A stretch of DNA of 64,000 nt from Glutamicibacter sp. JL.03c (lineage in GTDB: Bacteria; Actinomycetota; Actinomycetes; Actinomycetales; Micrococcaceae), in assembly GCF_025854375.1 (NCBI RefSeq), contig NZ_CP107575.1, positions 2,604,001-2,668,000 of the forward strand, in the 5' to 3' direction. The position numbers and the translations under genes are program-made. The notes under the pieces were generated by a model. The model was given only the letters and a program-made list of their open reading frames with translations, ran no database searches and was not told the origin of the DNA. Positions 1-64,000 of the stretch are shown in pieces; the first letter of the stretch is position 1, and every line of letters begins with the position of its first letter.

Positions 1-357
1 AGGAACGGTGATCACTGCGTCGGTGACCTTTTCGCCCAGGTAGGCCTCGGCGTCGTTCTTCAGCTTCATCAGGGTACGTGCGGAGATTTCCTGCGCGGTG
101 TACTTCTTGTCGTCAACGTTGATGGTCCAGTCGGTGCCCATGTGGCGCTTGACCGACGAGATGGTGCGGTCGATGTTGTTGACGGCCTGGCGCTTGGCGA
201 TGTCGCCAACCAGAACTTCGCCGCTCTTCGAGAAAGCAACGATCGACGGGGTAGTACGGTTGCCTTCCGCGTTTGCGATAACGGTTGGCTCACCACCTTC
301 GAGCACGGAAACTACGGAGTTGGTGGTTCCTAGGTCGATACCTACGGCACGCGACAT
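1..357 (-). CDS. dnaK: Chaperone DnaK (Hsp70), N-terminal part, runs off the window
   Basis: The first 119 codons of an Hsp70 chaperone, cut by the window edge. The ATPase phosphate-binding signature GIDLGTTNS lies at about residues 6-14. The conserved stretches [19 protein letters not shown] and the VTDAVITVP segment follow in the order expected of the nucleotide-binding domain. The ATG is preceded by AAGGAGAG at 363-370 (minus strand), which fixes the start. DnaK folds cytosolic client proteins with GrpE and DnaJ. In actinobacteria the order dnaK-grpE-dnaJ-hspR is usual, and those genes would lie to the left of this window. Two HAIR boxes upstream indicate HspR repression. Confidence 0.97.
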
Positions 358-411
358 AATGGCTCTCCTTTGCCTTGGTTGAAAGTGCTAACGCTGAGGA
401 TTCTTATCCCC

Positions 412-432
412 TTTGAGCGTTCTGGACTCAAG
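412..432 (-). promoter_or_regulatory. HAIR element 1 (HspR operator)
   Basis: TTTGAGC, 7 bases, then ACTCAAG, compared with the HAIR consensus CTTGAGT-N7-ACTCAAG. One half-site is perfect and the other matches 5 of 7. It overlaps the proposed -10 region of dnaK. Confidence 0.75.
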
Positions 433-458
433 TTTACTCGGCCGCATTCGACTGTCAA
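431..458 (-). promoter_or_regulatory. Candidate dnaK promoter
   Basis: On the minus strand TTGACA (453-458) and TAAACT (431-436) are separated by 16 bases, a good sigma-70 type arrangement about 75 bases upstream of the dnaK ATG. The -10 overlaps the proximal HAIR box, as expected for HspR repression. No start site was mapped. Confidence 0.6.
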
Positions 459-463
459 ATTAA

Positions 464-484
464 CTTGAGCCAACCTCACTCAAC
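464..484 (-). promoter_or_regulatory. HAIR element 2 (HspR operator)
   Basis: CTTGAGC, 7 bases, then ACTCAAC. Each half matches 6 of 7 positions of the HAIR consensus. It sits just upstream of the -35 of the dnaK promoter, so two HspR sites bracket the promoter. Confidence 0.75.
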
Positions 485-521
485 TTTGCGTTCTGCCTTC
501 TTCAACGGACAAAGTGCAAGA

Positions 522-878
522 ATGATTCCCATGACAACAAGGAATTTCCAGTCACAGGTCAACAGACGTCCTGCGCTACCCAAGAAGCGGTCGTTCAACG
601 AGCTATCCCGTGGCACCCAAGCCGCTGTCGTCGTCTTTGGAATTCTGGAGCTGACCTTGATGATTGCAGCGTTAAGGGATCTTAGTAAGCGTCCAGGGGC
701 ATTGGTCCGAGGACCGAAACCGCTCTGGGCCGTGATCTCTTGCCTCAACATCCTCGGCTCGATTTCCTACTTCACCGTCGGCCGTCGCAAGCAGGTTTCC
801 CGTCGATTTCGAGCCAAAAAAACAACCCACCCTCGCCAATACGAGAGTGGGTTGTTCGCTATGAGCGTGGCCTGCTAG
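522..878 (+). CDS. Small membrane protein with a PLDc_N-type domain
   Basis: About 118 residues. The centre, from LSRGTQAAVVVF through ALRDLSKRP to KPLWAVISCLNILGSISYFTVGRR, carries the pattern of the PLDc_N membrane domain: two transmembrane helices, a conserved D-L-R/K-P stretch between them, then a K-LW and a G-YF-GRR signature. This domain is the N-terminal module of cardiolipin synthases but also occurs alone in actinobacteria. The start is uncertain; ATG at 522 or 531 avoids the HAIR box. The last 20 or so residues are encoded by the terminator of the convergent pullulanase gene, so they are probably not conserved. Specific function unknown. Confidence 0.7.
   Translation: MIPMTTRNFQSQVNRRPALPKKRSFNELSRGTQAAVVVFGILELTLMIAALRDLSKRPGALVRGPKPLWAVISCLNILGSISYFTVGRRKQVSRRFRAKKTTHPRQYESGLFAMSVAC
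821..856 (-). terminator. Rho-independent terminator of the pullulanase gene
   Basis: A 15-bp imperfect inverted repeat, arms 821-835 and 842-856, with a six-base loop. On the minus strand it is followed by a T-rich run (complement of aaaaaa at 815-822). It lies inside the C-terminal codons of the plus-strand PLDc_N gene. Confidence 0.8.
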
Positions 879-3800
879 TTCTCTGCCGCCACGAGAACGG
901 CTGCGGTCCGCGCTGGGATCGTCAGCGTGCCGGAAGCGCTGTCGAAGGACGTGGATTTCACCCGCTCATCACTGCCCTCTTCCAAAGCTTTAGCCAGGGC
1001 ATAGTCGTGCCCGGCCAGCTCCGCGACGGTTTGCGAGTGATCCTCCGGCGAAGCATTGAAGACCACCAGGGCTCCGTCATGCTCGCTGTCGGCGTCTGCA
1101 CACACCGTGTCATCAATGTGCATCACGATGATTCCCGGCTGGGCGCTTGGGCCGCTCAGCGGGAAGCTCACTTTCTGCTCGATCAGGTCAGCCGAGCCCA
1201 ACCTCAGCAGTCCGACTTCCCGGCGGGTGCGCAGCAGGTCAAGCGCTGCGCCTTCAGCCTGGGACATCGCCTGGGCATCTGGCTTCAGCTCGGGATCTTC
1301 CAGCAATGGAGCCATCAAATCCCATTTCTCCCCATTCTCGGCCTTCGGCGGTAGACCGGATCCGAAGGTATTCACCTGGCCGGAGAAATCGATCCGGTTA
1401 AACCAGTCCCCCGAGTTATAGCTGTTGCGATCCACGGATATTGACCGCAGCAATTCGGTCCCGGCATGCCAGAAGGGAACAGCCTGCGAGTACATGACCG
1501 TGGCCTGCGACAGCGTATTCATCCGCACCCGGTCGTCCATCGACGTATCGCGGGGCAGCTTGAATACGGTCAGGTCATAAAGCGTCTCGTTATCGTGCGC
1601 ATCAACATAGTTGATCACCTCGCCAGGCTGCGAAGCGTACCCTGCAGCAGCGCCGCGGTAGTCCATTTCATCGCCGCGTTGCACCGTGCCAGCCGACGTC
1701 AGGAACTGGTAATCAGCCAGGTTGCCCGCCAAGCCCAGGCGCACGAGATCGGTTTCGTGGCCCAGATCTTTCAGTGCTTCCTCGGTGCTCCCGTTGACGT
1801 CGTTGCCGTTGGGATCTGTCCCCAAACCGGTGCCGAATCCTTGCCGGAAGGTGGAGGATGATTCCACCGGGCTGCCACCGTGGACCGCATCACGCAGCCG
1901 ATCATTGAAGGTGCCGATTCCGGTGCCGTTCAATTGGCCTTGGGTCGCTTGGTAGAAGCGGGCATTGTCCGCGACTTCCCCGAAGTTCCACCCCTCGCCG
2001 TAGAGGTAAATGGACTTGCCATCGACCCCATCACGCCTTGGCGTCAGTTCATCCAAAGCTTCACGTGCCGCTTCCATGGTTTCGCGTGAGTGGTGCCCCA
2101 TGAGAACGAATCGGAAACCGTCAACCTTGTAGTCCTTGGCCCAGACCACTAGCGAATCAACCATCAGCTTCTGTGCCGCAACATGCTCGGTCGCCAGATT
2201 CTGGCAGCAGGTGGAAGTCTCGACCCTGCCCGTGGCATCCAGCCGGTGATAATAGCCGGGAACGATCTGATCCAGCACGCTTTGATCCGACTGCCCGGAG
2301 GCGGCAGTGTGGTTGAAGACCTGGTCCAGGACGACTTCCAGACCCATGCCGTGCAGTGAACCAACCATGCCGCGGAACTCTTCTACGCGCTGCGCACCTT
2401 CGGGGTTCGTGGCATAGGAGCCTTCCGGCGCCATGAAGTGGAATGGGTCGTAGCCCCAGTTGAATCCATCTTCGTCAGCATGGGCGTTCACGCATTCTTG
2501 CTGCTTGGATGAGGCGGCAGGCAGTGATTCCAGCTCGCAGCCGGTTTCGACCCGCTGGTTTTCATCCTCTTCTATGCTTGCAATATCAAAAGTCGGCAAC
2601 AGGTGGACTGTCGTCAATCCCGCTTCGGAGAGCTCCTTCAGCTGCTTGCTGCCGGCACCGTCTGCGCCAAAGGCCCCGTAGCGCCCGCGCTGGTCTTGTG
2701 GCACCGTGGAGTCAGAGATGGAGAAGTCGCGGATCTGCAGTTCGTAGATGCTGCGGTCCACATCTTTTTGGACATCCTTTGCCTGCGCCTTGCGCCACAG
2801 CTTAGGTTGGTGCTTGGGGTCTTCCAGGTTGACCGCCACCGATTGAGCAGAGTTGGTGGTCAGCGCTACGGAATAGGGGTCGGTGACGATATTTGTTTCA
2901 ATCTTGCCGGTTTCAGGCACAAACACCTGGACTTCCCAGCGGTATTTCGCCTCGGTGAATTGCGGCTTGCCTTTGGCGGTCCACACGCCATTGGCCTTGT
3001 CGTAATTGGCGGCATGCCGTGAAGTCTTCTGATTTTCATCAGAAACCAGAAGCGTTGCTTGACGCGCAGTGGGGGCCCAGAGCCTGAATGTCGGGGCCTT
3101 TCCGGTGAAGCTCACCCCGAGCTTGACCTTCTCAAGCCCTCGGCTGTAGAGCTCGTCAATCACGCCTGGGATTTGCACTCCGGTGAAGGCGGTTAGCTTC
3201 GTGGCTTCACCCTGGTCTTCGAAGCGCGCCAGCGCCAGCTGCGAGCGCAGGGCAGCCGTGGTTTCTTCGCGCGTCAGCTCAGCTCGCACCGTGTGGTAAT
3301 TGGCCAGATGGGGGAACTTCTTCTTTTGCTGTTCAGTGAGCCCGCCAATGTTCGGCTTGAGTTCTATCGGCCTGGCCCCGGAGATCTCTTCGCCATCCAA
3401 GCTCAGGCCAGCATCATCGGAGGCATAAAGCGCGTAGCGCTCTCCCCTGCCCAGGTCCCGGGGCAAGGCGATGGTATCGGCGGAGATCCATTGCGCTTGG
3501 CTTTGCCCGACTCCGGCGATGGAGTCGCTGGTGCCCGCAACCTGGACGATGCGCGTTGCCGAGTCGTAGGTGAATTCCACCTGGTCGCCGGAATTGACCG
3601 AGAGGTTGTAGTTAGCGCCTCCGGCTTTGCCATCTACGCCATAGTTTTCGTCCCACCCGCCGTCGTGGGCGACTTTGAACTCGTAGCTGCCAGTTGGTAG
3701 CTGGTCCGTGGTGAATTCACAGGTGCCGTCCCCATCGGCGTCGCCCATCATGGTGGACTCGCAGCTTGGGTCCCATTCGCCGGGACACCCCAACTCGTCC

Positions 3801-4003
3801 TGGAAGTTGCCAACGAGTGTGACCGCTATTTCCTCGGCAGATGCGGGGGTCGCTACCAGTGGAGCCATTGGCGCCAGGATCAACATGGGAGTAGCGGCCA
3901 GAGACGTCAGCCAACGACGCCAACTGCGCCCTGGGTAATCGGGAGGTGGATATTGTTTGCACGCAGAGGACGCAGCGTTGTAGCTGTTCAAGAAATGCTC
4001 CAT
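875..4003 (-). CDS. pulA: Secreted type I pullulanase (GH13), catalytic nucleophile replaced
   Basis: 1042 residues. Pullulanases cleave alpha-1,6 branches of pullulan and starch. A long N-region ends in a hydrophobic stretch and ATPASA-EE, a plausible signal peptidase site near residue 57. An X25-like starch-binding-type domain follows (about 60-155), then a CBM48 region beginning PTFRLWAPTA, then the GH13 barrel with the pullulanase signature NWGYDPFHF, and region I DQVFNHT. The acid/base YGEGW (Glu670) and region IV DAHDNE (Asp804) are intact. Region II reads DGFRFVLMGHH: Val633 (codon GTT at 2105-2107) stands where the family has the nucleophile Asp. As written the enzyme should be inactive, or this is a point mutation or sequencing error. 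Two LacI-type operators lie upstream. Confidence 0.92.
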   Translation of the reverse strand: MEHFLNSYNAASSACKQYPPPDYPGRSWRRWLTSLAATPMLILAPMAPLVATPASAEEIAVTLVGNFQDELGCPGEWDPSCESTMMGDADGDGTCEFTTDQLPTGSYEFKVAHDGGWDENYGVDGKAGGANYNLSVNSGDQVEFTYDSATRIVQVAGTSDSIAGVGQSQAQWISADTIALPRDLGRGERYALYASDDAGLSLDGEEISGARPIELKPNIGGLTEQQKKKFPHLANYHTVRAELTREETTAALRSQLALARFEDQGEATKLTAFTGVQIPGVIDELYSRGLEKVKLGVSFTGKAPTFRLWAPTARQATLLVSDENQKTSRHAANYDKANGVWTAKGKPQFTEAKYRWEVQVFVPETGKIETNIVTDPYSVALTTNSAQSVAVNLEDPKHQPKLWRKAQAKDVQKDVDRSIYELQIRDFSISDSTVPQDQRGRYGAFGADGAGSKQLKELSEAGLTTVHLLPTFDIASIEEDENQRVETGCELESLPAASSKQQECVNAHADEDGFNWGYDPFHFMAPEGSYATNPEGAQRVEEFRGMVGSLHGMGLEVVLDQVFNHTAASGQSDQSVLDQIVPGYYHRLDATGRVETSTCCQNLATEHVAAQKLMVDSLVVWAKDYKVDGFRFVLMGHHSRETMEAAREALDELTPRRDGVDGKSIYLYGEGWNFGEVADNARFYQATQGQLNGTGIGTFNDRLRDAVHGGSPVESSSTFRQGFGTGLGTDPNGNDVNGSTEEALKDLGHETDLVRLGLAGNLADYQFLTSAGTVQRGDEMDYRGAAAGYASQPGEVINYVDAHDNETLYDLTVFKLPRDTSMDDRVRMNTLSQATVMYSQAVPFWHAGTELLRSISVDRNSYNSGDWFNRIDFSGQVNTFGSGLPPKAENGEKWDLMAPLLEDPELKPDAQAMSQAEGAALDLLRTRREVGLLRLGSADLIEQKVSFPLSGPSAQPGIIVMHIDDTVCADADSEHDGALVVFNASPEDHSQTVAELAGHDYALAKALEEGSDERVKSTSFDSASGTLTIPARTAAVLVAAEN

Positions 4004-4085
4004 TGAGTTCGAGGATGCTGATGACGGGCCAGGATAAGTTGCACGTCAGTGATCCAAACCACATTACTCAGCGCATTCCATCAAG

Positions 4086-4099
4086 TGCAAGCGTTTCCA
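4086..4099 (-). promoter_or_regulatory. LacI/GalR-family operator upstream of pulA (proximal)
   Basis: TGCAAGCGTTTCCA matches the degenerate LacI-family palindrome TGNAANCGNTTNCA at all fixed positions. It lies about 83 bases upstream of the pulA start. A maltodextrin-responsive LacI regulator is a reasonable guess; none is encoded in this window. Confidence 0.65.
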
Positions 4100-4161
4100 A
4101 CATTTACATTTTCTTGAGGACAACTTTCCAATATTTACAGAAATACTGGGTATTTAAGATT

Positions 4162-4175
4162 AGTAAGCGTTTGCA
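4162..4175 (-). promoter_or_regulatory. LacI/GalR-family operator upstream of pulA (distal)
   Basis: AGTAAGCGTTTGCA matches TGNAANCGNTTNCA at all but the first position. Its centre is 76 bases from the proximal operator. Two similar sites at this distance fit repression with looping across the pulA promoter. Confidence 0.6.
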
Positions 4176-4307
4176 GTACCAGAGCGAACTGGACGTATCC
4201 GCAGCATCACAGCGCTTGCCAGAAAGAGGCCCCTCCAAGCCATTGGCGCCGCCTTGTTCGGGGGTTGCCTGAGAGCTTTGGCTTCGGTATCCCACAACAA
4301 TTTCGGT

Positions 4308-4523
4308 AGCACCCCGCCAAACCTCATTGTTGCTGCGCCGCGCGATCCAGTTGTGTTCATTTATCGCCTCACTCGGCGGCATGCAATCGTTGTCTCCCCA
4401 GAGTTCTACGGACACGTAGTGAAAGCAGTGGAAGATCAAGCGGATATTCGCGCCTCGGCATCCGCACGAGAGGAAACCGATCACGTTTCCCACAAGGTTC
4501 TGTCCGCAGAATTCAGCGACTGA
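4308..4523 (+). pseudogene. Remnant of a Phd/YefM-type antitoxin gene
   Basis: The translation contains VSPEFYGHVVKAVEDQADI followed by R-A-S-A-S-A-R-E-E and VSHKVLSAEF. This closely resembles the C-terminal half of actinobacterial Phd/YefM antitoxins, where SPEFYE-VL-ALEDQADIRA and VSHEELKAEL are typical. The preceding NLIVAAPRDPVVFIYRLTRRHA looks like a degraded form of the N-terminal DNA-binding part. No proper start or ribosome site is visible, and no RelE/ParE toxin frame follows. I infer a decayed toxin-antitoxin locus. It could also be a short expressed protein. Confidence 0.5.
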
Positions 4524-4774
4524 TCCGAACCCCTACGTCGCTTCAGAGGTGAAAACGTTCCGTTAGCTCGATCACGATGCACTAACCCGGCTCGCCTTCG
4601 ACGGAGGCCGGGACGAATCCAACACCACGAATTAATGGTGGCGTTGTTTGCCGCACATGCGATGCGACTTCATGCGTGCAGATTAGAACCCTCCCCAGCC
4701 GGCGAGCCCAGAGGTCAGATTGAAAATCGAAAGTCCCCTGATCGCTGGGCCATTGACTACACCCATCAACGGCA

Positions 4775-4809
4775 GAAGCCCTGAATAGCCTAGGGCTGCA
4801 CAGGGCTTC
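4775..4809 (-). terminator. Hairpin downstream of the DEAD-box helicase gene
   Basis: GAAGCCCTG (4775-4783) pairs perfectly with CAGGGCTTC (4801-4809) around a 17-base loop, 18 bases after the helicase stop codon. There is no strong T run, so termination efficiency is uncertain. Confidence 0.5.
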
Positions 4810-4826
4810 TACTTGATATCGAGTTT

Positions 4827-6374
4827 TTAGCGACCGCTAGTTGACGGGCTAGATGCACGACGCGGGCCACGAGAGCGGGAGCCCGCAGCCGAACCTGTGT
4901 TGCGTCCACCCGAACGGGCCGAGCGCGACGAGTTCGACGGGCGCTCGCTATTCGCGCCACGAGTCGAGCGGCTTGGGCGCTCCCCGTTGGAGTTGCGCGC
5001 TTCGCGAGCTGGACGTTCCGACCGGTTTGGAGCGCTAGCGCGATCCGAACTGCGGCGTTCACCGCCACGAGCCTGGCCTTCGGCTGCAGGCTTGCCGCCG
5101 CGTGCATGGCGTCCTCCGTTGCGGCCACCGCGTGCGTTGGAAGATTCGCCAGCAGGCTTCTTCTTGGCCGGGTTGCGCTTCTGCTGCACCGGAGCAACGT
5201 AAGGAACGTGCTCGGCAACTTCGCCAACAACCGCGGCAACCACAGGCGAGTCGAGGGTGACCTTTTCAAAAGGAACCTTGAGGCCTGCCTGTTTCAGCAG
5301 CGAGGCGACGTCGCCCTGCTGGTCGGGGGTGCAGATGGTCACGACGGTGCCATCCGAGCCCGCGCGGGCGGTACGACCCGAGCGGTGGGTGTAGGCCTTG
5401 TGCTCTGCTGGTGGATCAATGTGGACGACCAGTTCCACGCCATCAACGTGCACGCCACGAGCGGCAACGTCGGTCGCGACAAGGACCTTCGCTTCGCCTG
5501 AGGCAAAAGCCGCGAGGTTGCGGTCACGGGCATTTTGCGAGAGGTTGCCGTGCAGGTCTACTGCTGGAACGCCGGCCTTGGACAGGGTGACGGCCATCTT
5601 CTTCGCGTGATGCTTGGTGCGCATGAACATGATGCGGCGGGCAGTGCCCTGGGCCAGGACTCGAATGAGCTCTTTCTTGTCATCGCTGGGAACCACGAAG
5701 ACATGGTGTTCCATGGTATTCACTGCCGCTTCCGGTGCATCCACCGAGTGGACGGTCGGGTTGCTCAGGTAGCGCTTGACCACCTTGTCGACACCGTTAT
5801 CCAAGGTCGCGGAGAACAGCATGTGCTGGATGCCGGTTGGCATGCGGTCCATGATGCGGCGAACGACTGGCAGGAAGCCCATGTCGGCCATGTGGTCCGC
5901 TTCGTCCAGCACGGAGATCTCCAGCTGGGACAGATCAACGATTTTCTGCTTGATGAGGTCGTCAAGGCGGCCAGGGCAGGCGATGACGATGTCAACGCCG
6001 TCGTTCATGGCCTTTTCCTGGCGGCTCTGAGCGACGCCGCCGTAGATGACCGTGGTGCGCAGGCTGCTGGCCTTGGCCAATGGGTCAACGGTCTTGGCGA
6101 TCTGGGTGGCCAATTCGCGGGTTGGCGCCATGATCAGCGCGCGAGGGAAACGCGCCTTGCGACGCTGGGGACGCTGAGCCAAACGAGCAACCAGTGGCAG
6201 CGAGAATGCCAGGGTCTTGCCGGAACCGGTCTGTCCGCGTCCGAGGACATCGCCACCAGCCAAGGTTGATGGCAAGGTGGCTTCCTGGATCGGGAAGGGG
6301 GTTTCGATTCCGCTCTCGGAAAGGACGTTCGCGAGGTTTCCAGGCACGCCGAGGGCGCCAAAAGTTACGGACAT
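4827..6374 (-). CDS. DEAD-box ATP-dependent RNA helicase
   Basis: About 515 residues. The Q motif (F, GIETPFPIQ) and Walker A GRGQTGSGKT are followed by PTRELA, the motif II box written DEAD (VLDEADHM), SAT, and in the second RecA domain RTKHHA, DVAARG and HRSGRTARAG. The last 130 residues are rich in Arg, Gly, Ser and Asn, a flexible basic tail common in actinobacterial RhlE/CsdA-like helicases that aids RNA binding. Likely role: RNA remodelling in ribosome assembly or cold adaptation. The start is placed at the ATG of MSVTFGALGV, because the upstream 25 codons do not resemble the family. Confidence 0.93.
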   Translation of the reverse strand: MSVTFGALGVPGNLANVLSESGIETPFPIQEATLPSTLAGGDVLGRGQTGSGKTLAFSLPLVARLAQRPQRRKARFPRALIMAPTRELATQIAKTVDPLAKASSLRTTVIYGGVAQSRQEKAMNDGVDIVIACPGRLDDLIKQKIVDLSQLEISVLDEADHMADMGFLPVVRRIMDRMPTGIQHMLFSATLDNGVDKVVKRYLSNPTVHSVDAPEAAVNTMEHHVFVVPSDDKKELIRVLAQGTARRIMFMRTKHHAKKMAVTLSKAGVPAVDLHGNLSQNARDRNLAAFASGEAKVLVATDVAARGVHVDGVELVVHIDPPAEHKAYTHRSGRTARAGSDGTVVTICTPDQQGDVASLLKQAGLKVPFEKVTLDSPVVAAVVGEVAEHVPYVAPVQQKRNPAKKKPAGESSNARGGRNGGRHARGGKPAAEGQARGGERRSSDRASAPNRSERPAREARNSNGERPSRSTRGANSERPSNSSRSARSGGRNTGSAAGSRSRGPRRASSPSTSGR

Positions 6375-6667
6375 ATTCAAGCTTTCTCTCTGATTCGCAC
6401 GCCCTAAGCCAAGGCGCTGGGTCTCGCCGAGCCAGGAGGAAGTCCGCACCGCGCAAGGCCTGCATTGCGGCCTGCAACCACCGGTGGATCTGAACGGAAT
6501 CGTTTCCGGGAATCAACTGGAGGGGAAATCTAAACTGTCGACGCATGCAACTGGTCATTTCCGGAGTTGCACAAGTATCTACTGTACATGCCCGACGTCG
6601 GCAGTGCTGCGGCTATCCCCGATTTGGCCTTGATCAACCGGAGATTTTCGCCACTTTGGCATTGTCT

Positions 6668-8797
6668 TCAATCGCGCTTCTCATGCGCCAATTTGGAGGG
6701 CCACCAGACCTTTGACCCAATTTCCTCGACCAGAGCGGGCACCAGCAGGCTGCGGACGATAAATGTATCCAGAAGCACACCGAAGGCCACGATGAAGCCC
6801 AATTGCCCCAGGAACATGATGGGAACCACCCCGAGGGCAGCGAAGGTCGCCGCGAGAACAACACCAGCAGAGGTGATCACGCCGCCAGTGACTTGCAGCC
6901 CGCGGCGCATGCCTTCGCGGGTTCCAACTTTCAATGATTCCTCGCGCACCCTGGTCATGAGGAAAATGTTGTAGTCCACACCGAGCGCTACCAGGAACAC
7001 GAAACCGAATAGTGGCACGGAAGGATCAGCGCCAACATAGTTGAATACATTGTTGAAGACCAATGCACTGACGCCCATCGCCGTTCCATAGGACAACACC
7101 GTGCTCAGCATCAACAGCAACGGTGCGAGCACGGAGCGCAGCAGCAGCATCAGGATCACAAAGATCGCAGCCAAGGTCGTGGGGATGATCTTATACAGGT
7201 CGGCCTGAGCCGTTGAGTTGGTATCAAGCTGCGTGGCGGTGGTGCCGCCAACCAGCGCCTCCGGGTTGACCTGGTGCACCGCTTCGCGCAATTGGATGAT
7301 GCTGTCCTTGGCTTCGTCTGAATCTGCAGCGTCGGAGAGGGTGACGGAAATGAGATTCCGTCCCTGCACTCCATAGGGCTGCACACCGCGTTCAATGATT
7401 GCAGGGCCACCGTCCTCAGCTTGCAGGTAGGCTGAGTCGACCCCCTCGACGTTGAGAACTTTTTCCAAGGCGAGCTGGGCATCTGCTTCATCCACGATGA
7501 CCGTTGCCGGAGAACCAGTGCCACCCGGGAAGTGCTCCCCCAGGGCTAGTTGCCCGTCACGTGCTTCGGATCCGCCCACCACCAACTCGCTTTGCGGTAC
7601 GCCGTGGGCCTTGAGCTGAGTCACGCCGAGTGCTCCGGCGGATAGCAGCACAATGGTGATGATCCAGATCGGCCTTGGGTGGAGGGCGACGAACTTGGCG
7701 ATCCTGCCCCATAGTCCGAGTGCGCTCTGTGCCTGCTGCTGGGCCTGTGCCTTGGGGACGAACGGCCAGTAGGCCGCCTTGCCCAGCAGTCCCAATGCCG
7801 CCGGCAGGAAGCTCAAGGCGGCGATAATCGAGAAGATAATGCCCGATGCACCGATTGGCCCCAGCGCCTTGTTTGAATTCAGGTCCGAGAAAAGCAGGCA
7901 AAGCAGGCCCACCGTGACGGTGCCACCTGATGCGACGATGGGCTCAAGCGAACTCTTGAAGGCCGCGGAAACCGCCTGCCATTTGTCCGCACCAGCTATC
8001 AATGCCTCCTTATGCCGGGCCACAAAGAGCAATGAGTAGTCCGTTGCCGCGCCAATGACGAGAATGGACAGGATGCCTTGCGCCTGGCCGTCCAGGCGTA
8101 TCCACCCTTCGGAAGCCATGAAATACACACAGAGGATCGCCCCGCACAGGGCCACCATTGAGGTCATCAGCACCGTGATAGGAAGGATCAGCGAGCGGTA
8201 AACCGCAAGCAGGATCACCAGCACCGCAACCAGGGCCACCCCGAGCAACACCCCATCAATTCCGCCAAATGCTTCGCTCAGGTCGGCACTGAATCCAGCG
8301 GGTCCCGTGACATATGCCGTGCTGTTCGCGGGTTTCTGCGCATCAAGCAATGATCGCAGTTCCTCGACGCCTTCCTTGGCTTCAACCTCCCCCGAAATCG
8401 GCACCAGCAGCTCAGCGGCCTGGCGGTCCTCGGAAAGGAAGGGGCCAATCACCTTGCCATCGAGGTAGCTGAAATCAGCCACAGCTTCGGCAAGGTCCTT
8501 GACGGCTGCGCCGTCGAGTTCCGCCGCTCCGGTCAGCACGACAACTGCAGGTATGGCTTCGGAGGTCTGGAACTTGTTCTGCCACTCAAGTGCCTTGGTG
8601 GCTTCGGCCGTGGCGGGAAGAAAGGACGTCTGGTCATTGGTCTGGACATCGGAAAGCTTGCCGAACGTCGGCCCGCCGACACCGGCAACACCGAGCCACA
8701 GCAGAAGCAATACAGCATAGATGGACGCCCTGAGCCAGACGCTCTTTCGCCCATTGGCAGCAGCCATTTCGCTCTTGAGGTGTTTCTGTCGTGGCAC
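6668..8797 (-). CDS. MMPL-family (RND superfamily) membrane transporter
   Basis: 709 residues with the MMPL layout: one N-terminal helix, a periplasm-like extracytoplasmic loop (about 40-180), five helices, a second large loop (about 400-520) and five more helices. The segments ATDYSLLFVARHKE and GVDYNIFLMTRVREE carry the charged residues of the proton relay seen in MmpL proteins. Such pumps export lipids, siderophores or drugs using the proton gradient. It is divergent from a MarR regulator, with a palindrome between them, so it is probably the regulated efflux target. Start taken as GTG at 8797 (GAGGA nine bases upstream); ATG at 8767 is an alternative. Confidence 0.9.
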   Translation of the reverse strand: MPRQKHLKSEMAAANGRKSVWLRASIYAVLLLLWLGVAGVGGPTFGKLSDVQTNDQTSFLPATAEATKALEWQNKFQTSEAIPAVVVLTGAAELDGAAVKDLAEAVADFSYLDGKVIGPFLSEDRQAAELLVPISGEVEAKEGVEELRSLLDAQKPANSTAYVTGPAGFSADLSEAFGGIDGVLLGVALVAVLVILLAVYRSLILPITVLMTSMVALCGAILCVYFMASEGWIRLDGQAQGILSILVIGAATDYSLLFVARHKEALIAGADKWQAVSAAFKSSLEPIVASGGTVTVGLLCLLFSDLNSNKALGPIGASGIIFSIIAALSFLPAALGLLGKAAYWPFVPKAQAQQQAQSALGLWGRIAKFVALHPRPIWIITIVLLSAGALGVTQLKAHGVPQSELVVGGSEARDGQLALGEHFPGGTGSPATVIVDEADAQLALEKVLNVEGVDSAYLQAEDGGPAIIERGVQPYGVQGRNLISVTLSDAADSDEAKDSIIQLREAVHQVNPEALVGGTTATQLDTNSTAQADLYKIIPTTLAAIFVILMLLLRSVLAPLLLMLSTVLSYGTAMGVSALVFNNVFNYVGADPSVPLFGFVFLVALGVDYNIFLMTRVREESLKVGTREGMRRGLQVTGGVITSAGVVLAATFAALGVVPIMFLGQLGFIVAFGVLLDTFIVRSLLVPALVEEIGSKVWWPSKLAHEKRD

Positions 8798-8864
8798 TAT
8801 CGCTCATCCTCATTCATCATCCATCACTGTGCACCGAGGCTCGATACACCTACAACCATACCTT

Positions 8865-8889
8865 AAGTACTTCCATCATCGAAGTATTT
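8865..8889. promoter_or_regulatory. Candidate MarR operator between the MMPL and marR genes
   Basis: AAGTACTTC, seven bases, then GAAGTATTT: an inverted repeat with 8 of 9 matching positions, 25 bp in all. It lies in the short divergent intergenic region between the exporter and its putative MarR repressor. The size and symmetry suit a MarR dimer, which could control both directions. Confidence 0.65.
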
Positions 8890-8928
8890 CCTGCCCGCAG
8901 GACGCCAAAACGGTTTAGGATTGCGGCT

Positions 8929-9441
8929 ATGACTGCAAGCAACTACCAGCATCTGGTGGTGCTCCTTCAGGAATTCAGCCAAGCAAGCGACCGCTATGTT
9001 GAATCCACGGGAGCGCAATTCGGCACCCATCGAACGGACATGAATGCCCTGTCCATCATCGTGAAGTACCAGCAACGTGGCGCACTGCCCTCTCCCAAGG
9101 ACCTCAGCAACGAACTGCAACTGAGTTCCCCGGCCACGACCGCCATGCTGGACAGGCTCGCCCGGCTCGGCCTGATTGAGCGACTTCGCTCCGACCAAGA
9201 CCGACGAGTCATTCGCATCTCACCGACAGAGAAAGCCCGGACCAAAGGTCGTCAGATGTTCATGCCCCTCGGTCTGAAAATGATGGAAGTCATCGGCAAC
9301 TACAACGACAACGAATTGCAGATCATCACCCGCTTCATGACAGATGCCATCGCGGGAGTGGACAGCGCTCGGGAAGAAGCCGTCATGCAGAGTCCCGCGA
9401 ATCCTCGTAACCCACCAGCAGGCCATAACATTGACCAGTGA
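8929..9441 (+). CDS. MarR-family transcriptional regulator
   Basis: 170 residues with a winged helix-turn-helix. The segment LSNELQLSSPATTAMLDRLARLGLIERLRSDQDRRV is the recognition helix and wing of MarR proteins (the D-x-R-D/R wing signature is SDQDRRVIRI). The start is set at the ATG of MTASNYQHL, because the upstream in-frame stretch overlaps the promoter and operator. It probably represses the divergent MMPL exporter and itself. The stop overlaps the next gene's GTG (GTGA), so it is cotranscribed with a LysE-type exporter, suggesting a stress or drug response unit. Confidence 0.92.
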   Translation: MTASNYQHLVVLLQEFSQASDRYVESTGAQFGTHRTDMNALSIIVKYQQRGALPSPKDLSNELQLSSPATTAMLDRLARLGLIERLRSDQDRRVIRISPTEKARTKGRQMFMPLGLKMMEVIGNYNDNELQIITRFMTDAIAGVDSAREEAVMQSPANPRNPPAGHNIDQ

Positions 9442-10061
9442 CACTTTCACTATGGTTTTCCCTGCTCAGCGCCTGCATCATCATCAGCTTCACCCCGGGC
9501 GCCGGCGCCATCAACACCATGAACAATTCGATGCGCCAAGGATGGCGAACATCGATCTGGGGCATCCTCGGACAGCAGATCGCCCTGCTCATCCACGTTG
9601 TGATCGTGGCAGCTGGCGTTGGAATACTCGTGGCCAACAGCCCGACGCTCTTCGCCATCATCCGCTACGCTGGCGCGGCCTACCTGGTGTATCTGGGCAT
9701 CCGCATGCTGCTCTCCAAACCAGAAGTGGCTTCGGATGGAATCACCACAGGGCAGCAACTGACCCGCCGGGCGATGCTCAACCGGGGCATTCTGGTTAAT
9801 CTTCTGAACCCCAAAGCCATCGTGTTCTTCCTGGCATTTACTCCCCAGTTCATCAACTCCGACCAGCCGCTCCTAGTCCAGTACGCGCTGTATATCGGTA
9901 CGGTCATCGCCGTGGACATCCTGGTGATGTACTTCTTTTTTGCGGGCACCGCCAGGACCTTCCAGCGCTTCACCGCCACCTACCGTGGAGCAAAGATGCT
10001 GAACATCCTCTTCGGAGTCCTGTTCATTCTCGTAGCACTCCTCCTGCTGCTCATGCACTAA
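9438..10061 (+). CDS. LysE/RhtB-family exporter
   Basis: 207 residues, six predicted transmembrane helices. The N-terminal FTPGAGAINTMNNSMRQGWR segment matches the LysE family signature (TPGP-N and a G-R motif), followed by AGAAYLVYLGIRM and NLLNPKAIVFFLAFTPQFI, both diagnostic. LysE/RhtB proteins export amino acids or similar small molecules by proton exchange. The GTG start overlaps the marR stop, so translation is coupled. The substrate cannot be read from the sequence. Confidence 0.92.
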   Translation: MTLSLWFSLLSACIIISFTPGAGAINTMNNSMRQGWRTSIWGILGQQIALLIHVVIVAAGVGILVANSPTLFAIIRYAGAAYLVYLGIRMLLSKPEVASDGITTGQQLTRRAMLNRGILVNLLNPKAIVFFLAFTPQFINSDQPLLVQYALYIGTVIAVDILVMYFFFAGTARTFQRFTATYRGAKMLNILFGVLFILVALLLLLMH

Positions 10062-10151
10062 TTGCTGCGCAGAAGAATCGTTACCAATTTATGCCCGACT
10101 TTCGGGCGCGTAGCTATCGCACCAAAGCCCTTGTGCCCATAGACTGATGCC

Positions 10152-10661
10152 ATGTTCCGGATAATGATCGTGTGCACGGGAAATATCTGCCGTTCCCCCA
10201 TGGCCGAGTACATGCTCAAAGACGCATTGGTTAATGCCGACGTCAACGAGGTACAGGTACTCTCACGCGCTATCACCGACGGCGAAGTCGGCAACCCGAT
10301 TGACGAGCGCGCCGCCAGCATCCTGCATAGCCACGGCCTGGACGCTGCTGAGCACGTTGCTGCCCAAATCGATTCCGAGGAACTAGCCGACATGGACCTC
10401 GTGCTGGCCATGGACACCGATCACTTCGAAGAACTGGTCCCCGAGCTGGCCGACATCGATCCCTCGCAACGCCCGCAGCTGCGCATGTTCCGATCCTTTG
10501 ATCCGCAAACAGCCAGCGCCCCGCACGAACGCCAAGGAGTCTACGACCCCTGGTACGGCGACGCCGGCGACTTCCGCGAGACCTGGAAACTCATCTCTGC
10601 TTCCCTGCCAGCCCTTGTAGATTACGTGCGGAGTAATATCGCTTCTCGTGGAAACCGCTAG
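10152..10661 (+). CDS. Low-molecular-weight protein-tyrosine phosphatase
   Basis: 169 residues. The phosphate loop VCTGNICRS gives the C-x5-R signature with nucleophile Cys8 and Arg14, and DPWYGD supplies the general acid Asp132. These are the defining elements of the LMW-PTP family, which dephosphorylates phosphotyrosine on proteins and is often linked to capsule kinases. The arsenate reductase branch shares the fold but lacks this DP motif. The end overlaps the kinase-PabB fusion by 14 bases, so the two are probably cotranscribed, though no functional link is obvious. Confidence 0.92.
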   Translation: MFRIMIVCTGNICRSPMAEYMLKDALVNADVNEVQVLSRAITDGEVGNPIDERAASILHSHGLDAAEHVAAQIDSEELADMDLVLAMDTDHFEELVPELADIDPSQRPQLRMFRSFDPQTASAPHERQGVYDPWYGDAGDFRETWKLISASLPALVDYVRSNIASRGNR

Positions 10662-12663
10662 ACCAACTTTCATTGCCATTGACGGACGCTCCGGTTCAGG
10701 CAAAAGCACCTTCGCAACAGATCTAGCGCAACATCTTGCAGCCACAGCAACTGTGGCTGTTCTGCGCCTGGAAGATCTCTACCACGGTTGGCACGGGCTG
10801 AACCGTGCCTGCGAACTTTACGCCCAGTTGCTGCCCGCACTGGCCGATGCGGAACCCGTCACCTACCCCACCTGGAATTGGGACGCTGATGCCGTGGGCG
10901 CGCCACGGGTCTTCACCCCTGCGCAGTTTGTGATCATCGAAGGCGTGGGCGCGCTCAATGACCAGGCCAGAGAATTCATTGATTTCGGCATCTGGCTTGA
11001 AGCGCCCGAATCCTTTCGCCGCGATCGCGCCCTGGCCCGAGACGGTGAAACCTACACGCCGTTCTGGAGCACCTGGGCGGATCAAGAGCTGCAATATCTG
11101 GCCAGCAATTCACCCCAGCAGAACGCCACGCTGGTCATGGAGACCGCCCAAACACCTGACCTGCTCTCCACGCTTCAGGCAGCTTCCCGCTTCCTGCCAG
11201 CGAGCATCCAGTCGCTGGGATTCCTTGCTCCTGGCGCCAGCCTCGTTCCGCTGGCGCGCCAGAGCTACCAGGCACCGGCGGATGTCGCCGCGCTGTTCGA
11301 CGCGCTCACCGTTCGGTTCCCCTACGCGGCCCTGCTCGAATCCACCAGCCAGCATCTCCAGGATCCGCTAGGACGCAACCGGTATTCCCTGATGGCCTTC
11401 TCCACCGCTGACCAGCCACCGCTGCTGACCGCCGATGCCAACGAAACGCGCGTGCAGCTGCCCGGAGCACGAGTGAACCTGGGCCACAGTTTTTTTGATT
11501 CGCTTGCCGGGCTCTGGCCCCCGAGGAATCCAATGGATACGCAATACCCGCTGCCATCCTGGGTTGGCTACCTGGGGTACGAGCTGAAACGTGAAGTCGG
11601 CGCGGCAAGCCTCAGTGCAGAAATCGCGCCCGGACGGCACCGCCCCGACGCGCAGTTCTTCGCCCCCGATACCATCGTGGTCATCGACCATGAGCTCTCG
11701 CGGATGCACCTGCACAGCATCAACAAGCCAGAGGCGCAGACAACCATCCTGCTCGGCAACCCGCCCCAGCATCGTGCCAGCGTGCACTTGCCCGTTCCCG
11801 ACTTCCACTGCGCCGATACCGCCACCGGATACCAGGAGAAGATCCGCCGCGCCCAACACGAAATCTACGAGGGCAACACCTACGAGGTCTGCCTGACCAC
11901 CGAATTGACGGCCCATGCCGAAGAATTCGACCCCTACGAAGCGTACTGCCGCATGCGGCGATCCAGTCCAGCACCCTTCGCCCACTATCTGCGGCTTGTC
12001 GATCTCCAGGTCGCCAGCATCTCCCCTGAACGATTCCTTGCATTGTCCAGGGATGGGCACCTGCGCGCCGAGCCGATCAAGGGCACCCGCCCGCGGGGAA
12101 TCGATGAGGAAACGGATCTGGCCCTCAAACACGATTTGGCTACGCATCCCAAAGACCGGGCCGAGAACATTATGATCGTCGACCTGTTGCGCAATGATCT
12201 CTCCCATCACGCGGTGCCAGGATCGGTGCGCGTGACCCGGCTCTGCTCCGTGGAATCCTACGCCACTGTGCACCAGATGGTCTCCACCATCGACGCGACC
12301 TTGCAGGCCCCTCAGCATGCTGCCGATGCCTTGCGGGAAGCATTCCCGCCGGGCTCGATGACCGGTGCGCCCAAGCTGTGGACCATGAACATCCTGGACG
12401 AATTGGAGGACCAGCGGGCACGTGGCTTGTACTCGGGAGCGGTGGGCTATCTCGGGGCCGATGGCGCCGCGGATTTTTCCGTGGTCATTCGCACCCTGGT
12501 GTGCGACAAGCTGCCGGATGGGTCGTGGCGCCTGTCGCTGGGCCTGGGCGGAGCGATCACCGCGGACTCCTTGCCCGAAGATGAATGGGATGAGGTCATC
12601 ACCAAATCGCGCGGAGTGCTCCAGGCGCTGGGAACCAGATTCCCTGCCACTACTGCAAGGTAG
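10648..12663 (+). CDS. pabB: Fusion: P-loop kinase-like domain plus aminodeoxychorismate synthase component I (PabB)
   Basis: 671 residues in two parts. Residues 1-180 form a uridine-kinase-like P-loop domain: Walker A GRSGSGKST at 13-21, then L-EDLYHGWHGL and FVIIEGVGAL. Residues about 190-671 are a chorismate-binding enzyme: PIKGTRPRG carries the PabB-type lysine (Lys478), and DLLRNDLS, SYATVHQMVSTI and PPGSMTGAPK follow. PabB makes 4-amino-4-deoxychorismate from chorismate and ammonia for folate. No amidotransferase (PabA) is nearby, but the lyase PabC lies 1.7 kb downstream. The role of the kinase domain is unknown. GTG start inside the end of the phosphatase gene; the 3' end overlaps the convergent cls gene by 14 bases. 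Confidence 0.9.
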   Translation: METARPTFIAIDGRSGSGKSTFATDLAQHLAATATVAVLRLEDLYHGWHGLNRACELYAQLLPALADAEPVTYPTWNWDADAVGAPRVFTPAQFVIIEGVGALNDQAREFIDFGIWLEAPESFRRDRALARDGETYTPFWSTWADQELQYLASNSPQQNATLVMETAQTPDLLSTLQAASRFLPASIQSLGFLAPGASLVPLARQSYQAPADVAALFDALTVRFPYAALLESTSQHLQDPLGRNRYSLMAFSTADQPPLLTADANETRVQLPGARVNLGHSFFDSLAGLWPPRNPMDTQYPLPSWVGYLGYELKREVGAASLSAEIAPGRHRPDAQFFAPDTIVVIDHELSRMHLHSINKPEAQTTILLGNPPQHRASVHLPVPDFHCADTATGYQEKIRRAQHEIYEGNTYEVCLTTELTAHAEEFDPYEAYCRMRRSSPAPFAHYLRLVDLQVASISPERFLALSRDGHLRAEPIKGTRPRGIDEETDLALKHDLATHPKDRAENIMIVDLLRNDLSHHAVPGSVRVTRLCSVESYATVHQMVSTIDATLQAPQHAADALREAFPPGSMTGAPKLWTMNILDELEDQRARGLYSGAVGYLGADGAADFSVVIRTLVCDKLPDGSWRLSLGLGGAITADSLPEDEWDEVITKSRGVLQALGTRFPATTAR

Positions 12664-14146
12664 CGGTCAATCGTGCCACGTTGTCGATCCACCGCTGCAT
12701 GCGCGGGCGGCGGCGCCACTGCGACAAGGTGATTTCCGAGGAAATCTCCCGGTAGTGATTCTGCACCTCATTCACGGCATTGACCATGTCCTTGCCCAAG
12801 AGCATGACCGAGATTTCCATGTTCAAGCTGAATGAACGCATATCCATATTCGAGGAACCGACCACGGCGACATCATCATCCACGGTGAAGCACTTGGTAT
12901 GCAGCACCATAGGGGCCGGGTAGCAGTGGATCCTCACGCCGGCTTCCAGCAATTGCTGGTAGTAGGACTGCTGCGCATGGTGGACCAGGAACTGGTCCCC
13001 TTCTTCGCAGACGAACAGTTCGACTTCCACGCCACGCTGCGCCGCCGTGGTGATCGCATAGAGCAGCGAATCGTCGGGAACAAAGTAGGGGCTGGTGATT
13101 TCCAGGCGTTCGGACGCCGAGTAGATCAACGTATTGAACAGGCGCAGGTTGTTTTCCGTGCCGTAGCCAGGACCGCTGGGAAGCAGCTGGGCCAGGGTTG
13201 ACCCCGGGCGCTCTTCATAGGCCAGCGGGTGTCGTGCCTCGTTCATATCCAACAGCACCTCCTGGTCGTCATCCTCTTGCCACCAGTCGGTCGCAAAGGT
13301 GACATCCAGGCTTCGTACCAGAGGGCCCTCGACACGCAGCATCATTTCGACCCACTCGCGCCCGATCTTGTGCGAGGACTTGCGCTTGTAGCCCGGCTCG
13401 ATCAGGTTCTGGCTGCCGGTGAATCCGACTTCGCCATCGATGACCAGGATCTTTCGGTGGTTGCGCAGATCCGGGCGGCGCCAGCGGCGGCCAATCAAGT
13501 CGATGGGAAGCATGGGGCGCCAGTTGATGCCCGACTTCTTCAGGCGTTTCTTCAACTCTCCATAGCCCTTGACCCGCAAGGTGCCGAGGTGATCGAAGAG
13601 CAAGCGCACATGGACCCCGCGCTGCGCGGCGCGTTCCAGGGCTTCGAGGACCGGTCCCACATATTCCTCGTCATCACCCATGATGTAGAACTGGATGTGG
13701 ACGTACCGGGTGGCCTTGTCGATTTCTTCCCGCATCGATTCCATCGAAGAGCGGTAGTCAGAAATGACCTTGACGCTGTTGCCGCCTTCCAGCGGCATGG
13801 CGCCCAGGTTGCGGTTCAGCTCCACCGCGGATTCAACCCATTCTTCCTGCGAGTGGAATTCTTCGGGCATCTGCATGTGCTCGGTGGCGTCCATGATCCG
13901 CTCATGGGCCCGCTGCTGCTTTTCCAGCCGGCGGCGGGACAGGCGCGGGTTGGCAAAAAGCCAATAGGCCAGCAAGCCGACCACCGGAATGAAGAAAATC
14001 GCCAGCAGCCAGGCCATCGCCGTGGTGGGACGGCGGTTGCCGGGCACGATGCCGATCATGAAGTACCGCACAGCAAGTTCGATGGCAACCAGGATGCTCC
14101 ACAGCACGCCACCGATTTGCACCAGCACTTCATTACTCGGCAACAC
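12650..14146 (-). CDS. cls: Cardiolipin synthase (phospholipase D family)
   Basis: 498 residues. Two N-terminal transmembrane helices form a PLDc_N domain (about 1-65, with GLLAYWLFANPRLSRRR), followed by two phospholipase D domains with HxKxxxxD motifs beginning at His230 (HRKILVIDGE) and His416 (HTKCFTVDDD), each followed by GS-N. The enzyme joins two phosphatidylglycerol molecules (or PG and CDP-DAG) into cardiolipin at the membrane. The length is normal for bacterial Cls. The gene ends inside the last codons of the convergent pabB fusion. Confidence 0.95.
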   Translation of the reverse strand: MLPSNEVLVQIGGVLWSILVAIELAVRYFMIGIVPGNRRPTTAMAWLLAIFFIPVVGLLAYWLFANPRLSRRRLEKQQRAHERIMDATEHMQMPEEFHSQEEWVESAVELNRNLGAMPLEGGNSVKVISDYRSSMESMREEIDKATRYVHIQFYIMGDDEEYVGPVLEALERAAQRGVHVRLLFDHLGTLRVKGYGELKKRLKKSGINWRPMLPIDLIGRRWRRPDLRNHRKILVIDGEVGFTGSQNLIEPGYKRKSSHKIGREWVEMMLRVEGPLVRSLDVTFATDWWQEDDDQEVLLDMNEARHPLAYEERPGSTLAQLLPSGPGYGTENNLRLFNTLIYSASERLEITSPYFVPDDSLLYAITTAAQRGVEVELFVCEEGDQFLVHHAQQSYYQQLLEAGVRIHCYPAPMVLHTKCFTVDDDVAVVGSSNMDMRSFSLNMEISVMLLGKDMVNAVNEVQNHYREISSEITLSQWRRRPRMQRWIDNVARLTATLQ

Positions 14147-14313
14147 TATGGCACACCCCTTGGCTACGCACGATGATCGTCGCTATTTTCGGCTCTGATC
14201 TGCGCATGACAGCTCAAATTCCTTCGCCTAGCTTATCTAAGATTCCCCGCAATGTCTGAACATCCCTGAACTCAAAGGTCACGGATGTGGCGTCGGTTCG
14301 ATAATCTGTAGGT

Positions 14314-15189
14314 ATGAGCTCACTAGTATTCTTGGATCCGGCCTATCCGGCAGGCTACTTGGCCGACATTGCAGCACCCCAGCTTCCCGTCACCGCACAG
14401 GGAGTGACCCGCGGCGACGGGGTCTTCGAATCGATGCTCTACACCAACCAGGCCGTGAGGAAATTCGAGGCCCACCTGGCCCGCTTGGCCACCTCGGCAG
14501 AGCTGGCCGACCTGAACATCCCCGACGCGCGCAGCTGGTATGCCGCCGTGGATACCGCCGTCGCCGATTTCGATGCCACCGGCGGTGCCGAAGAAGCCGT
14601 GGTCAAGCTCATCGCAGCCCGCGGTGAACACGATGAGGATCCAGCGATCTGCTGGGTGACCGTCACCCCCGCCCCCGCATTGGGCAAGGAACAGCGCGAG
14701 ACCGGAGTCGACGTCTTATTGCTGGACCGCGGCTACGACTCGAAACTGGCAGAACGCGCCCCGTGGCTGATGATGGGTGCGAAGACGCTCTCCTACTCGG
14801 TGAACATGGCCGCCCTGCGCTACGCCCGCAAGCACGGCGCCCACGACGTCATCTTCACCTCGGCCGACGGCATCATCCTGGAAGCACCGACCTCCACGGT
14901 GCTGGTAGCCCAGCGTGATGGCGAGACCAAGCGCCTGCTGACCCCGATGCTGGAAACCGGCATCCTTCCAGGCACCACGCAGAGCGCCATCTTCGACGCG
15001 GCAGCCCAGAACGGCTGGGAACTGGGCTATGGCCCGCTGCGCCCCGAGGATCTCTACCAGGCCGACGGTGTCTGGCTGGTTTCCTCCATCCGGCTGCTCA
15101 CCCCGGTGCGCACCATCGATGCCAAGCCGTTGCGACTGGACGCCGAGCTGCATGACGAGCTCAGCGCCCTCAGCGACGCAATCCGCTAG
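14314..15189 (+). CDS. pabC: Aminodeoxychorismate lyase / class IV aminotransferase
   Basis: 291 residues of the fold-type IV PLP family. RGDGVFES near the N-terminus, the PLP lysine in GAKTLSYSVN (Lys157), then EAPTSTVLVA and the phosphate-binding ETGILPGTTQ segment are all in place. With PabB 1.7 kb away, the likely reaction is conversion of 4-amino-4-deoxychorismate to 4-aminobenzoate and pyruvate for folate synthesis. A branched-chain or D-amino acid aminotransferase cannot be excluded from sequence alone. The stop overlaps the stop of the convergent ECF transporter gene. Confidence 0.85.
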   Translation: MSSLVFLDPAYPAGYLADIAAPQLPVTAQGVTRGDGVFESMLYTNQAVRKFEAHLARLATSAELADLNIPDARSWYAAVDTAVADFDATGGAEEAVVKLIAARGEHDEDPAICWVTVTPAPALGKEQRETGVDVLLLDRGYDSKLAERAPWLMMGAKTLSYSVNMAALRYARKHGAHDVIFTSADGIILEAPTSTVLVAQRDGETKRLLTPMLETGILPGTTQSAIFDAAAQNGWELGYGPLRPEDLYQADGVWLVSSIRLLTPVRTIDAKPLRLDAELHDELSALSDAIR

Positions 15190-17513
15190 CCCCAGACGAG
15201 GTTGTAGGTGCCGGCCAGCACGGCCGCACCGATAGCCACTGCTCCCAAAACGATGCCAGCCGCAAGCACGGCGGCATCCTTGCCGGTGAAGCTTGCCGTG
15301 CGAATCCAGGTCCGCTCGCCCAGGCCGAAGCCCTTGGCTTCCATGGTCACTGCCAGCCGTCCGGCCCGCCGCAGCGCCTGGACCAGCAATGCCAGGCACT
15401 GCCCCAGCTTCGCCCCGATGCGCTGGGCTACCGTACCGAAGCTGCCCACGCCGCGGGCCCGGCGCGCTAAGCCAAGCGTGGAGAATTCTTCCACCATCAG
15501 CCCCAGCAGGCGCATGCCAGCGAGCGCTCCGAGCACAAAGCGGTGCGGCACCCGCAGCTGCTGCGACAGCGCCCCACCCAGATCGCTGGGATTTGTAGTG
15601 GCCAGCAGCAAAATGCAGGGCAGTGCCAAGGCGAAGGCCCGCAGCCCGGTGGCGATGCCCCCGTGCACCGAGCCTTCGGTGATGCTGAAGATCCCGAACT
15701 GCGCATACACCGCTCCGCTGTCCTGGCCCACCAGCGCAATGCCCCACGCGCCGATGACCCCGGCCACCAGCAAGGGCCAGGCCCGCTTGAAGAACCGTCC
15801 CACGCCCAACCCGGCCAGCGGAAAGGCCAGCAAGGTCGCGCCGACAATCACCACGGCGGAAACCCAGTCCAGGGTGGTGATCAGCGGCAAGGTGGCCGCG
15901 GCCACCGCGCCCAGCTTGGCCAGCGGATTGATCTTGGCCAGCCAGCTACGGCCCACCGGCGCATCAAGCACCGGTCCCCGCGCACTAGCAGGCATCTGAG
16001 GCGCGCCGGCCGCCAAGCGGATCTCCCCTGCGGACAGGACACTGGCCAAATGCTCATCGTGGGTCACCGCAATGATGGCGGTGCCCTTCTCCAGCTGCTC
16101 CACCAGCAATCCGGCCAGTTCCCGCCAGGTATTGGCATCCTGCCCGAAGGTCGGCTCGTCAAGGATCAGCACCTGGGGAGCTGCGGCAAGCACGGTTCCC
16201 ACCGACAGGCGGCGCTTCTCCCCTCCCGAGAGGGTGAAAGGGTTCGCGTCGGCAAGATGTCCCAGTCCCAAGCGCGCCAGCAGCGAGTCGACCAGGGCAT
16301 CCACCTCGGCCGGATCGTATTTCAGCTCGTGGCCTGCGCTGGCTTTGGCGCGCAGCGGGGCGAAGGCCAATTCCTCGCGCACGCTCTGGGTGACGAACTG
16401 GTGTTCCGGCTCCTGGAAGACCGAGCCGATCCGCCCGATCAGCGCTCCTGCTTTCCAGCTGAAGGGTGAAGCATCCAGCCCGTTGGCCAGCCCCCGGGCA
16501 GCCTGCAACTGGCCTGCCGCCGGGACCAGCAAGCCGCCCATGGTCAAGGCCAGGGTTGATTTCCCGGCGCCGTTCTCGCCGCGGATCACCGTGGCGGTGC
16601 CAGCGCGCACCGACAGATCCACGGCTTGGGTCCGCGGCGCGTCGCCAGAGCGGGCACTGACCAGTTGCCGTGCTTCCAGCAGCGGCTCGCCAGATTCGGT
16701 GACGGCGGTTGGCACCTGCGGCAGATAATTCGGCACCCATAATCCGGCCGCCGACAATTCAGAGCGCAGTTCTTCATCATCGATCAATCGCCGCGGATCC
16801 AGGTCGTGGGCCACGCCGCCGCCTGGTTCCAGCACGATGACCCGGTCCATATGCCCGGCCCAGGCATCCAGCCGGTGTTCGACCACCAGCAGCGTGGCGC
16901 CCGAAACCTCGGCGGCGTTCAGCACAGCATCGCGCAAGGGCTCGATGCCCTCGGGGTCGACGTTGGCAGTGGGTTCATCCAGCAGCATCACTCCCGGCTG
17001 CATGGCCAGGATCCCGGCGAGGGCCAGGCGCTGCTTCTGCCCGCCGGAGAGCTCTTGCGTGCGATGGTCCAAGGGCAGCATGCCCAAGCCGACCGCGTCG
17101 AGCGCCTCGGGAATGCGCTGGCGGATGATCGCCGGATCCACCGCCAGGTTCTCGGCGCCAAAGGCCACATCGTCGGCCACCCGGCTTTGCACCACTTGGG
17201 TTTCCGGATCCTGCTGCATCAGGCCGACGGGATGCTCCCGGGCGAAGGCATCGGATCCGTCGATCAGCAGCTGCCCGGTGGACTGCTGGGAGTCATCGGC
17301 TTCCAGCAGGCCCGCCAGGGCATGCAACAAGGTCGACTTGCCGGCCCCGGAAGGACCGACCAGCAGGACCTTTTGACCCGCGGGGATTTCCAGATCCAGT
17401 GACGCGATGGCTGGCTTGTCGCGTTCGGCGTGGTGCCAGCCGAATCCGCGGGCTATGATCTCGGTGCCCCGGCGGGTGGCAGAAGCGGCACCGGTATTGG
17501 CCACCGAACTCAT
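15186..17513 (-). CDS. ECF transporter fusion: two ATPase domains plus EcfT membrane component
   Basis: 775 residues. Domain 1 is an ABC ATPase: Walker A GPSGAGKST at 53-61, then LSGGQKQR and LLDEPTANVD. Domain 2 is a second ATPase: GENGAGKST near 310-318, then LSGGEKRR and LILDEPTFGQD. From about 515 the protein becomes an EcfT transmembrane subunit (INPLAK, then several helices with ALRRAGRLAVTMEAKGFG, which resembles the coupling-helix A-R-G motif). It energises a substrate-binding S component, here the YkoE protein encoded just upstream with an ATGA overlap. A-A-T in one chain is the thiamine-precursor (ThiX/YkoDC) style in actinobacteria. The ATG at 17513 is chosen over an in-frame start at 17606 because of that overlap. 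Confidence 0.93.
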   Translation of the reverse strand: MSSVANTGAASATRRGTEIIARGFGWHHAERDKPAIASLDLEIPAGQKVLLVGPSGAGKSTLLHALAGLLEADDSQQSTGQLLIDGSDAFAREHPVGLMQQDPETQVVQSRVADDVAFGAENLAVDPAIIRQRIPEALDAVGLGMLPLDHRTQELSGGQKQRLALAGILAMQPGVMLLDEPTANVDPEGIEPLRDAVLNAAEVSGATLLVVEHRLDAWAGHMDRVIVLEPGGGVAHDLDPRRLIDDEELRSELSAAGLWVPNYLPQVPTAVTESGEPLLEARQLVSARSGDAPRTQAVDLSVRAGTATVIRGENGAGKSTLALTMGGLLVPAAGQLQAARGLANGLDASPFSWKAGALIGRIGSVFQEPEHQFVTQSVREELAFAPLRAKASAGHELKYDPAEVDALVDSLLARLGLGHLADANPFTLSGGEKRRLSVGTVLAAAPQVLILDEPTFGQDANTWRELAGLLVEQLEKGTAIIAVTHDEHLASVLSAGEIRLAAGAPQMPASARGPVLDAPVGRSWLAKINPLAKLGAVAAATLPLITTLDWVSAVVIVGATLLAFPLAGLGVGRFFKRAWPLLVAGVIGAWGIALVGQDSGAVYAQFGIFSITEGSVHGGIATGLRAFALALPCILLLATTNPSDLGGALSQQLRVPHRFVLGALAGMRLLGLMVEEFSTLGLARRARGVGSFGTVAQRIGAKLGQCLALLVQALRRAGRLAVTMEAKGFGLGERTWIRTASFTGKDAAVLAAGIVLGAVAIGAAVLAGTYNLVWG

Positions 17514-18130
17514 TTTGCGGCCAGTTTTCCGGTTTCCAGATGCGCGCGGCGGCTGGCCAGGGCGCCCAGGGCGCCGGTCTTCGCCAAGCCGCGAGTGGCC
17601 AGCCATGAGAGCAGGCCGGCAACAACCAGGCCGGAGACGCCGGTGGCAACCACATGGAAGAGCTTCAGCGCCGGGGTGTATTCAACGTAGTACGCCAGGA
17701 TGTAGGCCTCGGACACACCGGCGAACAATCCGGAGAACAGGCCAGCGAGCAGTGAAACACCCAGATTCCACTTGCGGTAGCGGAAGGCCGCGAAGACCAG
17801 TTCCGCGCCCAGTCCCTGGACCAGTCCGGAGATCAGCACGGTGAGCCCGTAGTGGGATCCGAGCAGCGCTTCGATGACCGCGGCCAGCAGTTCGCAGTAC
17901 AGCGCAGCACCCGGCTTGCGGATGATCAGCGCGCCGAGCACTGCAGGGAACAGCCAGACACCGGTCAACAGTGCGGCTGCTGGCGGGAATGCTGCGAAAG
18001 CCAGGGAGAACAGCCCGTAGCCTGCGCTCCAGGCCCAGAAAATGACGCCCGAGGCGACGGCGATCACCGATGCGGTGACGATGTCGACGACGCGCCAGCC
18101 CTGGCGGGGCTTTGCTGCTGCTGGATTCAT
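17510..18130 (-). CDS. ykoE: ECF transporter S component, YkoE family (thiamine/HMP uptake)
   Basis: 206 residues, mostly hydrophobic with about five or six helices. DIVTASVIAVASGVIFW, LLTGVWLFPAVLGALIIRKPGAALYCELLAA and LLGSHYGLTVLISGLVQGLGAELVF are the family hallmarks. YkoE binds thiamine or its pyrimidine precursor and passes it to the ATPase-EcfT fusion that follows. The start is set by a perfect AGGAGG (18138-18143) seven bases upstream. A TPP riboswitch in the leader supports the thiamine assignment directly. Confidence 0.93.
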   Translation of the reverse strand: MNPAAAKPRQGWRVVDIVTASVIAVASGVIFWAWSAGYGLFSLAFAAFPPAAALLTGVWLFPAVLGALIIRKPGAALYCELLAAVIEALLGSHYGLTVLISGLVQGLGAELVFAAFRYRKWNLGVSLLAGLFSGLFAGVSEAYILAYYVEYTPALKLFHVVATGVSGLVVAGLLSWLATRGLAKTGALGALASRRAHLETGKLAAK

Positions 18131-18137
18131 TGTTGGT

Positions 18138-18155
18138 CCTCCTATATCAAGGAGG
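18138..18155 (-). promoter_or_regulatory. Shine-Dalgarno sequestering hairpin (expression platform) before ykoE
   Basis: On the minus strand CCTCCT (18150-18155) is followed by six bases and AGGAGG (18138-18143), the ribosome site of ykoE. The pairing hides the whole Shine-Dalgarno sequence. Together with the riboswitch upstream it suggests control of translation initiation rather than termination. Confidence 0.65.
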
Positions 18156-18204
18156 GGAGATGTACGGGCTGAAGGCGCGCTGCGCCCACGTCCGCATCCG
18201 AGAT

Positions 18205-18314
18205 GCTCGACTTCCTTCGCCGGTACTAGCCGGAGCAGGTTCGAGGGTCTGCGATCTATCGCACTCTCAGCGTCTTGCGACTCCAGCTTCGAAGTCTGAC
18301 GCTCCCCTGTCGGA
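18205..18314 (-). ncRNA. TPP riboswitch (THI element)
   Basis: The minus strand contains the conserved THI-box blocks in order: GGGGAGC, then GCTGAGAGTGCG, then GACCCTCGAACCTG, then CCGGCTAGTACCGGCG and AAGGAAGT. CTGAGAG and ACC-GAACCTG are the thiamine pyrophosphate binding core. The element precedes ykoE and its A-A-T partner. When TPP is abundant, expression should fall, probably through the downstream hairpin that covers the ribosome site. Confidence 0.95.
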
Positions 18315-18391
18315 AAATTACTGCCCACCTACCATACCGCAGGTATGCTGGGCAGAGGAACGATAAGTCGCGACATTGAAGCGAGGGCAAA

Positions 18392-18643
18392 ATGAATACA
18401 GTGCAGAAACTTGCCACCACAGGTATTTCTATCGGCGCCGGTTTTGTCGGCAGCAAGCTGGTTGATCAGCTGTGGAAGGGTTTTACCGGAAACAAGGCTC
18501 CTCGCAAGGGCAGCGAAGAAGCGGCTGAGGCCTCATTGCGCCAGGCTCTGGGATTTGCGATCTTCTCATCCATTGTTGCCGCCACCATCCAGGTGCTGGC
18601 AGACCGTGGCACCAACAAGGTCGTCGCGCGTTTCAGCAAGTAG
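18392..18643 (+). CDS. DUF4235 family membrane protein
   Basis: 83 residues. GFVGSKLVDQLWKGFTGNKAP, then ALGFAIFSSIVAATIQVLADRGTNK is the DUF4235 pattern: two hydrophobic helices with a W-K-F-TG-K-P linker. These short actinobacterial proteins have no known function. It stands alone, followed by a strong bidirectional terminator shared with the Mrp operon. Confidence 0.88.
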   Translation: MNTVQKLATTGISIGAGFVGSKLVDQLWKGFTGNKAPRKGSEEAAEASLRQALGFAIFSSIVAATIQVLADRGTNKVVARFSK

Positions 18644-18651
18644 TTCTCGAG

Positions 18652-18688
18652 AAAGGCGGCGTCCCACCATGGGTGGGACGCCGCCTTT
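18652..18688. terminator. Bidirectional terminator between the DUF4235 gene and mnhG
   Basis: Arms 18652-18668 and 18672-18688 form a 17-bp GC-rich perfect stem with a three-base loop, flanked by AAA and TTT. It serves both convergent genes. Confidence 0.88.
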
Positions 18689-18695
18689 CTGCTCT

Positions 18696-19100
18696 CTAGT
18701 CTTCGGCTTTCTCCGCTTCCTTCGACGAGATGTCGATGGCGCCGGTGCCCGGAGTGCTGCCGACCTTGTCAACGACCTGCTTGAGCTCATCTGCGTAGAG
18801 CGAGTCCTTGGCCGCGTGCTTGGTGCGGTAGCCCGAACGACCGATCATGTGCGCCGATACCGGTGCGGTCAGAAGCTGCATGCCCCAGGCCAGGAGGAGC
18901 AGCGGCACCACTGCCCAGCTGCGCAGGTGGATCGCGAGCCCGGCGAAGATCAGCAGGAATCCAAGGACCTGCGGTTTTGTGGCCGCGTGCATGCGGGTGA
19001 GCATGTCGGGGAAGGTGAGCAGGCCGATCCCGGCGATCAGCGACATCAGGCAGCCCAGGATCAGCAGCACCGCGACGAGAATATCCAAGAACATCTCCAT
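18696..19100 (-). CDS. mnhG: Na+/H+ antiporter subunit G (Mrp/Mnh)
   Basis: 134 residues, three transmembrane helices. The segment GIGLLTFPDMLTRMHAATKPQVLG is the MnhG/PhaG signature. It is the last gene of the operon; its ATG overlaps the mnhF stop (ATGA). The C-terminal 40 residues are hydrophilic and not conserved in the family. MnhG is a small membrane subunit of the multi-subunit Mrp complex, which exchanges Na+ for H+ and supports salt and alkaline pH tolerance. Confidence 0.94.
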   Translation of the reverse strand: MEMFLDILVAVLLILGCLMSLIAGIGLLTFPDMLTRMHAATKPQVLGFLLIFAGLAIHLRSWAVVPLLLLAWGMQLLTAPVSAHMIGRSGYRTKHAAKDSLYADELKQVVDKVGSTPGTGAIDISSKEAEKAED

Positions 19101-19366
19101 CAGGCATTCCTCTGATCGGAAACGTAGCGCGAAACGGTGACCGAGCCGATGAAGCCCAGAGTGCAGGCGGCGATGACGAACAGCAAATAGTCGGTGTGCC
19201 GGTTGAAGGCCATCTCCAGGCACAGGGCCGCGGAGATGATCAGCAGCATCACGTCCAGGGCCAGCACGCGATCCAGGATCGAGGGCCCCTTGGCTACGCG
19301 GATGACACAAGCAAGGGTGGCCAGGCCGAGCATGATGCCGCAAATCCACATCACGATTTCCATCAT
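19100..19366 (-). CDS. mnhF: Na+/H+ antiporter subunit F (Mrp/Mnh)
   Basis: 88 residues, three helices. RVAKGPSILDRVLALDVMLL is the MnhF/PhaF signature. Two neighbouring ATG codons (19366 and 19363) are possible. The first lies six bases after GGGG; the second overlaps the mnhE stop as ATGA. The subunit is part of the membrane arm of the Mrp complex, and in some homologues (such as BrnQ-like PhaF) was linked to bile salt transport, which is not implied here. Confidence 0.93.
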   Translation of the reverse strand: MMEIVMWICGIMLGLATLACVIRVAKGPSILDRVLALDVMLLIISAALCLEMAFNRHTDYLLFVIAACTLGFIGSVTVSRYVSDQRNA

Positions 19367-19995
19367 TTTTTGCCCCTCATTCGCATCAGGTTGGGTCCGC
19401 ATTCGTGCTTGATCGCATCGAATTCATCACGGCTGCCGATCGCCATGATCATGCGGCGTTCGATGTCACGCACCGCCTCGCGGGCGCGGTCCATATCCTG
19501 CTGCGACTCGATGTTGATGTAGTGCAGGTACAAGGTGGAGGAGCTGCGATCCACGTCTATGACGAAGGACCCCGGGATCAAGGTCAGCACATGGCCGACC
19601 GTGGTCACGATCAGATCCGAGTCGGTGCGCAACGGAACCGCGATCACGCCGCTGCGGGTCCTTTTCCCGCGGAATACCGCCAGCTTGGCCACTTCGAAGC
19701 TGGCCACGAACACCTGGCCAATAAACCAGATGAACAGCTGCAGGCAGTACCAGAGGTTCATGCGCCCCGAAAGCACCACCGGCGGCAGCGGGAAGAGCGT
19801 GACGATCAGCAGCGCGATGATCGCGCCGAAGATCAGGTTCGCCGGCGAGAAGTCCTGCCACAGGGCGCACCACACGAAAAGCAGCAGGGCCAGCAGCGGC
19901 CATTCCTGCTTGAGTGTCGCCCGGTGGCGCACGCCAGAGGTATCCAGCGCGTCATCAATACGCTGGTCGCCGGGTTTCAAATTCTTAGTCGGCAT
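19363..19995 (-). CDS. mnhE: Na+/H+ antiporter subunit E (Mrp/Mnh)
   Basis: 210 residues. Helices around LLALLLFVWCALW and LIFGAIIALLIVTLF are followed by LFIWFIGQVFVASFEVAKLAVF and a cytoplasmic domain with LRTDSDLIVTTVGHVLTLIPGSFVIDVD, which is the MnhE pattern (TPGT/S and D-D). The extended N-terminal 30 residues are hydrophilic. It lies 8 bases downstream of mnhD and is needed for assembly of the complex. Confidence 0.94.
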   Translation of the reverse strand: MPTKNLKPGDQRIDDALDTSGVRHRATLKQEWPLLALLLFVWCALWQDFSPANLIFGAIIALLIVTLFPLPPVVLSGRMNLWYCLQLFIWFIGQVFVASFEVAKLAVFRGKRTRSGVIAVPLRTDSDLIVTTVGHVLTLIPGSFVIDVDRSSSTLYLHYINIESQQDMDRAREAVRDIERRMIMAIGSRDEFDAIKHECGPNLMRMRGKK

Positions 19996-20003
19996 CGTCC
20001 CCC

Positions 20004-21608
20004 CTATCCAAGTGGCAAGATCGCGGTGATGTACGCTTCACGGGCGATCAGCTCCGCGGCGACTCGTTCACAGAAATCGAAAATCGGCCCGGCGAAAATG
20101 GTCAGCGCAATGCCTGCGGCAACCAGCGACCCGGTGGCGTAGCGCATGCCCCACGGCAAGGACTTCGCCTCCAATTCCCGCGCGAGCTTCAAGCCCAGGG
20201 CAGGGTTCTGCGCCCCTCCGGCGGCAGTTTCGGCCGCTACCGCGGCTGCTTCATCCACCAGTTCCTGGTTGGGCACCTCGGCATCAGCGGCGCGACGCCA
20301 GAAGATGCGGGCCCACACGCGAATGATCGCCAGCAGCGTCAGCAGGCTGGTCAGCAAGCCAGCGCCCACCACAGCCCAGGTCAGCGGATCCGCATCCTGC
20401 ACCGCGGCATGGAGCAAGCCGAACTTCCCGAGGAATCCGGAAAACGGAGGGATGCCGCCCAGGTTGATGGCCGGGATGAAGAAGAGCAGCGACAGGGCCG
20501 GCGAGAGCTTGGCCAGCGATCCGAGCTTCGTGACATTCGAGCTTCCGGCACGCCGCTCAATCAATCCCGCCACCATGAACAGCGAGGTCTGCACGATGAT
20601 GTGGTGCCCGACGTAGTAGATGGTCGCGGCGATGGCCAGCGGTCCCCCGACGGCCACTCCGAAGATCAGGTAGCCGATGTGGCTGGTCAGGGTGAAGGAG
20701 AGCATGCGCTTGAAGTCCGTCTGCGCCAGCGCGCCGAGGATACCGATGACCATGGTCAATGCCGCGACCACGAGCAGCCCGGCATTGACCACCCCGCCCG
20801 GGAAGAGCAGCGTTTCGGTACGCACGATCGCGTAGACGCCGACCTTGGTCAGCAAGCCGGCGAACACCGCGGTCACGGGCGCTGGCGCCGTCGGGTAGGA
20901 GTCAGGCAGCCACAGCGACAGCGGGAACACCGCGGCCTTGATGCCGAAGGCAATCAGCAGCAGCACATGCAAAATCAGTTGCGGTCCCTGATCCAGCTCC
21001 GGCAGCTTCACCGCCAGGTCGGCCATGTTCACCGTGCCGGTCGCGGCATAGGTCATGGCGATGGCCATCAGGAAGATCACCGAGGACACCACGGACACCA
21101 CCACATAGGTGGTACCGGCGCGGATGCGTTCGGCGGTGCCGCCCAGTGTCAGCAGCACGTAGCTGGCGGTGAGCAGGATTTCGAACCCGACGTACAGGTT
21201 GAACAAGTCGGCGGCCAAGAAGGCGTTGGACACTCCGGCCAGCAGGATGAGGTAGGCCGGGTGGAAGACCGAGACCGGGCCGGGTTCTTCGCCGTCGGCC
21301 AAGCCCTGGCTGGTGGCGAAGAAGAGCACGGCCAGCGAGACGAGGGTGGAAACCAGCAGCATGAAGGAGCTGAAGCCATCAACCATCAGCGCGATGCCGA
21401 AGGGCGAATACCAGCCGCCGATGTGGATGGCGTAGCTTTCCCCGCCCCACACCGCCGCGAGCATCCCGGCTTCCAGCATCAGGGTCAGGCACAGGACGCC
21501 GATGGTGATCAGCCGCTGGGTGCGCACCTGGCGGCGGGCCAGGAACGCGGCTCCGGCGCCGATAATCGGCAGGACGACCGCAAGGGGTGCCAAGTCCAGA
21601 AAATTCAC
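20004..21608 (-). CDS. mnhD: Na+/H+ antiporter subunit D (Mrp/Mnh, NuoN-like)
   Basis: 534 residues, about 14 helices, homologous to the proton-pumping NuoL/M/N subunits of complex I. Conserved charged sites include FNLYVGFEILLTASYVLL (Glu in the membrane), KAAVFPLSLWLPDSYPTAPAPVTAVFAGLLTKVGVYAI (the two key lysines) and DFKRMLSFTLTSHIGY. The loop around residues 440-470 is an acidic Ala/Glu insert. Its start overlaps the mnhC stop. It forms part of the ion path of the antiporter. Confidence 0.95.
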   Translation of the reverse strand: MNFLDLAPLAVVLPIIGAGAAFLARRQVRTQRLITIGVLCLTLMLEAGMLAAVWGGESYAIHIGGWYSPFGIALMVDGFSSFMLLVSTLVSLAVLFFATSQGLADGEEPGPVSVFHPAYLILLAGVSNAFLAADLFNLYVGFEILLTASYVLLTLGGTAERIRAGTTYVVVSVVSSVIFLMAIAMTYAATGTVNMADLAVKLPELDQGPQLILHVLLLIAFGIKAAVFPLSLWLPDSYPTAPAPVTAVFAGLLTKVGVYAIVRTETLLFPGGVVNAGLLVVAALTMVIGILGALAQTDFKRMLSFTLTSHIGYLIFGVAVGGPLAIAATIYYVGHHIIVQTSLFMVAGLIERRAGSSNVTKLGSLAKLSPALSLLFFIPAINLGGIPPFSGFLGKFGLLHAAVQDADPLTWAVVGAGLLTSLLTLLAIIRVWARIFWRRAADAEVPNQELVDEAAAVAAETAAGGAQNPALGLKLARELEAKSLPWGMRYATGSLVAAGIALTIFAGPIFDFCERVAAELIAREAYITAILPLG

Positions 21609-22054
21609 TCTTCCCCCTCGCGCACTGGGCGGCCTTCTTCATCGACGAATTCGGTCGTGTCCTCTGCCACCGGCGAGTCTTCCTCTTCATCGTAAGCGGT
21701 TTTCTGCGAGACCTTGATATCTTCGGTGTCATCGGCCAGTTCATCGGCGCTGGTCAGCGTCCACGAACGGTAGATCATCGCCAGCAGGAAGGCGGTGACC
21801 GCGAAGGTGATCACGATGGCTGTGAGGATCAGCGCCTGCGGCAGCGGGTCCGAGTATTCCTCGGCCGCCAGCCCCGATTGGAAGAGCGGGGCGACCCCTC
21901 GCCGTCCTCCGCTGGTGAGGATCAGCAGGTTGATGCCGTTGCCCAGCAGCATGATGCCCAGCAGCACGCGGGTGAGCGTGCGTTCGAGCACCAGATAGAA
22001 TCCGGCAGCCAGCAGCACCCCGGTGATCACGAGGAAGGTGATGTTCACGCTCAT
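21605..22054 (-). CDS. mnhC: Na+/H+ antiporter subunit C (Mrp/Mnh, NuoK-like)
   Basis: 149 residues. Three helices cover the first 110 residues, with LLGIMLLGNGINLLIL and DPLPQALILTAIVITFAVTAF, the NuoK/MnhC signature. The last 40 residues form an acidic tail rich in Glu and Asp that is longer than in most homologues. Overlaps both neighbours by four bases. Part of the Mrp membrane complex. Confidence 0.95.
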   Translation of the reverse strand: MSVNITFLVITGVLLAAGFYLVLERTLTRVLLGIMLLGNGINLLILTSGGRRGVAPLFQSGLAAEEYSDPLPQALILTAIVITFAVTAFLLAMIYRSWTLTSADELADDTEDIKVSQKTAYDEEEDSPVAEDTTEFVDEEGRPVREGEE

Positions 22055-25020
22055 CGTCCAACTCCTGTCCGTGATGCTTCAACAAAGTCATGGCGGTCCA
22101 CCGGGCTGCGTCCTTCGGAGAGCGAATCGATCTCGCTGCCCAGGGAACGCAGGACATCCTGCACCAGGCCCAGCACCACCAGGTACACGCCGATGTCGAA
22201 GACGGTGGAGGTGACGAACTTGTGCTCGCCGAAGAACCAGAATTCCATGGCGTAGGTGGTGAAGATTTCATCGCCCAGCAGCAGCGGCACGATCCCTGCC
22301 GCGCCTGCCAGGGCGATTCCGCCGCCGATCAGCATGCCCGGAGCGACCCTGATCGATTCGGAGAGCTCGATGCGCCCGCCGGCCAGGTAGCGGATGGTCA
22401 GCGCCAGCCCGGCGATCAGGCCGCCGGCAAATCCGCCGCCGGGGGTATTGTGCCCGGTGAGCAGCGTGTAGACCGAGAGGACCAGCACCGAGTGGAACAT
22501 CAGCCGGGTGACCACTTCGAAGATGATGGAACGGCGTTCTGCCACCAAGGTGCTGCCCGCCATGAGCCAGTCCTGGTTGCCGCTGGAGGCGAAGCGGCGG
22601 GCGATCCGCAGCTCCACTTCCTTCGATTCCTTGCCGCCCATGGCTTCGGAGCCCGAGTCGATGCTTCCCGGGGCCACATCCTGGGCACGCACCCGGCTGC
22701 CGAAACTGCGGCCGGCGAAGATCAGCGAGGCCACGCCGGTGGCTGCCGCGGCCAGCACGGTGATTTCCCCGAAGGTGTCCCACACGCGCATATCGACCAG
22801 GGCCACGTTCACGATGTTCTTGCCGTAGCCCTCGTGGTAGGCCAGCTCCGGCCAGGCCAGCGAGATGCTCGATTCCTGCCGGGCGCCCATCATGGCGATG
22901 GCAATGTAGATCACCATCACCGCCAGGGCGATCGCCATCACGGCACGGCCCCACTTGATCCGGGCCACCCCGCCCCACAGGCGCTTGGGCAGGGCGCGCA
23001 GGGCAAGCACGAAGGACACCAGCACGATGGTCTCCACCAGCAGCTGGGTCAGCGCCAGATCCGGGGCGCCCTGCAGCGCGAAGATCGCGACCATGCCGTA
23101 GCCGGTGACCGAAACCATCAGCACGGCCATGAAACGCTTCGGAGCGATGATGGCCACCACGGCTCCGGCGATGATGATGGCGCCAATCAAGATCTGCGCC
23201 GGATGATCGGCAATGATCCAGTTCGATGGCCACGGGGTGGCCACGGTCAGCGCGATGCCCAGCGGGATCACCAGCACCACGCCGAGGATCACGCCGAGGT
23301 AGAAGGACAGCGAACCACGCTGGGTGCGACCGGTGATCCAAATCGCGGCCATATCCAGTGCGTTCACCGACATGCGGTAGATTTCTTCGGCCGAGGTCAT
23401 CAAGCGGCGCAGCGGCGCGCCGGTGTCGGTTCGGCGGCGGATCCAGTAGAAGGCCACACCCAGGCTCACCGAGATGGCGCTCAAACCCAGTGCCGGGTTG
23501 AGCCCGGCAAAAGGCAACAGGTGCATCTTGCCCGGTCCGCCCTGGGCCGCGGACCAGTGCAGCATCAGCGGTTCGACCAGTTGCGGGTACACGCCGAGGA
23601 ACAGGGTCAGGGCCGAGAGCACCAGCAGCGGCGCCAAGAAGATCAGCGTCGGCGCCTTGCAGTTCAGGGCGGGCACCGACCGCTTTTTCACGCCGAAGGC
23701 ACCGAAGAAGAAGCGCAGCGAGTAGCCCATGGTCAACGCTGCGCCCAGCACCAGCCCGGCCACGGCTAGCGGCCCCCACCCGGTGTGCAGGTGCAGCGCT
23801 GATTCGTAGACCGCTTCCTTGGCGACGAAGCCGAAGAGCAGCGGGACCCCGGCCATGGAGGCTGCCGCGATTCCGGCAGCCCCGGTCAGGATGGGCATGG
23901 CCCGGCGCAGTCCGCTGAGCTTGCGGATATCACGGGTACCGGTGTTGTGGTCGATGATGCCCACGCTCAGGAACAGCGTCGCCTTGAACAGGCCGTGGGC
24001 CAGGGTCATGGCCAGGGCGGCGAAAGCGGCTTCCGGGGTGCCGAAGCCGAAGATGGCGATGATGAATCCGAGCTGGGAGACGGTGCCGAAGGCAAGGATG
24101 AGCTTGAGGTCGTACTGCTTGAGCGCCCGGAAGCCGCCGATGAGCATGGTCAGGATGCCGATGCCCACGGTCATCGGCGCCCACAGGCTGGTCTCGGCGA
24201 AGCCCGGAGCCAGGCGCGCAATCAGGTAGACCCCGGCCTTGACCATCGCGGCGGCGTGCAGGTAGGCGGAGACCGGGGTCGGTGCGGCCATGGCGCCGGG
24301 CAGCCAGAAGTGGAATGGCACCAGGGCCGACTTGGAAATGGCGCCCACGATAATCAGCGCCACCGCCACATCCGTGTAGGCGCCCAGGGCGGCCAGCTGG
24401 TCCGCGGAGGCCATGATGTCCGAAAGCTGGTAGCTTCCGGTCCTGGTGCCAAGCATCAGGATGCCGGCCAGCATCACCAACCCGCCAAGGGTCGTGATGA
24501 TCAGCGCGTTCATCGCCGAACGGCGGGCGGTGATCAGCGCCTGGTTGAAGCCGATCAGCAAATACGACAGGACGGAAGTGATTTCCCAGAAGATGAACAT
24601 GACGATGACGTCGTCGGCGGTGACCAGGCCGGTCATCGCTCCGGCGAAGGCGACCATCTTGGCGGCGAAGCCGCCGATCTGCGGGTCATCGTTCTTGAAG
24701 TAGCGGGCGCAATAGAACAGCACCAAGGCACCCACGCCCAGGATCAGCAGCAAGATGGTGGCCGCCAGGGAGTCCATGCGGAAGTTCAATCCGATGTTCA
24801 GCCCAGGGATCCACTGGATGCTGATGGACGGCGGGGCGTTGGGCGCGCCATTGGCCAGGGAATTATCGGCGGCAAGAACTGCGGGAAGCTGGGTCAACAG
24901 CCAGATGAATCCCACTGCAGGCACGACCGCCACCACATAAAAGGCGTTTCGCTTCAGTGCCCGGAAGAGCATGGGGCACAACAATGCGGTCACGAACAGC
25001 GCAGTGAGAATTACTAGCAC
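22051..25020 (-). CDS. mnhA: Na+/H+ antiporter subunit A fused to subunit B (Mrp/Mnh)
   Basis: 989 residues. The first two thirds are the NuoL-like MnhA subunit: LVTADDVIVMFIFWEITSVLSYLLIGF, KSALVPFHFWLPGAMAAPTPVSAYLHAA and AFGTVSQLGF. This is followed by the MbhD/E-like region (GAPDLALTQLLVETIVLV), then an MnhB domain from about residue 830 (TGHNTPGGGFAGGLIAGLAL and VYLVVLGLVQDVLRSLG). The GTG start at 25020 follows GAGGAG and matches where the hydrophobic N-terminus begins; the longer in-frame extension is not protein-like. First gene of the operon mnhA-C-D-E-F-G. Confidence 0.95.
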   Translation of the reverse strand: MLVILTALFVTALLCPMLFRALKRNAFYVVAVVPAVGFIWLLTQLPAVLAADNSLANGAPNAPPSISIQWIPGLNIGLNFRMDSLAATILLLILGVGALVLFYCARYFKNDDPQIGGFAAKMVAFAGAMTGLVTADDVIVMFIFWEITSVLSYLLIGFNQALITARRSAMNALIITTLGGLVMLAGILMLGTRTGSYQLSDIMASADQLAALGAYTDVAVALIIVGAISKSALVPFHFWLPGAMAAPTPVSAYLHAAAMVKAGVYLIARLAPGFAETSLWAPMTVGIGILTMLIGGFRALKQYDLKLILAFGTVSQLGFIIAIFGFGTPEAAFAALAMTLAHGLFKATLFLSVGIIDHNTGTRDIRKLSGLRRAMPILTGAAGIAAASMAGVPLLFGFVAKEAVYESALHLHTGWGPLAVAGLVLGAALTMGYSLRFFFGAFGVKKRSVPALNCKAPTLIFLAPLLVLSALTLFLGVYPQLVEPLMLHWSAAQGGPGKMHLLPFAGLNPALGLSAISVSLGVAFYWIRRRTDTGAPLRRLMTSAEEIYRMSVNALDMAAIWITGRTQRGSLSFYLGVILGVVLVIPLGIALTVATPWPSNWIIADHPAQILIGAIIIAGAVVAIIAPKRFMAVLMVSVTGYGMVAIFALQGAPDLALTQLLVETIVLVSFVLALRALPKRLWGGVARIKWGRAVMAIALAVMVIYIAIAMMGARQESSISLAWPELAYHEGYGKNIVNVALVDMRVWDTFGEITVLAAAATGVASLIFAGRSFGSRVRAQDVAPGSIDSGSEAMGGKESKEVELRIARRFASSGNQDWLMAGSTLVAERRSIIFEVVTRLMFHSVLVLSVYTLLTGHNTPGGGFAGGLIAGLALTIRYLAGGRIELSESIRVAPGMLIGGGIALAGAAGIVPLLLGDEIFTTYAMEFWFFGEHKFVTSTVFDIGVYLVVLGLVQDVLRSLGSEIDSLSEGRSPVDRHDFVEASRTGVGR

Positions 25021-25248
25021 GTGTCTCCTCTGTCGACTGGGGGCTGGGCAGAGTGCGATGACCACGAAAAAATAGTCTGCACCTGCAATTTTATCAGCCG
25101 GGCGGTGGCCGATCCCGTGGAATGTGTCGTTCCGGGCACATTTTCCGCAGTTTCCGCGATCAGCTGATTTTGGGCTTTTACACAGGAATGTCGTATTTGA
25201 GTGCGTGGAGTTCACTCAGGGTTCGCGCGCAGCGGGTACCATTCGAGC

Positions 25249-26571
25249 ATGTCGATCAATCAGCCGATGTCACCGCCGGTCAGCGAAAAATGGCTCAACA
25301 AGTACACGTGGGCCTGGGCCAGCTGGGACTGGGGCCAGGCAGCCATCAACGCGGTCATGATCACCTTCGTGTTCACCGTGTACCTGACCAGCGACCTCTT
25401 CGGCGACAAGGACCACGCCTCGCTGGTGCTCTCCCAGGCTTTGACCGTGGGCGGGCTGGCCATCGCCTTCCTGGTGCCAGTCACCGGGCTGCGCGCGGAT
25501 GCCGCAGGCCGGCGCAAGCTGTGGATCGTGGTCAATACGCTGCTCCTCGTCGCCATTTGCGCGGCCTGCTTCTTCGTCTACCCGGATCCGGCGTTCCTGT
25601 GGTTCGGAGCCATCCTCATTGCGTTGATGTCAGTGGTCAGCGAGTTCGCCGGGGTCAATTACAACGCCGTGCTGAACCAGATCTCCACCAAGGCCACGGT
25701 CGGCAAGGTCTCCGGTTTCGGCTGGGGCATGGGCTACGTTGGCGGCATCCTTGCCTTGGCGCTGGTGCTCTTCGGCTTTGTCGAACCCATTGTGCAGTGG
25801 CCCGGCGCCTCCACCGAGAACTCTTTGAACCTGCGGCTGATTGCCATCTTCTCGGCGGCCTGGTGCCTGGTCTTCGCCTTGCCGCTGTTCTTCATCATCC
25901 CTGAATCCCCTGCGGCCAGCGCGGTGAAGATTCCGCTGAAGGATTCCTACAAGGTGCTGTTCGGGACCATCAAGAACCTATGGCGCAGCGACCGGAACCT
26001 GCTCTTCTTCCTGTGCTCATCTGCGGTCTTCCGCGATGGGTTGGCCGCGATCTTCACCTTCGGCGGGGTGATCGCCGCCGGGACCTTCGGATTCGCGCCC
26101 TCCGAAGTGATCATCTTCGCGATCGTCGGCAACCTCGTGGCTGCGCTCGGCGCGGTCCTGGGCGGACGGCTGGACGATGTGCTGGGCCCCAAGATGGTGA
26201 TCTGCGGTTCGCTGATCGGGCTGCTGGCCGCCGGGGCCGGAGTCTTCTTCTCCCCCGAAGCCAGCGGATTCTGGATCTTCGGCCTGCTCTTGTGCCTGTT
26301 TGTCGGACCTGCCCAGGCGGCCTCGCGCTCCTATCTCTCGCGGCTGATCCCCGAGGGACGCGAAGGCGAGCTCTTCGGCTTGTATGCCACCACCGGCCGG
26401 GCTGTTTCCTTCCTGGCTCCCGGGCTGTTCGGCCTGTCCATCGCCTTGGCCACTCCCCTGGTCGCTTCGGGCAGCGCCCAGCGCTTCGGCATCCTGGGCA
26501 TCCTCTTCGTGCTGGCACTTGGCTTGCTGTTGCTGCTGCCGATCCGCTCACCGCAGAAGGCCGAGGCCTGA
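25249..26571 (+). CDS. MFS transporter, UMF1/Atg22-like family
   Basis: 440 residues, 12 predicted helices. The opening YTWAWASWDWGQAAINAVMITFVF, with its aromatic and DWG pattern, and PVTGLRADAAGRRK are typical of the UMF1 (Atg22-like) branch of the major facilitator superfamily. FVGPAQAASRSYLSRLIPEGREGELFGLYATTGR, near the C-terminus, is also characteristic. The substrate is unknown; yeast Atg22 exports amino acids from vacuoles. The start is the ATG of MSINQPM; the in-frame extension upstream has no ribosome site. Confidence 0.88.
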   Translation: MSINQPMSPPVSEKWLNKYTWAWASWDWGQAAINAVMITFVFTVYLTSDLFGDKDHASLVLSQALTVGGLAIAFLVPVTGLRADAAGRRKLWIVVNTLLLVAICAACFFVYPDPAFLWFGAILIALMSVVSEFAGVNYNAVLNQISTKATVGKVSGFGWGMGYVGGILALALVLFGFVEPIVQWPGASTENSLNLRLIAIFSAAWCLVFALPLFFIIPESPAASAVKIPLKDSYKVLFGTIKNLWRSDRNLLFFLCSSAVFRDGLAAIFTFGGVIAAGTFGFAPSEVIIFAIVGNLVAALGAVLGGRLDDVLGPKMVICGSLIGLLAAGAGVFFSPEASGFWIFGLLLCLFVGPAQAASRSYLSRLIPEGREGELFGLYATTGRAVSFLAPGLFGLSIALATPLVASGSAQRFGILGILFVLALGLLLLLPIRSPQKAEA

Positions 26572-26595
26572 GCTTCTCGCGCCAAGCTTAAAACA

Positions 26596-26626
26596 ATGGA
26601 TCGGCCCCTCGTCGGGGCCGATCCAT
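26596..26626. terminator. Bidirectional terminator between the MFS gene and dcd
   Basis: Perfect 13-bp stem, arms 26596-26608 and 26614-26626, five-base loop, located between the convergent stops of the MFS gene and dcd. Confidence 0.85.
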
Positions 26627-26634
26627 CGGTTCGT

Positions 26635-27216
26635 TTAGCTCTCGATGTCCGTTCGGTGGAAGTTCAGGTGGCTGCGTGAAGCCGTTGGCCCGCGCTGCCC
26701 CTGGTAGCGGTTGCCGTAAGGACCCGAGCCATAGGGGTGCTCGGTGGCGGAAGTCAGCTTGAAGAAGCACAGCTGACCGATCTTCGAACCGGGCCACAGC
26801 TTGATCGGCAAGGTCGCCATATTGGACAGCTCCAAGGTCACGTGGCCGGAGAAACCCGGGTCGATGAACCCTGCGGTGGAGTGGGTGAGCAGGCCTAGGC
26901 GGCCTAGCGAGCTCTTGCCCTCCAGGCGTGCGGCCACGGAATGCCCAAGGGTCACGACTTCGTAGGTCGAGCCGAGCACGAATTCGCCCGGGTGCAGGAT
27001 GAATGGCTCGTCCGGGTCGACCTCGACCAGACGGGTGAGCTCATCTTGTTCCACGGAAGGATCGATGTGCGCATATTTGTGGTTGTCGAAAAGCCGGAAG
27101 AACCGGTCAATGCGAACGTCCACGGATGCGGGCTGGACCATCTTCGGGTCAAAGGGCTCAAGCCCAATCTCACCGGACGCTATTTCTCGACGAATGTCAC
27201 CATCTGAATACAACAC
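26635..27216 (-). CDS. dcd: dCTP deaminase
   Basis: 193 residues. [64 protein letters not shown] and the C-terminal [14 protein letters not shown] identify the trimeric dCTP deaminase. The catalytic Glu is in the [14 protein letters not shown] segment. The enzyme makes dUTP (or dUMP in the bifunctional type) from dCTP for dTMP synthesis. Family members begin at L-SD-DIR, so GTG 27216 is used; a GTG at 27249 has the better ribosome site (GAGGAG) and would add 11 residues. Confidence 0.95.
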
Positions 27217-27431
27217 GCCTTCAAATTTATCGTGTGAAGGCCCAATCACTGAACTCCTCGGGCAAATATGTAGGTTTTCTTATCTTCGGTAACCTCCCGA
27301 TTCTCGAAATGCCACGTTATATTCACCTTGGCAGTGATCGATTTCCCATCACTTCCCCAGTAATCCGGGCTATCGTTGATTTAGGGTTCGCCCCTTTTTC
27401 ACCACTTCGCAACACAAGGGTTCACTTCATC

Positions 27432-28298
27432 ATGCGTCTAGGCTCTGCGCTGACTGGCACCGTACTTGCCTCGGCACTGCTGCTCACCGCTGCTCCGGCA
27501 GCGCTGGCTGCGCCTGCCGATGATCTGCCTGCGGTTGAAAGCTCTGAGCTTTCGGACGCTTCGAGCCTGCTGGCGCTGATCAACCCGACGACCCAGCTTT
27601 CGCCGGTCGATTACACCCCGGCCAACCTTGTCAGCGTTGGCAGCACCGGATTGACTCTTCGGCCTGAAGCGGCAGACGCCGTGGAAGAGCTCATCGCGGA
27701 CGCCCGTGCCGCGGGGCATTCCATCAAGCTGCTCAGCGCCTACCGCTCCTATTCGCGGCAGGCAGCACTGTTCAACCAGTACCAATCCAAGTACGGCACC
27801 GCATATGCTGAACGGATTTCCGCGCGCCCGGGCACCAGCGAGCACCAGCTGGGCTTGGCTGTCGACCTTGGATACACCAGCAGCCAAGCGGAACTGAAGG
27901 AAGCATTCGGCCAGACACCAGCCGGCATCTGGATCGCCGAGCATGCCAACGATTACGGCCTGATCATTCGCTACCCTCAAGGCAAGGAAGAGATCACCGG
28001 CTACAAGTACGAGCCCTGGCATGTGCGCTACATCGGCAAAGAGCATGCCGAGGCGATGGCTGAATCAGGTGCTGAAACGTACGAAGAATACGTGCAAATG
28101 CTCAGCGAATCCCTCAAGGCGCCCAAGGCGGAAGCCTCGGCGGTAGCCGAGGAAGAAGAAGCACCCAAGGAAGCTGGCAAGGATTCAGAGAAGGGCGCCA
28201 AGGAATCGGGGCACGGCGTGATGAAGGAAGATGACCTTCTGGTCCTCCGCTTCTTGCCGCCCTACCGTGACTGGAGCTTCGGTTTCACCGAGAAATAA
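27432..28298 (+). CDS. Secreted D-alanyl-D-alanine carboxypeptidase, VanY family
   Basis: 288 residues. A signal peptide ends at AALA-APADD near residue 27. The zinc peptidase motifs of the M15B (VanY) family follow: LLSAYRSYSRQ, then SEHQLGLAVDLG (His and Asp ligands, S-x-H-x2-G-x-A-x-D) and EPWHVRYIG (third ligand His). It trims D-Ala from cell-wall peptides outside the membrane. The last 75 residues are rich in Glu, Lys and Ala and end in an aromatic segment, a feature not needed for catalysis. It is divergent from dcd. Confidence 0.92.
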   Translation: MRLGSALTGTVLASALLLTAAPAALAAPADDLPAVESSELSDASSLLALINPTTQLSPVDYTPANLVSVGSTGLTLRPEAADAVEELIADARAAGHSIKLLSAYRSYSRQAALFNQYQSKYGTAYAERISARPGTSEHQLGLAVDLGYTSSQAELKEAFGQTPAGIWIAEHANDYGLIIRYPQGKEEITGYKYEPWHVRYIGKEHAEAMAESGAETYEEYVQMLSESLKAPKAEASAVAEEEEAPKEAGKDSEKGAKESGHGVMKEDDLLVLRFLPPYRDWSFGFTEK

Positions 28299-28304
28299 GC
28301 GCAC

Positions 28305-28661
28305 TTAGAAGAGAGCGGCCAGGGCCAGGAACGCTGCGGTCGGAATCATCGATGCCACCAGAGCCACAGCCCAGTGCAGGAATTTGCCACTGGTTCTCTT
28401 CCGGGCCCCGGTTTGCTTCCAGCGGTAAATCAGATTCACGTTGGAGAGCACCCAGATCATGGTGCCGATGGCCAGGGGCGGGCCGAGCACTACTTCAACC
28501 GGCAAGAGCGAATGGGCTTCGTAGAAATCCTTGGCTTCCCGGCCCCATGTGGTCAAGGGGTCGCTGAGCACCATGAGGCTGAGCATCCAGTAGTAGATAA
28601 TCCCCGGGATGCCCAGCAGCACATTCACGACGAGGAGTCGTCTCACAGTCCTGCCCTTCAT
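28305..28661 (-). CDS. Hypothetical membrane protein
   Basis: 118 residues. Three hydrophobic segments (about 8-30, 52-75 and 92-115) suggest a three-helix inner membrane protein with short charged loops, including KQTGARKRTSGK. I do not recognise the family. It faces the VanY gene tail to tail with six bases between stops, and lies alone, so its context gives no functional clue. The ribosome site is weak. Confidence 0.6.
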   Translation of the reverse strand: MKGRTVRRLLVVNVLLGIPGIIYYWMLSLMVLSDPLTTWGREAKDFYEAHSLLPVEVVLGPPLAIGTMIWVLSNVNLIYRWKQTGARKRTSGKFLHWAVALVASMIPTAAFLALAALF

Positions 28662-28770
28662 CCCGGTAATGGCTTCTGCGCTTGAAAAGCATCATGAATT
28701 CTACCGAAGGCAACCGGGCGAATTCCGTTCTTCGCCGCGATCTGCGCCTGTGCATCGGCTGGGAATCGCA

Positions 28771-28809
28771 AAAGGACTGCCAGCAGTGCGATACCGCTGG
28801 CAGTCCTTT
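28771..28809 (-). terminator. Terminator of the fumarase gene
   Basis: AAAGGACTGCCAGC (28771-28784) pairs with GCTGGCAGTCCTTT (28796-28809), 14 bp perfect, 11-base loop, about 20 bases after the fumarase stop. Confidence 0.87.
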
Positions 28810-28826
28810 GGCGTGGCTGTCGAAGC

Positions 28827-30533
<1,707 letters not shown>

Positions 30534-30644
30534 GCTCTGTCCTTGATTCAATCGTGGATGCTCATCTGCCATGTTATGCCTTCACCCCGATTTTCCCGCA
30601 TTCGGCGTTTGCACCACAGGCTTTATCACGACATGCTGTAGTAC

Positions 30645-31136
30645 ATGAGCACCGAGAACACCCCAGCTGCGCACGATGGCCAAGATCCAGCCCAAACCCC
30701 GGATGCGATCATTGAAACCCCGATGGACCAGCACCGCGCCAAGCCGAAAACCCACTTCGAAATGATGCTGCAGGCCGGTCTTAACAAACCGGAGCTCTCC
30801 GGCTCGGTCATCGGCGCCTTCATGAGCGCCGAGGTGTACTTCCTCTCACGTGAAGAGGTCACCGAAGAGAACCAGAATGCCCAGCCGATGCTGCTGACCA
30901 ACCCGGCTGGCGAAGCAGTGGTGGCCGTGTTCACCACCTTGGAGCGCATCCCATCCAGCTACATCGACATGGCGCCGTACGGCGTGAAGGTCCAGGGCGC
31001 CACCGTGGTCCGCGCGCTGGAGAACACCGGCTTCGTGGTGAACCCGGGAGATGAGCTGAGCTTCGAAGTACCCGCGGATGGCGTGGCCATCCTGAAGCAG
31101 CAGATGCTGAACCAGAATTCTGGCGAGCAGGCGTAA
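30645..31136 (+). CDS. SseB-family protein
   Basis: 163 residues. The core (about 40-155), with FMSAEVYFLSR, AVVAVFTTLERIPS and a repeated beta-rich pattern ending GVAILKQQM, resembles the SseB N-terminal-type domain found in many actinobacteria. The first 35 residues are hydrophilic and low in complexity. Function unknown. No clear Shine-Dalgarno is seen; TAGTAC directly before the ATG could be a promoter -10 of a leaderless transcript. Confidence 0.7.
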   Translation: MSTENTPAAHDGQDPAQTPDAIIETPMDQHRAKPKTHFEMMLQAGLNKPELSGSVIGAFMSAEVYFLSREEVTEENQNAQPMLLTNPAGEAVVAVFTTLERIPSSYIDMAPYGVKVQGATVVRALENTGFVVNPGDELSFEVPADGVAILKQQMLNQNSGEQA

Positions 31137-31231
31137 CTTTCCCCACGATTATTCGCGCCGTTTACCGGCCGGCCCGATTCGTGGGATATGCTTTTGTTGC
31201 CCGAGCCGTCATTAGGCCGCTCGGTGCACCT

Positions 31232-31302
31232 GCGGGCGTAGCTCAATGGTAGAGCGCTAGCTTCCCAAGCTCGATACGCGGGTTCGATTCCCGTCGCCCG
31301 CT
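31232..31302 (+). tRNA. tRNA-Gly (anticodon CCC)
   Basis: A complete cloverleaf: acceptor GCGGGCG/CGCCCGC with seven pairs, D arm GCTC/GAGC, anticodon loop TTCCCAA (anticodon at 31264-31266) and T arm with TTCGATT loop. Discriminator base T, CCA not encoded. It reads GGG glycine codons. The anticodon stem has one mismatch (31258 T against 31272 C). Confidence 0.95.
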
Positions 31303-31310
31303 CGCACTGA

Positions 31311-31338
31311 CGTCGGGGTACCACCAGGTGCCCCGGCG
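31311..31338 (+). terminator. Terminator of tRNA-Gly
   Basis: CGTCGGGGTACC and GGTGCCCCGGCG pair over 12 positions with two non-Watson-Crick sites, four-base loop, followed by TTTTATTT. Confidence 0.8.
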
Positions 31339-31371
31339 TTTTATTTGTATCAGGCCAACCCAAGGAGCATG

Positions 31372-32301
31372 ATGACCGGAGTCCTCGAAGGCTTCTCCAT
31401 CATCTGGGTGGTCATTGCCGTGGGCTACCTGGTCGGACGCACCGGAGTGCTGGGCGACCAGGGACGCAATGTCCTGAGCCGCGTCACCTTCTTCGTGGCC
31501 AGCCCGGCCCTGCTGTTCACCACCTTGGCCGAGTCCGATCCGGTCGCAGTGCTCGGACCACTGTTGTGGGTGGCAGCCATATCCGCAGCCCTCACCGCGG
31601 TACTGTACTACCTGGTGACCGCGCGCTGGCTGAAGCGTTCAGCCTCGGAACGGATCATCGCCGCAATGTCCGCCTCCACCGTGAACTCTGCGAACCTCGG
31701 CCTGCCCATTGCGCTGTATGTGCTGGGCGATGCGTCCTTCGCCGCACCGATCATCCTGTTCCAGCTGGCCTTGTACCAGCCGATCAATCTGGCGATGCTC
31801 GACGCCTCCACCTCGCGCCACCGCACCACCCCGCTGGCATTGCTGGTGGCCACCGCGAAAAACCCGATGATCATCGGTTCCATGCTGGGCCTGGTCGTGG
31901 CGTTGACCGGATTCAAGCTTCCCTCGATCGTGCTCGAGCCCATCGACTTGATCGCCGGGGCCTCGATCCCTTGCATGCTCATGGCCTTCGGCATCTCGCT
32001 GGTCGGATCCAAGCCGCTGGAGAAGAAGTCTGGCCGCCGTGCCGACGTGCTGGTTGGCACCGCGGCCAAGCTGCTGATCCACCCGGCGCTGGCCTGGGTT
32101 CTGGCCTACCTGGTCTTCGGCTTGCGCGGGGAAATGCTGGTCGCTTCGGTGATCATGGCGGGGCTGCCTACCGCGCAGAATATCTTCGTGACTGCCTCCC
32201 GCTACAACGAAGGCGTGACCGTGGCCAAGGATACGGTGCTCATCACCACCATCTGCGCGATCCCTTTGATGATGGTGCTCGCCTTGTTGCTGGGAATTTA
32301 G
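31372..32301 (+). CDS. AEC family (auxin efflux carrier-like) transporter
   Basis: 309 residues, ten predicted helices in two halves. VGYLVGRTGVLG near the N-terminus, SASTVNSANLGLPIALYVLG (with the N-x2-N-x-G-x-P motif) and MAGLPTAQNIFVTASRY in the second half are family hallmarks. Bacterial AEC proteins move malate, malonate or similar carboxylates, but the substrate is not readable here. The second ATG is chosen because AAGGAG lies four bases upstream of it; the first ATG is only one base from the same site. Confidence 0.9.
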   Translation: MTGVLEGFSIIWVVIAVGYLVGRTGVLGDQGRNVLSRVTFFVASPALLFTTLAESDPVAVLGPLLWVAAISAALTAVLYYLVTARWLKRSASERIIAAMSASTVNSANLGLPIALYVLGDASFAAPIILFQLALYQPINLAMLDASTSRHRTTPLALLVATAKNPMIIGSMLGLVVALTGFKLPSIVLEPIDLIAGASIPCMLMAFGISLVGSKPLEKKSGRRADVLVGTAAKLLIHPALAWVLAYLVFGLRGEMLVASVIMAGLPTAQNIFVTASRYNEGVTVAKDTVLITTICAIPLMMVLALLLGI

Positions 32302-32388
32302 TGTAACTTTCGAGCTTCGGAATAAGTGGAAGTCCCTAGACTGTTGTTAGGACTAGAGCAATATCAATCCCCTTTGAATGAGGTCACC

Positions 32389-33210
32389 ATGAAGCGCACC
32401 ATTCCCCTGCTGGCTACTGCCGCGATTCTTGCCCTATCTTTGAGTGCCTGCGGCTCGTCCGGCGGCTCTTCGGGCGGCTCCGCTGAATCCTCCGCATCCG
32501 AGCAGAGCGGTTCGGCTTTGCAGAAGGTCAAGGATGCCGGCGTTTTAACCGTTGGCACCGAGGGCACCTACCGCCCCTTCTCCTTCCATGAGGGCAGCGA
32601 CCTGACCGGCTACGACGTCGAGGTCATCAAGGCCGTCGGCGAAAAAATGGGTGTCGAGGTCAAGTTCCAGGAAACCCAGTGGGACGCGATCTTCGCCGGC
32701 CTAGATGCCGGGCGCTTCGACGTCATCGCCAACCAGGTGGCCATCAATCCGGAACGCGAGAAGAAGTACCTGTTCTCGCAGCCTTACACCGTCTCCGAAG
32801 GCGTGGTTGTCACCAAGAGCGATAACACCGACATCACCTCCTTCGAATCGCTCAAGGGCAAGAAGACCGCGCAATCGCTGACCAGCAGCTTCTATGAGGC
32901 AGCCAAGGCCGCCGGCGCCACCATCGAACCGGTTGAAGGATGGGCCCAGTCGGTCACCCTGCTCAAGCAGGGCCGCGTTGATGCCACGGTCAACGACAAG
33001 CTGACCTTCCTTGACGCGCAGAAGACCAACCCGGATGACAGCATCAAGATCGCCGCCGAATCCGAGGACAAGAGCGAATCCGCGGTCACCTTGCGCAAGG
33101 GCTCCGAGGACCTGCAGGAAGCCATCGATAACGCGCTGGACGAGCTGCGCGAGGATGGCGAACTCGCCTCGATCTCCGAGAAGTACTTCGGCGAAGACGT
33201 CAGCAAATAA
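32389..33210 (+). CDS. Amino acid ABC transporter substrate-binding lipoprotein (cystine-type)
   Basis: 273 residues. A lipobox LSLSAC places the lipid-anchored Cys21; the next 15 residues are a Ser/Gly linker. The type 3 extracellular solute-binding domain follows: VGTEGTYRPFSF, GYDVEVIKAVGEKMG, DVIANQVAINPEREKKYLFSQPY. The pattern is closest to cystine-binding proteins (TcyA/FliY). It captures the substrate outside the membrane for the permease and ATPase that follow. A hairpin separates it from the permease gene. Confidence 0.93.
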   Translation: MKRTIPLLATAAILALSLSACGSSGGSSGGSAESSASEQSGSALQKVKDAGVLTVGTEGTYRPFSFHEGSDLTGYDVEVIKAVGEKMGVEVKFQETQWDAIFAGLDAGRFDVIANQVAINPEREKKYLFSQPYTVSEGVVVTKSDNTDITSFESLKGKKTAQSLTSSFYEAAKAAGATIEPVEGWAQSVTLLKQGRVDATVNDKLTFLDAQKTNPDDSIKIAAESEDKSESAVTLRKGSEDLQEAIDNALDELREDGELASISEKYFGEDVSK

Positions 33211-33234
33211 CCGCAGTATCCCAAGTGAAACAGT

Positions 33235-33271
33235 AGACTGGCTCCACACGTACCCAGCGTGGGGCCAGTCT
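33235..33271 (+). terminator. Intercistronic hairpin between the binding-protein and permease genes
   Basis: AGACTGGC (33235-33242) pairs with GCCAGTCT (33264-33271), with an inner CCAC/GTGG pair. It sits between the binding-protein stop and the permease start in a three-gene operon. Such a stem often protects the upstream mRNA or partially terminates, giving more binding protein than permease. Confidence 0.6.
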
Positions 33272-33292
33272 CGTTTGTCTCGAAGGTAGCTC

Positions 33293-33958
33293 ATGGATTC
33301 GAATTGGCAGTTATTTATCGATTCGCTCTGGCCCTTGGCCAAGGGCGCAATCACCGCAAGCATTCCGCTGGCACTGATCAGCTTCGCCCTCGGACTGGTC
33401 ATCGCCCTGCTCATGGCGCTGATGCGGATCAGCAAGAACCCGGTGCTCTCGGGCATCGCACGGGTATACATCTCGATCATCCGCGGCACTCCCCTGCTGG
33501 TGCAGCTGTTCGTCATCTTCTACGGCATGCCCACCCTGGGCATCACCATTGACCCGTGGCCCAGCGCGATCATCGCCTTCAGCCTGAATATCGGCGCTTA
33601 CGCCGCGGAAATCATCCGCGCCGCGATCCTCTCGGTTCCGGCCGGGCAGTGGGAAGCCGGATACACCCTGGGCATGTCGCGCACGCGCAGCCTGTACCGG
33701 CTGATCCTGCCCCAGGCTACCCGCGTGGCCATCCCGCCATTGTCCAACTCCTTCATCTCCCTGGTGAAGGACACCTCATTGGCTTCGACCATTCTGGTCA
33801 CCGAAATGTTCCGCAAGGCCCAGGAAATCACGGCCTCGACCTACGAGTTCATGCTCCTGTACTGCGAGGCGGCCGCGATCTACTGGGTCATCTGCCTGCT
33901 GCTCTCGGCCCTGCAGAACTCTGTTGAAGGAAGGCTGGAAAAGTATGTCGCCAAGTAA
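33293..33958 (+). CDS. Amino acid ABC transporter permease (cystine-type)
   Basis: 221 residues, five helices of the His/Glu/Gln/Arg/opine permease family. The EAA loop (AGQWEAGYTLGMSRTRSLYRLILPQATRVAIPP) contacts the ATPase. RGTPLLVQLFVIFYGMP and NIGAYAAEIIRAAI are typical. Overlaps the following ATPase gene by 14 bases. The context with a cystine-type binding protein suggests cystine or another polar amino acid as substrate. Confidence 0.94.
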   Translation: MDSNWQLFIDSLWPLAKGAITASIPLALISFALGLVIALLMALMRISKNPVLSGIARVYISIIRGTPLLVQLFVIFYGMPTLGITIDPWPSAIIAFSLNIGAYAAEIIRAAILSVPAGQWEAGYTLGMSRTRSLYRLILPQATRVAIPPLSNSFISLVKDTSLASTILVTEMFRKAQEITASTYEFMLLYCEAAAIYWVICLLLSALQNSVEGRLEKYVAK

Positions 33959-34712
33959 TTCGACCCTGCTCAGCGTCACCGGCCTGCACAAGGCTTTCGG
34001 CGAGAACCAGGTGCTCAAGGGCATCGACTTCTCCGTGCACTCCGGCGAAGTCGTGGCCCTGATCGGCCCCTCGGGCTCCGGCAAGACCACCGCGCTGCGC
34101 TGCCTGAACGGGCTGGAAATCGCCGATGCCGGAACCGTCGGCTTCGACGGCGGACCGCAGGTGGACTTCGATGCCAAGACCAGGCCCAAGTCGGCGCAGA
34201 TCCTGCGCGATCGTTCGGCGATGGTGTTCCAGGGACACCATCTCTTCCCGCACCTCACGGTGCTGCAGAATGTCACCATCGGGCCGATCGAAGTCCAAAA
34301 GCGCGCCCGAGCCCAGGTCCTGGAGGAAGCACGCAAGCTCCTGGATCGCGTGGGTTTGGGATCTAAGGCCGATGCCTATCCCAATTCGCTGTCCGGCGGA
34401 CAGCAGCAGCGCGTGGGCATTGTGCGCGCGCTGATGCAGCAGCCGGATCTGCTGCTCTTTGATGAACCCACCAGCGCGCTGGATCCCGAACTGGTTGGCG
34501 AAGTTCTCAGCGTGATCAAGGAGCTGGCCCAGGAGGGCTGGTCCATGGTCCTGGTGACGCACGAGCTGGCCTTCGCCCGCGATGTGGCCGATACCGTGGT
34601 CTTCATGGACGGCGGGGTGGTCGTGGAAACCGGCGCGGCGGCCCAGGTTCTGTCCGCTCCGGCAAATCCCCGGACACAAGCCTTCGTCCAACGTCTTTTG
34701 CACCCGTTCTAG
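33945..34712 (+). CDS. Amino acid ABC transporter ATP-binding protein
   Basis: 255 residues. Walker A GPSGSGKTT, Q loop VFQGHHLFPHL, signature LSGGQQQR, Walker B LLLFDEPTSALDPELV and H loop VTHEL are complete. The internal segment SAQILRDRSAMV is usual for TcyC/TcyN-type cystine ATPases. Starts inside the permease gene, after GGAAGG. It drives the upstream importer. Confidence 0.95.
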   Translation: MSPSNSTLLSVTGLHKAFGENQVLKGIDFSVHSGEVVALIGPSGSGKTTALRCLNGLEIADAGTVGFDGGPQVDFDAKTRPKSAQILRDRSAMVFQGHHLFPHLTVLQNVTIGPIEVQKRARAQVLEEARKLLDRVGLGSKADAYPNSLSGGQQQRVGIVRALMQQPDLLLFDEPTSALDPELVGEVLSVIKELAQEGWSMVLVTHELAFARDVADTVVFMDGGVVVETGAAAQVLSAPANPRTQAFVQRLLHPF

Positions 34713-34730
34713 ACAGCATAGAGTAAGGCT

Positions 34731-36269
34731 ATGACCCAGGACACAAATGCATTGCTGGCCAGCCTCATCGAAGGCTACAACTTCCCCGGCGAGAGCCTCG
34801 ATCTCGGGGTCGCCCTGATCGACGGCAAGCCTGAACCCGCGGCACCGGTCCGGCTGCCGCTGAAGATGCTCAACCGCCACGGCCTGGTCGCCGGCGCCAC
34901 CGGCACCGGCAAGACGGTGACCTTGCACCTGATGGCGGAACAGCTGAGCCAGGCCGGTGTTCCGGTCTTCCTCGCCGATATCAAGGGCGATCTCTCCGGA
35001 CTGGTCCAGGCCGGCGAAGGCTCCGAGAAGCTGACCGCGCGTCTAGCGGAAATGGGCAAGGAATTCTCGCCCCGCGCCAACCCGGTGGAGTTCCTCTCCC
35101 TGGGCGAGGGAACGCACGGCACGCCGGTGCGCGCCAGCGTTGATGCCTTCGGCCCGATCCTCCTGGCCCGCGTGCTGGAACTGAATGAAACGCAGGAGGA
35201 ATGCCTGCAGCTGATCTTCCACTACGCCGATTCCAACAAGCTGCCCCTTGACGACCTCAATGACGTGAAGGCCGTGATCAGCTTCCTGGTCAGTGAGGAA
35301 GGCGCCGACGCACTGAAGGGCATCGGCGGGGTGAGTGCTGCGACCGCCTCGGTGATCCTGCGCGGCATCACCATCATGCAGTCCCAGGGCCTGGACCAGT
35401 TCTTCGGCCAGCCCGAGTTCGATACCGCCGACTTCCTGCAGGTGCGCGAAGGCAGCGGCGTGGTCAATGTGCTGGAACTGCCGTCGGTGAACCAGCAGCC
35501 GCTGCTCTTCTCCACCTTCCTGATGTGGCTGCTGGCCGACCTGTTCGAGGACCTGCCTGAAGCCGGCGATCTGGATAAGCCGAAGCTGGTGTTTTTCCTT
35601 GATGAGGCGCACCTGCTGTTCAAGGACGCCACCAAGGCCTTCACCGACGCGATCATCAACACGGTGCGCCTGATCCGTTCCAAGGGGGTGGGGCTGTTCT
35701 TCATCACCCAGTCCCCGGCCGACCTTCCCGACGAGGTGCTCGGCCAGCTCGGCAACCGCATCCAGCATGCGGTGCGCGTGTTCACCGCCAAGGACCAGAG
35801 CGCGCTCAAGCAGATCATCAAGACCTTCCCGGCCAACGGGGTGGACCTGCAAGAGGCGCTCACCCAGGCTGGTGTGGGCGAAGCGGTGGTAACCGTGCTC
35901 GGCGAGAACGGCGCCCCGACCCCGGTGGCGTGGACCAAGATGTCCTCGCCAGGTTCGAACATCGGTCCGGCCTCCGCTGAAGCGATGGAAGCGAATCTGT
36001 TGGCATCGCCGCTGGCCGCGCGCTACGCCACCGCGGTGGATCGCGAGTCGGCCCGCGAACTGCTCGAAGCCAAGGCCGTCCCGGCCCCCGCCGACGCGCC
36101 ACGGCAAGAAGCACCGGCTGAATCCCAGCGCGCCGAGGCTCCTCGCGAACGCCAGGCCCCGGCCCAGCCGAACCCGATGATGGATATGGCCATGGATGCC
36201 GCGTCGATGATCGGCCGCGAACTGCTGCGCGGAATGTTCGGCAACCGCAAGCGCCGCCGCCGTTGGTAA
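34731..36269 (+). CDS. HerA-like ATPase (DUF853 family)
   Basis: 512 residues. Walker A GATGTGKT at 55-62, and VFFLDEAHLLF as Walker B, in a FtsK/HerA-type RecA fold; FFITQSPADLPDEVLGQLGNRIQHAVRVFTAKDQ is characteristic of the DUF853 family. The C-terminal 80 residues are Ala/Pro/Glu-rich, ending in a basic KRRRRW. Biological role not established; HerA ATPases act as DNA motor proteins, but DUF853 proteins are untested as far as I know. Only 18 bases follow the ABC ATPase, so it may be cotranscribed. Confidence 0.88.
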   Translation: MTQDTNALLASLIEGYNFPGESLDLGVALIDGKPEPAAPVRLPLKMLNRHGLVAGATGTGKTVTLHLMAEQLSQAGVPVFLADIKGDLSGLVQAGEGSEKLTARLAEMGKEFSPRANPVEFLSLGEGTHGTPVRASVDAFGPILLARVLELNETQEECLQLIFHYADSNKLPLDDLNDVKAVISFLVSEEGADALKGIGGVSAATASVILRGITIMQSQGLDQFFGQPEFDTADFLQVREGSGVVNVLELPSVNQQPLLFSTFLMWLLADLFEDLPEAGDLDKPKLVFFLDEAHLLFKDATKAFTDAIINTVRLIRSKGVGLFFITQSPADLPDEVLGQLGNRIQHAVRVFTAKDQSALKQIIKTFPANGVDLQEALTQAGVGEAVVTVLGENGAPTPVAWTKMSSPGSNIGPASAEAMEANLLASPLAARYATAVDRESARELLEAKAVPAPADAPRQEAPAESQRAEAPRERQAPAQPNPMMDMAMDAASMIGRELLRGMFGNRKRRRRW

Positions 36270-36332
36270 GACCCGCCGATTTTTGCCGGCCAGTTACAGT
36301 CTGGAGCCCGAAACCAGATAGCCTAGCTACTG

Positions 36333-37355
36333 ATGAAGACTCCTAGCTCCACGCCGATCACCGCCACCCGCTTGGCCCTCCGCTGGACCCTTGCCGCGGT
36401 GGCGGTGCTCGTTCTGGCGGTTGCCGGCATAATGATCGCCAATCGCACGCTGTTCTCCCCTGCCCATGAGGTCGAGGTCCTGCAGCGCCATCTCGCCAAT
36501 GGCGAGGGCGCCCAGGCGCTGGGCCTGCTCAAGGCCCAGGTGCCGCAGGGTGACGCGGTGGCGCTGGACGGCGAGGTGCTCAAGCGCACCCAGTCGGGCA
36601 TCACGGATTTCAGCACCGACAAGCCGCAGCCGGTGCAAAGGGATGGCGACCTGCGCACCGTGACCGCTCATTACAAGGCCACGGGCGTGGATCAGCAGTC
36701 CACCTTCACGCTGCGCCATGCCGGCAAGTCGTGGTTGTTCTTCGATCGGTGGGAGTTCGAGCCCTCCACCCTGCCCACCGTGAAGATCAAGGCCAACACG
36801 GTCAATGAGGTCAGCGTGAACGAGCAGAAGATCCCGCTGGAGGCCGGTGTCTCCACCCTGCCGGTCTTCTACCCTTCAGTACTCGACGCCAGCTTCAGCA
36901 CCAAGAACTTCGCCGCCGACACCCGTGGCGTGGTGGTGACCGCGCCGGCTGATGATCCGGTGGAGATCGCGCTGAAGACCAAGCCGACCAAGGCCTTCAT
37001 CTCCTCGATCAATTCCAAGGTCAAGAAGTACCTCGATGGCTGCGCCAGCCAGCAGGTCCTGATGCCCTCGGGCTGCCCCTTCGCGTACAACACCTCGGCT
37101 CGTGTTGATTCGTCCAGCATCAAGTGGGACATCACCAAGTACCCGAAGATCGACGTCAGCTACTACAACGGCGCCTGGGTGCTCTCCCCCTTGACGACCA
37201 GTGCCTCGCTGAGATTGACCGAGCAGGACCTGCGCACCGGCGCCAAGGAAAACAAGACCGTGAAGGACACCTACTCCTTCACCGCGCAATTGACCACGAG
37301 CACCACGGAGGTCTCGGTGGTTCCGGTGGCCGGCGGCGAACAGGCCGCGCAGTAG
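36333..37355 (+). CDS. Membrane-anchored protein of unknown function
   Basis: 340 residues. One N-terminal transmembrane helix (about 18-37) anchors an extracytoplasmic part. Residues 45-150 and 200-330 each look like mixed alpha/beta modules, with YKATGVDQQSTFTLRHAGKSWLFFDRW and LPTVKI-A-TVNEVSVNEQKIPL. This arrangement resembles TcaA-like envelope proteins, but no specific family can be named safely. Two cysteines (CASQ-VLMPSGC) could form a disulfide. Confidence 0.65.
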   Translation: MKTPSSTPITATRLALRWTLAAVAVLVLAVAGIMIANRTLFSPAHEVEVLQRHLANGEGAQALGLLKAQVPQGDAVALDGEVLKRTQSGITDFSTDKPQPVQRDGDLRTVTAHYKATGVDQQSTFTLRHAGKSWLFFDRWEFEPSTLPTVKIKANTVNEVSVNEQKIPLEAGVSTLPVFYPSVLDASFSTKNFAADTRGVVVTAPADDPVEIALKTKPTKAFISSINSKVKKYLDGCASQQVLMPSGCPFAYNTSARVDSSSIKWDITKYPKIDVSYYNGAWVLSPLTTSASLRLTEQDLRTGAKENKTVKDTYSFTAQLTTSTTEVSVVPVAGGEQAAQ

Positions 37356-38606
37356 CTAGCGGCCGAGCAGTTCGCGCAACTGGCTGCGCAACGGCACCGC
37401 ATTGGTCTTGAACTTCTGCCAGGTGAACAGCGCCAGCAGGCTGGCGCCCAGGGACAGCACCGCCCCGATGGATACGGCGATCTGCGCTCCGAAGAGTTCG
37501 GCGAACCATCCCACCAGCGGCGAGCCGATCGGCGTTCCGCCCTGCACCACCATCAGGTAGAGCGCCAGCACCCGGGCGCGATACTGCGAGGGCACCGACA
37601 TCTGCACCATGGTGTTGCAGCTGTTGAGGAAGGTCAAGGCGCCCAAGCCCACCGGGATGAGCATGATGGCGAAGAGCAGGTAGTTGGGCATCCAGGCGCT
37701 GGCCAGCGCTGCCGCCCCGAAGAATACCCCGCCGCCGATCAGATAGCGCCAGCGAGGTGCCGAGCGCCGGGCCGCGAGCAGCGCCCCGGCAAAGGTTCCC
37801 ACCGCCATGATGCTGCCCAGGATTCCGTACTCGCCCGCACCCACTCCATAGACTTCTGTGGCCATCAGCGCGTTGGTCAGCTGGAAGTTCAGGCCGAAGG
37901 TGCCGATGATGAAGGCCAGGAAGAAGATCAACAGCAGGTCCTTGCGGCTCTTGACGTAGCTGAATCCCTCGCGCACCTGGCCCTTGCCGCGGGCCACGGG
38001 CTTGGACGGGTGCAATGCGTCCTTGCGCATGAACAGCAGCGAGGTGATCACCGCCAGGAATGAGCCGCCGTTAAGCAGGAAGGCCGGCCCGGTGCCGACC
38101 AGGGCGATCACTGCCCCGGCAATGCCCGGTCCGGCCAGCCTTGCCAGGTTGAAGTTGGCGCTGTTCAAGGCGACGGCGTTGGGCAGGTGGGAGCCGGGGA
38201 CGACTTCGGAGACGAAGGCCTGGCGGGCCGGGGCGTCGAAGGAGGCGCCGATGCCCAGCAGCCCCGCCAGCACGTACACGTGCCAGAGCTCGGCCGAGTC
38301 GGTGACCACCAGCAGACCAAGGATCAGCGCGCACAGTCCCATGAAACTCTGGGTCACCATCAGCACGTGGCGCTTGTTGAAACGATCGGCGATCAGGCCC
38401 GCGTAGGGGGCCAGGAGAAGCACGGGGAGGAATTGCAGCCCGGTGGTGATGCCGGTGGCGACGGCGTCGTGGTTGGTCAGTTCGGTCAGCACCAGCCAGT
38501 CCTGGGCCACGCGCTGCATCCAGGTGCCGATGTTGGAAACCAACGCCCCAACGATCCACAGCCGGTAGTTGGGTATTTCCAGCGCCCTGAACATCTTCGT
38601 AGCCAT
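37356..38606 (-). CDS. MFS exporter, enterobactin-exporter-like (EntS type)
   Basis: 416 residues, about 12 helices. LWIVGALVSNIGTWMQRVAQDWLVL at the start, GLIADRFNKRHVLM as the loop motif and FDAPARQAFVSEVVPGSHLPNAVALNSANFNLARLAGPGIAG are the EntS/MFS_3 family hallmarks. It is likely an efflux pump for a drug or siderophore. The start is the ATG of MATKMFRAL. The stop follows directly after the stop of the anchored protein gene, tail to tail. Confidence 0.9.
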   Translation of the reverse strand: MATKMFRALEIPNYRLWIVGALVSNIGTWMQRVAQDWLVLTELTNHDAVATGITTGLQFLPVLLLAPYAGLIADRFNKRHVLMVTQSFMGLCALILGLLVVTDSAELWHVYVLAGLLGIGASFDAPARQAFVSEVVPGSHLPNAVALNSANFNLARLAGPGIAGAVIALVGTGPAFLLNGGSFLAVITSLLFMRKDALHPSKPVARGKGQVREGFSYVKSRKDLLLIFFLAFIIGTFGLNFQLTNALMATEVYGVGAGEYGILGSIMAVGTFAGALLAARRSAPRWRYLIGGGVFFGAAALASAWMPNYLLFAIMLIPVGLGALTFLNSCNTMVQMSVPSQYRARVLALYLMVVQGGTPIGSPLVGWFAELFGAQIAVSIGAVLSLGASLLALFTWQKFKTNAVPLRSQLRELLGR

Positions 38607-38654
38607 AGCTTCTACCGGATCCCTCCGGTGCCTCCCGCAATTCAGTCTAATGCG

Positions 38655-38699
38655 GCACAGCGGGGAATGCTGAGGTTTCCTCTGCATTCCCCGCTGTGC
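38655..38699 (-). terminator. Strong hairpin between the NHL-thioredoxin and MFS genes
   Basis: A 16-bp perfect GC-rich stem, arms 38655-38670 and 38684-38699, with 13-base loop. It lies just past the stop of the NHL-thioredoxin gene (minus strand). There is no long T tract. Confidence 0.7.
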
Positions 38700-38715
38700 G
38701 GATCATGGCAACGCG

Positions 38716-40620
38716 CTAGTTCACTCCGCGCAAATCGAGCAGCAGCTCGTTCTCGCCCTCGGCATCCAGCACCACCGGGATGCCCCAGTCCTGCTGGTAC
38801 AGGTGGCAGGCGGCATGATCCGGGATCTCGCCGCCGGGCTCGCCGTCGCAGGCCGCAGCGCGGGCGGTAATGTGCAGCACGCCGTCGGCCACCTCGGGGT
38901 TCAGCGTCAGGGTGCGGGTCAGGCCCACCGAGGTTCCGCTGCCTTCAAGCAGCAGCTCCTCGGGGCTGGAAGAGATCTTCAGCTGGGTCGGGTCGCCCCA
39001 GCGGTCATCGAGCTTCTGCCCCTTCGGAGCGGCGAAGCGCACGACGATCTCGTGGTTGCCGGCCTGGACCTTGGTCTTGGGGCGCTTGGTCTGGCTGGCG
39101 CCCTCGTCGAGAACCAATGCCTCGGCAGGAATCGGGATGCGCACCAGCTGGTGGGCATTGGTCTCCACGACCAGCAGCACCGGATCGCCGTCCACGGAGG
39201 CATCCACCAGCACGTCGGCTGGTTCCTTCAGGCCCTTGGCCAGGGTGGACACGGTCTTGGTCGCCGGGTCGAAGCGGCGCACGGCCCCGTTGTAGGAGTC
39301 GGCAATCGCGATCGAGCCGTCAGGCAGGACTGCTACGCCCAGCGGGTGCTGCAGGCGGGCCTGCTGCGCGTCACCGTCGCGGAAGCCGAAGTCGAACAGC
39401 CCGGTGCCGATCGCGGTGTTCACGCTCGTTGCTTCGCCGTCCTGGACTTCGATCCGTCGCAGGGCGCTGGTTTCCGAGTCGGCGATCCATAGGTTCTCGC
39501 CATCCAGGGCCAGGCCCGAGGACTGGGCGAACCAGGCCTCGTGAGGCGTGCCGTCGTTCAGGCCTTCCAGGCCGGTTCCGGCGAAGACCGAGACGGCAGA
39601 AGTGCGCGGGTCGAAGGCGAAGATCTGGTGGGTGCCGGCCATCGCGATGATGACCTTGCCCGATGGGTGGTAGAGCACATCCCATGGGGAGGAAAGCGAA
39701 ATGTTCAGCGCGTCGGTGCCCAGTTCGGTCGGCTGGATTTCCTTCCGCGCATTCTCCGAATCCAGCAGGCGCTGCACGCCATTGCCGGCCAGGGTGCCCA
39801 CCGCGCCGGTGGCCAGGTTGACCGAGCGCAGGCGGTGGTTGACGGTGTCGGCGACGATCACGTCGTAGCCCAGCTCGGCGGCCAGTTCTGCAGGCAGCGC
39901 GGCCAGGCCCTGCAGTTCGTTGAACTGCGCGGTGCCAGCATCCCCGTCAGCGTAGCCCTTGATGCCCGAGCCGATGGTGCGCACCACTTCGAAGCCTGCA
40001 TCCAGTTCCACCAGGCGGTGGTGGCCCGAGTCGCCGACCAGGAAGTTGCCGTTGGCCAAGGCGATGGCCTTGCCCGGGAAGCGCAAGTCGCCTTCGCGGG
40101 CTGCGGGAGCCACATAGGGGCCGTTGCCGCGGTGCAAGGTGCCCTTGGCTTCATGCTCGGCGATCAGTTCTTCGACCAGCGAGCCCAGGCCCTGGGCGTG
40201 GCCTTCGCCGGAGAGGTGCGCGACGATGTAGCCTTCCGGGTCCAGCACGACCAGGGTTGGCCAGGCGCGGGCGCCGTAGGCCTGCCAGGTGACCAGCTCA
40301 GGATCATCGAGCACCGGGTGATGGATTTCATAGCGCTCCACGGCTGCGGCCAGCGCATCCGGGTCGGCTTCGTGCTCGAATTTCGGCGAGTGGACACCCA
40401 CGGTGACCAGCACGTCGGAGTACTGCTCCTCCAGCGGGCGCAGCTCGTCGAGCACATGCAGGCAGTTGATGCAGCAGAAGGTCCAGAAGTCCAGGAGCAC
40501 GATCTTGCCGCGCAGGGCTTCAAGGTCCAGCTGCTTGCCGCCGGTATTCAGCCAGTTGCGGCCCAGCAGTTCGCTGGCGCGCACCTTGTAATTGGCGCGG
40601 ACGGATTCTGTTGCGCTCAT
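38716..40620 (-). CDS. Thioredoxin-like protein with NHL-repeat propeller (NHLRC2-like)
   Basis: 634 residues. A thioredoxin-fold domain (about 15-165) with DFWTFCCINCLHVL; the redox pair is Cys50 and Cys53, with Cys49 next to it, and WPTLVVLDPEGYIV holds the cis-proline. From about 185, repeated D-N/G-H-R and G-G-D-A-QF-P-G patterns form an NHL beta-propeller. A small beta domain ends the protein. The layout is that of NHLRC2, and a cytoplasmic location is likely since no signal peptide is seen. The start is ATG 40620 with GAAAGG six bases upstream. Function in bacteria unknown. Confidence 0.88.
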   Translation of the reverse strand: MSATESVRANYKVRASELLGRNWLNTGGKQLDLEALRGKIVLLDFWTFCCINCLHVLDELRPLEEQYSDVLVTVGVHSPKFEHEADPDALAAAVERYEIHHPVLDDPELVTWQAYGARAWPTLVVLDPEGYIVAHLSGEGHAQGLGSLVEELIAEHEAKGTLHRGNGPYVAPAAREGDLRFPGKAIALANGNFLVGDSGHHRLVELDAGFEVVRTIGSGIKGYADGDAGTAQFNELQGLAALPAELAAELGYDVIVADTVNHRLRSVNLATGAVGTLAGNGVQRLLDSENARKEIQPTELGTDALNISLSSPWDVLYHPSGKVIIAMAGTHQIFAFDPRTSAVSVFAGTGLEGLNDGTPHEAWFAQSSGLALDGENLWIADSETSALRRIEVQDGEATSVNTAIGTGLFDFGFRDGDAQQARLQHPLGVAVLPDGSIAIADSYNGAVRRFDPATKTVSTLAKGLKEPADVLVDASVDGDPVLLVVETNAHQLVRIPIPAEALVLDEGASQTKRPKTKVQAGNHEIVVRFAAPKGQKLDDRWGDPTQLKISSSPEELLLEGSGTSVGLTRTLTLNPEVADGVLHITARAAACDGEPGGEIPDHAACHLYQQDWGIPVVLDAEGENELLLDLRGVN

Positions 40621-40745
40621 TCTCATCCTTTCGCATTTGCCGTGGCACGGCAGGTAGAACTTCATTATCGGCCACGGCCCGGTGCAGTACTAAACGGTGT
40701 TAAGGAACATTGAGGTGCAACAGGCGCCGGCCGGCATCTATTCCG

Positions 40746-41489
40746 CTAGGGCAGCTGGGCGATGGCCGCGTCCATGACGCTGCCGGCCACCTGGTTGAAC
40801 TTTGGGTCCGACAGCGGGTTGGCGGAGAGGAAGGAGACCATCACCGCATACTCCTTCGTCGCCTTGATCAGCACCAGCGAATTCTGCGCGTACTGCCCAT
40901 CGCGGCTGTAGTACAAGGATGAATCCACCGAGTCGACCTCGGGGTCCGAGAACTTCAGGGTCTCGGTGTAGTCCATCCCGTTGAGCTTCACAGAGGTGCA
41001 CTGATCCAGGATGGTGCGCACATTCTCGTTGTGCGACGCCACGGTTCCCGCACCGTCCTTGCCGAGCTTGGCCACCTCCACCGATCCGGTGATGGACTGG
41101 TTCTCGTTGGTGAAGTCGGTGCGGGCCGTTTCGGTGCCCAGCTGCACCGGCGACCAGTTCAGATCGTTGATCGGCGCCGAGCACTGGGCCGGCAGGACCA
41201 CGATGTCCTTGAGCGTATCGGTGGGCGGGGTGGACAGCGCCTGGAGGTCCTTGCCCTGGATCTTGGCACTGCTCGGGAAGCCTAATTGGCTGGCCAGCAC
41301 CGCGCCGGCGGTGGTGGCCACTTCGGCGGTGGTCAGATCCTGCGGCGAGGCGCTGGGGCTCGGGCTGGCGGTGCCTTCGGCGGCGATCTTGTGGGTCTGG
41401 TCGTCAGGCATCTGGGACTGGGCGGACGAGCAGGCGCTCAAGGCCAGCGCGGCGCATACAGCCAGGGAAACGGTGAGTCGTTTAGGCAT
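40746..41489 (-). CDS. Putative lipoprotein
   Basis: 247 residues. An N-terminal signal with lipobox LALSAC (Cys20) makes this a membrane-anchored lipoprotein. A Ser/Pro linker (about 45-58) leads to a globular domain of two repeats resembling the PknH-like/LppX sensor type (a paired cysteine pattern C-A-P...Q-C). I cannot name the family with certainty. Its ATG overlaps the end of the copD-ctaG gene by eight bases, so it is cotranscribed with the copper block. Confidence 0.75.
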   Translation of the reverse strand: MPKRLTVSLAVCAALALSACSSAQSQMPDDQTHKIAAEGTASPSPSASPQDLTTAEVATTAGAVLASQLGFPSSAKIQGKDLQALSTPPTDTLKDIVVLPAQCSAPINDLNWSPVQLGTETARTDFTNENQSITGSVEVAKLGKDGAGTVASHNENVRTILDQCTSVKLNGMDYTETLKFSDPEVDSVDSSLYYSRDGQYAQNSLVLIKATKEYAVMVSFLSANPLSDPKFNQVAGSVMDAAIAQLP

Positions 41490-43536
41490 TCGGGTTCCTC
41501 TTATCGGCCTGGTTGAAGCGGGCGAACATCGCGTTGTAGGCTTCCAGCTCGGCGTCGTTGTCGCGATCGGCCTGCCGGTCATAGCGCTTGGTGTCCTTCT
41601 TGTCCTGCTTGAGCCAGGAAACCACCACCAGGATGGCCAGCACCAAGGTGGGCACTTCGCCGATCGCCCACATCGCCCCGGCTCCCACCACCTGGTCCTC
41701 CAGCGCGGTGCCGCCCCAGGTGCGGCCCATATTGCCGAAGTAGTCCGGGGCCAGCAGGGTTTCGGTGCTCATCAGGGCCACGCCGAAGAAGGCGTGGAAG
41801 GCGACGGTGGCCAGCAGGACCACCAGGCGCATCGGGTAGGGGTAGCGCTTCGGGATCGGATCGGCATCCACCAGCGAGAGCGCAAAGAGGTAGCCGGTGA
41901 GCAGGAAGTGCAGGTTCATCAGCTCGTGGCCCGCATGGTAGAGCATGGCCGGTTCCAGGACCGGGGTGAAGTAGAAGATCACGATCGAACCGGCGAAGTT
42001 CACGGCAGCGAAGATCGGGTGCGTGATGACCTTGGAGTAGCGCGAATGCACCAGGAAGAGGATCCATTCGCGCGGGCCGCGGGTATCGTCGGTGCGCGCC
42101 GGCAGCACCTGCAGCAGCAGGGTGATCGGGGTGCCCAGCACCAGGAAGATCGGCACGATCATGGTCAGCGACATGTGGTCGACCATGTGGGTGGAGAACT
42201 GGATCTTGCCGTACACCGCCACGGCGCCGCTGGTCACGTAGAACAGCGCGAACAGGCCGATCAACCAGCTGATCAGGCGCACCACGCTGGGCTTGTCCCC
42301 GCGCCGGGCCAGGGTGATGAAGGCCCAGAGGTAGGCGGCCAGCCCGAACAGGCACACAGCCACCCAGATCCAGTCCATCCGCCAGGTGGTGAACCAGCTG
42401 GCGGTATCCGGGGCCGGCGGCAGGTCGTAGCCGGTCAGCAGCCGCGCCGGGGTGGTTTCGGCCGGGGCCTCATCGGAGGTCGGCGGGGCGGTGCGCGCCA
42501 GCACGGCGGCCACCGACATCACCGACGCCATCAGGATCACTTCGCCCAGCACGATCTGCCAGGCCGATCGCAGGGCGCTGTACTGCCCGGCCAACAGCTT
42601 CGGGATCACGAAGCGGCGGTGGGCCAGGCCCAGCAGGCCCAGCACCAGGGTGATCGCCAGCTTCACGACCACCAGGGTTCCGTACGGGGTCAGCCACTGC
42701 TCCCAGCTGGTGATGCGGATGACCGCCGAGGCCAGCCCGGAGCCGATGATCAGGAACACCACGAACAGCGCCAGCGCCGAATAGCGCTGCAGCACCACTC
42801 CGGCGAGCACCTGGCCGCGCTGGCGCCCGGGTGCTTGTCCGGTCAGGGTCGGGGCCAGCAGCGCCAGGACGATGATCCCGCCAAACCAGAGGACCACGGC
42901 CAGCAGGTGCAGGCCGATGGAGTTCACCGCGGCGAAATGGTCATCTCCCCCGGCGGCGTGGCCGATGAAGGCCAGCGGCAGGATGCCGAACAGGGAGAAG
43001 AAGGCGGTGGCGCCCACCCCGGTCTTGGAGCGGACCGCCAGGGCCAGCGAGCTGACCACGGCGGCGATCACCACCATCCAGGCCCAGGCCCGGCCGGTGG
43101 TGATGGAGAGGATGTAGTCGAGGATGGCCGCCGAGTACTGCGCGTCCAGATTGATCGGCAGCCCGGCCAGATCCCAGAAGGTCAGCACCATCACGGACGC
43201 CGCCGACAGGGTCCAGAGCACCGCCGACCCGGCAGCGATATTCATCGCGCGGGTGAAGGCCGGATGGTCCCCGCCGGAGGCACCGCGGGTGACCTTGATG
43301 CTGCGCGGCAGAATCGCGGCAGCGAAAATCAGCGAGGCAATGGCCACTGACATGGCCGAATGGTGGATCGCGCGGGCGATCGGCAGGCTCCAGCGCACAA
43401 AGGCGCCCGGGTCGGCCAATTCGGCCGGGCGGGCGATGCCGGTGAACATCACGGCGGCCAGGAAAGCCACCGCCGAAGCGAGCAGCCCGGGCAGGATGAA
43501 GCGGGTGACTGAAACCGTGCGCTGTGCTGTATCCAT
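41482..43536 (-). CDS. Fusion of CopD-type copper resistance protein and CtaG-type oxidase assembly protein
   Basis: 684 residues. The first 330 residues have about eight helices with WFGGIIVLALLAP and KLAITLVLGLLGLAHRRF, the CopD domain. From about residue 360 the CtaG_Cox domain begins, with DWIWVAVCLFGLAAYLWA, HMVDHMSLTMIVPIFLVLGTPITLLLQ and HAGHELMNLHFLLTGYLFALSLVDADP. The membrane histidines are candidate copper ligands. CopD imports copper and CtaG delivers it to cytochrome oxidase, so this fusion probably routes copper to the respiratory chain. A ribosome site AAGAAGGAT precedes the ATG. Confidence 0.92.
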   Translation of the reverse strand: MDTAQRTVSVTRFILPGLLASAVAFLAAVMFTGIARPAELADPGAFVRWSLPIARAIHHSAMSVAIASLIFAAAILPRSIKVTRGASGGDHPAFTRAMNIAAGSAVLWTLSAASVMVLTFWDLAGLPINLDAQYSAAILDYILSITTGRAWAWMVVIAAVVSSLALAVRSKTGVGATAFFSLFGILPLAFIGHAAGGDDHFAAVNSIGLHLLAVVLWFGGIIVLALLAPTLTGQAPGRQRGQVLAGVVLQRYSALALFVVFLIIGSGLASAVIRITSWEQWLTPYGTLVVVKLAITLVLGLLGLAHRRFVIPKLLAGQYSALRSAWQIVLGEVILMASVMSVAAVLARTAPPTSDEAPAETTPARLLTGYDLPPAPDTASWFTTWRMDWIWVAVCLFGLAAYLWAFITLARRGDKPSVVRLISWLIGLFALFYVTSGAVAVYGKIQFSTHMVDHMSLTMIVPIFLVLGTPITLLLQVLPARTDDTRGPREWILFLVHSRYSKVITHPIFAAVNFAGSIVIFYFTPVLEPAMLYHAGHELMNLHFLLTGYLFALSLVDADPIPKRYPYPMRLVVLLATVAFHAFFGVALMSTETLLAPDYFGNMGRTWGGTALEDQVVGAGAMWAIGEVPTLVLAILVVVSWLKQDKKDTKRYDRQADRDNDAELEAYNAMFARFNQADKRNPNA

Positions 43537-43943
43537 ATCCTTCTTATCATCTCATTTTTGCCCCGCCCCGTCAGGCCGGATGGGTCCGGCGGCACCCCGC
43601 TACGGCGCATCTCACACAGCGGCGGGCACAGGCTTCGGGCTCGTCGATCACCTGGCGGGGGTGCTGATCCCGTCCAGCTGACCGGACAGATTCCTGAAGG
43701 ACCCATCACCGGGTGTGGCACGCACGAAGCCGGTCTGCACGAAGCGGCGCCGGGTCCTGCGAACAGCACTGGATCAGCAGACCCATCTGCCCGAGCACGT
43801 TGAGCAGGCTCAGGCCCAGGTGTCGAGGGCGGTCAGCGCCGGGGCTCGCGTCCCCTTCACTGCGGGCAGCACTGGCGTTTGCTCGTCCCAAGCTTTCGTG
43901 AAGTGGCCGAGGTGGCCCCTGGGCACCGGAATGACAGCGGGTG
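43537..43943. other. Intergenic region without a recognised gene, between copD-ctaG and copC
   Basis: About 400 GC-rich bases. Short frames on both strands (for example near 43558 and 43706) contain no recognisable motif or ribosome site. It must contain the promoter of the copD-ctaG gene. Possibly a decayed gene. Confidence 0.5.
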
Positions 43944-44552
43944 CTACTTGGTGTTGCGCATGAACTTGGCCATCACGCCAATCACACCGCCGAGAATGAC
44001 GACGCCGATCACGACCCACATGATCGGGCTCATGGAGCGGCCGGCATCCTGCATCGGGGTCTCGCTCGACGAGGCAGACTCGCTCGGCGCAGCCGAATCA
44101 GTTGGCGCAGCCGAGTCGCTTGGAGCACTGATCATCGATGGGGTCGGCTTGGCATCGTTCTTGATGGTGAAGCCCAGGTTGTTCTCAACCGGGTGCCCGT
44201 CCGAGGAGACCACCCGGAAGGCCAGATCGTATTCGCCATTGCCCAGTTCCTCGGCGGGGGTGACGGTCACGGTCGTGCCCTTGGTCTCCGCCTTGGCGTC
44301 GACCACGGTGCCGTCCTGCTTGAGCACGACCTTCGTGGAATCCACGCCGGAGATGGTCTGCAGCTCGCCGGAGAAGGTCAGGACCAGCTCCTTGGGCGCG
44401 GTCTTCAGGCTCGCTCCGTCCTTGGGCGTGGAGCTGACCAATTCATCATGGGCGCTGGCGGCGGTGATCGAGGTGAACAGGGCCAGGACTGACAGCGTGA
44501 TCACGGCGGCCAGGCGGGTGAGGTTCATTGCGGGCAGGGTCAGGTTCTTCAT
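43944..44552 (-). CDS. copC: CopC-family copper-binding protein
   Basis: 202 residues. A signal peptide ends at AASA-HDELVS, leaving His as the new N-terminus, the site typical of CopC copper binding. Residues 38-130 form the beta-barrel CopC domain (SSTPKDGASLKTAPKELVLTFSG; FRVVSSDGHPVENNLGF). A Ser/Ala/Pro-rich linker (about 135-170) and a C-terminal helix with KFMRNTK anchor it in the membrane. It collects copper outside the cell for the CopD-CtaG protein. The start is placed by GGAAGG six bases upstream. Confidence 0.93.
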   Translation of the reverse strand: MKNLTLPAMNLTRLAAVITLSVLALFTSITAASAHDELVSSTPKDGASLKTAPKELVLTFSGELQTISGVDSTKVVLKQDGTVVDAKAETKGTTVTVTPAEELGNGEYDLAFRVVSSDGHPVENNLGFTIKNDAKPTPSMISAPSDSAAPTDSAAPSESASSSETPMQDAGRSMSPIMWVVIGVVILGGVIGVMAKFMRNTK

Positions 44553-44596
44553 GGTTGTCCTTCCAATCCCCGTTCATGGGGCATTTCGTTATTGTC

Positions 44597-45235
44597 TTAG
44601 GCGGCAAGAACGAAGGAAGGCGGGCCCCGGCGCTCTGGCAGTCTTTCCAATTGCGCCAGCTTGAGTTGAAAACGCAACGGGCAGTAGGCCGGGAGGACCG
44701 GGACGTCGGGAACCTGAATACGGATCAACGCGAGGATGCGCCGGGCCGAGGACAGGGTGAGGTATGAACCCAAGAGGTTCAGCAGTCGTTCACCCTGGTT
44801 CAAGACGAGGATGCTGGCCACGGCGGCCAGCACGTGCGCGTAGAGCATCGACTCGGTGTGCACGTCGGCGTAGTGGGTGCTGATGTTGTGGGCGAGCTCG
44901 ATGCTGCGCCCGGTGTGCTGCACGTGCTCCATGCCCGAGATGCCGGTACCATCGTGGCTCATCACCGACAAGCTCAGGTGGAACAGGCCTTGGCTGGCCA
45001 TCACCACCAGGCTGGTGGCCCACACGGAGAACCTCTTCCCCACCAGCAGCAGGGCGATCATCGCGGAAATGCAGGTGATCAGGCCCATGGCGACCAGCGA
45101 CATTTTTGTCGGCGCGCTATGCGCGTGCGCCGCGAAAGCCGTCCAGGTGCACACGCTCGCCGCCAACCAGCCGCGCAGGACGCGGGTTGCGGGATTCTGT
45201 GGCACGAGGTTCAGCCTACTCTTCTGGTTGGTCAT
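44597..45235 (-). CDS. Hypothetical His-rich membrane protein next to copC
   Basis: 212 residues. Four or five helices (about 18-38, 46-68, 70-92, 128-150). The second loop contains HDGTGISGMEHVQHTG and ELAHNISTHYADVHTESMLYAH, a cluster of histidines and methionines suited to binding copper. The C-terminal third is hydrophilic with basic and aromatic residues. I do not recognise a named family; position beside copC suggests a copper-related membrane protein. A TTG at 45238 is an alternative start. Confidence 0.7.
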   Translation of the reverse strand: MTNQKSRLNLVPQNPATRVLRGWLAASVCTWTAFAAHAHSAPTKMSLVAMGLITCISAMIALLLVGKRFSVWATSLVVMASQGLFHLSLSVMSHDGTGISGMEHVQHTGRSIELAHNISTHYADVHTESMLYAHVLAAVASILVLNQGERLLNLLGSYLTLSSARRILALIRIQVPDVPVLPAYCPLRFQLKLAQLERLPERRGPPSFVLAA

Positions 45236-45291
45236 CAAGCACGCCTGATTCTACGCGAAGTAGAAGATCGGCTCAAACCTGCTGTAAAGCG

Positions 45292-45341
45292 GCAAGGCCC
45301 GACCTTGTCCCCGGAAGATTCCGGAGCTGGTCGGGCCTTGC
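45292..45341 (-). terminator. Terminator downstream of HU gene copy 1
   Basis: GCAAGGCCCGACC (45292-45304) pairs with GGTCGGGCCTTGC (45329-45341), with a smaller hairpin (CCGGAAGATTCCGG) inside the loop. Confidence 0.75.
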
Positions 45342-45357
45342 TCAAGCTTGGAGAAGC

Positions 45358-45636
45358 TTACTTCTTGGCAACAGCTGCCTTCAGCTTCGAACCAGCGGTC
45401 AGCTTGACCGAGTGGCCAGCAGGAATCTGGATTGCTTCGCCGGTCTGCGGATTGCGACCGGTGCGAGCTGCACGATCGGTGCGCTCTACAGCCAGCCAAC
45501 CTGGGATCGACACCTTCTCACCCTTGGAGATCTGGTCGACGAAAACCTCGAACACAGCATCCAGTACACCGTTGACGGCAACCTGGGAGTTTTCGGTCTT
45601 TGCTGCAACGGCTGCAACAAGTTCGCTACGGTTCAT
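45358..45636 (-). CDS. hup: HU-family DNA-binding protein, copy 1
   Basis: 92 residues. MNRSELVAAVAAKTE, then VLDAVFEVFVDQISKGEKVSIPGWL and GRNPQTGEAIQIPAGHSVKLTAGSKLK are the histone-like HU domain, with the RNP-TGE-I-IPA arm that grips DNA. It lacks the long Lys/Ala-rich tail of mycobacterial HupB. The start is the ATG eleven bases after AGGAGG. It is a near-identical neighbour of the gene at 45915-46193; the only visible residue change is Ser for Thr in the KV-IPGW segment. Confidence 0.95.
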   Translation of the reverse strand: MNRSELVAAVAAKTENSQVAVNGVLDAVFEVFVDQISKGEKVSIPGWLAVERTDRAARTGRNPQTGEAIQIPAGHSVKLTAGSKLKAAVAKK

Positions 45637-45859
45637 AGCCAATGTATGGTCCTCCTGGACTAGTGATCCAAAACCCGCTTCCGGGCCTCGAACGCCGCAC
45701 GGTCGCACGGACTTATCAGTGAGAACATATCAAACCTTGAGCCGCGAAATGCCCGAAAACAGGCGAAATACCGGGATTTTTTCATCTTCTTACAGATTTC
45801 TGGGTCTAACGGCATCATTTTTGGGTTCAACAACCAGATCTGATACGCCCTTGGATGCA

Positions 45860-45898
45860 ACAAGACCCATCTCCCGGTCGAGGAAAGATGGGTCTTGT
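45860..45898 (-). terminator. Terminator downstream of HU gene copy 2
   Basis: ACAAGACCCATCT (45860-45872) pairs with AGATGGGTCTTGT (45886-45898). The sequence differs from the terminator after copy 1, so duplication did not include the terminators or they diverged. Confidence 0.78.
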
Positions 45899-45914
45899 CC
45901 AAGCCTAGAGAAGC

Positions 45915-46193
45915 CTACTTCTTGGCAACAGCTGCCTTCAGCTTCGAACCAGCGGTCAGCTTGACCGAGTGGCCAGCCGGAATCTGGATTGCTTCGCCGG
46001 TCTGCGGATTGCGACCGGTGCGTGCTGCACGATCGGTGCGCTCTACCGCCAGCCAGCCCGGGATGGTGACCTTTTCGCCCTTGGAAATCTGGTCGACGAA
46101 TACTTCGAATACGGCATCCAGAACACCGTTGACGGCAACCTGGGAGTTTTCGGTCTTCGCTGCAACGGCTGCAACAAGTTCGCTACGGTTCAT
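45915..46193 (-). CDS. hup: HU-family DNA-binding protein, copy 2
   Basis: 92 residues, differing from copy 1 only at one residue (Thr in KVTIPGW). Nucleotide differences are mostly at third positions. The leader is nearly identical: the ribosome site AGGAGG and the stretch up to TCCAGG are shared, and similarity extends upstream to about 46278. The protein compacts DNA and shapes the nucleoid. A 278-base spacer with its own terminator separates the copies. Confidence 0.95.
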   Translation of the reverse strand: MNRSELVAAVAAKTENSQVAVNGVLDAVFEVFVDQISKGEKVTIPGWLAVERTDRAARTGRNPQTGEAIQIPAGHSVKLTAGSKLKAAVAKK

Positions 46194-46373
46194 AGCCAAT
46201 GTATGGTCCTCCTGGACTAGTGATCCAAAACCCATGTCCGGGCCTCGAATGCCGCGCGGTCGCACGGACTTATCAGTGATGAACTTACCAGTTATGGGCG
46301 ACAAAAAGGGCATCGTCTCGCGGATTCCGCCGAATTCCTCTAAAGACTTGAGGTGTGAAAGCTCACCAAGACG

Positions 46374-47369
46374 CTATAGCGCAAAGGGATCGAGGCCCTC
46401 ATTGGCCTTCACGAAAATCTCCCATGCGGCGTCCTGGAGCTTCTTGCTCCGAGTGATGCTTGCCGGTCTGGCTAGCGATATCCGGCCTTTGGCTGTCAGT
46501 TGCGGCCCGAAGAATGTCCCGGGCGCGCAATGGTCCAAGCCCTTAGTCAGCGCCGCCTCGACAATCGCCACCGAACCTTCATGTTTGCCCTGCGCGAAAC
46601 CGGCCTGCAATCGCCCGGCTAGACGTTTGGCAAAGCCGGGTTCGTTGATTCCTTCGACTTGCGGGGTGAGCCCGGACACCGAATATCCAGGATGCACCGC
46701 GATGGATCTGGCTGGCCACTGCAATTGGCGCAATCGGTGATCGAGTCCTATGCCGAGGCTTTGAAGGACCGCTTTGGACTGAACATAGGCACGGTAGGGG
46801 TGGTAATCGACCTCCAGCTTGAGGTTAAAGGCATCGGTACGCAATAGCAGCGTGGACATCGACCCCAGGGTGATGAGACGCAACGAACCTTGGCGGAACT
46901 TCTCAGCCAATTCTCCGATAAGTCGGGCGTGTCCAAGGACGTTGGCGGTCATGGTTCGCTCGTAACCCAACAGTCCTGTTTCCCTTGCTGATGGGGGTCG
47001 GATCATTCCCGCATTGGCCACCAAGATATCGAGTTGGCGGCCGCGAAGTTCCGCGGCCAAAGCCATGGCAGACATCAATGAATCGGCGTCAAACTGCATA
47101 AATTCAACGCTGGCTCCCGGCACCCGGGAACGGATAGCTGCCATGGCCCTTTCAGCGCGTGACTGGTTACGACAGGCCAAAACCACATGAGCACCTGCGG
47201 CCGCCAGCCCTAGGGAAGCGAAAAATCCCAGACCGGCGTTGGCACCCGTGACTACAGCAGTTTTGCCATCTCCTAGCGACTTCCAGCGATCACGATTGCC
47301 GTGAATATTGGCTTGAGGCAATCCCTGCCCCAGCTGTTCCAGGGACCCCAAACGCACTGCACGATTCAT
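46374..47369 (-). CDS. Short-chain dehydrogenase/reductase
   Basis: 331 residues. An SDR Rossmann fold: TGANAGLG nucleotide motif near residue 40, NAG in VANAGMI, the serine in LITLGSMS, and the catalytic pair Tyr and Lys in AYVQSK. An N-terminal extension of 30 residues and a C-terminal extension are usual in the retinol dehydrogenase-like branch. Substrate unknown. It is the last gene of the operon with the flavin monooxygenases, 22 bases after the binding-protein stop, though it could be an independent passenger. A GTG at 47378 is an alternative start. Confidence 0.85.
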   Translation of the reverse strand: MNRAVRLGSLEQLGQGLPQANIHGNRDRWKSLGDGKTAVVTGANAGLGFFASLGLAAAGAHVVLACRNQSRAERAMAAIRSRVPGASVEFMQFDADSLMSAMALAAELRGRQLDILVANAGMIRPPSARETGLLGYERTMTANVLGHARLIGELAEKFRQGSLRLITLGSMSTLLLRTDAFNLKLEVDYHPYRAYVQSKAVLQSLGIGLDHRLRQLQWPARSIAVHPGYSVSGLTPQVEGINEPGFAKRLAGRLQAGFAQGKHEGSVAIVEAALTKGLDHCAPGTFFGPQLTAKGRISLARPASITRSKKLQDAAWEIFVKANEGLDPFAL

Positions 47370-47391
47370 GACCCCCACGGTACTACAACTG

Positions 47392-48363
47392 CTACCCCGC
47401 CAACCCTTCAGGGTTCAAGCGTGAATCGGTAATACCTTCCTCGCTCAGTGACCACTTGTCGAGGATTTGCTGATAGGCGCCCGATTCGATCAGACCGTCC
47501 AAGGCTACTTCCGCGGCCTGAGCCAATCCATTCCCCTTTTTGGTGGTCACTGCTACCTGCGCGGTGTCCGGCCACCCTCCGGGGAACAAGCCAATCTGCT
47601 TGAGCTCTCCGGCTGTTGCCTGCTTATAGGCACCGGTGGCGTTGGGCCCGAAACTTGCATCAGCACGGCCAGACAATAGGGCCAAAGTGGATGCTGAATC
47701 ATCGTCGTAGTACTGGAAGTCAACAGGCTTCAGGCCCTTGGCTTGGTTAGCCTTGTCCCAATCAACCAAGATCTTCTCCTGGTTAGTGCCCGAACCGACG
47801 ATGATCTTCAGACCCGCCACATCCTCGGCCTTCGTGATGGGGCCGATCTTGGAATCCTTGTCGGCGTAGAAGCCGAGCAAATCCTCGCGATAGGTGGCGA
47901 AATCAAACTTCTTCTTGCGTTCCTCGGTGACCGTCACGTTACTGACGGCAGCCTCATACTTGCCCGATTCAATTCCCAAGGGCCAATCGGCCCAAGAGAC
48001 CGGGACGAGGTCCAGTTCCAATCCCAACGCATCGGCGAGCGCCGCGGCAATGTCAGCGTCGTTGCCTACCGGGGTGGTGTTATCCGTGGCGTAGAAGCTC
48101 AAAGGTGCAGCACCCGGTGCGGTCACCACACTCAGCTTGCCATCGGCGGCGATCTTCTCCGGAACCAGAGCTTGGGCCCTCTTGTTAAGCTCAACTTGTG
48201 GCCGTACCTGCTTGGGGCTGCTCAAGGCTGATGTTGCGTTATCGGTGGCAGTCGCCGATGGGGTATCTTCGGTTGCCTGTGATGGGTCGGCGCAAGCGCT
48301 CAGGGACGCCAGCCCGATCAGCGCCATCATGGTGACGGCAATACGAGTTCGCTGTTGCTTCAT
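47392..48363 (-). CDS. Amino acid-type ABC transporter substrate-binding lipoprotein (second of the cluster)
   Basis: 323 residues. A lipobox ASLSAC places the anchor Cys24. A Ser/Thr linker follows, then a type 3 solute-binding domain with DGKLSVVTAPGAAPLSFYATD, DADIAAALADALGLELDL and GSGTNQEKILVDW. It is a clear paralogue of the binding protein at 51798-52760 (shared GSGTNQEKIL and FDF-TYR). The ATG overlaps the monooxygenase stop. It probably feeds the permease of the same operon with a polar or sulfur-containing compound. Confidence 0.92.
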   Translation of the reverse strand: MKQQRTRIAVTMMALIGLASLSACADPSQATEDTPSATATDNATSALSSPKQVRPQVELNKRAQALVPEKIAADGKLSVVTAPGAAPLSFYATDNTTPVGNDADIAAALADALGLELDLVPVSWADWPLGIESGKYEAAVSNVTVTEERKKKFDFATYREDLLGFYADKDSKIGPITKAEDVAGLKIIVGSGTNQEKILVDWDKANQAKGLKPVDFQYYDDDSASTLALLSGRADASFGPNATGAYKQATAGELKQIGLFPGGWPDTAQVAVTTKKGNGLAQAAEVALDGLIESGAYQQILDKWSLSEEGITDSRLNPEGLAG

Positions 48364-49688
48364 GACACTTCCTGTTCTACGAGTGCTGGCTTCAAGGCGC
48401 GCTGTTCGTGGTTTTCATCAATTCTCAGACCCAGGTTTTCGCGGAGGGTTCCGGCGTAGGATTCTGGGTAGATGCCCCGCTCCTGCAAGCGAGGAACCAG
48501 GTGGTTGACGATGTCATCCAGTCCGGTGGGAATCAGCCATGGGGTGATATTAAAACCGTCTACCGCGCCGAGTTCTGCATACTGTGCCAATCGATCTGCG
48601 ACCTGGTCATAGGAACCGGTAAAGGTGTGATCTGCACGGTGTGAGCGGGAACGGACAAACTCGATGATGTTCTGTCCCTTCTGGCTAGCTTCGGCACGCC
48701 AAGCGGCTGCCAGTTCTAGGGATTTGGCCCCCTGGAAGCCGCTACCTCGGGTGACCGAGCTCTGCTCGACGACTGGATCAAACTCCGGCAGTGGCCCGTA
48801 GGGATCCACGCTCTCTAGCCGGGTGCCCCAGAATTGTTCGAGATAGGCCAGCGCCTGCTGCGGACCAATCTGGCGTTCGCGGACCCAATGGTACTTTTCT
48901 TCGGCTGCCGCAGGGGTCTGGGCGACGATGAACTCGGCGCCCGGCATGATCTTCACCGAATTCTGCGCACGTCCCACCTTCGCTGCCCGAGCGTTGATGT
49001 CCTTGCGGAATTCCAGAGCATCCTCCAGCCCTACGTGAGCGGAGAAAATGACATCCGTTTGGCGGGCGGCGAAGTCGCGCCCCTGGGCTGAGTCACCGGC
49101 TTGGAAGAGCACCGGACGATGCTGTGCGCTGGCCGGAACGGTGCCGGTGTAGTCGACGTTGTAGTGATTACCTCGGTGATGCACCGGGGCGCCGTCCCAG
49201 ATCTGCCGGACGGTACGCACAAAATCTTCAGCGTGCGAGTAACGCTCGTGGTGCTCAAGGTAACCACCGCGACGGAAGTTCGCGCCGGTCCAGGCGTTGT
49301 GGGTGGTGACGATATTCCACGCTGCACGCCCCTCAGAAATCAGATCCAAGGAGGAGAGCCGACGAGCCAAGTCTGCAGGATCGTTGTAGGTGGTGTTTTG
49401 GGTGGCGACCAAACCGATCTTGCTGGTGACTGCGGCAAGGGCCGCCAGCATGGTTTGCGCATCAGGGCGGCCTGCCACGTCAAGGTCGTGGATCCTTCCC
49501 AAGTGTTCGCGCAGTCGTAGCCCTTCGCCGAGGAAAAATGCGCTGAACAGGCCGCGCTCGGCGGTTTGCGCGATCTGGCGGAAGGAGGCGAAGTCGGTTT
49601 GTGATCCCGAGGCTTCGCTGCGCCAAACGGTGGATGAGTTCACGCCTTGGTAGAAGACGCCGAATCGTAGTTGATGCTGGGTGCTCAT
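48360..49688 (-). CDS. FMN-dependent monooxygenase, NtaA/SnaA/DszA family
   Basis: 442 residues, luciferase-like fold. EGLRLREHLGRIHDLDVAGRPDAQTMLAALAAVTSKIGLVATQNTTYNDPADLARRLSSLDLISEGRAAWNIVTT, partly quoted here as LVATQNTTYNDPADLARR and GRAAWNIVTT, is the core of the family that includes nitrilotriacetate and DBT-sulfone monooxygenases and B. subtilis CmoJ (YtnJ). These enzymes need reduced FMN from a separate reductase, which is not encoded nearby. In this operon it probably oxidises an organosulfur compound. Overlaps both neighbours by four bases. Confidence 0.92.
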   Translation of the reverse strand: MSTQHQLRFGVFYQGVNSSTVWRSEASGSQTDFASFRQIAQTAERGLFSAFFLGEGLRLREHLGRIHDLDVAGRPDAQTMLAALAAVTSKIGLVATQNTTYNDPADLARRLSSLDLISEGRAAWNIVTTHNAWTGANFRRGGYLEHHERYSHAEDFVRTVRQIWDGAPVHHRGNHYNVDYTGTVPASAQHRPVLFQAGDSAQGRDFAARQTDVIFSAHVGLEDALEFRKDINARAAKVGRAQNSVKIMPGAEFIVAQTPAAAEEKYHWVRERQIGPQQALAYLEQFWGTRLESVDPYGPLPEFDPVVEQSSVTRGSGFQGAKSLELAAAWRAEASQKGQNIIEFVRSRSHRADHTFTGSYDQVADRLAQYAELGAVDGFNITPWLIPTGLDDIVNHLVPRLQERGIYPESYAGTLRENLGLRIDENHEQRALKPALVEQEVS

Positions 49689-50716
49689 GATGCCTCCTGG
49701 AAGCGGTTCTGGGCTACTGGCAACGCGAAGCTCTCGCGCAAGGTTGCTGAAATGGGTGCCAGCACATTGCTGGACTTCAGTTGTGGAAGTACTTCGTCGA
49801 TCAGCACCGATCCGTCGATCCGAAGATCCCCGGGATACACGTGCACAAGGTGGCGGCGCTGGTCCGCCGGGTTAGCCGTTGCTTCAGCAAAATCACTCAG
49901 GAAGTTGATCAACGCCTCGGCACTACCGGCAAAGACCGCACGATCACTGCTGTGGATCCCTACTTCTGCCGCGCGTTGTGCCCCGGTCTGCCCCGCGGCG
50001 TCCAGGTATACGCCGAGCTCAATGGCCACTGCTCCCGAGGTACTGGAAGCCGTTGCTTGGGCCAACAAGGTACGAAGGCTCGAGCTATTGACCTGCACAA
50101 CGTCCGTGCCATTAAGCCGGCAGTGCTGCAAGCCTGATTCGCTCAGCAGGTCGGCGGGGGCGATAATCGGCAGCTGCCCTTGTGGTGGGCGTGGAGTAAT
50201 TGCCGGTCCCTTCACCGAGAAGTCCTTGCCTGCAACATCCACGTAGTGCAACTTGTTCGCATCCAAATAGCGCCCGGTAGCCACATCGCGGATGACCGCG
50301 CCATCTTCCCAGCTATCCCAGAGCCGGCGGTGGGTGGTCACCACATCGGCGGCTTCCCTGCTGAGCTGATCTTCAGCTAACACGGTGCGGCCCACGGCCT
50401 GAGCCTGTACCGAGTCGTTATGCGTCTCCAGGATCCAGCCGGCACGGCCCTGGGAAATGATGTCCAAACTGGCCAATTGGGTAGCGGTGTGGAAGGGTTC
50501 GGTGAATAGGGCATCGATCACCGGCAACACACCGATGTGGCGCGTTTGGGCCGCCGTGTAGCTAGCTCGCTGCACGGCATCGAGCAACCCGTCGCTGGAA
50601 AAACTCACGGCATGGAAACCGGCTGATTCAGCGCGCAACGCTTGATAGGCAGTGTGCTTGGGATCGTTTCCGGCACCGTCGAGATTCAGGGCCAGTAGCA
50701 CTGAGCGTTCGCTCAT
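49685..50716 (-). CDS. Luciferase-like flavin-dependent monooxygenase (second LLM)
   Basis: 343 residues. RSVLLALNLDGAG at the N-terminus, IDALFTEPFHTATQLASLDIISQGRAGWILET and the ETHNDSVQAQAVGR stretch fit the LLM fold (flavin-binding TIM barrel). It is shorter and more divergent than its neighbours and lacks several substrate-side loops. The ATG of MSERSVLLA overlaps the upstream gene's stop. Role likely as an oxidative step in the same pathway, alongside the NtaA-type enzyme. Confidence 0.85.
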   Translation of the reverse strand: MSERSVLLALNLDGAGNDPKHTAYQALRAESAGFHAVSFSSDGLLDAVQRASYTAAQTRHIGVLPVIDALFTEPFHTATQLASLDIISQGRAGWILETHNDSVQAQAVGRTVLAEDQLSREAADVVTTHRRLWDSWEDGAVIRDVATGRYLDANKLHYVDVAGKDFSVKGPAITPRPPQGQLPIIAPADLLSESGLQHCRLNGTDVVQVNSSSLRTLLAQATASSTSGAVAIELGVYLDAAGQTGAQRAAEVGIHSSDRAVFAGSAEALINFLSDFAEATANPADQRRHLVHVYPGDLRIDGSVLIDEVLPQLKSSNVLAPISATLRESFALPVAQNRFQEAS

Positions 50717-51798
50717 AGTGCGTACTCCTTTCGTAGGTTCTTGTCCGCTTGCGGATCCTGTGCGGTCCACAGGGTGGTCGGTGTGTTGACCAGTGGAATG
50801 ACTTCTTGGGCGAAGCGTTCCAGGGTTTCCATTTGAGCCGCGTAGGGCTGGGTTGCGGGCAGGGAGATGGATTGCAGGTCGTGGCCGAAGCTCTGGTGGT
50901 AATCCAGGATCTTCGCAGCCACATCTTCCGGGCTGCCCACCAACAGCGGGCCTTCAGCGACTGCGTGTTCGATGCTGCGATACGGGGTGTTATTACCTGG
51001 CACGTCACGTCGATCGGTCAGCGCTTCATACACCGGCCCAAATTCCTTGATCGCCTGCTTGGTGCTGTCAGCCAAATACACCCCGCCGGCCCCGCTTCCT
51101 GATCCGACATACCTGCCTGCCGGATCATGTCCGGCTTGCTCATAGGCTTGTTTGTAGTGGTCGATCAGCACCTTGTAATTCTCTTTGGGCTGGATCGCAT
51201 TGGCGGAGAACAGCGGGTCACCGTGCTTCGCGGCCAGTTCTGCCGAACGAAGCGAGGTGGCCGAACCGTGCCAAATCCGTATCGATGACTGATACGGACG
51301 CGGGGTGGTGGTGACCTGTTCAAAGCTGCTGCGGAACCTTCCGGCGAAGTCCACCGGCAGATCGCCGAACAGTGCTTTGAGCAGCTCATAGTTCTCTTCC
51401 AGCAAATCCCATTGGTCTTCAACTTTTCGGCCGAAGAGCGGGAAATGCGCGACCTCGTTGCCCTTGCCGATTCCTAGTTCCAGGCGCCCGTTGCTCAGTT
51501 GGTCCACGGTGGCAAAGTCCTCGGCCACGCGCACCGGGTCAAGGATGGAAAGGACAACAACACCGGTATGCAGGCGAATTCTCGTGGTCCGCGCCGCAAT
51601 GGCTCCAAGGACCACTGCTGGCGATGAGGAAATGAAAGCCCCGGCGTGACGCTCCCCTACGGAGAAGGAATCGAATCCGAGTTCTTCTGCCCGCACGGCC
51701 GTCTGAACGACCTGTTCAAAGCGCTGTGCGGTGCCTATCTGCAGACCGGTGATCGGGTCATCCTGATGAGGAATAATGTCTAGCACCTGGAAACGCAT
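50713..51798 (-). CDS. Luciferase-like flavin-dependent monooxygenase (CmoO-like)
   Basis: 361 residues. FEQVVQTAVRAEELGFDSFSVGERHAGAFISSSPAVVLGAIAARTTRIRL is the classic LLM start (quoted in short pieces: EELGFDSFSVGERH and ISSSPAVVLGAIAARTTRI), and NGRLELGIGKGNE the flavin phosphate site. It resembles the B. subtilis CmoO/YtmO enzyme. It probably requires FMNH2 from outside the cluster. The ATG overlaps the binding-protein stop by one base (TAATG), showing tight operon packing. Confidence 0.88.
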   Translation of the reverse strand: MRFQVLDIIPHQDDPITGLQIGTAQRFEQVVQTAVRAEELGFDSFSVGERHAGAFISSSPAVVLGAIAARTTRIRLHTGVVVLSILDPVRVAEDFATVDQLSNGRLELGIGKGNEVAHFPLFGRKVEDQWDLLEENYELLKALFGDLPVDFAGRFRSSFEQVTTTPRPYQSSIRIWHGSATSLRSAELAAKHGDPLFSANAIQPKENYKVLIDHYKQAYEQAGHDPAGRYVGSGSGAGGVYLADSTKQAIKEFGPVYEALTDRRDVPGNNTPYRSIEHAVAEGPLLVGSPEDVAAKILDYHQSFGHDLQSISLPATQPYAAQMETLERFAQEVIPLVNTPTTLWTAQDPQADKNLRKEYAL

Positions 51799-52760
51799 TA
51801 TTTGCCCTTGTAGTTCGACGCGTTGATGGTTTCCGATTTTGCTAGGCCCTCTTCGCTCAACGCCCAGCGATCTAGCACCTTGGCATAGGTGCCATCCTCG
51901 ATGGTTTCGTTCAACGCCGCAGTGATCAGTTCGGCTAGATCGTTGCCCGCTTTAGTGGTTGCGGCGACCAGCGTCTCATTAGGCCAACCGGCGTTGATCT
52001 TGCCGACCACCTTCAAGTCATCACGTTGGTTTTGGCGGTACACGGTGGAGGGATACGGCGCGATGTTCAGGTCAATGCGTCCTGAGGAGAGCGCCAGAAT
52101 GGTGTCGGCTTCGCTGGAGTAGTACTGCAGTTCTGCCGGAGCCTCGCCCTTGCCTTCTAGCTCCTTGTTCCAGGCCAGAAGGATCTTCTCCTGGTTGGTT
52201 CCAGAACCTACCGCGATCTTCTTGCCCGAAATGTCATCCGCGGATTTCACTGAAATGCCGCTATCGGCACGAGCCTCAAATCCCATGTAGGCCGCCCGGT
52301 AGGTAGAAAAGTCGAACTTCTTAACTCGATCAGCGTTCACCCCGACATTAGAGAAGACCGCTTCGAATTCGCCCGATTCAGTTTTCAGGGGCCAGTTCTC
52401 CCAGCTGGTGACCTGTAGATCCAGTTCTAGGCCCAGCTTGTCCGCGACGATCTGCGCCAGGTCCACTTCCGTACCGATCACGGTTTTTTCATCGGTGGCG
52501 TGAAAGGACAGAGGTACCGAACCTGCGGTGGTGGCAACGGTCAATTTGCCATCTTTTTTGATCTTTTCAGGCACCGCGTCGGCCAGCTTGACATCCTTGG
52601 TGGCGCGGATGCGATCTTGGTCGGGTGAGGTGTTGTAGGTAGTGCCCTGGGCTTCAGAATCCGATGACGCTGCCGGAGCGGCGGCTCCTGGGTCGGCGCA
52701 TCCGGCCAAGCCGATCAGGCTGAGAGCTGTTAGGGCAGATGCAGCTGCGTACTTTTTCAT
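51798..52760 (-). CDS. Amino acid-type ABC transporter substrate-binding lipoprotein (first of the cluster)
   Basis: 320 residues. A lipobox IGLAGC anchors Cys20. The type 3 domain carries DGKLTVATTAGSVPLSFHATD, GLELDLQVTSWENWPLKTESGEF, KKFDFSTYR and GSGTNQEKILLAW. It is paralogous to the binding protein at 47392-48363. Encoded directly after the ATPase gene, it is the natural partner of this permease. Two binding proteins for one permease would widen the substrate range, as in tcyJ/tcyK. Confidence 0.93.
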   Translation of the reverse strand: MKKYAAASALTALSLIGLAGCADPGAAAPAASSDSEAQGTTYNTSPDQDRIRATKDVKLADAVPEKIKKDGKLTVATTAGSVPLSFHATDEKTVIGTEVDLAQIVADKLGLELDLQVTSWENWPLKTESGEFEAVFSNVGVNADRVKKFDFSTYRAAYMGFEARADSGISVKSADDISGKKIAVGSGTNQEKILLAWNKELEGKGEAPAELQYYSSEADTILALSSGRIDLNIAPYPSTVYRQNQRDDLKVVGKINAGWPNETLVAATTKAGNDLAELITAALNETIEDGTYAKVLDRWALSEEGLAKSETINASNYKGK

Positions 52761-52785
52761 GGTGCGAGTCCTTGTTGACGAAACT

Positions 52786-53592
52786 TTAGATGTTGAAAGC
52801 CGGTTCAATGACTTTGGAGAGGAACGATTTGGTGCGGTCGTGCTGAGGATTGGTCAGTAGTTCGCTCGGGGTTCCTTGCTCGACTACTCGTCCGCCATCC
52901 ATGAAGATGATTCGGTCCGCGACGTCTCGGGCGAAACCGATTTCGTGGGTGACTATGATCAGCGTGGTTCCGGATTTGGCAAGATCCTTGATGACTTCTA
53001 GTACCTCGGTGACCAACTCGGGATCCAGGGCACTGGTTGGCTCATCAAAAAGCACCACTTTGGGATCCAAGGCCAACGCCCTGGCGATCGCTACGCGTTG
53101 TTGTTGTCCGCCAGAAAGCTGACGCGGATAGGCGTCGGCCTTATCCGCCAATCCCACACGGTCCAATAGGTCCTTGGCTCGTGCTACGGCCTTGGCTTTG
53201 GGAATTTTCCGGGCATGGATTGGCGCTTCAATGATGTTCTGCAGCGCGGTGAGGTGGCCGAAGAGGTTGAAGTTCTGGAACACCATGCCCACTTCGGTGC
53301 GCTGTACGAGAATCTCTGATTCTGGTCGCTCATGAAGTTTGCCGTTGCGTACCTTGTAGCCGATCAGTTCCCCATCCAAGCTGATCGTTCCGCGGTCGAC
53401 TTTTTCAAGGTGGTTGATAGTGCGCAGCAAGGTGGACTTTCCTGAGCCCGAGGGCCCAATGATGACCAGTACTTCGCCTTCGGCAACGTCGAGGTCCACC
53501 TCGTGCAGCACCTGCTGGTTGCCGTAGCTTTTATCGACCGAACGCACCGTCACCGCTCCGCGCGTGGTGGCTTCCTTAGTTGCCAGGCTCAT
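52786..53592 (-). CDS. Amino acid-type ABC transporter ATP-binding protein
   Basis: 268 residues. Walker A GPSGSGKST, Q loop VFQNFNLFGHL, LSGGQQQR, Walker B VVLFDEPTSALDPELV and VTHEIGFARDVADR. The insert KVRNGKLHERPESEILVQRTEVG is seen in cystine/polar amino acid ATPases of this type. Overlaps the permease gene by four bases (ATGA). It energises the importer with either of the two binding proteins. Confidence 0.95.
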   Translation of the reverse strand: MSLATKEATTRGAVTVRSVDKSYGNQQVLHEVDLDVAEGEVLVIIGPSGSGKSTLLRTINHLEKVDRGTISLDGELIGYKVRNGKLHERPESEILVQRTEVGMVFQNFNLFGHLTALQNIIEAPIHARKIPKAKAVARAKDLLDRVGLADKADAYPRQLSGGQQQRVAIARALALDPKVVLFDEPTSALDPELVTEVLEVIKDLAKSGTTLIIVTHEIGFARDVADRIIFMDGGRVVEQGTPSELLTNPQHDRTKSFLSKVIEPAFNI

Positions 53593-54614
53593 GGCTGTCC
53601 TTTCGAGGTGTTGATCTTGGCGTTGGCGTGGATCTTGAAGAAGGCACGCAGTTTTTGCAGTGGTGTGGGTGGAAGAGTGCGAAGTGCGCCGCGTGAATAG
53701 TGACGCTCAATGTAGTACTGGGCGACGCTGAGCACCGAAGTGATCACGATGTACCAGATAGTGGCCACCAAGAGCATCGGCAGCACTTGCTGCGTGCGGT
53801 TGTAGATCACCTGCACGGTGTAGAACAGTTCCGAATAGGCCAACACGTAAACGATCGAGGTGCCTTTTACCAAGCCGATGATTTCGTTGAAGGCGGTCGG
53901 CAAGATGGCGCGCATCGCTTGTGGAAGCACAATCTTGGTTGATCGGCGCCAGCGTGGAATACCTAGGGCCGTGGCCGCTTCGATCTGGCCCTGGTCTACC
54001 GAAAGGATGCCACCACGTATGATTTCGGCACTGTAGGCCGCCTGGTTCAGCGTCAATCCCAGTACCGCAGCAGCAAACTGGCTGATCAGGCTGGTCGTCT
54101 GGAATTCGGCAAAGGTCAGCGAGGTGAACGGGACGCCGAGGCGGATCGTTTCATACAGGTAGCCGAGGTTGTACCAAAGCAGCAGCTGCACCAGCAACGG
54201 GGTGGAACGGAAAATCCAGGAGAAGGTCCAGGACACCGAGCTGAATAGCGGCGAGCTGGAAAGCCGCATCAACGCCAGAACAAATCCAAGCGCAAAGCCC
54301 AAGCTGCCGGAGATCAAGGTCAACTTCAGTGTTTGGCCTAGACCTCGAAGAATGGATTCAGCGGTGAACCATTGAGCCACCACGCCCCATTCCCACCGTG
54401 GGTTGGTCAGCAGGGAGTACAGCACCGCAGCAGCCAGGGCAGCGACAACCACGGTGCCCACCCAACGCCATGGATGGCGCGCGGCGACCACGGCGTAGTC
54501 TGCGTAATTCTGCGCTGCTTCCCGGCTTGGATCAGCGACCGCGAGCTGCTGGGTGGGCACTGCGGCGGGTTCCTGTACAGCCTGCGATTCGGTGACGTTG
54601 GTTGCCGACGGCAT
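53589..54614 (-). CDS. Amino acid-type ABC transporter permease
   Basis: 341 residues. A 60-residue hydrophilic N-terminal part precedes the permease domain, longer than most homologues. The EAA loop (VDQGQIEAATALGIPRWRRSTKIVLPQAMRAILP), RSTPLLVQLLLWYNLGYL and NQAAYSAEIIRGGIL are typical of the His/Glu/Gln/Arg family. It is first in the operon, with a clear AAGGAGG eight bases before the ATG. Its promoter must lie in the divergent region at 54615-54900. Confidence 0.93.
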   Translation of the reverse strand: MPSATNVTESQAVQEPAAVPTQQLAVADPSREAAQNYADYAVVAARHPWRWVGTVVVAALAAAVLYSLLTNPRWEWGVVAQWFTAESILRGLGQTLKLTLISGSLGFALGFVLALMRLSSSPLFSSVSWTFSWIFRSTPLLVQLLLWYNLGYLYETIRLGVPFTSLTFAEFQTTSLISQFAAAVLGLTLNQAAYSAEIIRGGILSVDQGQIEAATALGIPRWRRSTKIVLPQAMRAILPTAFNEIIGLVKGTSIVYVLAYSELFYTVQVIYNRTQQVLPMLLVATIWYIVITSVLSVAQYYIERHYSRGALRTLPPTPLQKLRAFFKIHANAKINTSKGQP

Positions 54615-54900
54615 CGGTTCCTCCTTCGTGAGTTCGACTCTGTTGACCTCACGTTAGAACCGAAATCAGAGCCGATGCATCTGGGAGATTCACGCTCGTT
54701 CACCCAAGGACACCATGTGTCGAAGTGACAATTTGTGACAGCTGTCCGGGACATTTTTATCTCGAATTATGTCCTTGCATGGCCCCGGCGACGACCTCTG
54801 CGACGTTGTGAGTCGGGGTGCTGGATACGCACCTTCTCACACTTCTAATCTGGCGCTAACCAACAGATTCCCTACGCGTCAGGCCGGCCCAAGGAGAGAA
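54615..54900. promoter_or_regulatory. Divergent promoter region with palindromes
   Basis: Between the ABC operon (leftward) and the FAD gene (rightward). Near 54725-54774 lie GTGACAATTTGTGAC (repeated GTGAC), the perfect palindrome GACAGCTGTC (54737-54746) and an inverted repeat GGACAT (54749-54754) with ATGTCC (54769-54774). They are good candidates for a regulator binding both directions. No regulator gene is in the cluster, so a trans-acting sulfur regulator is possible. Confidence 0.45.
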
Positions 54901-56823
54901 ATGACCAAGCAGCACATTGTTTTCATCGGCGGCGGACCCCGGACCTCGATAATTCTGGAGCGCATCAGCGCCAACCGGGCCTTGCTGGAAAATACCGAGC
55001 TTCACCTCCATATCGTCGACCCGTTCCCGGTTGGCGCCGGACGCATCTGGCGCGAAGATCAGAGTCCTCTGCTCAAACTGAATTCGCGCGCCGCTGATGT
55101 CACGATGTTCACCGATGACTCGGTGCAGTGCTTGGGTCCGAGCAAGGACGGCCCAGCATTGGATCAGTGGGTACGGCTGATTCGAGACGGACAGCTGCCC
55201 GATGTACCAGCCCTGGTACTGGCCGACCCGCTGCTGGAGGCCGAAATCGCATCCTTGGGCCCAGAGGATTTCCCGACCCGCCGGCTTCAGTCCTGCTACC
55301 TGCGCTGGTTTTTCGCCCGGGTCCAGGCTTCTTTCACCGCTCCCGATTCCATTCAGGTCCATGAAGATACCGCGGTGGATCTGATCCCGGGGTCCAACAC
55401 TCATGAAGTGCTGTTGGCTTCCGGCGAAGTAATCGTCGCCGATCAGGTGGTTCTTGTCCAGGGCCACCTTGATGCCGCGCTTCACGCCGATGTCCGAGCG
55501 TCAGAATTCTCCGCGCATGCCGATAGCGCCGATCATCTGGGTTACACCCCGCCGGGCTATACCAACGACATCAACTTCGATGACCTGCTGCCGGGCACGA
55601 CAGCGCTCGTCTCGGGGATGGGCCTGGCCTTCACCGATCTCTTTGTCCTGCTTTTTGAAGGTCGTGGTGGCCGCTTCGAGCACGCCGAATCCGGGGCCTT
55701 GCGGTACATTCCCAGTGGCCGGGAACCAAAACTCCTGGCCGGTTCCCGGCGCGGGGTGCCCTATCACAGCAAAATCCGAAGCACTGCAACTGCCGAGCTG
55801 ACCACCCGCTACTTCACCGAGGACGCGGTGGCGAGGTTGCACCAGCGCTACGGCCAGCTGGACTTCTTTGCCCATATTTGGCCGTTGCTCGCCAAAGAAA
55901 CCGGACACTTCTACTACCGCGAGCTCTTTGCCACACGCCCCGAACGGCTGCGCGGCGGGTGGGATGATTTCCTGGCCGCCTACGATTCGATCGCGTGGTA
56001 TTCGCCCGAACGAGCAAGTCTCGTGGCCCGGTTTGTCGCCCCCGATGATCGGCTGGAATTCGAGGAGCTCGAGTTCCCGCTGCCTATCCCCCGCCCGCTG
56101 CCTGCCCACGGCGATCGTGCACAACTCGACATGCTGGTGCGCGATCATATTCGCCAGGATCTGCGGCTGCGCGATTCGCCGGATCATCCCCAGTTTCACG
56201 CCCTGTTTTTTGGTCTGCTGCGCTGCTTTGTCACCCTCCCGCTCGTCCACGACAAGCTCAGCCAGTCCGGGCGAGCCCAACTGGCCACCTGGTGGCAAGG
56301 ATTTTTCAGCTTTGTCGACTCTGGTCCGCCAGCACATCGCCTACGCGAACTGCTGGCCTTGCACGAGGCCGGATTCATCGAGTTCTTAGGCCCGGAAACC
56401 AGCTTCGGATTTGATGCCGGGCGCCAACTGTTCAGCGCGCACACCCTGTCCGGTACCGTGCATGCCCCGCGGTTGATTGAAGCCAGGCTGCCGGCCACTG
56501 GCATTTCAACTAGCACCGATCCCCTGCTGGCCTCGCTCCTACGCCAAGGACTGATCACCGAAGAACCCGGAGGTTCAGGAAAAATGCACATCACTTCACT
56601 GCGCCAAGCCATTGGCCGCAAAGGTCGCATCCAGCGTTGGCTCTTTGCTACCGGAGCCGCCGTAGGCAGGTTCCAAGCCGGAGCATTCTCCCGCCCGCAG
56701 TCCAACTCCGCACCCTTTGCCGATAGCGACGCACTGGCCCGCGAGCTGCTCTCAGCTCCGGCAACCATGGACCAGTGGGAATTGGCCGGTGCCGTAACAC
56801 AAGCCCACCAGAGCATCGCCTAG
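54901..56823 (+). CDS. FAD/NAD(P)-binding protein (NAD_binding_9-type)
   Basis: 640 residues. IVFIGGGPRTSIILER is the dinucleotide-binding start with the modified GGGPR-S seen in the NAD_binding_9 family; VDPFPVGAGRIWRE and LKLNSRAADVTMF follow. VSGMGLAFTDLFVLLFEGRGG is the second conserved block. The remaining 300 residues are not assignable. It may be an oxidoreductase that serves the divergent monooxygenase operon. Start set by AAGGAGAG before the ATG; the in-frame extension upstream overlaps the promoter. Confidence 0.82.
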   Translation: MTKQHIVFIGGGPRTSIILERISANRALLENTELHLHIVDPFPVGAGRIWREDQSPLLKLNSRAADVTMFTDDSVQCLGPSKDGPALDQWVRLIRDGQLPDVPALVLADPLLEAEIASLGPEDFPTRRLQSCYLRWFFARVQASFTAPDSIQVHEDTAVDLIPGSNTHEVLLASGEVIVADQVVLVQGHLDAALHADVRASEFSAHADSADHLGYTPPGYTNDINFDDLLPGTTALVSGMGLAFTDLFVLLFEGRGGRFEHAESGALRYIPSGREPKLLAGSRRGVPYHSKIRSTATAELTTRYFTEDAVARLHQRYGQLDFFAHIWPLLAKETGHFYYRELFATRPERLRGGWDDFLAAYDSIAWYSPERASLVARFVAPDDRLEFEELEFPLPIPRPLPAHGDRAQLDMLVRDHIRQDLRLRDSPDHPQFHALFFGLLRCFVTLPLVHDKLSQSGRAQLATWWQGFFSFVDSGPPAHRLRELLALHEAGFIEFLGPETSFGFDAGRQLFSAHTLSGTVHAPRLIEARLPATGISTSTDPLLASLLRQGLITEEPGGSGKMHITSLRQAIGRKGRIQRWLFATGAAVGRFQAGAFSRPQSNSAPFADSDALARELLSAPATMDQWELAGAVTQAHQSIA

Positions 56824-56838
56824 AATCGAGGATTCGCC

Positions 56839-57357
56839 ATGACACAAGCCCCCGCGCTCACCGCCCACGCCGTTCTGATCGGCGACCCGCGCCTCGCCCC
56901 GCTCTTTGCCGGGCTCACCGAGGAATATACCCAGCGTTATGGGGATCGAAACGGATCGGTGGCCCAGGAACTCGACCGCTTCCCCTCACACGAATTCACT
57001 GATCCGCTAGGCCGTTTTGTCATTCTCGAAGAAGCCGGCCAGACCGTTGCAGGTGGTGCACTTCGACGCTATGACCAGCACACCGCCGAGCTCAAGCGCA
57101 TCTGGACCCACGAAGATCATCGTCGACGCGGGCTTGCCCGAAGGGTTCTAGCCGAGTTGGAACGCGCGGCGATCGACCTGGGTTATACACAGCTCTACCT
57201 CACTACCGGCCCGCGGCAGCCAGAGGCGCTGAACCTGTATCTCAACGCCGGCTACCAGCCCCAGTTTGATCTGGCCGCCGATCCAGAGAGCATCGGGCAC
57301 CTGCCGTTCACCAAACAGTTGCCGGCCATCAGTGGTGATGCCACGATAGGAGTATGA
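56839..57357 (+). CDS. GNAT-family N-acetyltransferase
   Basis: 172 residues. GRFVILEEAGQTVAGGALRR and the acetyl-CoA motif EDHRRRGLARRVLAELERAA (R-x2-G-x-A) with the C-terminal EALNLYLNAGYQP are GNAT hallmarks. It follows the FAD gene by 15 bases. The B. subtilis ytmI cluster begins with a GNAT (SnaA) that acetylates S-methylcysteine, so the same role is a strong guess here. Its stop overlaps the next gene by four bases. Confidence 0.9.
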   Translation: MTQAPALTAHAVLIGDPRLAPLFAGLTEEYTQRYGDRNGSVAQELDRFPSHEFTDPLGRFVILEEAGQTVAGGALRRYDQHTAELKRIWTHEDHRRRGLARRVLAELERAAIDLGYTQLYLTTGPRQPEALNLYLNAGYQPQFDLAADPESIGHLPFTKQLPAISGDATIGV

Positions 57358-57941
57358 AGGACAAGAAGGATGCCGCGCTGAACGCCGCACGGTACCAGAT
57401 GGAGCAGGCCGGCGACGAGCCGTTGCCGGTGGATGAGTATGCGCAGGCCACGGGCATGGCTCCGGTGGCCAAGCAGAAGACGCCGCTGCAGCTTCATGCG
57501 GAGGACGAAGCCTGGGAAGTGGCCAATTCGGTGCTCGATGAGGCCTTTGCCCGCGGAGACTTCGATCATCTGGCCCTGGCAGGGCAGAAGATCGACCATA
57601 TCACCAGCAATGACGATCCGGACTGGTGGCTCAAATCGATGATGCGCCGCGAGCAGATCACCGGCCTGGGTCCCCCGGCCCTGACCTTGCGGGTGGAGGA
57701 CGAGCAGATGGAGCAGACCCTGGATCGCCTGCCCACCGATCGAGCTGTGCGCGAGCACATCGAGGATTTCAATCAGCGGATTATCGAGGCCCGGCGCCAG
57801 CTGCTCGGTGGCCCTCCGGTGATTACGGCCATTCGTGACGCCACCGCTGAGGTGCTGGCTTGGCAGCAGCGCCGCGCCAGCGTCAGCTCGCCCGCCCCTG
57901 CCGTCCCGGCCAAGCGCCGTTGGTGGCAGCGCAAGAACTAG
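57354..57941 (+). CDS. DUF1992 (DnaJ-homologue subfamily C member 28-like) protein
   Basis: 195 residues. The DUF1992 domain (about 45-105) carries ANSVLDEAFARGDFDHLALAGQKI and a DPDWWLKSMMRREQ motif. A helical C-terminal region ends in a basic/aromatic KRRWWQRKN. Function unknown. The ATGA overlap with the acetyltransferase may be incidental, since the family is widely distributed and conserved outside sulfur clusters. Confidence 0.85.
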   Translation: MKDKKDAALNAARYQMEQAGDEPLPVDEYAQATGMAPVAKQKTPLQLHAEDEAWEVANSVLDEAFARGDFDHLALAGQKIDHITSNDDPDWWLKSMMRREQITGLGPPALTLRVEDEQMEQTLDRLPTDRAVREHIEDFNQRIIEARRQLLGGPPVITAIRDATAEVLAWQQRRASVSSPAPAVPAKRRWWQRKN

Positions 57942-57950
57942 TGCTTAACG

Positions 57951-57988
57951 GCGAAAGCCGCCTCCCCGGAAGGGAAGGCGGCTTTCGC
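57951..57988. terminator. Bidirectional terminator between the DUF1992 gene and rpsN
   Basis: GCGAAAGCCGCC (57951-57962) pairs with GGCGGCTTTCGC (57977-57988), extended by TCCC/GGGA, small loop. It lies between convergent genes. Confidence 0.87.
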
Positions 57989-58010
57989 TAAGCCAGATGA
58001 CTTGCAGGTC

Positions 58011-58316
58011 TTACCAGGAAGACTTGGTGATGCCCGGAAGCTCACCACGGTGTGCCATGTCGCGGAAGCGAACACGGGAGATACCGAACTTCTGGAAGGT
58101 GCCGCGTGGGCGACCGTCGATCGAGTCGCGGTTGCGAACGCGCACTGGCGAAGCGTTGCGTGGCAGCTTCTGCAGGCCTACGCGGGCGGCTTCACGAGCC
58201 TCGTCAGTTGCATTTGGGTCAACAAGAGTCTTCTTCAGCTCGAGGCGCTTCTCAGCGTAACGCTCGACAATGACCTTGCGCTGTTCGTTCTTTGCGATCT
58301 TGGACTTCTTGGCCAT
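58011..58316 (-). CDS. rpsN: Ribosomal protein S14 (zinc-independent form)
   Basis: 101 residues, the long S14 type without the CxxC zinc motif. [52 protein letters not shown] is recognisable at its end (KFGISR, RGELPG and SSW). Encoded three bases after rpmG. It binds 16S rRNA in the 30S head. Zinc-independent copies are usually induced when zinc is scarce if a second zinc copy exists. Confidence 0.97.
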
Positions 58317-58319
58317 GTC

Positions 58320-58490
58320 TTAGCGCTCCTCTCGGAATTCAACGTGCTTGCGGACTACTGGATCGTACTTCTTCAGAACCATGCGGTCTGGGTCGTTACG
58401 ACGGTTCTTACGAGTTACGTAAGTGAAACCGGTGCCAGCAGTGGACTTCAGCTTGATGATCGGACGTACGTCCTTATCCTTCTTTGCCAT
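58320..58490 (-). CDS. rpmG: Ribosomal protein L33 (zinc-independent form)
   Basis: 56 residues, too short for many ORF callers. The reverse strand reads [14 protein letters not shown], then [19 protein letters not shown] and ends in KHVEFREER. No cysteine is present, so it lacks the CxxC zinc knuckles of the other form. The ATG lies one base after the rpmB stop, showing a tight rpmB-rpmG-rpsN operon. 50S subunit component. Confidence 0.95.
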
Positions 58491-58491
58491 C

Positions 58492-58728
58492 TTAGAGCTT
58501 CACACCCTTCGCAATCAGGTCTGCAACAACAGCGTCGATTCCACGAGCATCGATGAGCTTGATGCCCTTGACCGAGAGGGTCAGGGTCACCTTGCGGCGC
58601 AGCGAAGGCACGTAGTAGGTCTTCTTCTGGATGTTCGGATCGAAACGACGCTTATTGCGACGGTGCGAGTGGGAGATGCTATGTCCGAAGGCCGGAGTAG
58701 TACCGGTTACCTGGCAAACAGCTGCCAT
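58492..58728 (-). CDS. rpmB: Ribosomal protein L28 (zinc-independent form)
   Basis: 78 residues. [34 protein letters not shown] begins like actinobacterial L28, with a single Cys and no paired CxxC, which is the zinc-independent variant. Start at ATG 58728, after GAGGAG. First gene of the operon; no clear Zur box (AT-rich 7-1-7 palindrome) is seen upstream. Confidence 0.96.
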
Positions 58729-59056
58729 GATCACTCCTCAGTTAGTTAGTAGTAAAATTCGGCGGTACTCGCGCACAGTGCCCATACCTAAATATCGACA
58801 CCGCTTGATGCGTTATGAGTCCCGCCAACCAGTGAAACACCGTTAATACTGCACACTAGGAAGGTAACCAGGCTGGGTGAGAACCAACCGAAGAGCCTTA
58901 AAGTATGTAAGTCGGTGAACTTCGCAACCGGTCGAGCAATTTCCCCGTACTCAGTTGGCCACGATATTCGGTATTACGGGCAACGCGTCGTTGTTCCGCC
59001 GTTAGACGGCATAACAACACACGCGATTAACGCCTGATTAGCTTATCGAGAAATCC
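58729..59056. other. Intergenic region between rpmB and a marR gene
   Basis: About 330 bases without a gene. It must hold the rpmB promoter. A stable hairpin occurs at 58990-59018, with GTTGTT and AACAAC as outer arms and GCCGT/ACGGC inside. It could be the marR terminator (the gene ends at 59057, minus strand). Confidence 0.5.
58990..59018 (-). terminator. Hairpin downstream of the MarR regulator gene
   Basis: GTTGTT (58990-58995) pairs with AACAAC (59013-59018) and GCCGT (58998-59002) with ACGGC (59006-59010). It lies about 40 bases past the marR stop on the minus strand; no strong T run. Confidence 0.5.
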
Positions 59057-59557
59057 TCAGTGTTCCAAATCGGTCGCGCCCGGCTTCAGGATCCAGTGGT
59101 CTTGATCCAGCGTGGCGGTCACCTTGCGCATAATCGCACTCAGATTCTTAACGTCCTTGTCATCAAGGGGATCGAACAGAAGCGCCCGAACCGTAGCCAC
59201 ATGATGAGGCGCCATGTTGACCACCGCGTCCCAGCCGGCGTCGGTTAATGAGGCGATTTTCACACGGGCATCTTCATCGGATTGCTCGCGCACGACCCAC
59301 CCGCGGCTTTCCAGCTTCTTCACCACGTGGGACAGGCGCGAAAGCGAAGCACTGGTATGGGATGCCAGGGAGGTCATCGACAGCTTCCGGTCCTCGGCCT
59401 CGGAGAGCATGGCCAGCATGTGGTAGTCGAACAGCGTGATGCCTTCCAGGCCCTGCAGATCGGAATCCAAGGTCGCCGGAAGCAGCGTCATGACGGTTTG
59501 CAATCCCAGCCATGCGTCGCGTTCGGACTGCGTAAGCCACACGGGCTGATCGCTCAT
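59057..59557 (-). CDS. MarR-family transcriptional regulator
   Basis: 166 residues. A winged helix with SMTSLASHTSASLSRLSHVVKKLESRGWVVREQSDEDARVKIASLTDAG, seen as LSRLSHVVKKLESRGWV and the wing D-E-D-A-R-V. Flanking helices form the dimer interface. The target is unknown. It is transcribed leftward, away from the potDABC operon's 3' end, and a short palindrome TACATTGTA lies just upstream. Confidence 0.9.
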   Translation of the reverse strand: MSDQPVWLTQSERDAWLGLQTVMTLLPATLDSDLQGLEGITLFDYHMLAMLSEAEDRKLSMTSLASHTSASLSRLSHVVKKLESRGWVVREQSDEDARVKIASLTDAGWDAVVNMAPHHVATVRALLFDPLDDKDVKNLSAIMRKVTATLDQDHWILKPGATDLEH

Positions 59558-59619
59558 GGAGTTTCCAATCGTTCAAGGCCTGCCAAAACAGGGCATCAAG
59601 GTACCAGTTTCGTTGACAC

Positions 59620-59628
59620 TACATTGTA
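59620..59628. promoter_or_regulatory. Small palindrome upstream of the MarR gene
   Basis: TACATTGTA, a perfect 4-1-4 palindrome about 65 bases before the marR start, in a TTGACA-containing (59613-59618 region) AT-richer stretch. Possible self-operator. Weak evidence. Confidence 0.35.
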
Positions 59629-59660
59629 AAGCTAGGTATTCGCCGAAAGCCCGCAAGAGA

Positions 59661-59690
59661 ACGGGCCCGCACAAAAATGTGCGGGCCCGT
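59661..59690 (-). terminator. Terminator after potC
   Basis: ACGGGCCCGCACA (59661-59673) pairs perfectly with TGTGCGGGCCCGT (59678-59690) across a four-base AAAA loop, directly past the potC stop. Confidence 0.88.
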
Positions 59691-59696
59691 TGGCGT

Positions 59697-60491
59697 CTAG
59701 GCGTTTTCCAGCTGCTTCTTCTTGCGATAGCTGAGCACCTGTCCGATGATCACCACCAGCAGGGCCACGATGAACATGGCCGAGCCGATCACGTTGGCCT
59801 GTGGCGGGATGCCGCGGGTGGCCGAAACGTAGATGAACTTCGGGAAGGTCTGGAAGGACCCGGAGTTGAAGTTGGTGATGATGAAATCGTCAAAGCTCAT
59901 CGCGAAGGACAGCAGCGCCGCGGCCACGATGCCCGGCAGCAGCAGCGGGAAGGTGATCTTCCAGAAGGCCGCCCGCGGCGAGGCATAAAGATCGGCGGCG
60001 GCTTCCTCCAAGCGCGAATCCAGCGAGGAGACACGGGCCCGCACGGTCACGATCACAAAGGACATGCAGAAGACCACATGGGCGATCACGATGGTGGTGT
60101 ACCCCAGTTCCCAACCCAGGTTCAGGAACTGCGCCAGCAACGAGGCGCCGAGCACAACTTCCGGTGTGGCCAACGGCAGGATGATCAGCACATCGGTGAG
60201 TTTGCGGAAGCGGAACTTGTAGCGCACCAGCCCGATCGCGATCCCGGTGCCCAAGGCAGTGGCGATGATCGTCGCGACACTGCCGATCTGCAGGGAATGG
60301 ACCAGCGATTCGCACACCGCCGGAGCGCCGCAGGGGTTGAGCCAGTTATCAAGGGTGAATCCCTGCCACTGCAGGTTGGCTCGTCCGCCATCATTGAAGG
60401 AGAAGACGAAGATGTAGGCGATCGGCACCAGCAGGTAGATGAAGGCCGCGCCGCCAACGACAGGGATCAGCCAGCGTCCAATATTCTTCAC
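59697..60491 (-). CDS. potC: Spermidine/putrescine ABC transporter permease PotC
   Basis: 264 residues, six helices. The EAA loop (DSRLEEAAADLYASPRAAFWKITFPLLLPGIVAAALL) and SFDDFIITNFNSG are typical of PotC. Last gene in potD-potA-potB-potC; its start lies one base after the potB stop. It forms the import channel with PotB. Confidence 0.94.
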   Translation of the reverse strand: MKNIGRWLIPVVGGAAFIYLLVPIAYIFVFSFNDGGRANLQWQGFTLDNWLNPCGAPAVCESLVHSLQIGSVATIIATALGTGIAIGLVRYKFRFRKLTDVLIILPLATPEVVLGASLLAQFLNLGWELGYTTIVIAHVVFCMSFVIVTVRARVSSLDSRLEEAAADLYASPRAAFWKITFPLLLPGIVAAALLSFAMSFDDFIITNFNSGSFQTFPKFIYVSATRGIPPQANVIGSAMFIVALLVVIIGQVLSYRKKKQLENA

Positions 60492-60492
60492 G

Positions 60493-61395
60493 CTACATCA
60501 GCTCCTCGGTGCCAAAACGGCGGATATAGATGGTGACCAGGATCAGGATCGAGATCATCAGGATGAAGCTCAATGCCGAAGCACCGGGGTAGTCGATGAC
60601 TTTGAAGAACCGCGAGTCGATCACCTGCCCGATCATCGTGGTATCCCTGTTATTGCCCAGCAGCGCCGAGTTCACGTAGTCGCCGGCGGCCGGGATGAAG
60701 GTCAGCAGGGTGCCGGCAAAAATGCCCGGGGCGCTCATCGGCAGCGTCACCTTGGCGAAGGAGGTCATCGGGCTGGCGTAGAGGTCCCCCGAGGCTTCCA
60801 GCAGCCGGGTGTCCAGCCGGCCCAGGTTCGCGTAGATCGGCAGCACCATGAAGGGCAGGAAGTTATAGGTCAGGCCCGCGACCACCGCGAAAGGCGTGGC
60901 GGTCAGGTGCCCGTCGGCCGGCAGGATCGCGATGAACTTCAGAGCCTGCGCGACAAAGCCCTCGTCGGCCAGGATCTGCTTCCACGCCTGGGTGCGCAGG
61001 ATGAAGCTGGAGAAAAACGGGGCGATCAGCAGCACCAGCAAGATGCCCTGCAGCAGCGTGCGCTCACGCAGCCGCACCGCCACCAGATAAGCCATCGGGA
61101 AGCCGATCAGCAGCGCCAGCACCGTGGCGATCAGCGCGAACCAGAAGGAACGCAGCAATTCGGGCCAGTAGGCCGAAAGCACGGTGGCGTAGTTGCCCAG
61201 TTCGAAGCCGGGCACGAATTCGCCGATCTCCGCCCCGGGCGGCTTGACGTACAAGCTCATCGCCAACAGGATGACCACGGGCAACGCGAAGAACAGGGCA
61301 AGCACCAGCAGGCCCGGTGAAATCAGGTAGATGCCGGTGCGGTTCTTGCGTCTCTCCGCGCGCACCTCGTCCTTGCTGCGCAGATCGACGCTCAT
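60493..61395 (-). CDS. potB: Spermidine/putrescine ABC transporter permease PotB
   Basis: 300 residues, six or seven helices. ISPGLLVLALFFALPVVILLAMSLYV at the N-terminus, then RTQAWKQILADEGFV, and the EAA loop in LLEASGDLYASPMTSFAKVTLPMSAPGIFAGTLLTFIPAAGDYVNSALLG, the PotB pattern. The start overlaps the potA stop (ATGA). Confidence 0.94.
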   Translation of the reverse strand: MSVDLRSKDEVRAERRKNRTGIYLISPGLLVLALFFALPVVILLAMSLYVKPPGAEIGEFVPGFELGNYATVLSAYWPELLRSFWFALIATVLALLIGFPMAYLVAVRLRERTLLQGILLVLLIAPFFSSFILRTQAWKQILADEGFVAQALKFIAILPADGHLTATPFAVVAGLTYNFLPFMVLPIYANLGRLDTRLLEASGDLYASPMTSFAKVTLPMSAPGIFAGTLLTFIPAAGDYVNSALLGNNRDTTMIGQVIDSRFFKVIDYPGASALSFILMISILILVTIYIRRFGTEELM

Positions 61396-62525
61396 GATTC
61401 GACTCCCGCGTTCACGCTTTCGTCCCCGGCCAGCCCGAAAGAGTGCTCGGCGTCCCAGGCCAGGTACACGATGTCCCCCTCGTGCGCCGGCTGCTGCCCG
61501 CGGTTCTGCGAGAAGGTGCCGATCAGCCCGATCTGCTCCACCTCAACCAGGTATTCGGTGGTGGTACCAGTGAAGGACACGTCGATGACCTTGCCCGAGA
61601 GCTGGTTTTCCCCGGCCGCGGCGACCCGGTCGATGGTGATCTTCTCCGGGCGTACCCCAACCACCACCTCCCCGGATTTCTGCACCGCGCGCTCGGCCGG
61701 AAGCAGGATCGTTCGCCCGGAGACATCCACGCTGAGCAGGCCGCTGGATTCGCCGGTGACCGTGCCGCGCATCAGATTGGACTTGCCCAGGAAATTGGCT
61801 ACGAACGCGGTGCGCGGCAGTTCATACAGCTCGCGCGGCGGACCCATTTGCTCGATCCGCCCGCCGTTCATGACGGCAACCACGTCGGCCATGGTCATCG
61901 CCTCTTCCTGGTCGTGGGTGACGTGGATGAAGGTCAGGCCCACCTCGGTCTGGATCTTTTTCAGCTCCAGCTGCATCTGCCGACGCAGTTTCATATCCAG
62001 CGCGCCCAGCGGCTCATCAAGCAGGAGCACCTGCGGGCGGTTGACCAGCGCGCGGGCCAGGGCCACGCGCTGCTGCTGGCCGCCGGAAAGCTGTGCCGGC
62101 TTGCGGTTGGCCAGATGGATGAGCTCCACCAGTTCCAGTCCGGCTTTGGCCTTGGCTATCGCCTGCTTGTCCTTTGTGCGCTTGAGCCCGAAGGCCACGT
62201 TCTCCAGTACCGACATGTGCGGGAATAGCGCGTAGGACTGGAAGACCGTGTTGACCGGGCGGCGGTGGCTCGGCAACGCGGTCACATCCTGCCCGCCGAT
62301 CGAAATGCTGCCTTCGCTGGGCGCCTCCAGGCCCGCGATCATGCGCAGGGTCGTGGATTTGCCGCAGCCCGAGGGGCCGAGCAGCGCGAAGAAGGTGCCG
62401 GAGGGAACCAGCAGATCCAGCTCCTCGACCGCGGTGAAGCTGGCGAACCGCTTCGAAAGGCCCGAAAGGTGCAGATCAGCCCCCGCGGTCGCGGTATTCT
62501 CAGTTCGTTCTGCCAATGTAGTCAT
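61392..62525 (-). CDS. potA: Spermidine/putrescine ABC transporter ATP-binding protein PotA
   Basis: 377 residues. Walker A GPSGCGKST, VFQSYALFPHMSV, LSGGQQQRVALARAL, Walker B LLLDEPLGALD and H-loop THDQEEAMTMAD, then a C-terminal TOBE-type regulatory domain (GVRPEKI and VIDVSFTGTTTEYLVEV). This is the CUT1-like polyamine ATPase. It lies 32 bases downstream of potD. Drives polyamine uptake. Confidence 0.95.
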   Translation of the reverse strand: MTTLAERTENTATAGADLHLSGLSKRFASFTAVEELDLLVPSGTFFALLGPSGCGKSTTLRMIAGLEAPSEGSISIGGQDVTALPSHRRPVNTVFQSYALFPHMSVLENVAFGLKRTKDKQAIAKAKAGLELVELIHLANRKPAQLSGGQQQRVALARALVNRPQVLLLDEPLGALDMKLRRQMQLELKKIQTEVGLTFIHVTHDQEEAMTMADVVAVMNGGRIEQMGPPRELYELPRTAFVANFLGKSNLMRGTVTGESSGLLSVDVSGRTILLPAERAVQKSGEVVVGVRPEKITIDRVAAAGENQLSGKVIDVSFTGTTTEYLVEVEQIGLIGTFSQNRGQQPAHEGDIVYLAWDAEHSFGLAGDESVNAGVES

Positions 62526-62557
62526 ACCCCTATCACTTCCTGAAAATTCGCTCTGGC

Positions 62558-63784
62558 CTAGGCGCCGATCGCGTCTTGGAACTGCGAGCTCAGCGTGGAT
62601 TCCTCATCTGCATCCAGCGAGCGGAAGACGTGCGCGTTGGCCAGGTCCTCGTCGGTCGGGAAGATCAGCGGGTTTTCCATCAGCTCCGGGTCGATCTTCT
62701 CCATCTCCTCCTTGGCGCCGGCCACCGGGCAGATGTAGTTCACATAGGCGGCGACCTCGGCGGCCACGGCCGGATCGTAGTAGAAGTCCATGAGCTTCTC
62801 CGCGTTGGTCTTGCGCGGGGAGGCTACCGGAACCATCAGGTTGTCGCTCCACAGGGTGCCGCCGGCCTCCGGGATCACGAACTCCCACTGGTCGTCGTTC
62901 TCGAAGTTCATCTGCACCAGGTCGCCTGACCACACGATGCCGGCGATCGCGTCTCCGGAGATGAAGTCCTGCTTGTAGGAGTTGCCCTTGACCTGGCGGA
63001 TCTGGCCGTTGTCGATGTTCTGGCGCAGCACGTCCGCGGCCGCGCCGAATTCCGACTCGCCCCACTCTCCTGCCAGGTCCACGCCGTTTTGCAGCATGAG
63101 CAGGCCCATGGTGTCGCGCATTTCGTCGAGCACTGTCACGCGGCCCTTCAGCGCCGGATCCCAGAGGTCTTCCACGCTCTTCAGGCCCTTCGGGAAGGCC
63201 TTCTTGTTCCAGGCGATGCCCGCGTAGCCGGTCTGCCAGGTCAGCGAGTGCTTGCGTCCTGGATCGAAGTCGACATTCTGCAGGCTGGGCAGCAGGTTGG
63301 CCGAGTTCGGGATGTTATCCAGGTTCAGCTCCTGGGTGTAGCCCTGGCGGATCAGGCGCCCGGCCATCCAGTCGGTCAGGGTGATGATGTCCTGGCCGAT
63401 GTCCTGGCCGGACTTCAGCTGGCCTTGGACCTTGCCGTAGTAGGAGTCGTTGCCGTCGATGTCTTCGGCGTAGTTGACCTTGATGCCGCTCTGCTTGGTG
63501 AAGGCGTCCAGGGTCGGGTAGGTCTTCTTCTTGTCGTCGTAGTCCAGGTACAAAGTCCAGTTGGCCCAGTTCACGGTGGGGTCGGACTCGGAAACGTCGG
63601 TCACCGATACCTCGGACTTGGTGCCGCTGGAGCCGCCGGTGCCGCAGGCTGCCAGCAGTCCGGTCAATCCCAGGGCACCGGCGGTGGACAGCACAGATCG
63701 GCGGGAAAAGCTTCGTTGGCCCATGGCCTGGACCAGTGCGCGAATTTGTGGATCTTGGGGTAGACGTCGTTGCGAGTGCGACAT
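62558..63784 (-). CDS. potD: Polyamine ABC transporter substrate-binding lipoprotein PotD
   Basis: 408 residues. A twin-arginine type signal, SRRSVLSTAG (Arg28-Arg29), with lipobox LLAAC (Cys47), suggests Tat export and lipid anchoring. The binding domain shows NWANWTLYLDYDD, FTKQSGIKVNYAEDIDGND, GQDIITLTDWMAGRL and GIVWSGDLVQM, typical of spermidine/putrescine binders. First gene of the operon; its promoter lies in 63785-64000. Confidence 0.93.
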   Translation of the reverse strand: MSHSQRRLPQDPQIRALVQAMGQRSFSRRSVLSTAGALGLTGLLAACGTGGSSGTKSEVSVTDVSESDPTVNWANWTLYLDYDDKKKTYPTLDAFTKQSGIKVNYAEDIDGNDSYYGKVQGQLKSGQDIGQDIITLTDWMAGRLIRQGYTQELNLDNIPNSANLLPSLQNVDFDPGRKHSLTWQTGYAGIAWNKKAFPKGLKSVEDLWDPALKGRVTVLDEMRDTMGLLMLQNGVDLAGEWGESEFGAAADVLRQNIDNGQIRQVKGNSYKQDFISGDAIAGIVWSGDLVQMNFENDDQWEFVIPEAGGTLWSDNLMVPVASPRKTNAEKLMDFYYDPAVAAEVAAYVNYICPVAGAKEEMEKIDPELMENPLIFPTDEDLANAHVFRSLDADEESTLSSQFQDAIGA

Positions 63785-64000
63785 GGCATCCGTCCTAACA
63801 TTTGCGAAATGTGAGCTGGCACATACGGAAAGTGATGTCGTTCATCCTGTCAGCAATGCAAAAGCCAAACAAGACCTGAACAAAAGATTCCCCAGATATT
63901 TAACGAATCAGAAACGAGAAACTTACAAAAATACCCCTTTCGCAACTGAATCAGTGGCTGTAGGGTCGGTTCAAAGCCCACAGACCTAGGAGGTCGATAT
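63785..64000. promoter_or_regulatory. Divergent promoter region upstream of potD, with the start of the next gene at the window end
   Basis: The last 215 bases are AT-richer in the middle (about 63850-63930), as for a promoter. AGGAGGT at 63988-63994 is a strong plus-strand ribosome site, and the window ends in AT at 63999-64000, probably the first two bases of an ATG. The product cannot be seen. Genes for polyamine or GABA catabolism often sit here in relatives, but that is inference. Confidence 0.55.

Follow-up and report, generated by a model that had tools for sequence, protein, structure and literature searches.

A Glutamicibacter pullulanase with valine at the position of the catalytic nucleophile, most likely a recent loss-of-function allele

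Enzymes of family GH13 act through a catalytic triad in which an aspartate is the nucleophile (PMC11046441). In the 64,000-nucleotide stretch of Glutamicibacter sp. JL.03c analysed here (the window), a gene for a pullulanase-type alpha-1,6-glucosidase encodes valine at this position. A first-pass annotation of the window offered three explanations: an inactive paralogue used for starch binding, a recent loss of function, or a sequencing error. We asked which of these best accounts for the gene, its relatives and its genomic surroundings.

The gene lies at 875–4003 on the minus strand, to which all coordinates of the gene and its upstream region given below refer. Its frame of 1042 codons (1042 amino acids) is intact and without an internal stop, as the first-pass annotation had stated. 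Against TIGR02103 the protein reaches 1022.7 bits (curated cut-off, 697.6), a family score that names it a pullulanase and says nothing about activity. Pfam places an X25 domain at residues 61–151 (3551–3823), a pullulanase N2 domain (PF17967) at residues 167–284 (3152–3505), a CBM48 (PF02922) at residues 294–378 (2870–3124) and the pullulanase C-terminal domain (PF11852, Pullul_strch_C) at residues 876–1039 (887–1378), the three numbered models all above their cut-offs. The GH13 catalytic domain, with bounds set by hand from Pfam, TIGR02103 and an alignment with the barley enzyme, would span residues about 401–875 (1379–2803). The general Pfam Alpha-amylase model stayed below threshold for the window protein and was weakly above it for the short proteins of two other Glutamicibacter genomes, G016 and G011 (28.6 and 27.7 bits). 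The closest solved structures are barley limit dextrinases (PDB 4j3s and 2y4s), with which the window protein aligns over residues 163–1038. Judged by eye, the N-terminus carries a putative export signal. The best explanation of these features would be an ordinary secreted GH13 pullulanase of the genus, of the limit-dextrinase type.

Conserved region II of GH13 reads FRFVLMGHH in the window protein (residues 630–638, 2090–2116), aligned with FRFDLMGH of barley limit dextrinase. Codon 633 (2105–2107) is GTT, and its valine falls on Asp473 of the barley enzyme, in which Asp473 is the nucleophile, Glu510 the acid/base and Asp642 the transition-state stabiliser (PMC7241666). This bears out the earlier reading of a D-to-V change in FRFDLMGHH at the GH13 nucleophile; the interval given for it, 2094–2121, was a few bases off the motif and did contain codon 633. 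The equivalents of Glu510 and Asp642, Glu670 (1994–1996) and Asp804 (1592–1594), are kept, as had also been claimed. Of the triad, the beta-4 Asp is absent, and the beta-5 Glu and beta-7 Asp are present. The locus alignment also shows His803 and the region I motif retained.

Valine at this position was seen nowhere else. The locus set comprised 90 loci, two of which (L002 and L090) had no row covering site 633. Of the 88 loci covered by a tblastn match, 87 carry Asp and the window alone Val; seven of the 87 are repeats, leaving 80 non-redundant relatives. A codon-free motif search, which detects only proteins with unchanged flanking residues, returned 125 sites, spread over 119 of the 396 genomes searched in the order, two of the 396 being from Glutamicibacter. 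The codon was GAC or GAT at 124 of these sites, in a list read by eye, and GTT in the window. No other lineage in either set shares the valine, the species being represented by one strain. Nor was a relocated nucleophile or an alternative Asp in that role found in the window protein, since there is no additional acidic residue near position 633, and the sole new acidic residue among 16 genus-unique changes, D889E, replaces another acidic one. In the parts of the literature covered, no natural nucleophile-null pullulanase was recognised, which does not prove that none exists.

A second departure, missed in the first-pass annotation, lies at codon 855, which is ATA (Ile, 1439–1441) in the motif RSIS; 80 of 80 relatives have Lys here. 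Relative to barley limit dextrinase, with its acid/base and stabiliser kept, the window protein thus differs in having Val for Asp473 and Ile for the Lys of RSKS. With a barley-to-cassava offset of +10, worked out from printed residues, Lys855 maps five and seven residues before D708 and Y710 of cassava pullulanase. These two residues are named as interacting with a branched oligosaccharide, and the Lys itself is unlisted, in the available part of that report (PMC9911869). To place the two changes in context, invariant columns were counted over residues 165–1039 in the 80 relatives that remained after dropping the seven repeats and L001, L002 and L090, using columns with coverage in 80% of rows or more. 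The window departs from 113 invariant columns at two, D633V and K855I. The same counting, with each row set against all the others, gave one departure for G016, none for the other rows of the genus and up to five for distant relatives. Since the latter reach five, two departures are unexceptional in number, although the kind of residue is exceptional.

The genome is a single contig of 3,586,856 bases (completeness 100, contamination 0.11). It holds one pullulanase; the single further match, at 36% identity, is a protein read as GlgX-like. The gene lies between a DEAD-box helicase gene and one that we take, from its N-terminus, to be dnaK. The same locus is found in all five Glutamicibacter relatives read (G016, G011, G004, G006 and G007). 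Because it is the sole copy and sits at this common locus, the window gene is a syntenic orthologue with no spare copy, which rules out the paralogue reading. The suggestion of an inactive starch-binding paralogue also finds no support in the catalytic-domain substitution rate, which is not raised (see below).

Scored at E values up to 1e-30, the gene is present in 13 of 18 Glutamicibacter genomes and absent from five. Nine genomes of the genus have a long open frame of 1930–1951 codons. In the sole long form that was domain-scanned, that of G004, X25, alpha-amylase, X25 and X25 domains precede the pullulanase half. This half is 80–81% identical in eight of the nine long amylopullulanases and 72% in that of G007, and the three long-form genomes read (G004, G006 and G007) share the common locus. 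By its sequence the window protein is a short form, without the alpha-amylase half. In the window, G016 and G011, the N-terminal region is joined directly to an X25 that corresponds to the third and last one of the long form, and about 890 residues of the G004 arrangement are missing. These short forms, from three species (loci window 875–4003, L096 and L097, compared with L098, L100 and L101), make up one clade in the tree (support 100/99), so the loss of about 890 residues, including the amylase, probably occurred once.

One further genome, G014, which we judged to be Arthrobacter arilaitensis Re117, has a disrupted amylopullulanase gene at the equivalent place. Here an internal stop breaks the gene, and the region (L118, 3048–8876, minus strand) now consists of three separate frames, of 647, 1166 and 143 amino acids, in contrast to the active-site missense change of the window. 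This cheese isolate is described as having 123 pseudogenes and extensive loss of catabolic genes; amylase and pullulanase are unmentioned in the passages available (PMC2991359).

The age of the change was approached through substitution rates. Branch dN was set against the Asp-bearing sister G016, because synonymous distances are high and partly not computable (dS between the window and G016 is 1.2). In three triples, the branch dN of the catalytic domain was 0.028–0.030 for the window and 0.034–0.035 for G016. The whole pullulanase part gave 0.050–0.055 and 0.047–0.051, respectively. Values for the window were lower in the C-terminal part (0.037–0.044 vs 0.052–0.059) and higher in X25 (0.092–0.141 vs 0.041–0.089) and N2 plus CBM48 (0.077–0.086 vs 0.066–0.075). 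Genus-unique changes over the whole protein numbered 16 in the window, 13 in G016, 14 in G011, 13 in G006 and 23 in G007; the raw counts within the GH13 domain were 9, 5, 6, 5 and 3 in the same order. For the catalytic domain the two measures thus point in opposite directions, with a branch dN that is not raised and a count that is. The GH13 count of 9 against 3–6, together with the higher dN in X25 and N2 plus CBM48, hints at some relaxation. Since the catalytic-domain dN is not above that of the Asp-bearing sister, despite slightly more genus-unique changes, the inactivation looks recent, or else is a consensus error.

A rough timing can be derived from the invariant columns. Assuming a branch dS of 0.2–0.7 and 2.25 non-synonymous sites per codon, unconstrained decay over the whole branch would produce about 50–180 changes at the 113 columns, as opposed to the two seen. 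The share of the branch elapsed since the loss is then estimated at 1–4% (limits 0.1–14%), a rough figure, given nearly saturated synonymous sites and the possibility that D633V and K855I were what caused the loss. With two changes seen where 50–180 are expected, a long-standing starch-binding pseudoenzyme is not supported.

We therefore favour a loss-of-function allele that arose recently in the gene of an ordinary enzyme, within an intact starch regulon, and give this reading a probability of about 0.62. The change is most likely a recent loss of activity and not a new kind of protein. Among the explanations first offered, recent loss of function is the best supported, by D633V and K855I, the short-form clade, the dN values and the retention of operator-like sites, and the five of 18 genomes without the gene and the one with a broken gene provide supporting context. 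Reasoning from sequence, we infer that the recorded base is real, that activity is lost and that the loss is recent. A recent missense change would have removed the nucleophile, probably accompanied by the change of Lys855. Synthesis and export of the protein would continue, and X25, CBM48 and the groove would still let it bind alpha-glucan. The Val633 protein would not, however, cleave alpha-1,6 bonds, as the covalent glycosyl-enzyme could not form. In the related debranching enzyme ISA1, replacement of the nucleophile-equivalent Asp by Ala abolished activity on native gels, according to the part of the report available (PMC3787081). Because the Asp is the GH13 nucleophile and its Ala replacement in ISA1 is inactive, the Val633 protein is expected, by analogy, to be secreted and to bind without debranching.

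The upstream region suggests that the gene is still wired into starch metabolism. A pattern search found a putative LacI-type operator-like site, GGAAACGCTTGCA, at 4086–4098 and a second, GCAAACGCTTACT, 76 bp further upstream at 4162–4174; a site similar to the first is present in five of five relatives, and a second site in four of five. With one mismatch allowed, the sites GGAAACGCTTGC and GCAAACGCTTAC, upstream of the pullulanase gene and 76 bp apart, were the only two matches in the 64-kb window, against 0.35 expected, and five of 100 shuffles reached two. A looser pattern recovered paired similar sites at 75–76 bp in four relatives and a single site in G007. Genome-wide, the pattern GNAAACGCTTRC had five matches, compared with two for a backwards control: two at the pullulanase gene (window 4086–4174) and the others at G000:C1:1344318-1344451 and 2521653-2521664. 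Two matches fall between a GH13 glucosidase gene and a binding-protein/permease operon, if a downstream ATG is taken as the binding protein's start codon, and lie beside a LacI-family regulator. The fifth precedes the longest frame of a CBM20 alpha-amylase gene by 22 bp, and it alone is independent, since the other four had been seen before the pattern was chosen.

The pullulanase, the glucosidase/transport operon and the CBM20 amylase likely form a compact LacI-type starch or maltodextrin regulon, in which operator binding and the sugar transported are presumed from the sequences, and to which the pullulanase appears still to belong. The amylase (L092) is a frame of 618 amino acids with alpha-amylase and CBM20 domains and, by eye, a signal-like N-terminus, which led us to reject the idea that no other secreted amylase is left. 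GH15 and GH31 had no match in the genome. The strain would rely on this secreted amylase and on sugar uptake. Linear parts of starch would be usable, because the amylase and the binding-protein/permease operon are kept, and branched limit dextrins would be left unused.

The most serious rival, though an unlikely one, is an error of consensus or assembly, with Asp633 in the organism itself and a wrong base in the record. GTT is one base from an Asp codon, Val occurs in a single genome, the branch dN of the domain resembles that of an Asp-bearing enzyme, and both changes at invariant sites are A-to-T on the gene strand. Against this, a second invariant position is changed in the same gene, so that D633V and K855I would require two errors, and the assembly is a single contig with the completeness and contamination given above. 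Among genus-unique nucleotide changes, A-to-T is also unremarkable, accounting for 5 of 81 in the window gene, 4 of 87 in G016, 4 of 93 in G011 and 1 of 77 in G006, and there is no marked A-to-T excess over the sister genes that would signal an error spectrum. Nor did a comparison with four relatives, its list read by eye, reveal a clear frameshift in 64 kb, leaving one unclear frame difference near 44,600. Of 258 relatives' frames with sufficient coverage, 241 aligned in a single frame and 17 in more than one; apart from that near 44,600, we read the 17 as paralogues, tandem copies or antisense frames. The sequencing error proposed in the first-pass annotation thus retains some plausibility, lessened by K855I and the lack of a clear frameshift.

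The unclear frame difference lies within 43879–44770, where frames of G016 and G006 continue in another frame near 44,600. As the coding strand is ambiguous there, either a frameshift or a frame on the antisense strand could account for it.

Somewhat less probable than an error is a pseudoenzyme under selection, one that has lost hydrolysis and is retained as a secreted starch binder aiding the alpha-amylase or sugar uptake. The intact frame, the presence of X25 and CBM48, the retained operator-like sites and the slightly raised count of genus-unique changes in an open GH13 frame (9 vs 3–6) speak for it. It sits poorly, however, with the retention of Glu670, Asp804, His803 and the region I motif, with the unraised catalytic-domain dN, with two changes at 113 invariant columns where roughly 50–180 would be expected without constraint, and with the lack of Val at all 87 other loci. 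A more specific version, which we regard as a little more doubtful still, is a GH13 debranching pseudoenzyme just born after the loss of the amylase half; secreted and operator-controlled, it would capture branched dextrins in its intact groove, to the benefit of the sugar transporter and the co-regulated CBM20 amylase. Altered chemistry, whereby the Val enzyme retains some transfer or hydrolysis through a different mechanism, is very improbable: Glu670 and Asp804 are kept, but no acidic residue is gained near 633, D889E is the only new one among the genus-unique changes, and the Ala variant at the same Asp of a related debranching enzyme is inactive (PMC3787081).

Plant isoamylase 2 (ISA2) offers a parallel, as a debranching-type protein with replaced catalytic residues, proposed in the available text to be a hydrolytically inactive subunit (PMC3787081). 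ISA2 carries several replacements common to plant species and has an active partner; the window protein is altered at two residues, in a single genome, and has no other pullulanase beside it.

Should the base be real, the recent loss-of-function allele favoured here would amount to a natural knockout, by one residue, of a debranching enzyme that is secreted, in an otherwise intact starch regulon. It would offer a clean case for timing enzyme death in genomes and for telling glucan binding apart from hydrolysis. Should the base be an error, its relevance is that of a correction. The interest is modest unless further strains retain the Val form.

A minor observation concerns an MMPL gene at 6668–8797 of the window. 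Its branch dN was 0.005 for G016 and 0.092 for the window with G011 as third sequence, and 0.050 and 0.047 with G004 as third. This inconsistency, unlike the behaviour of the neighbouring pullulanase gene, points to possible recombination between G016 and G011.
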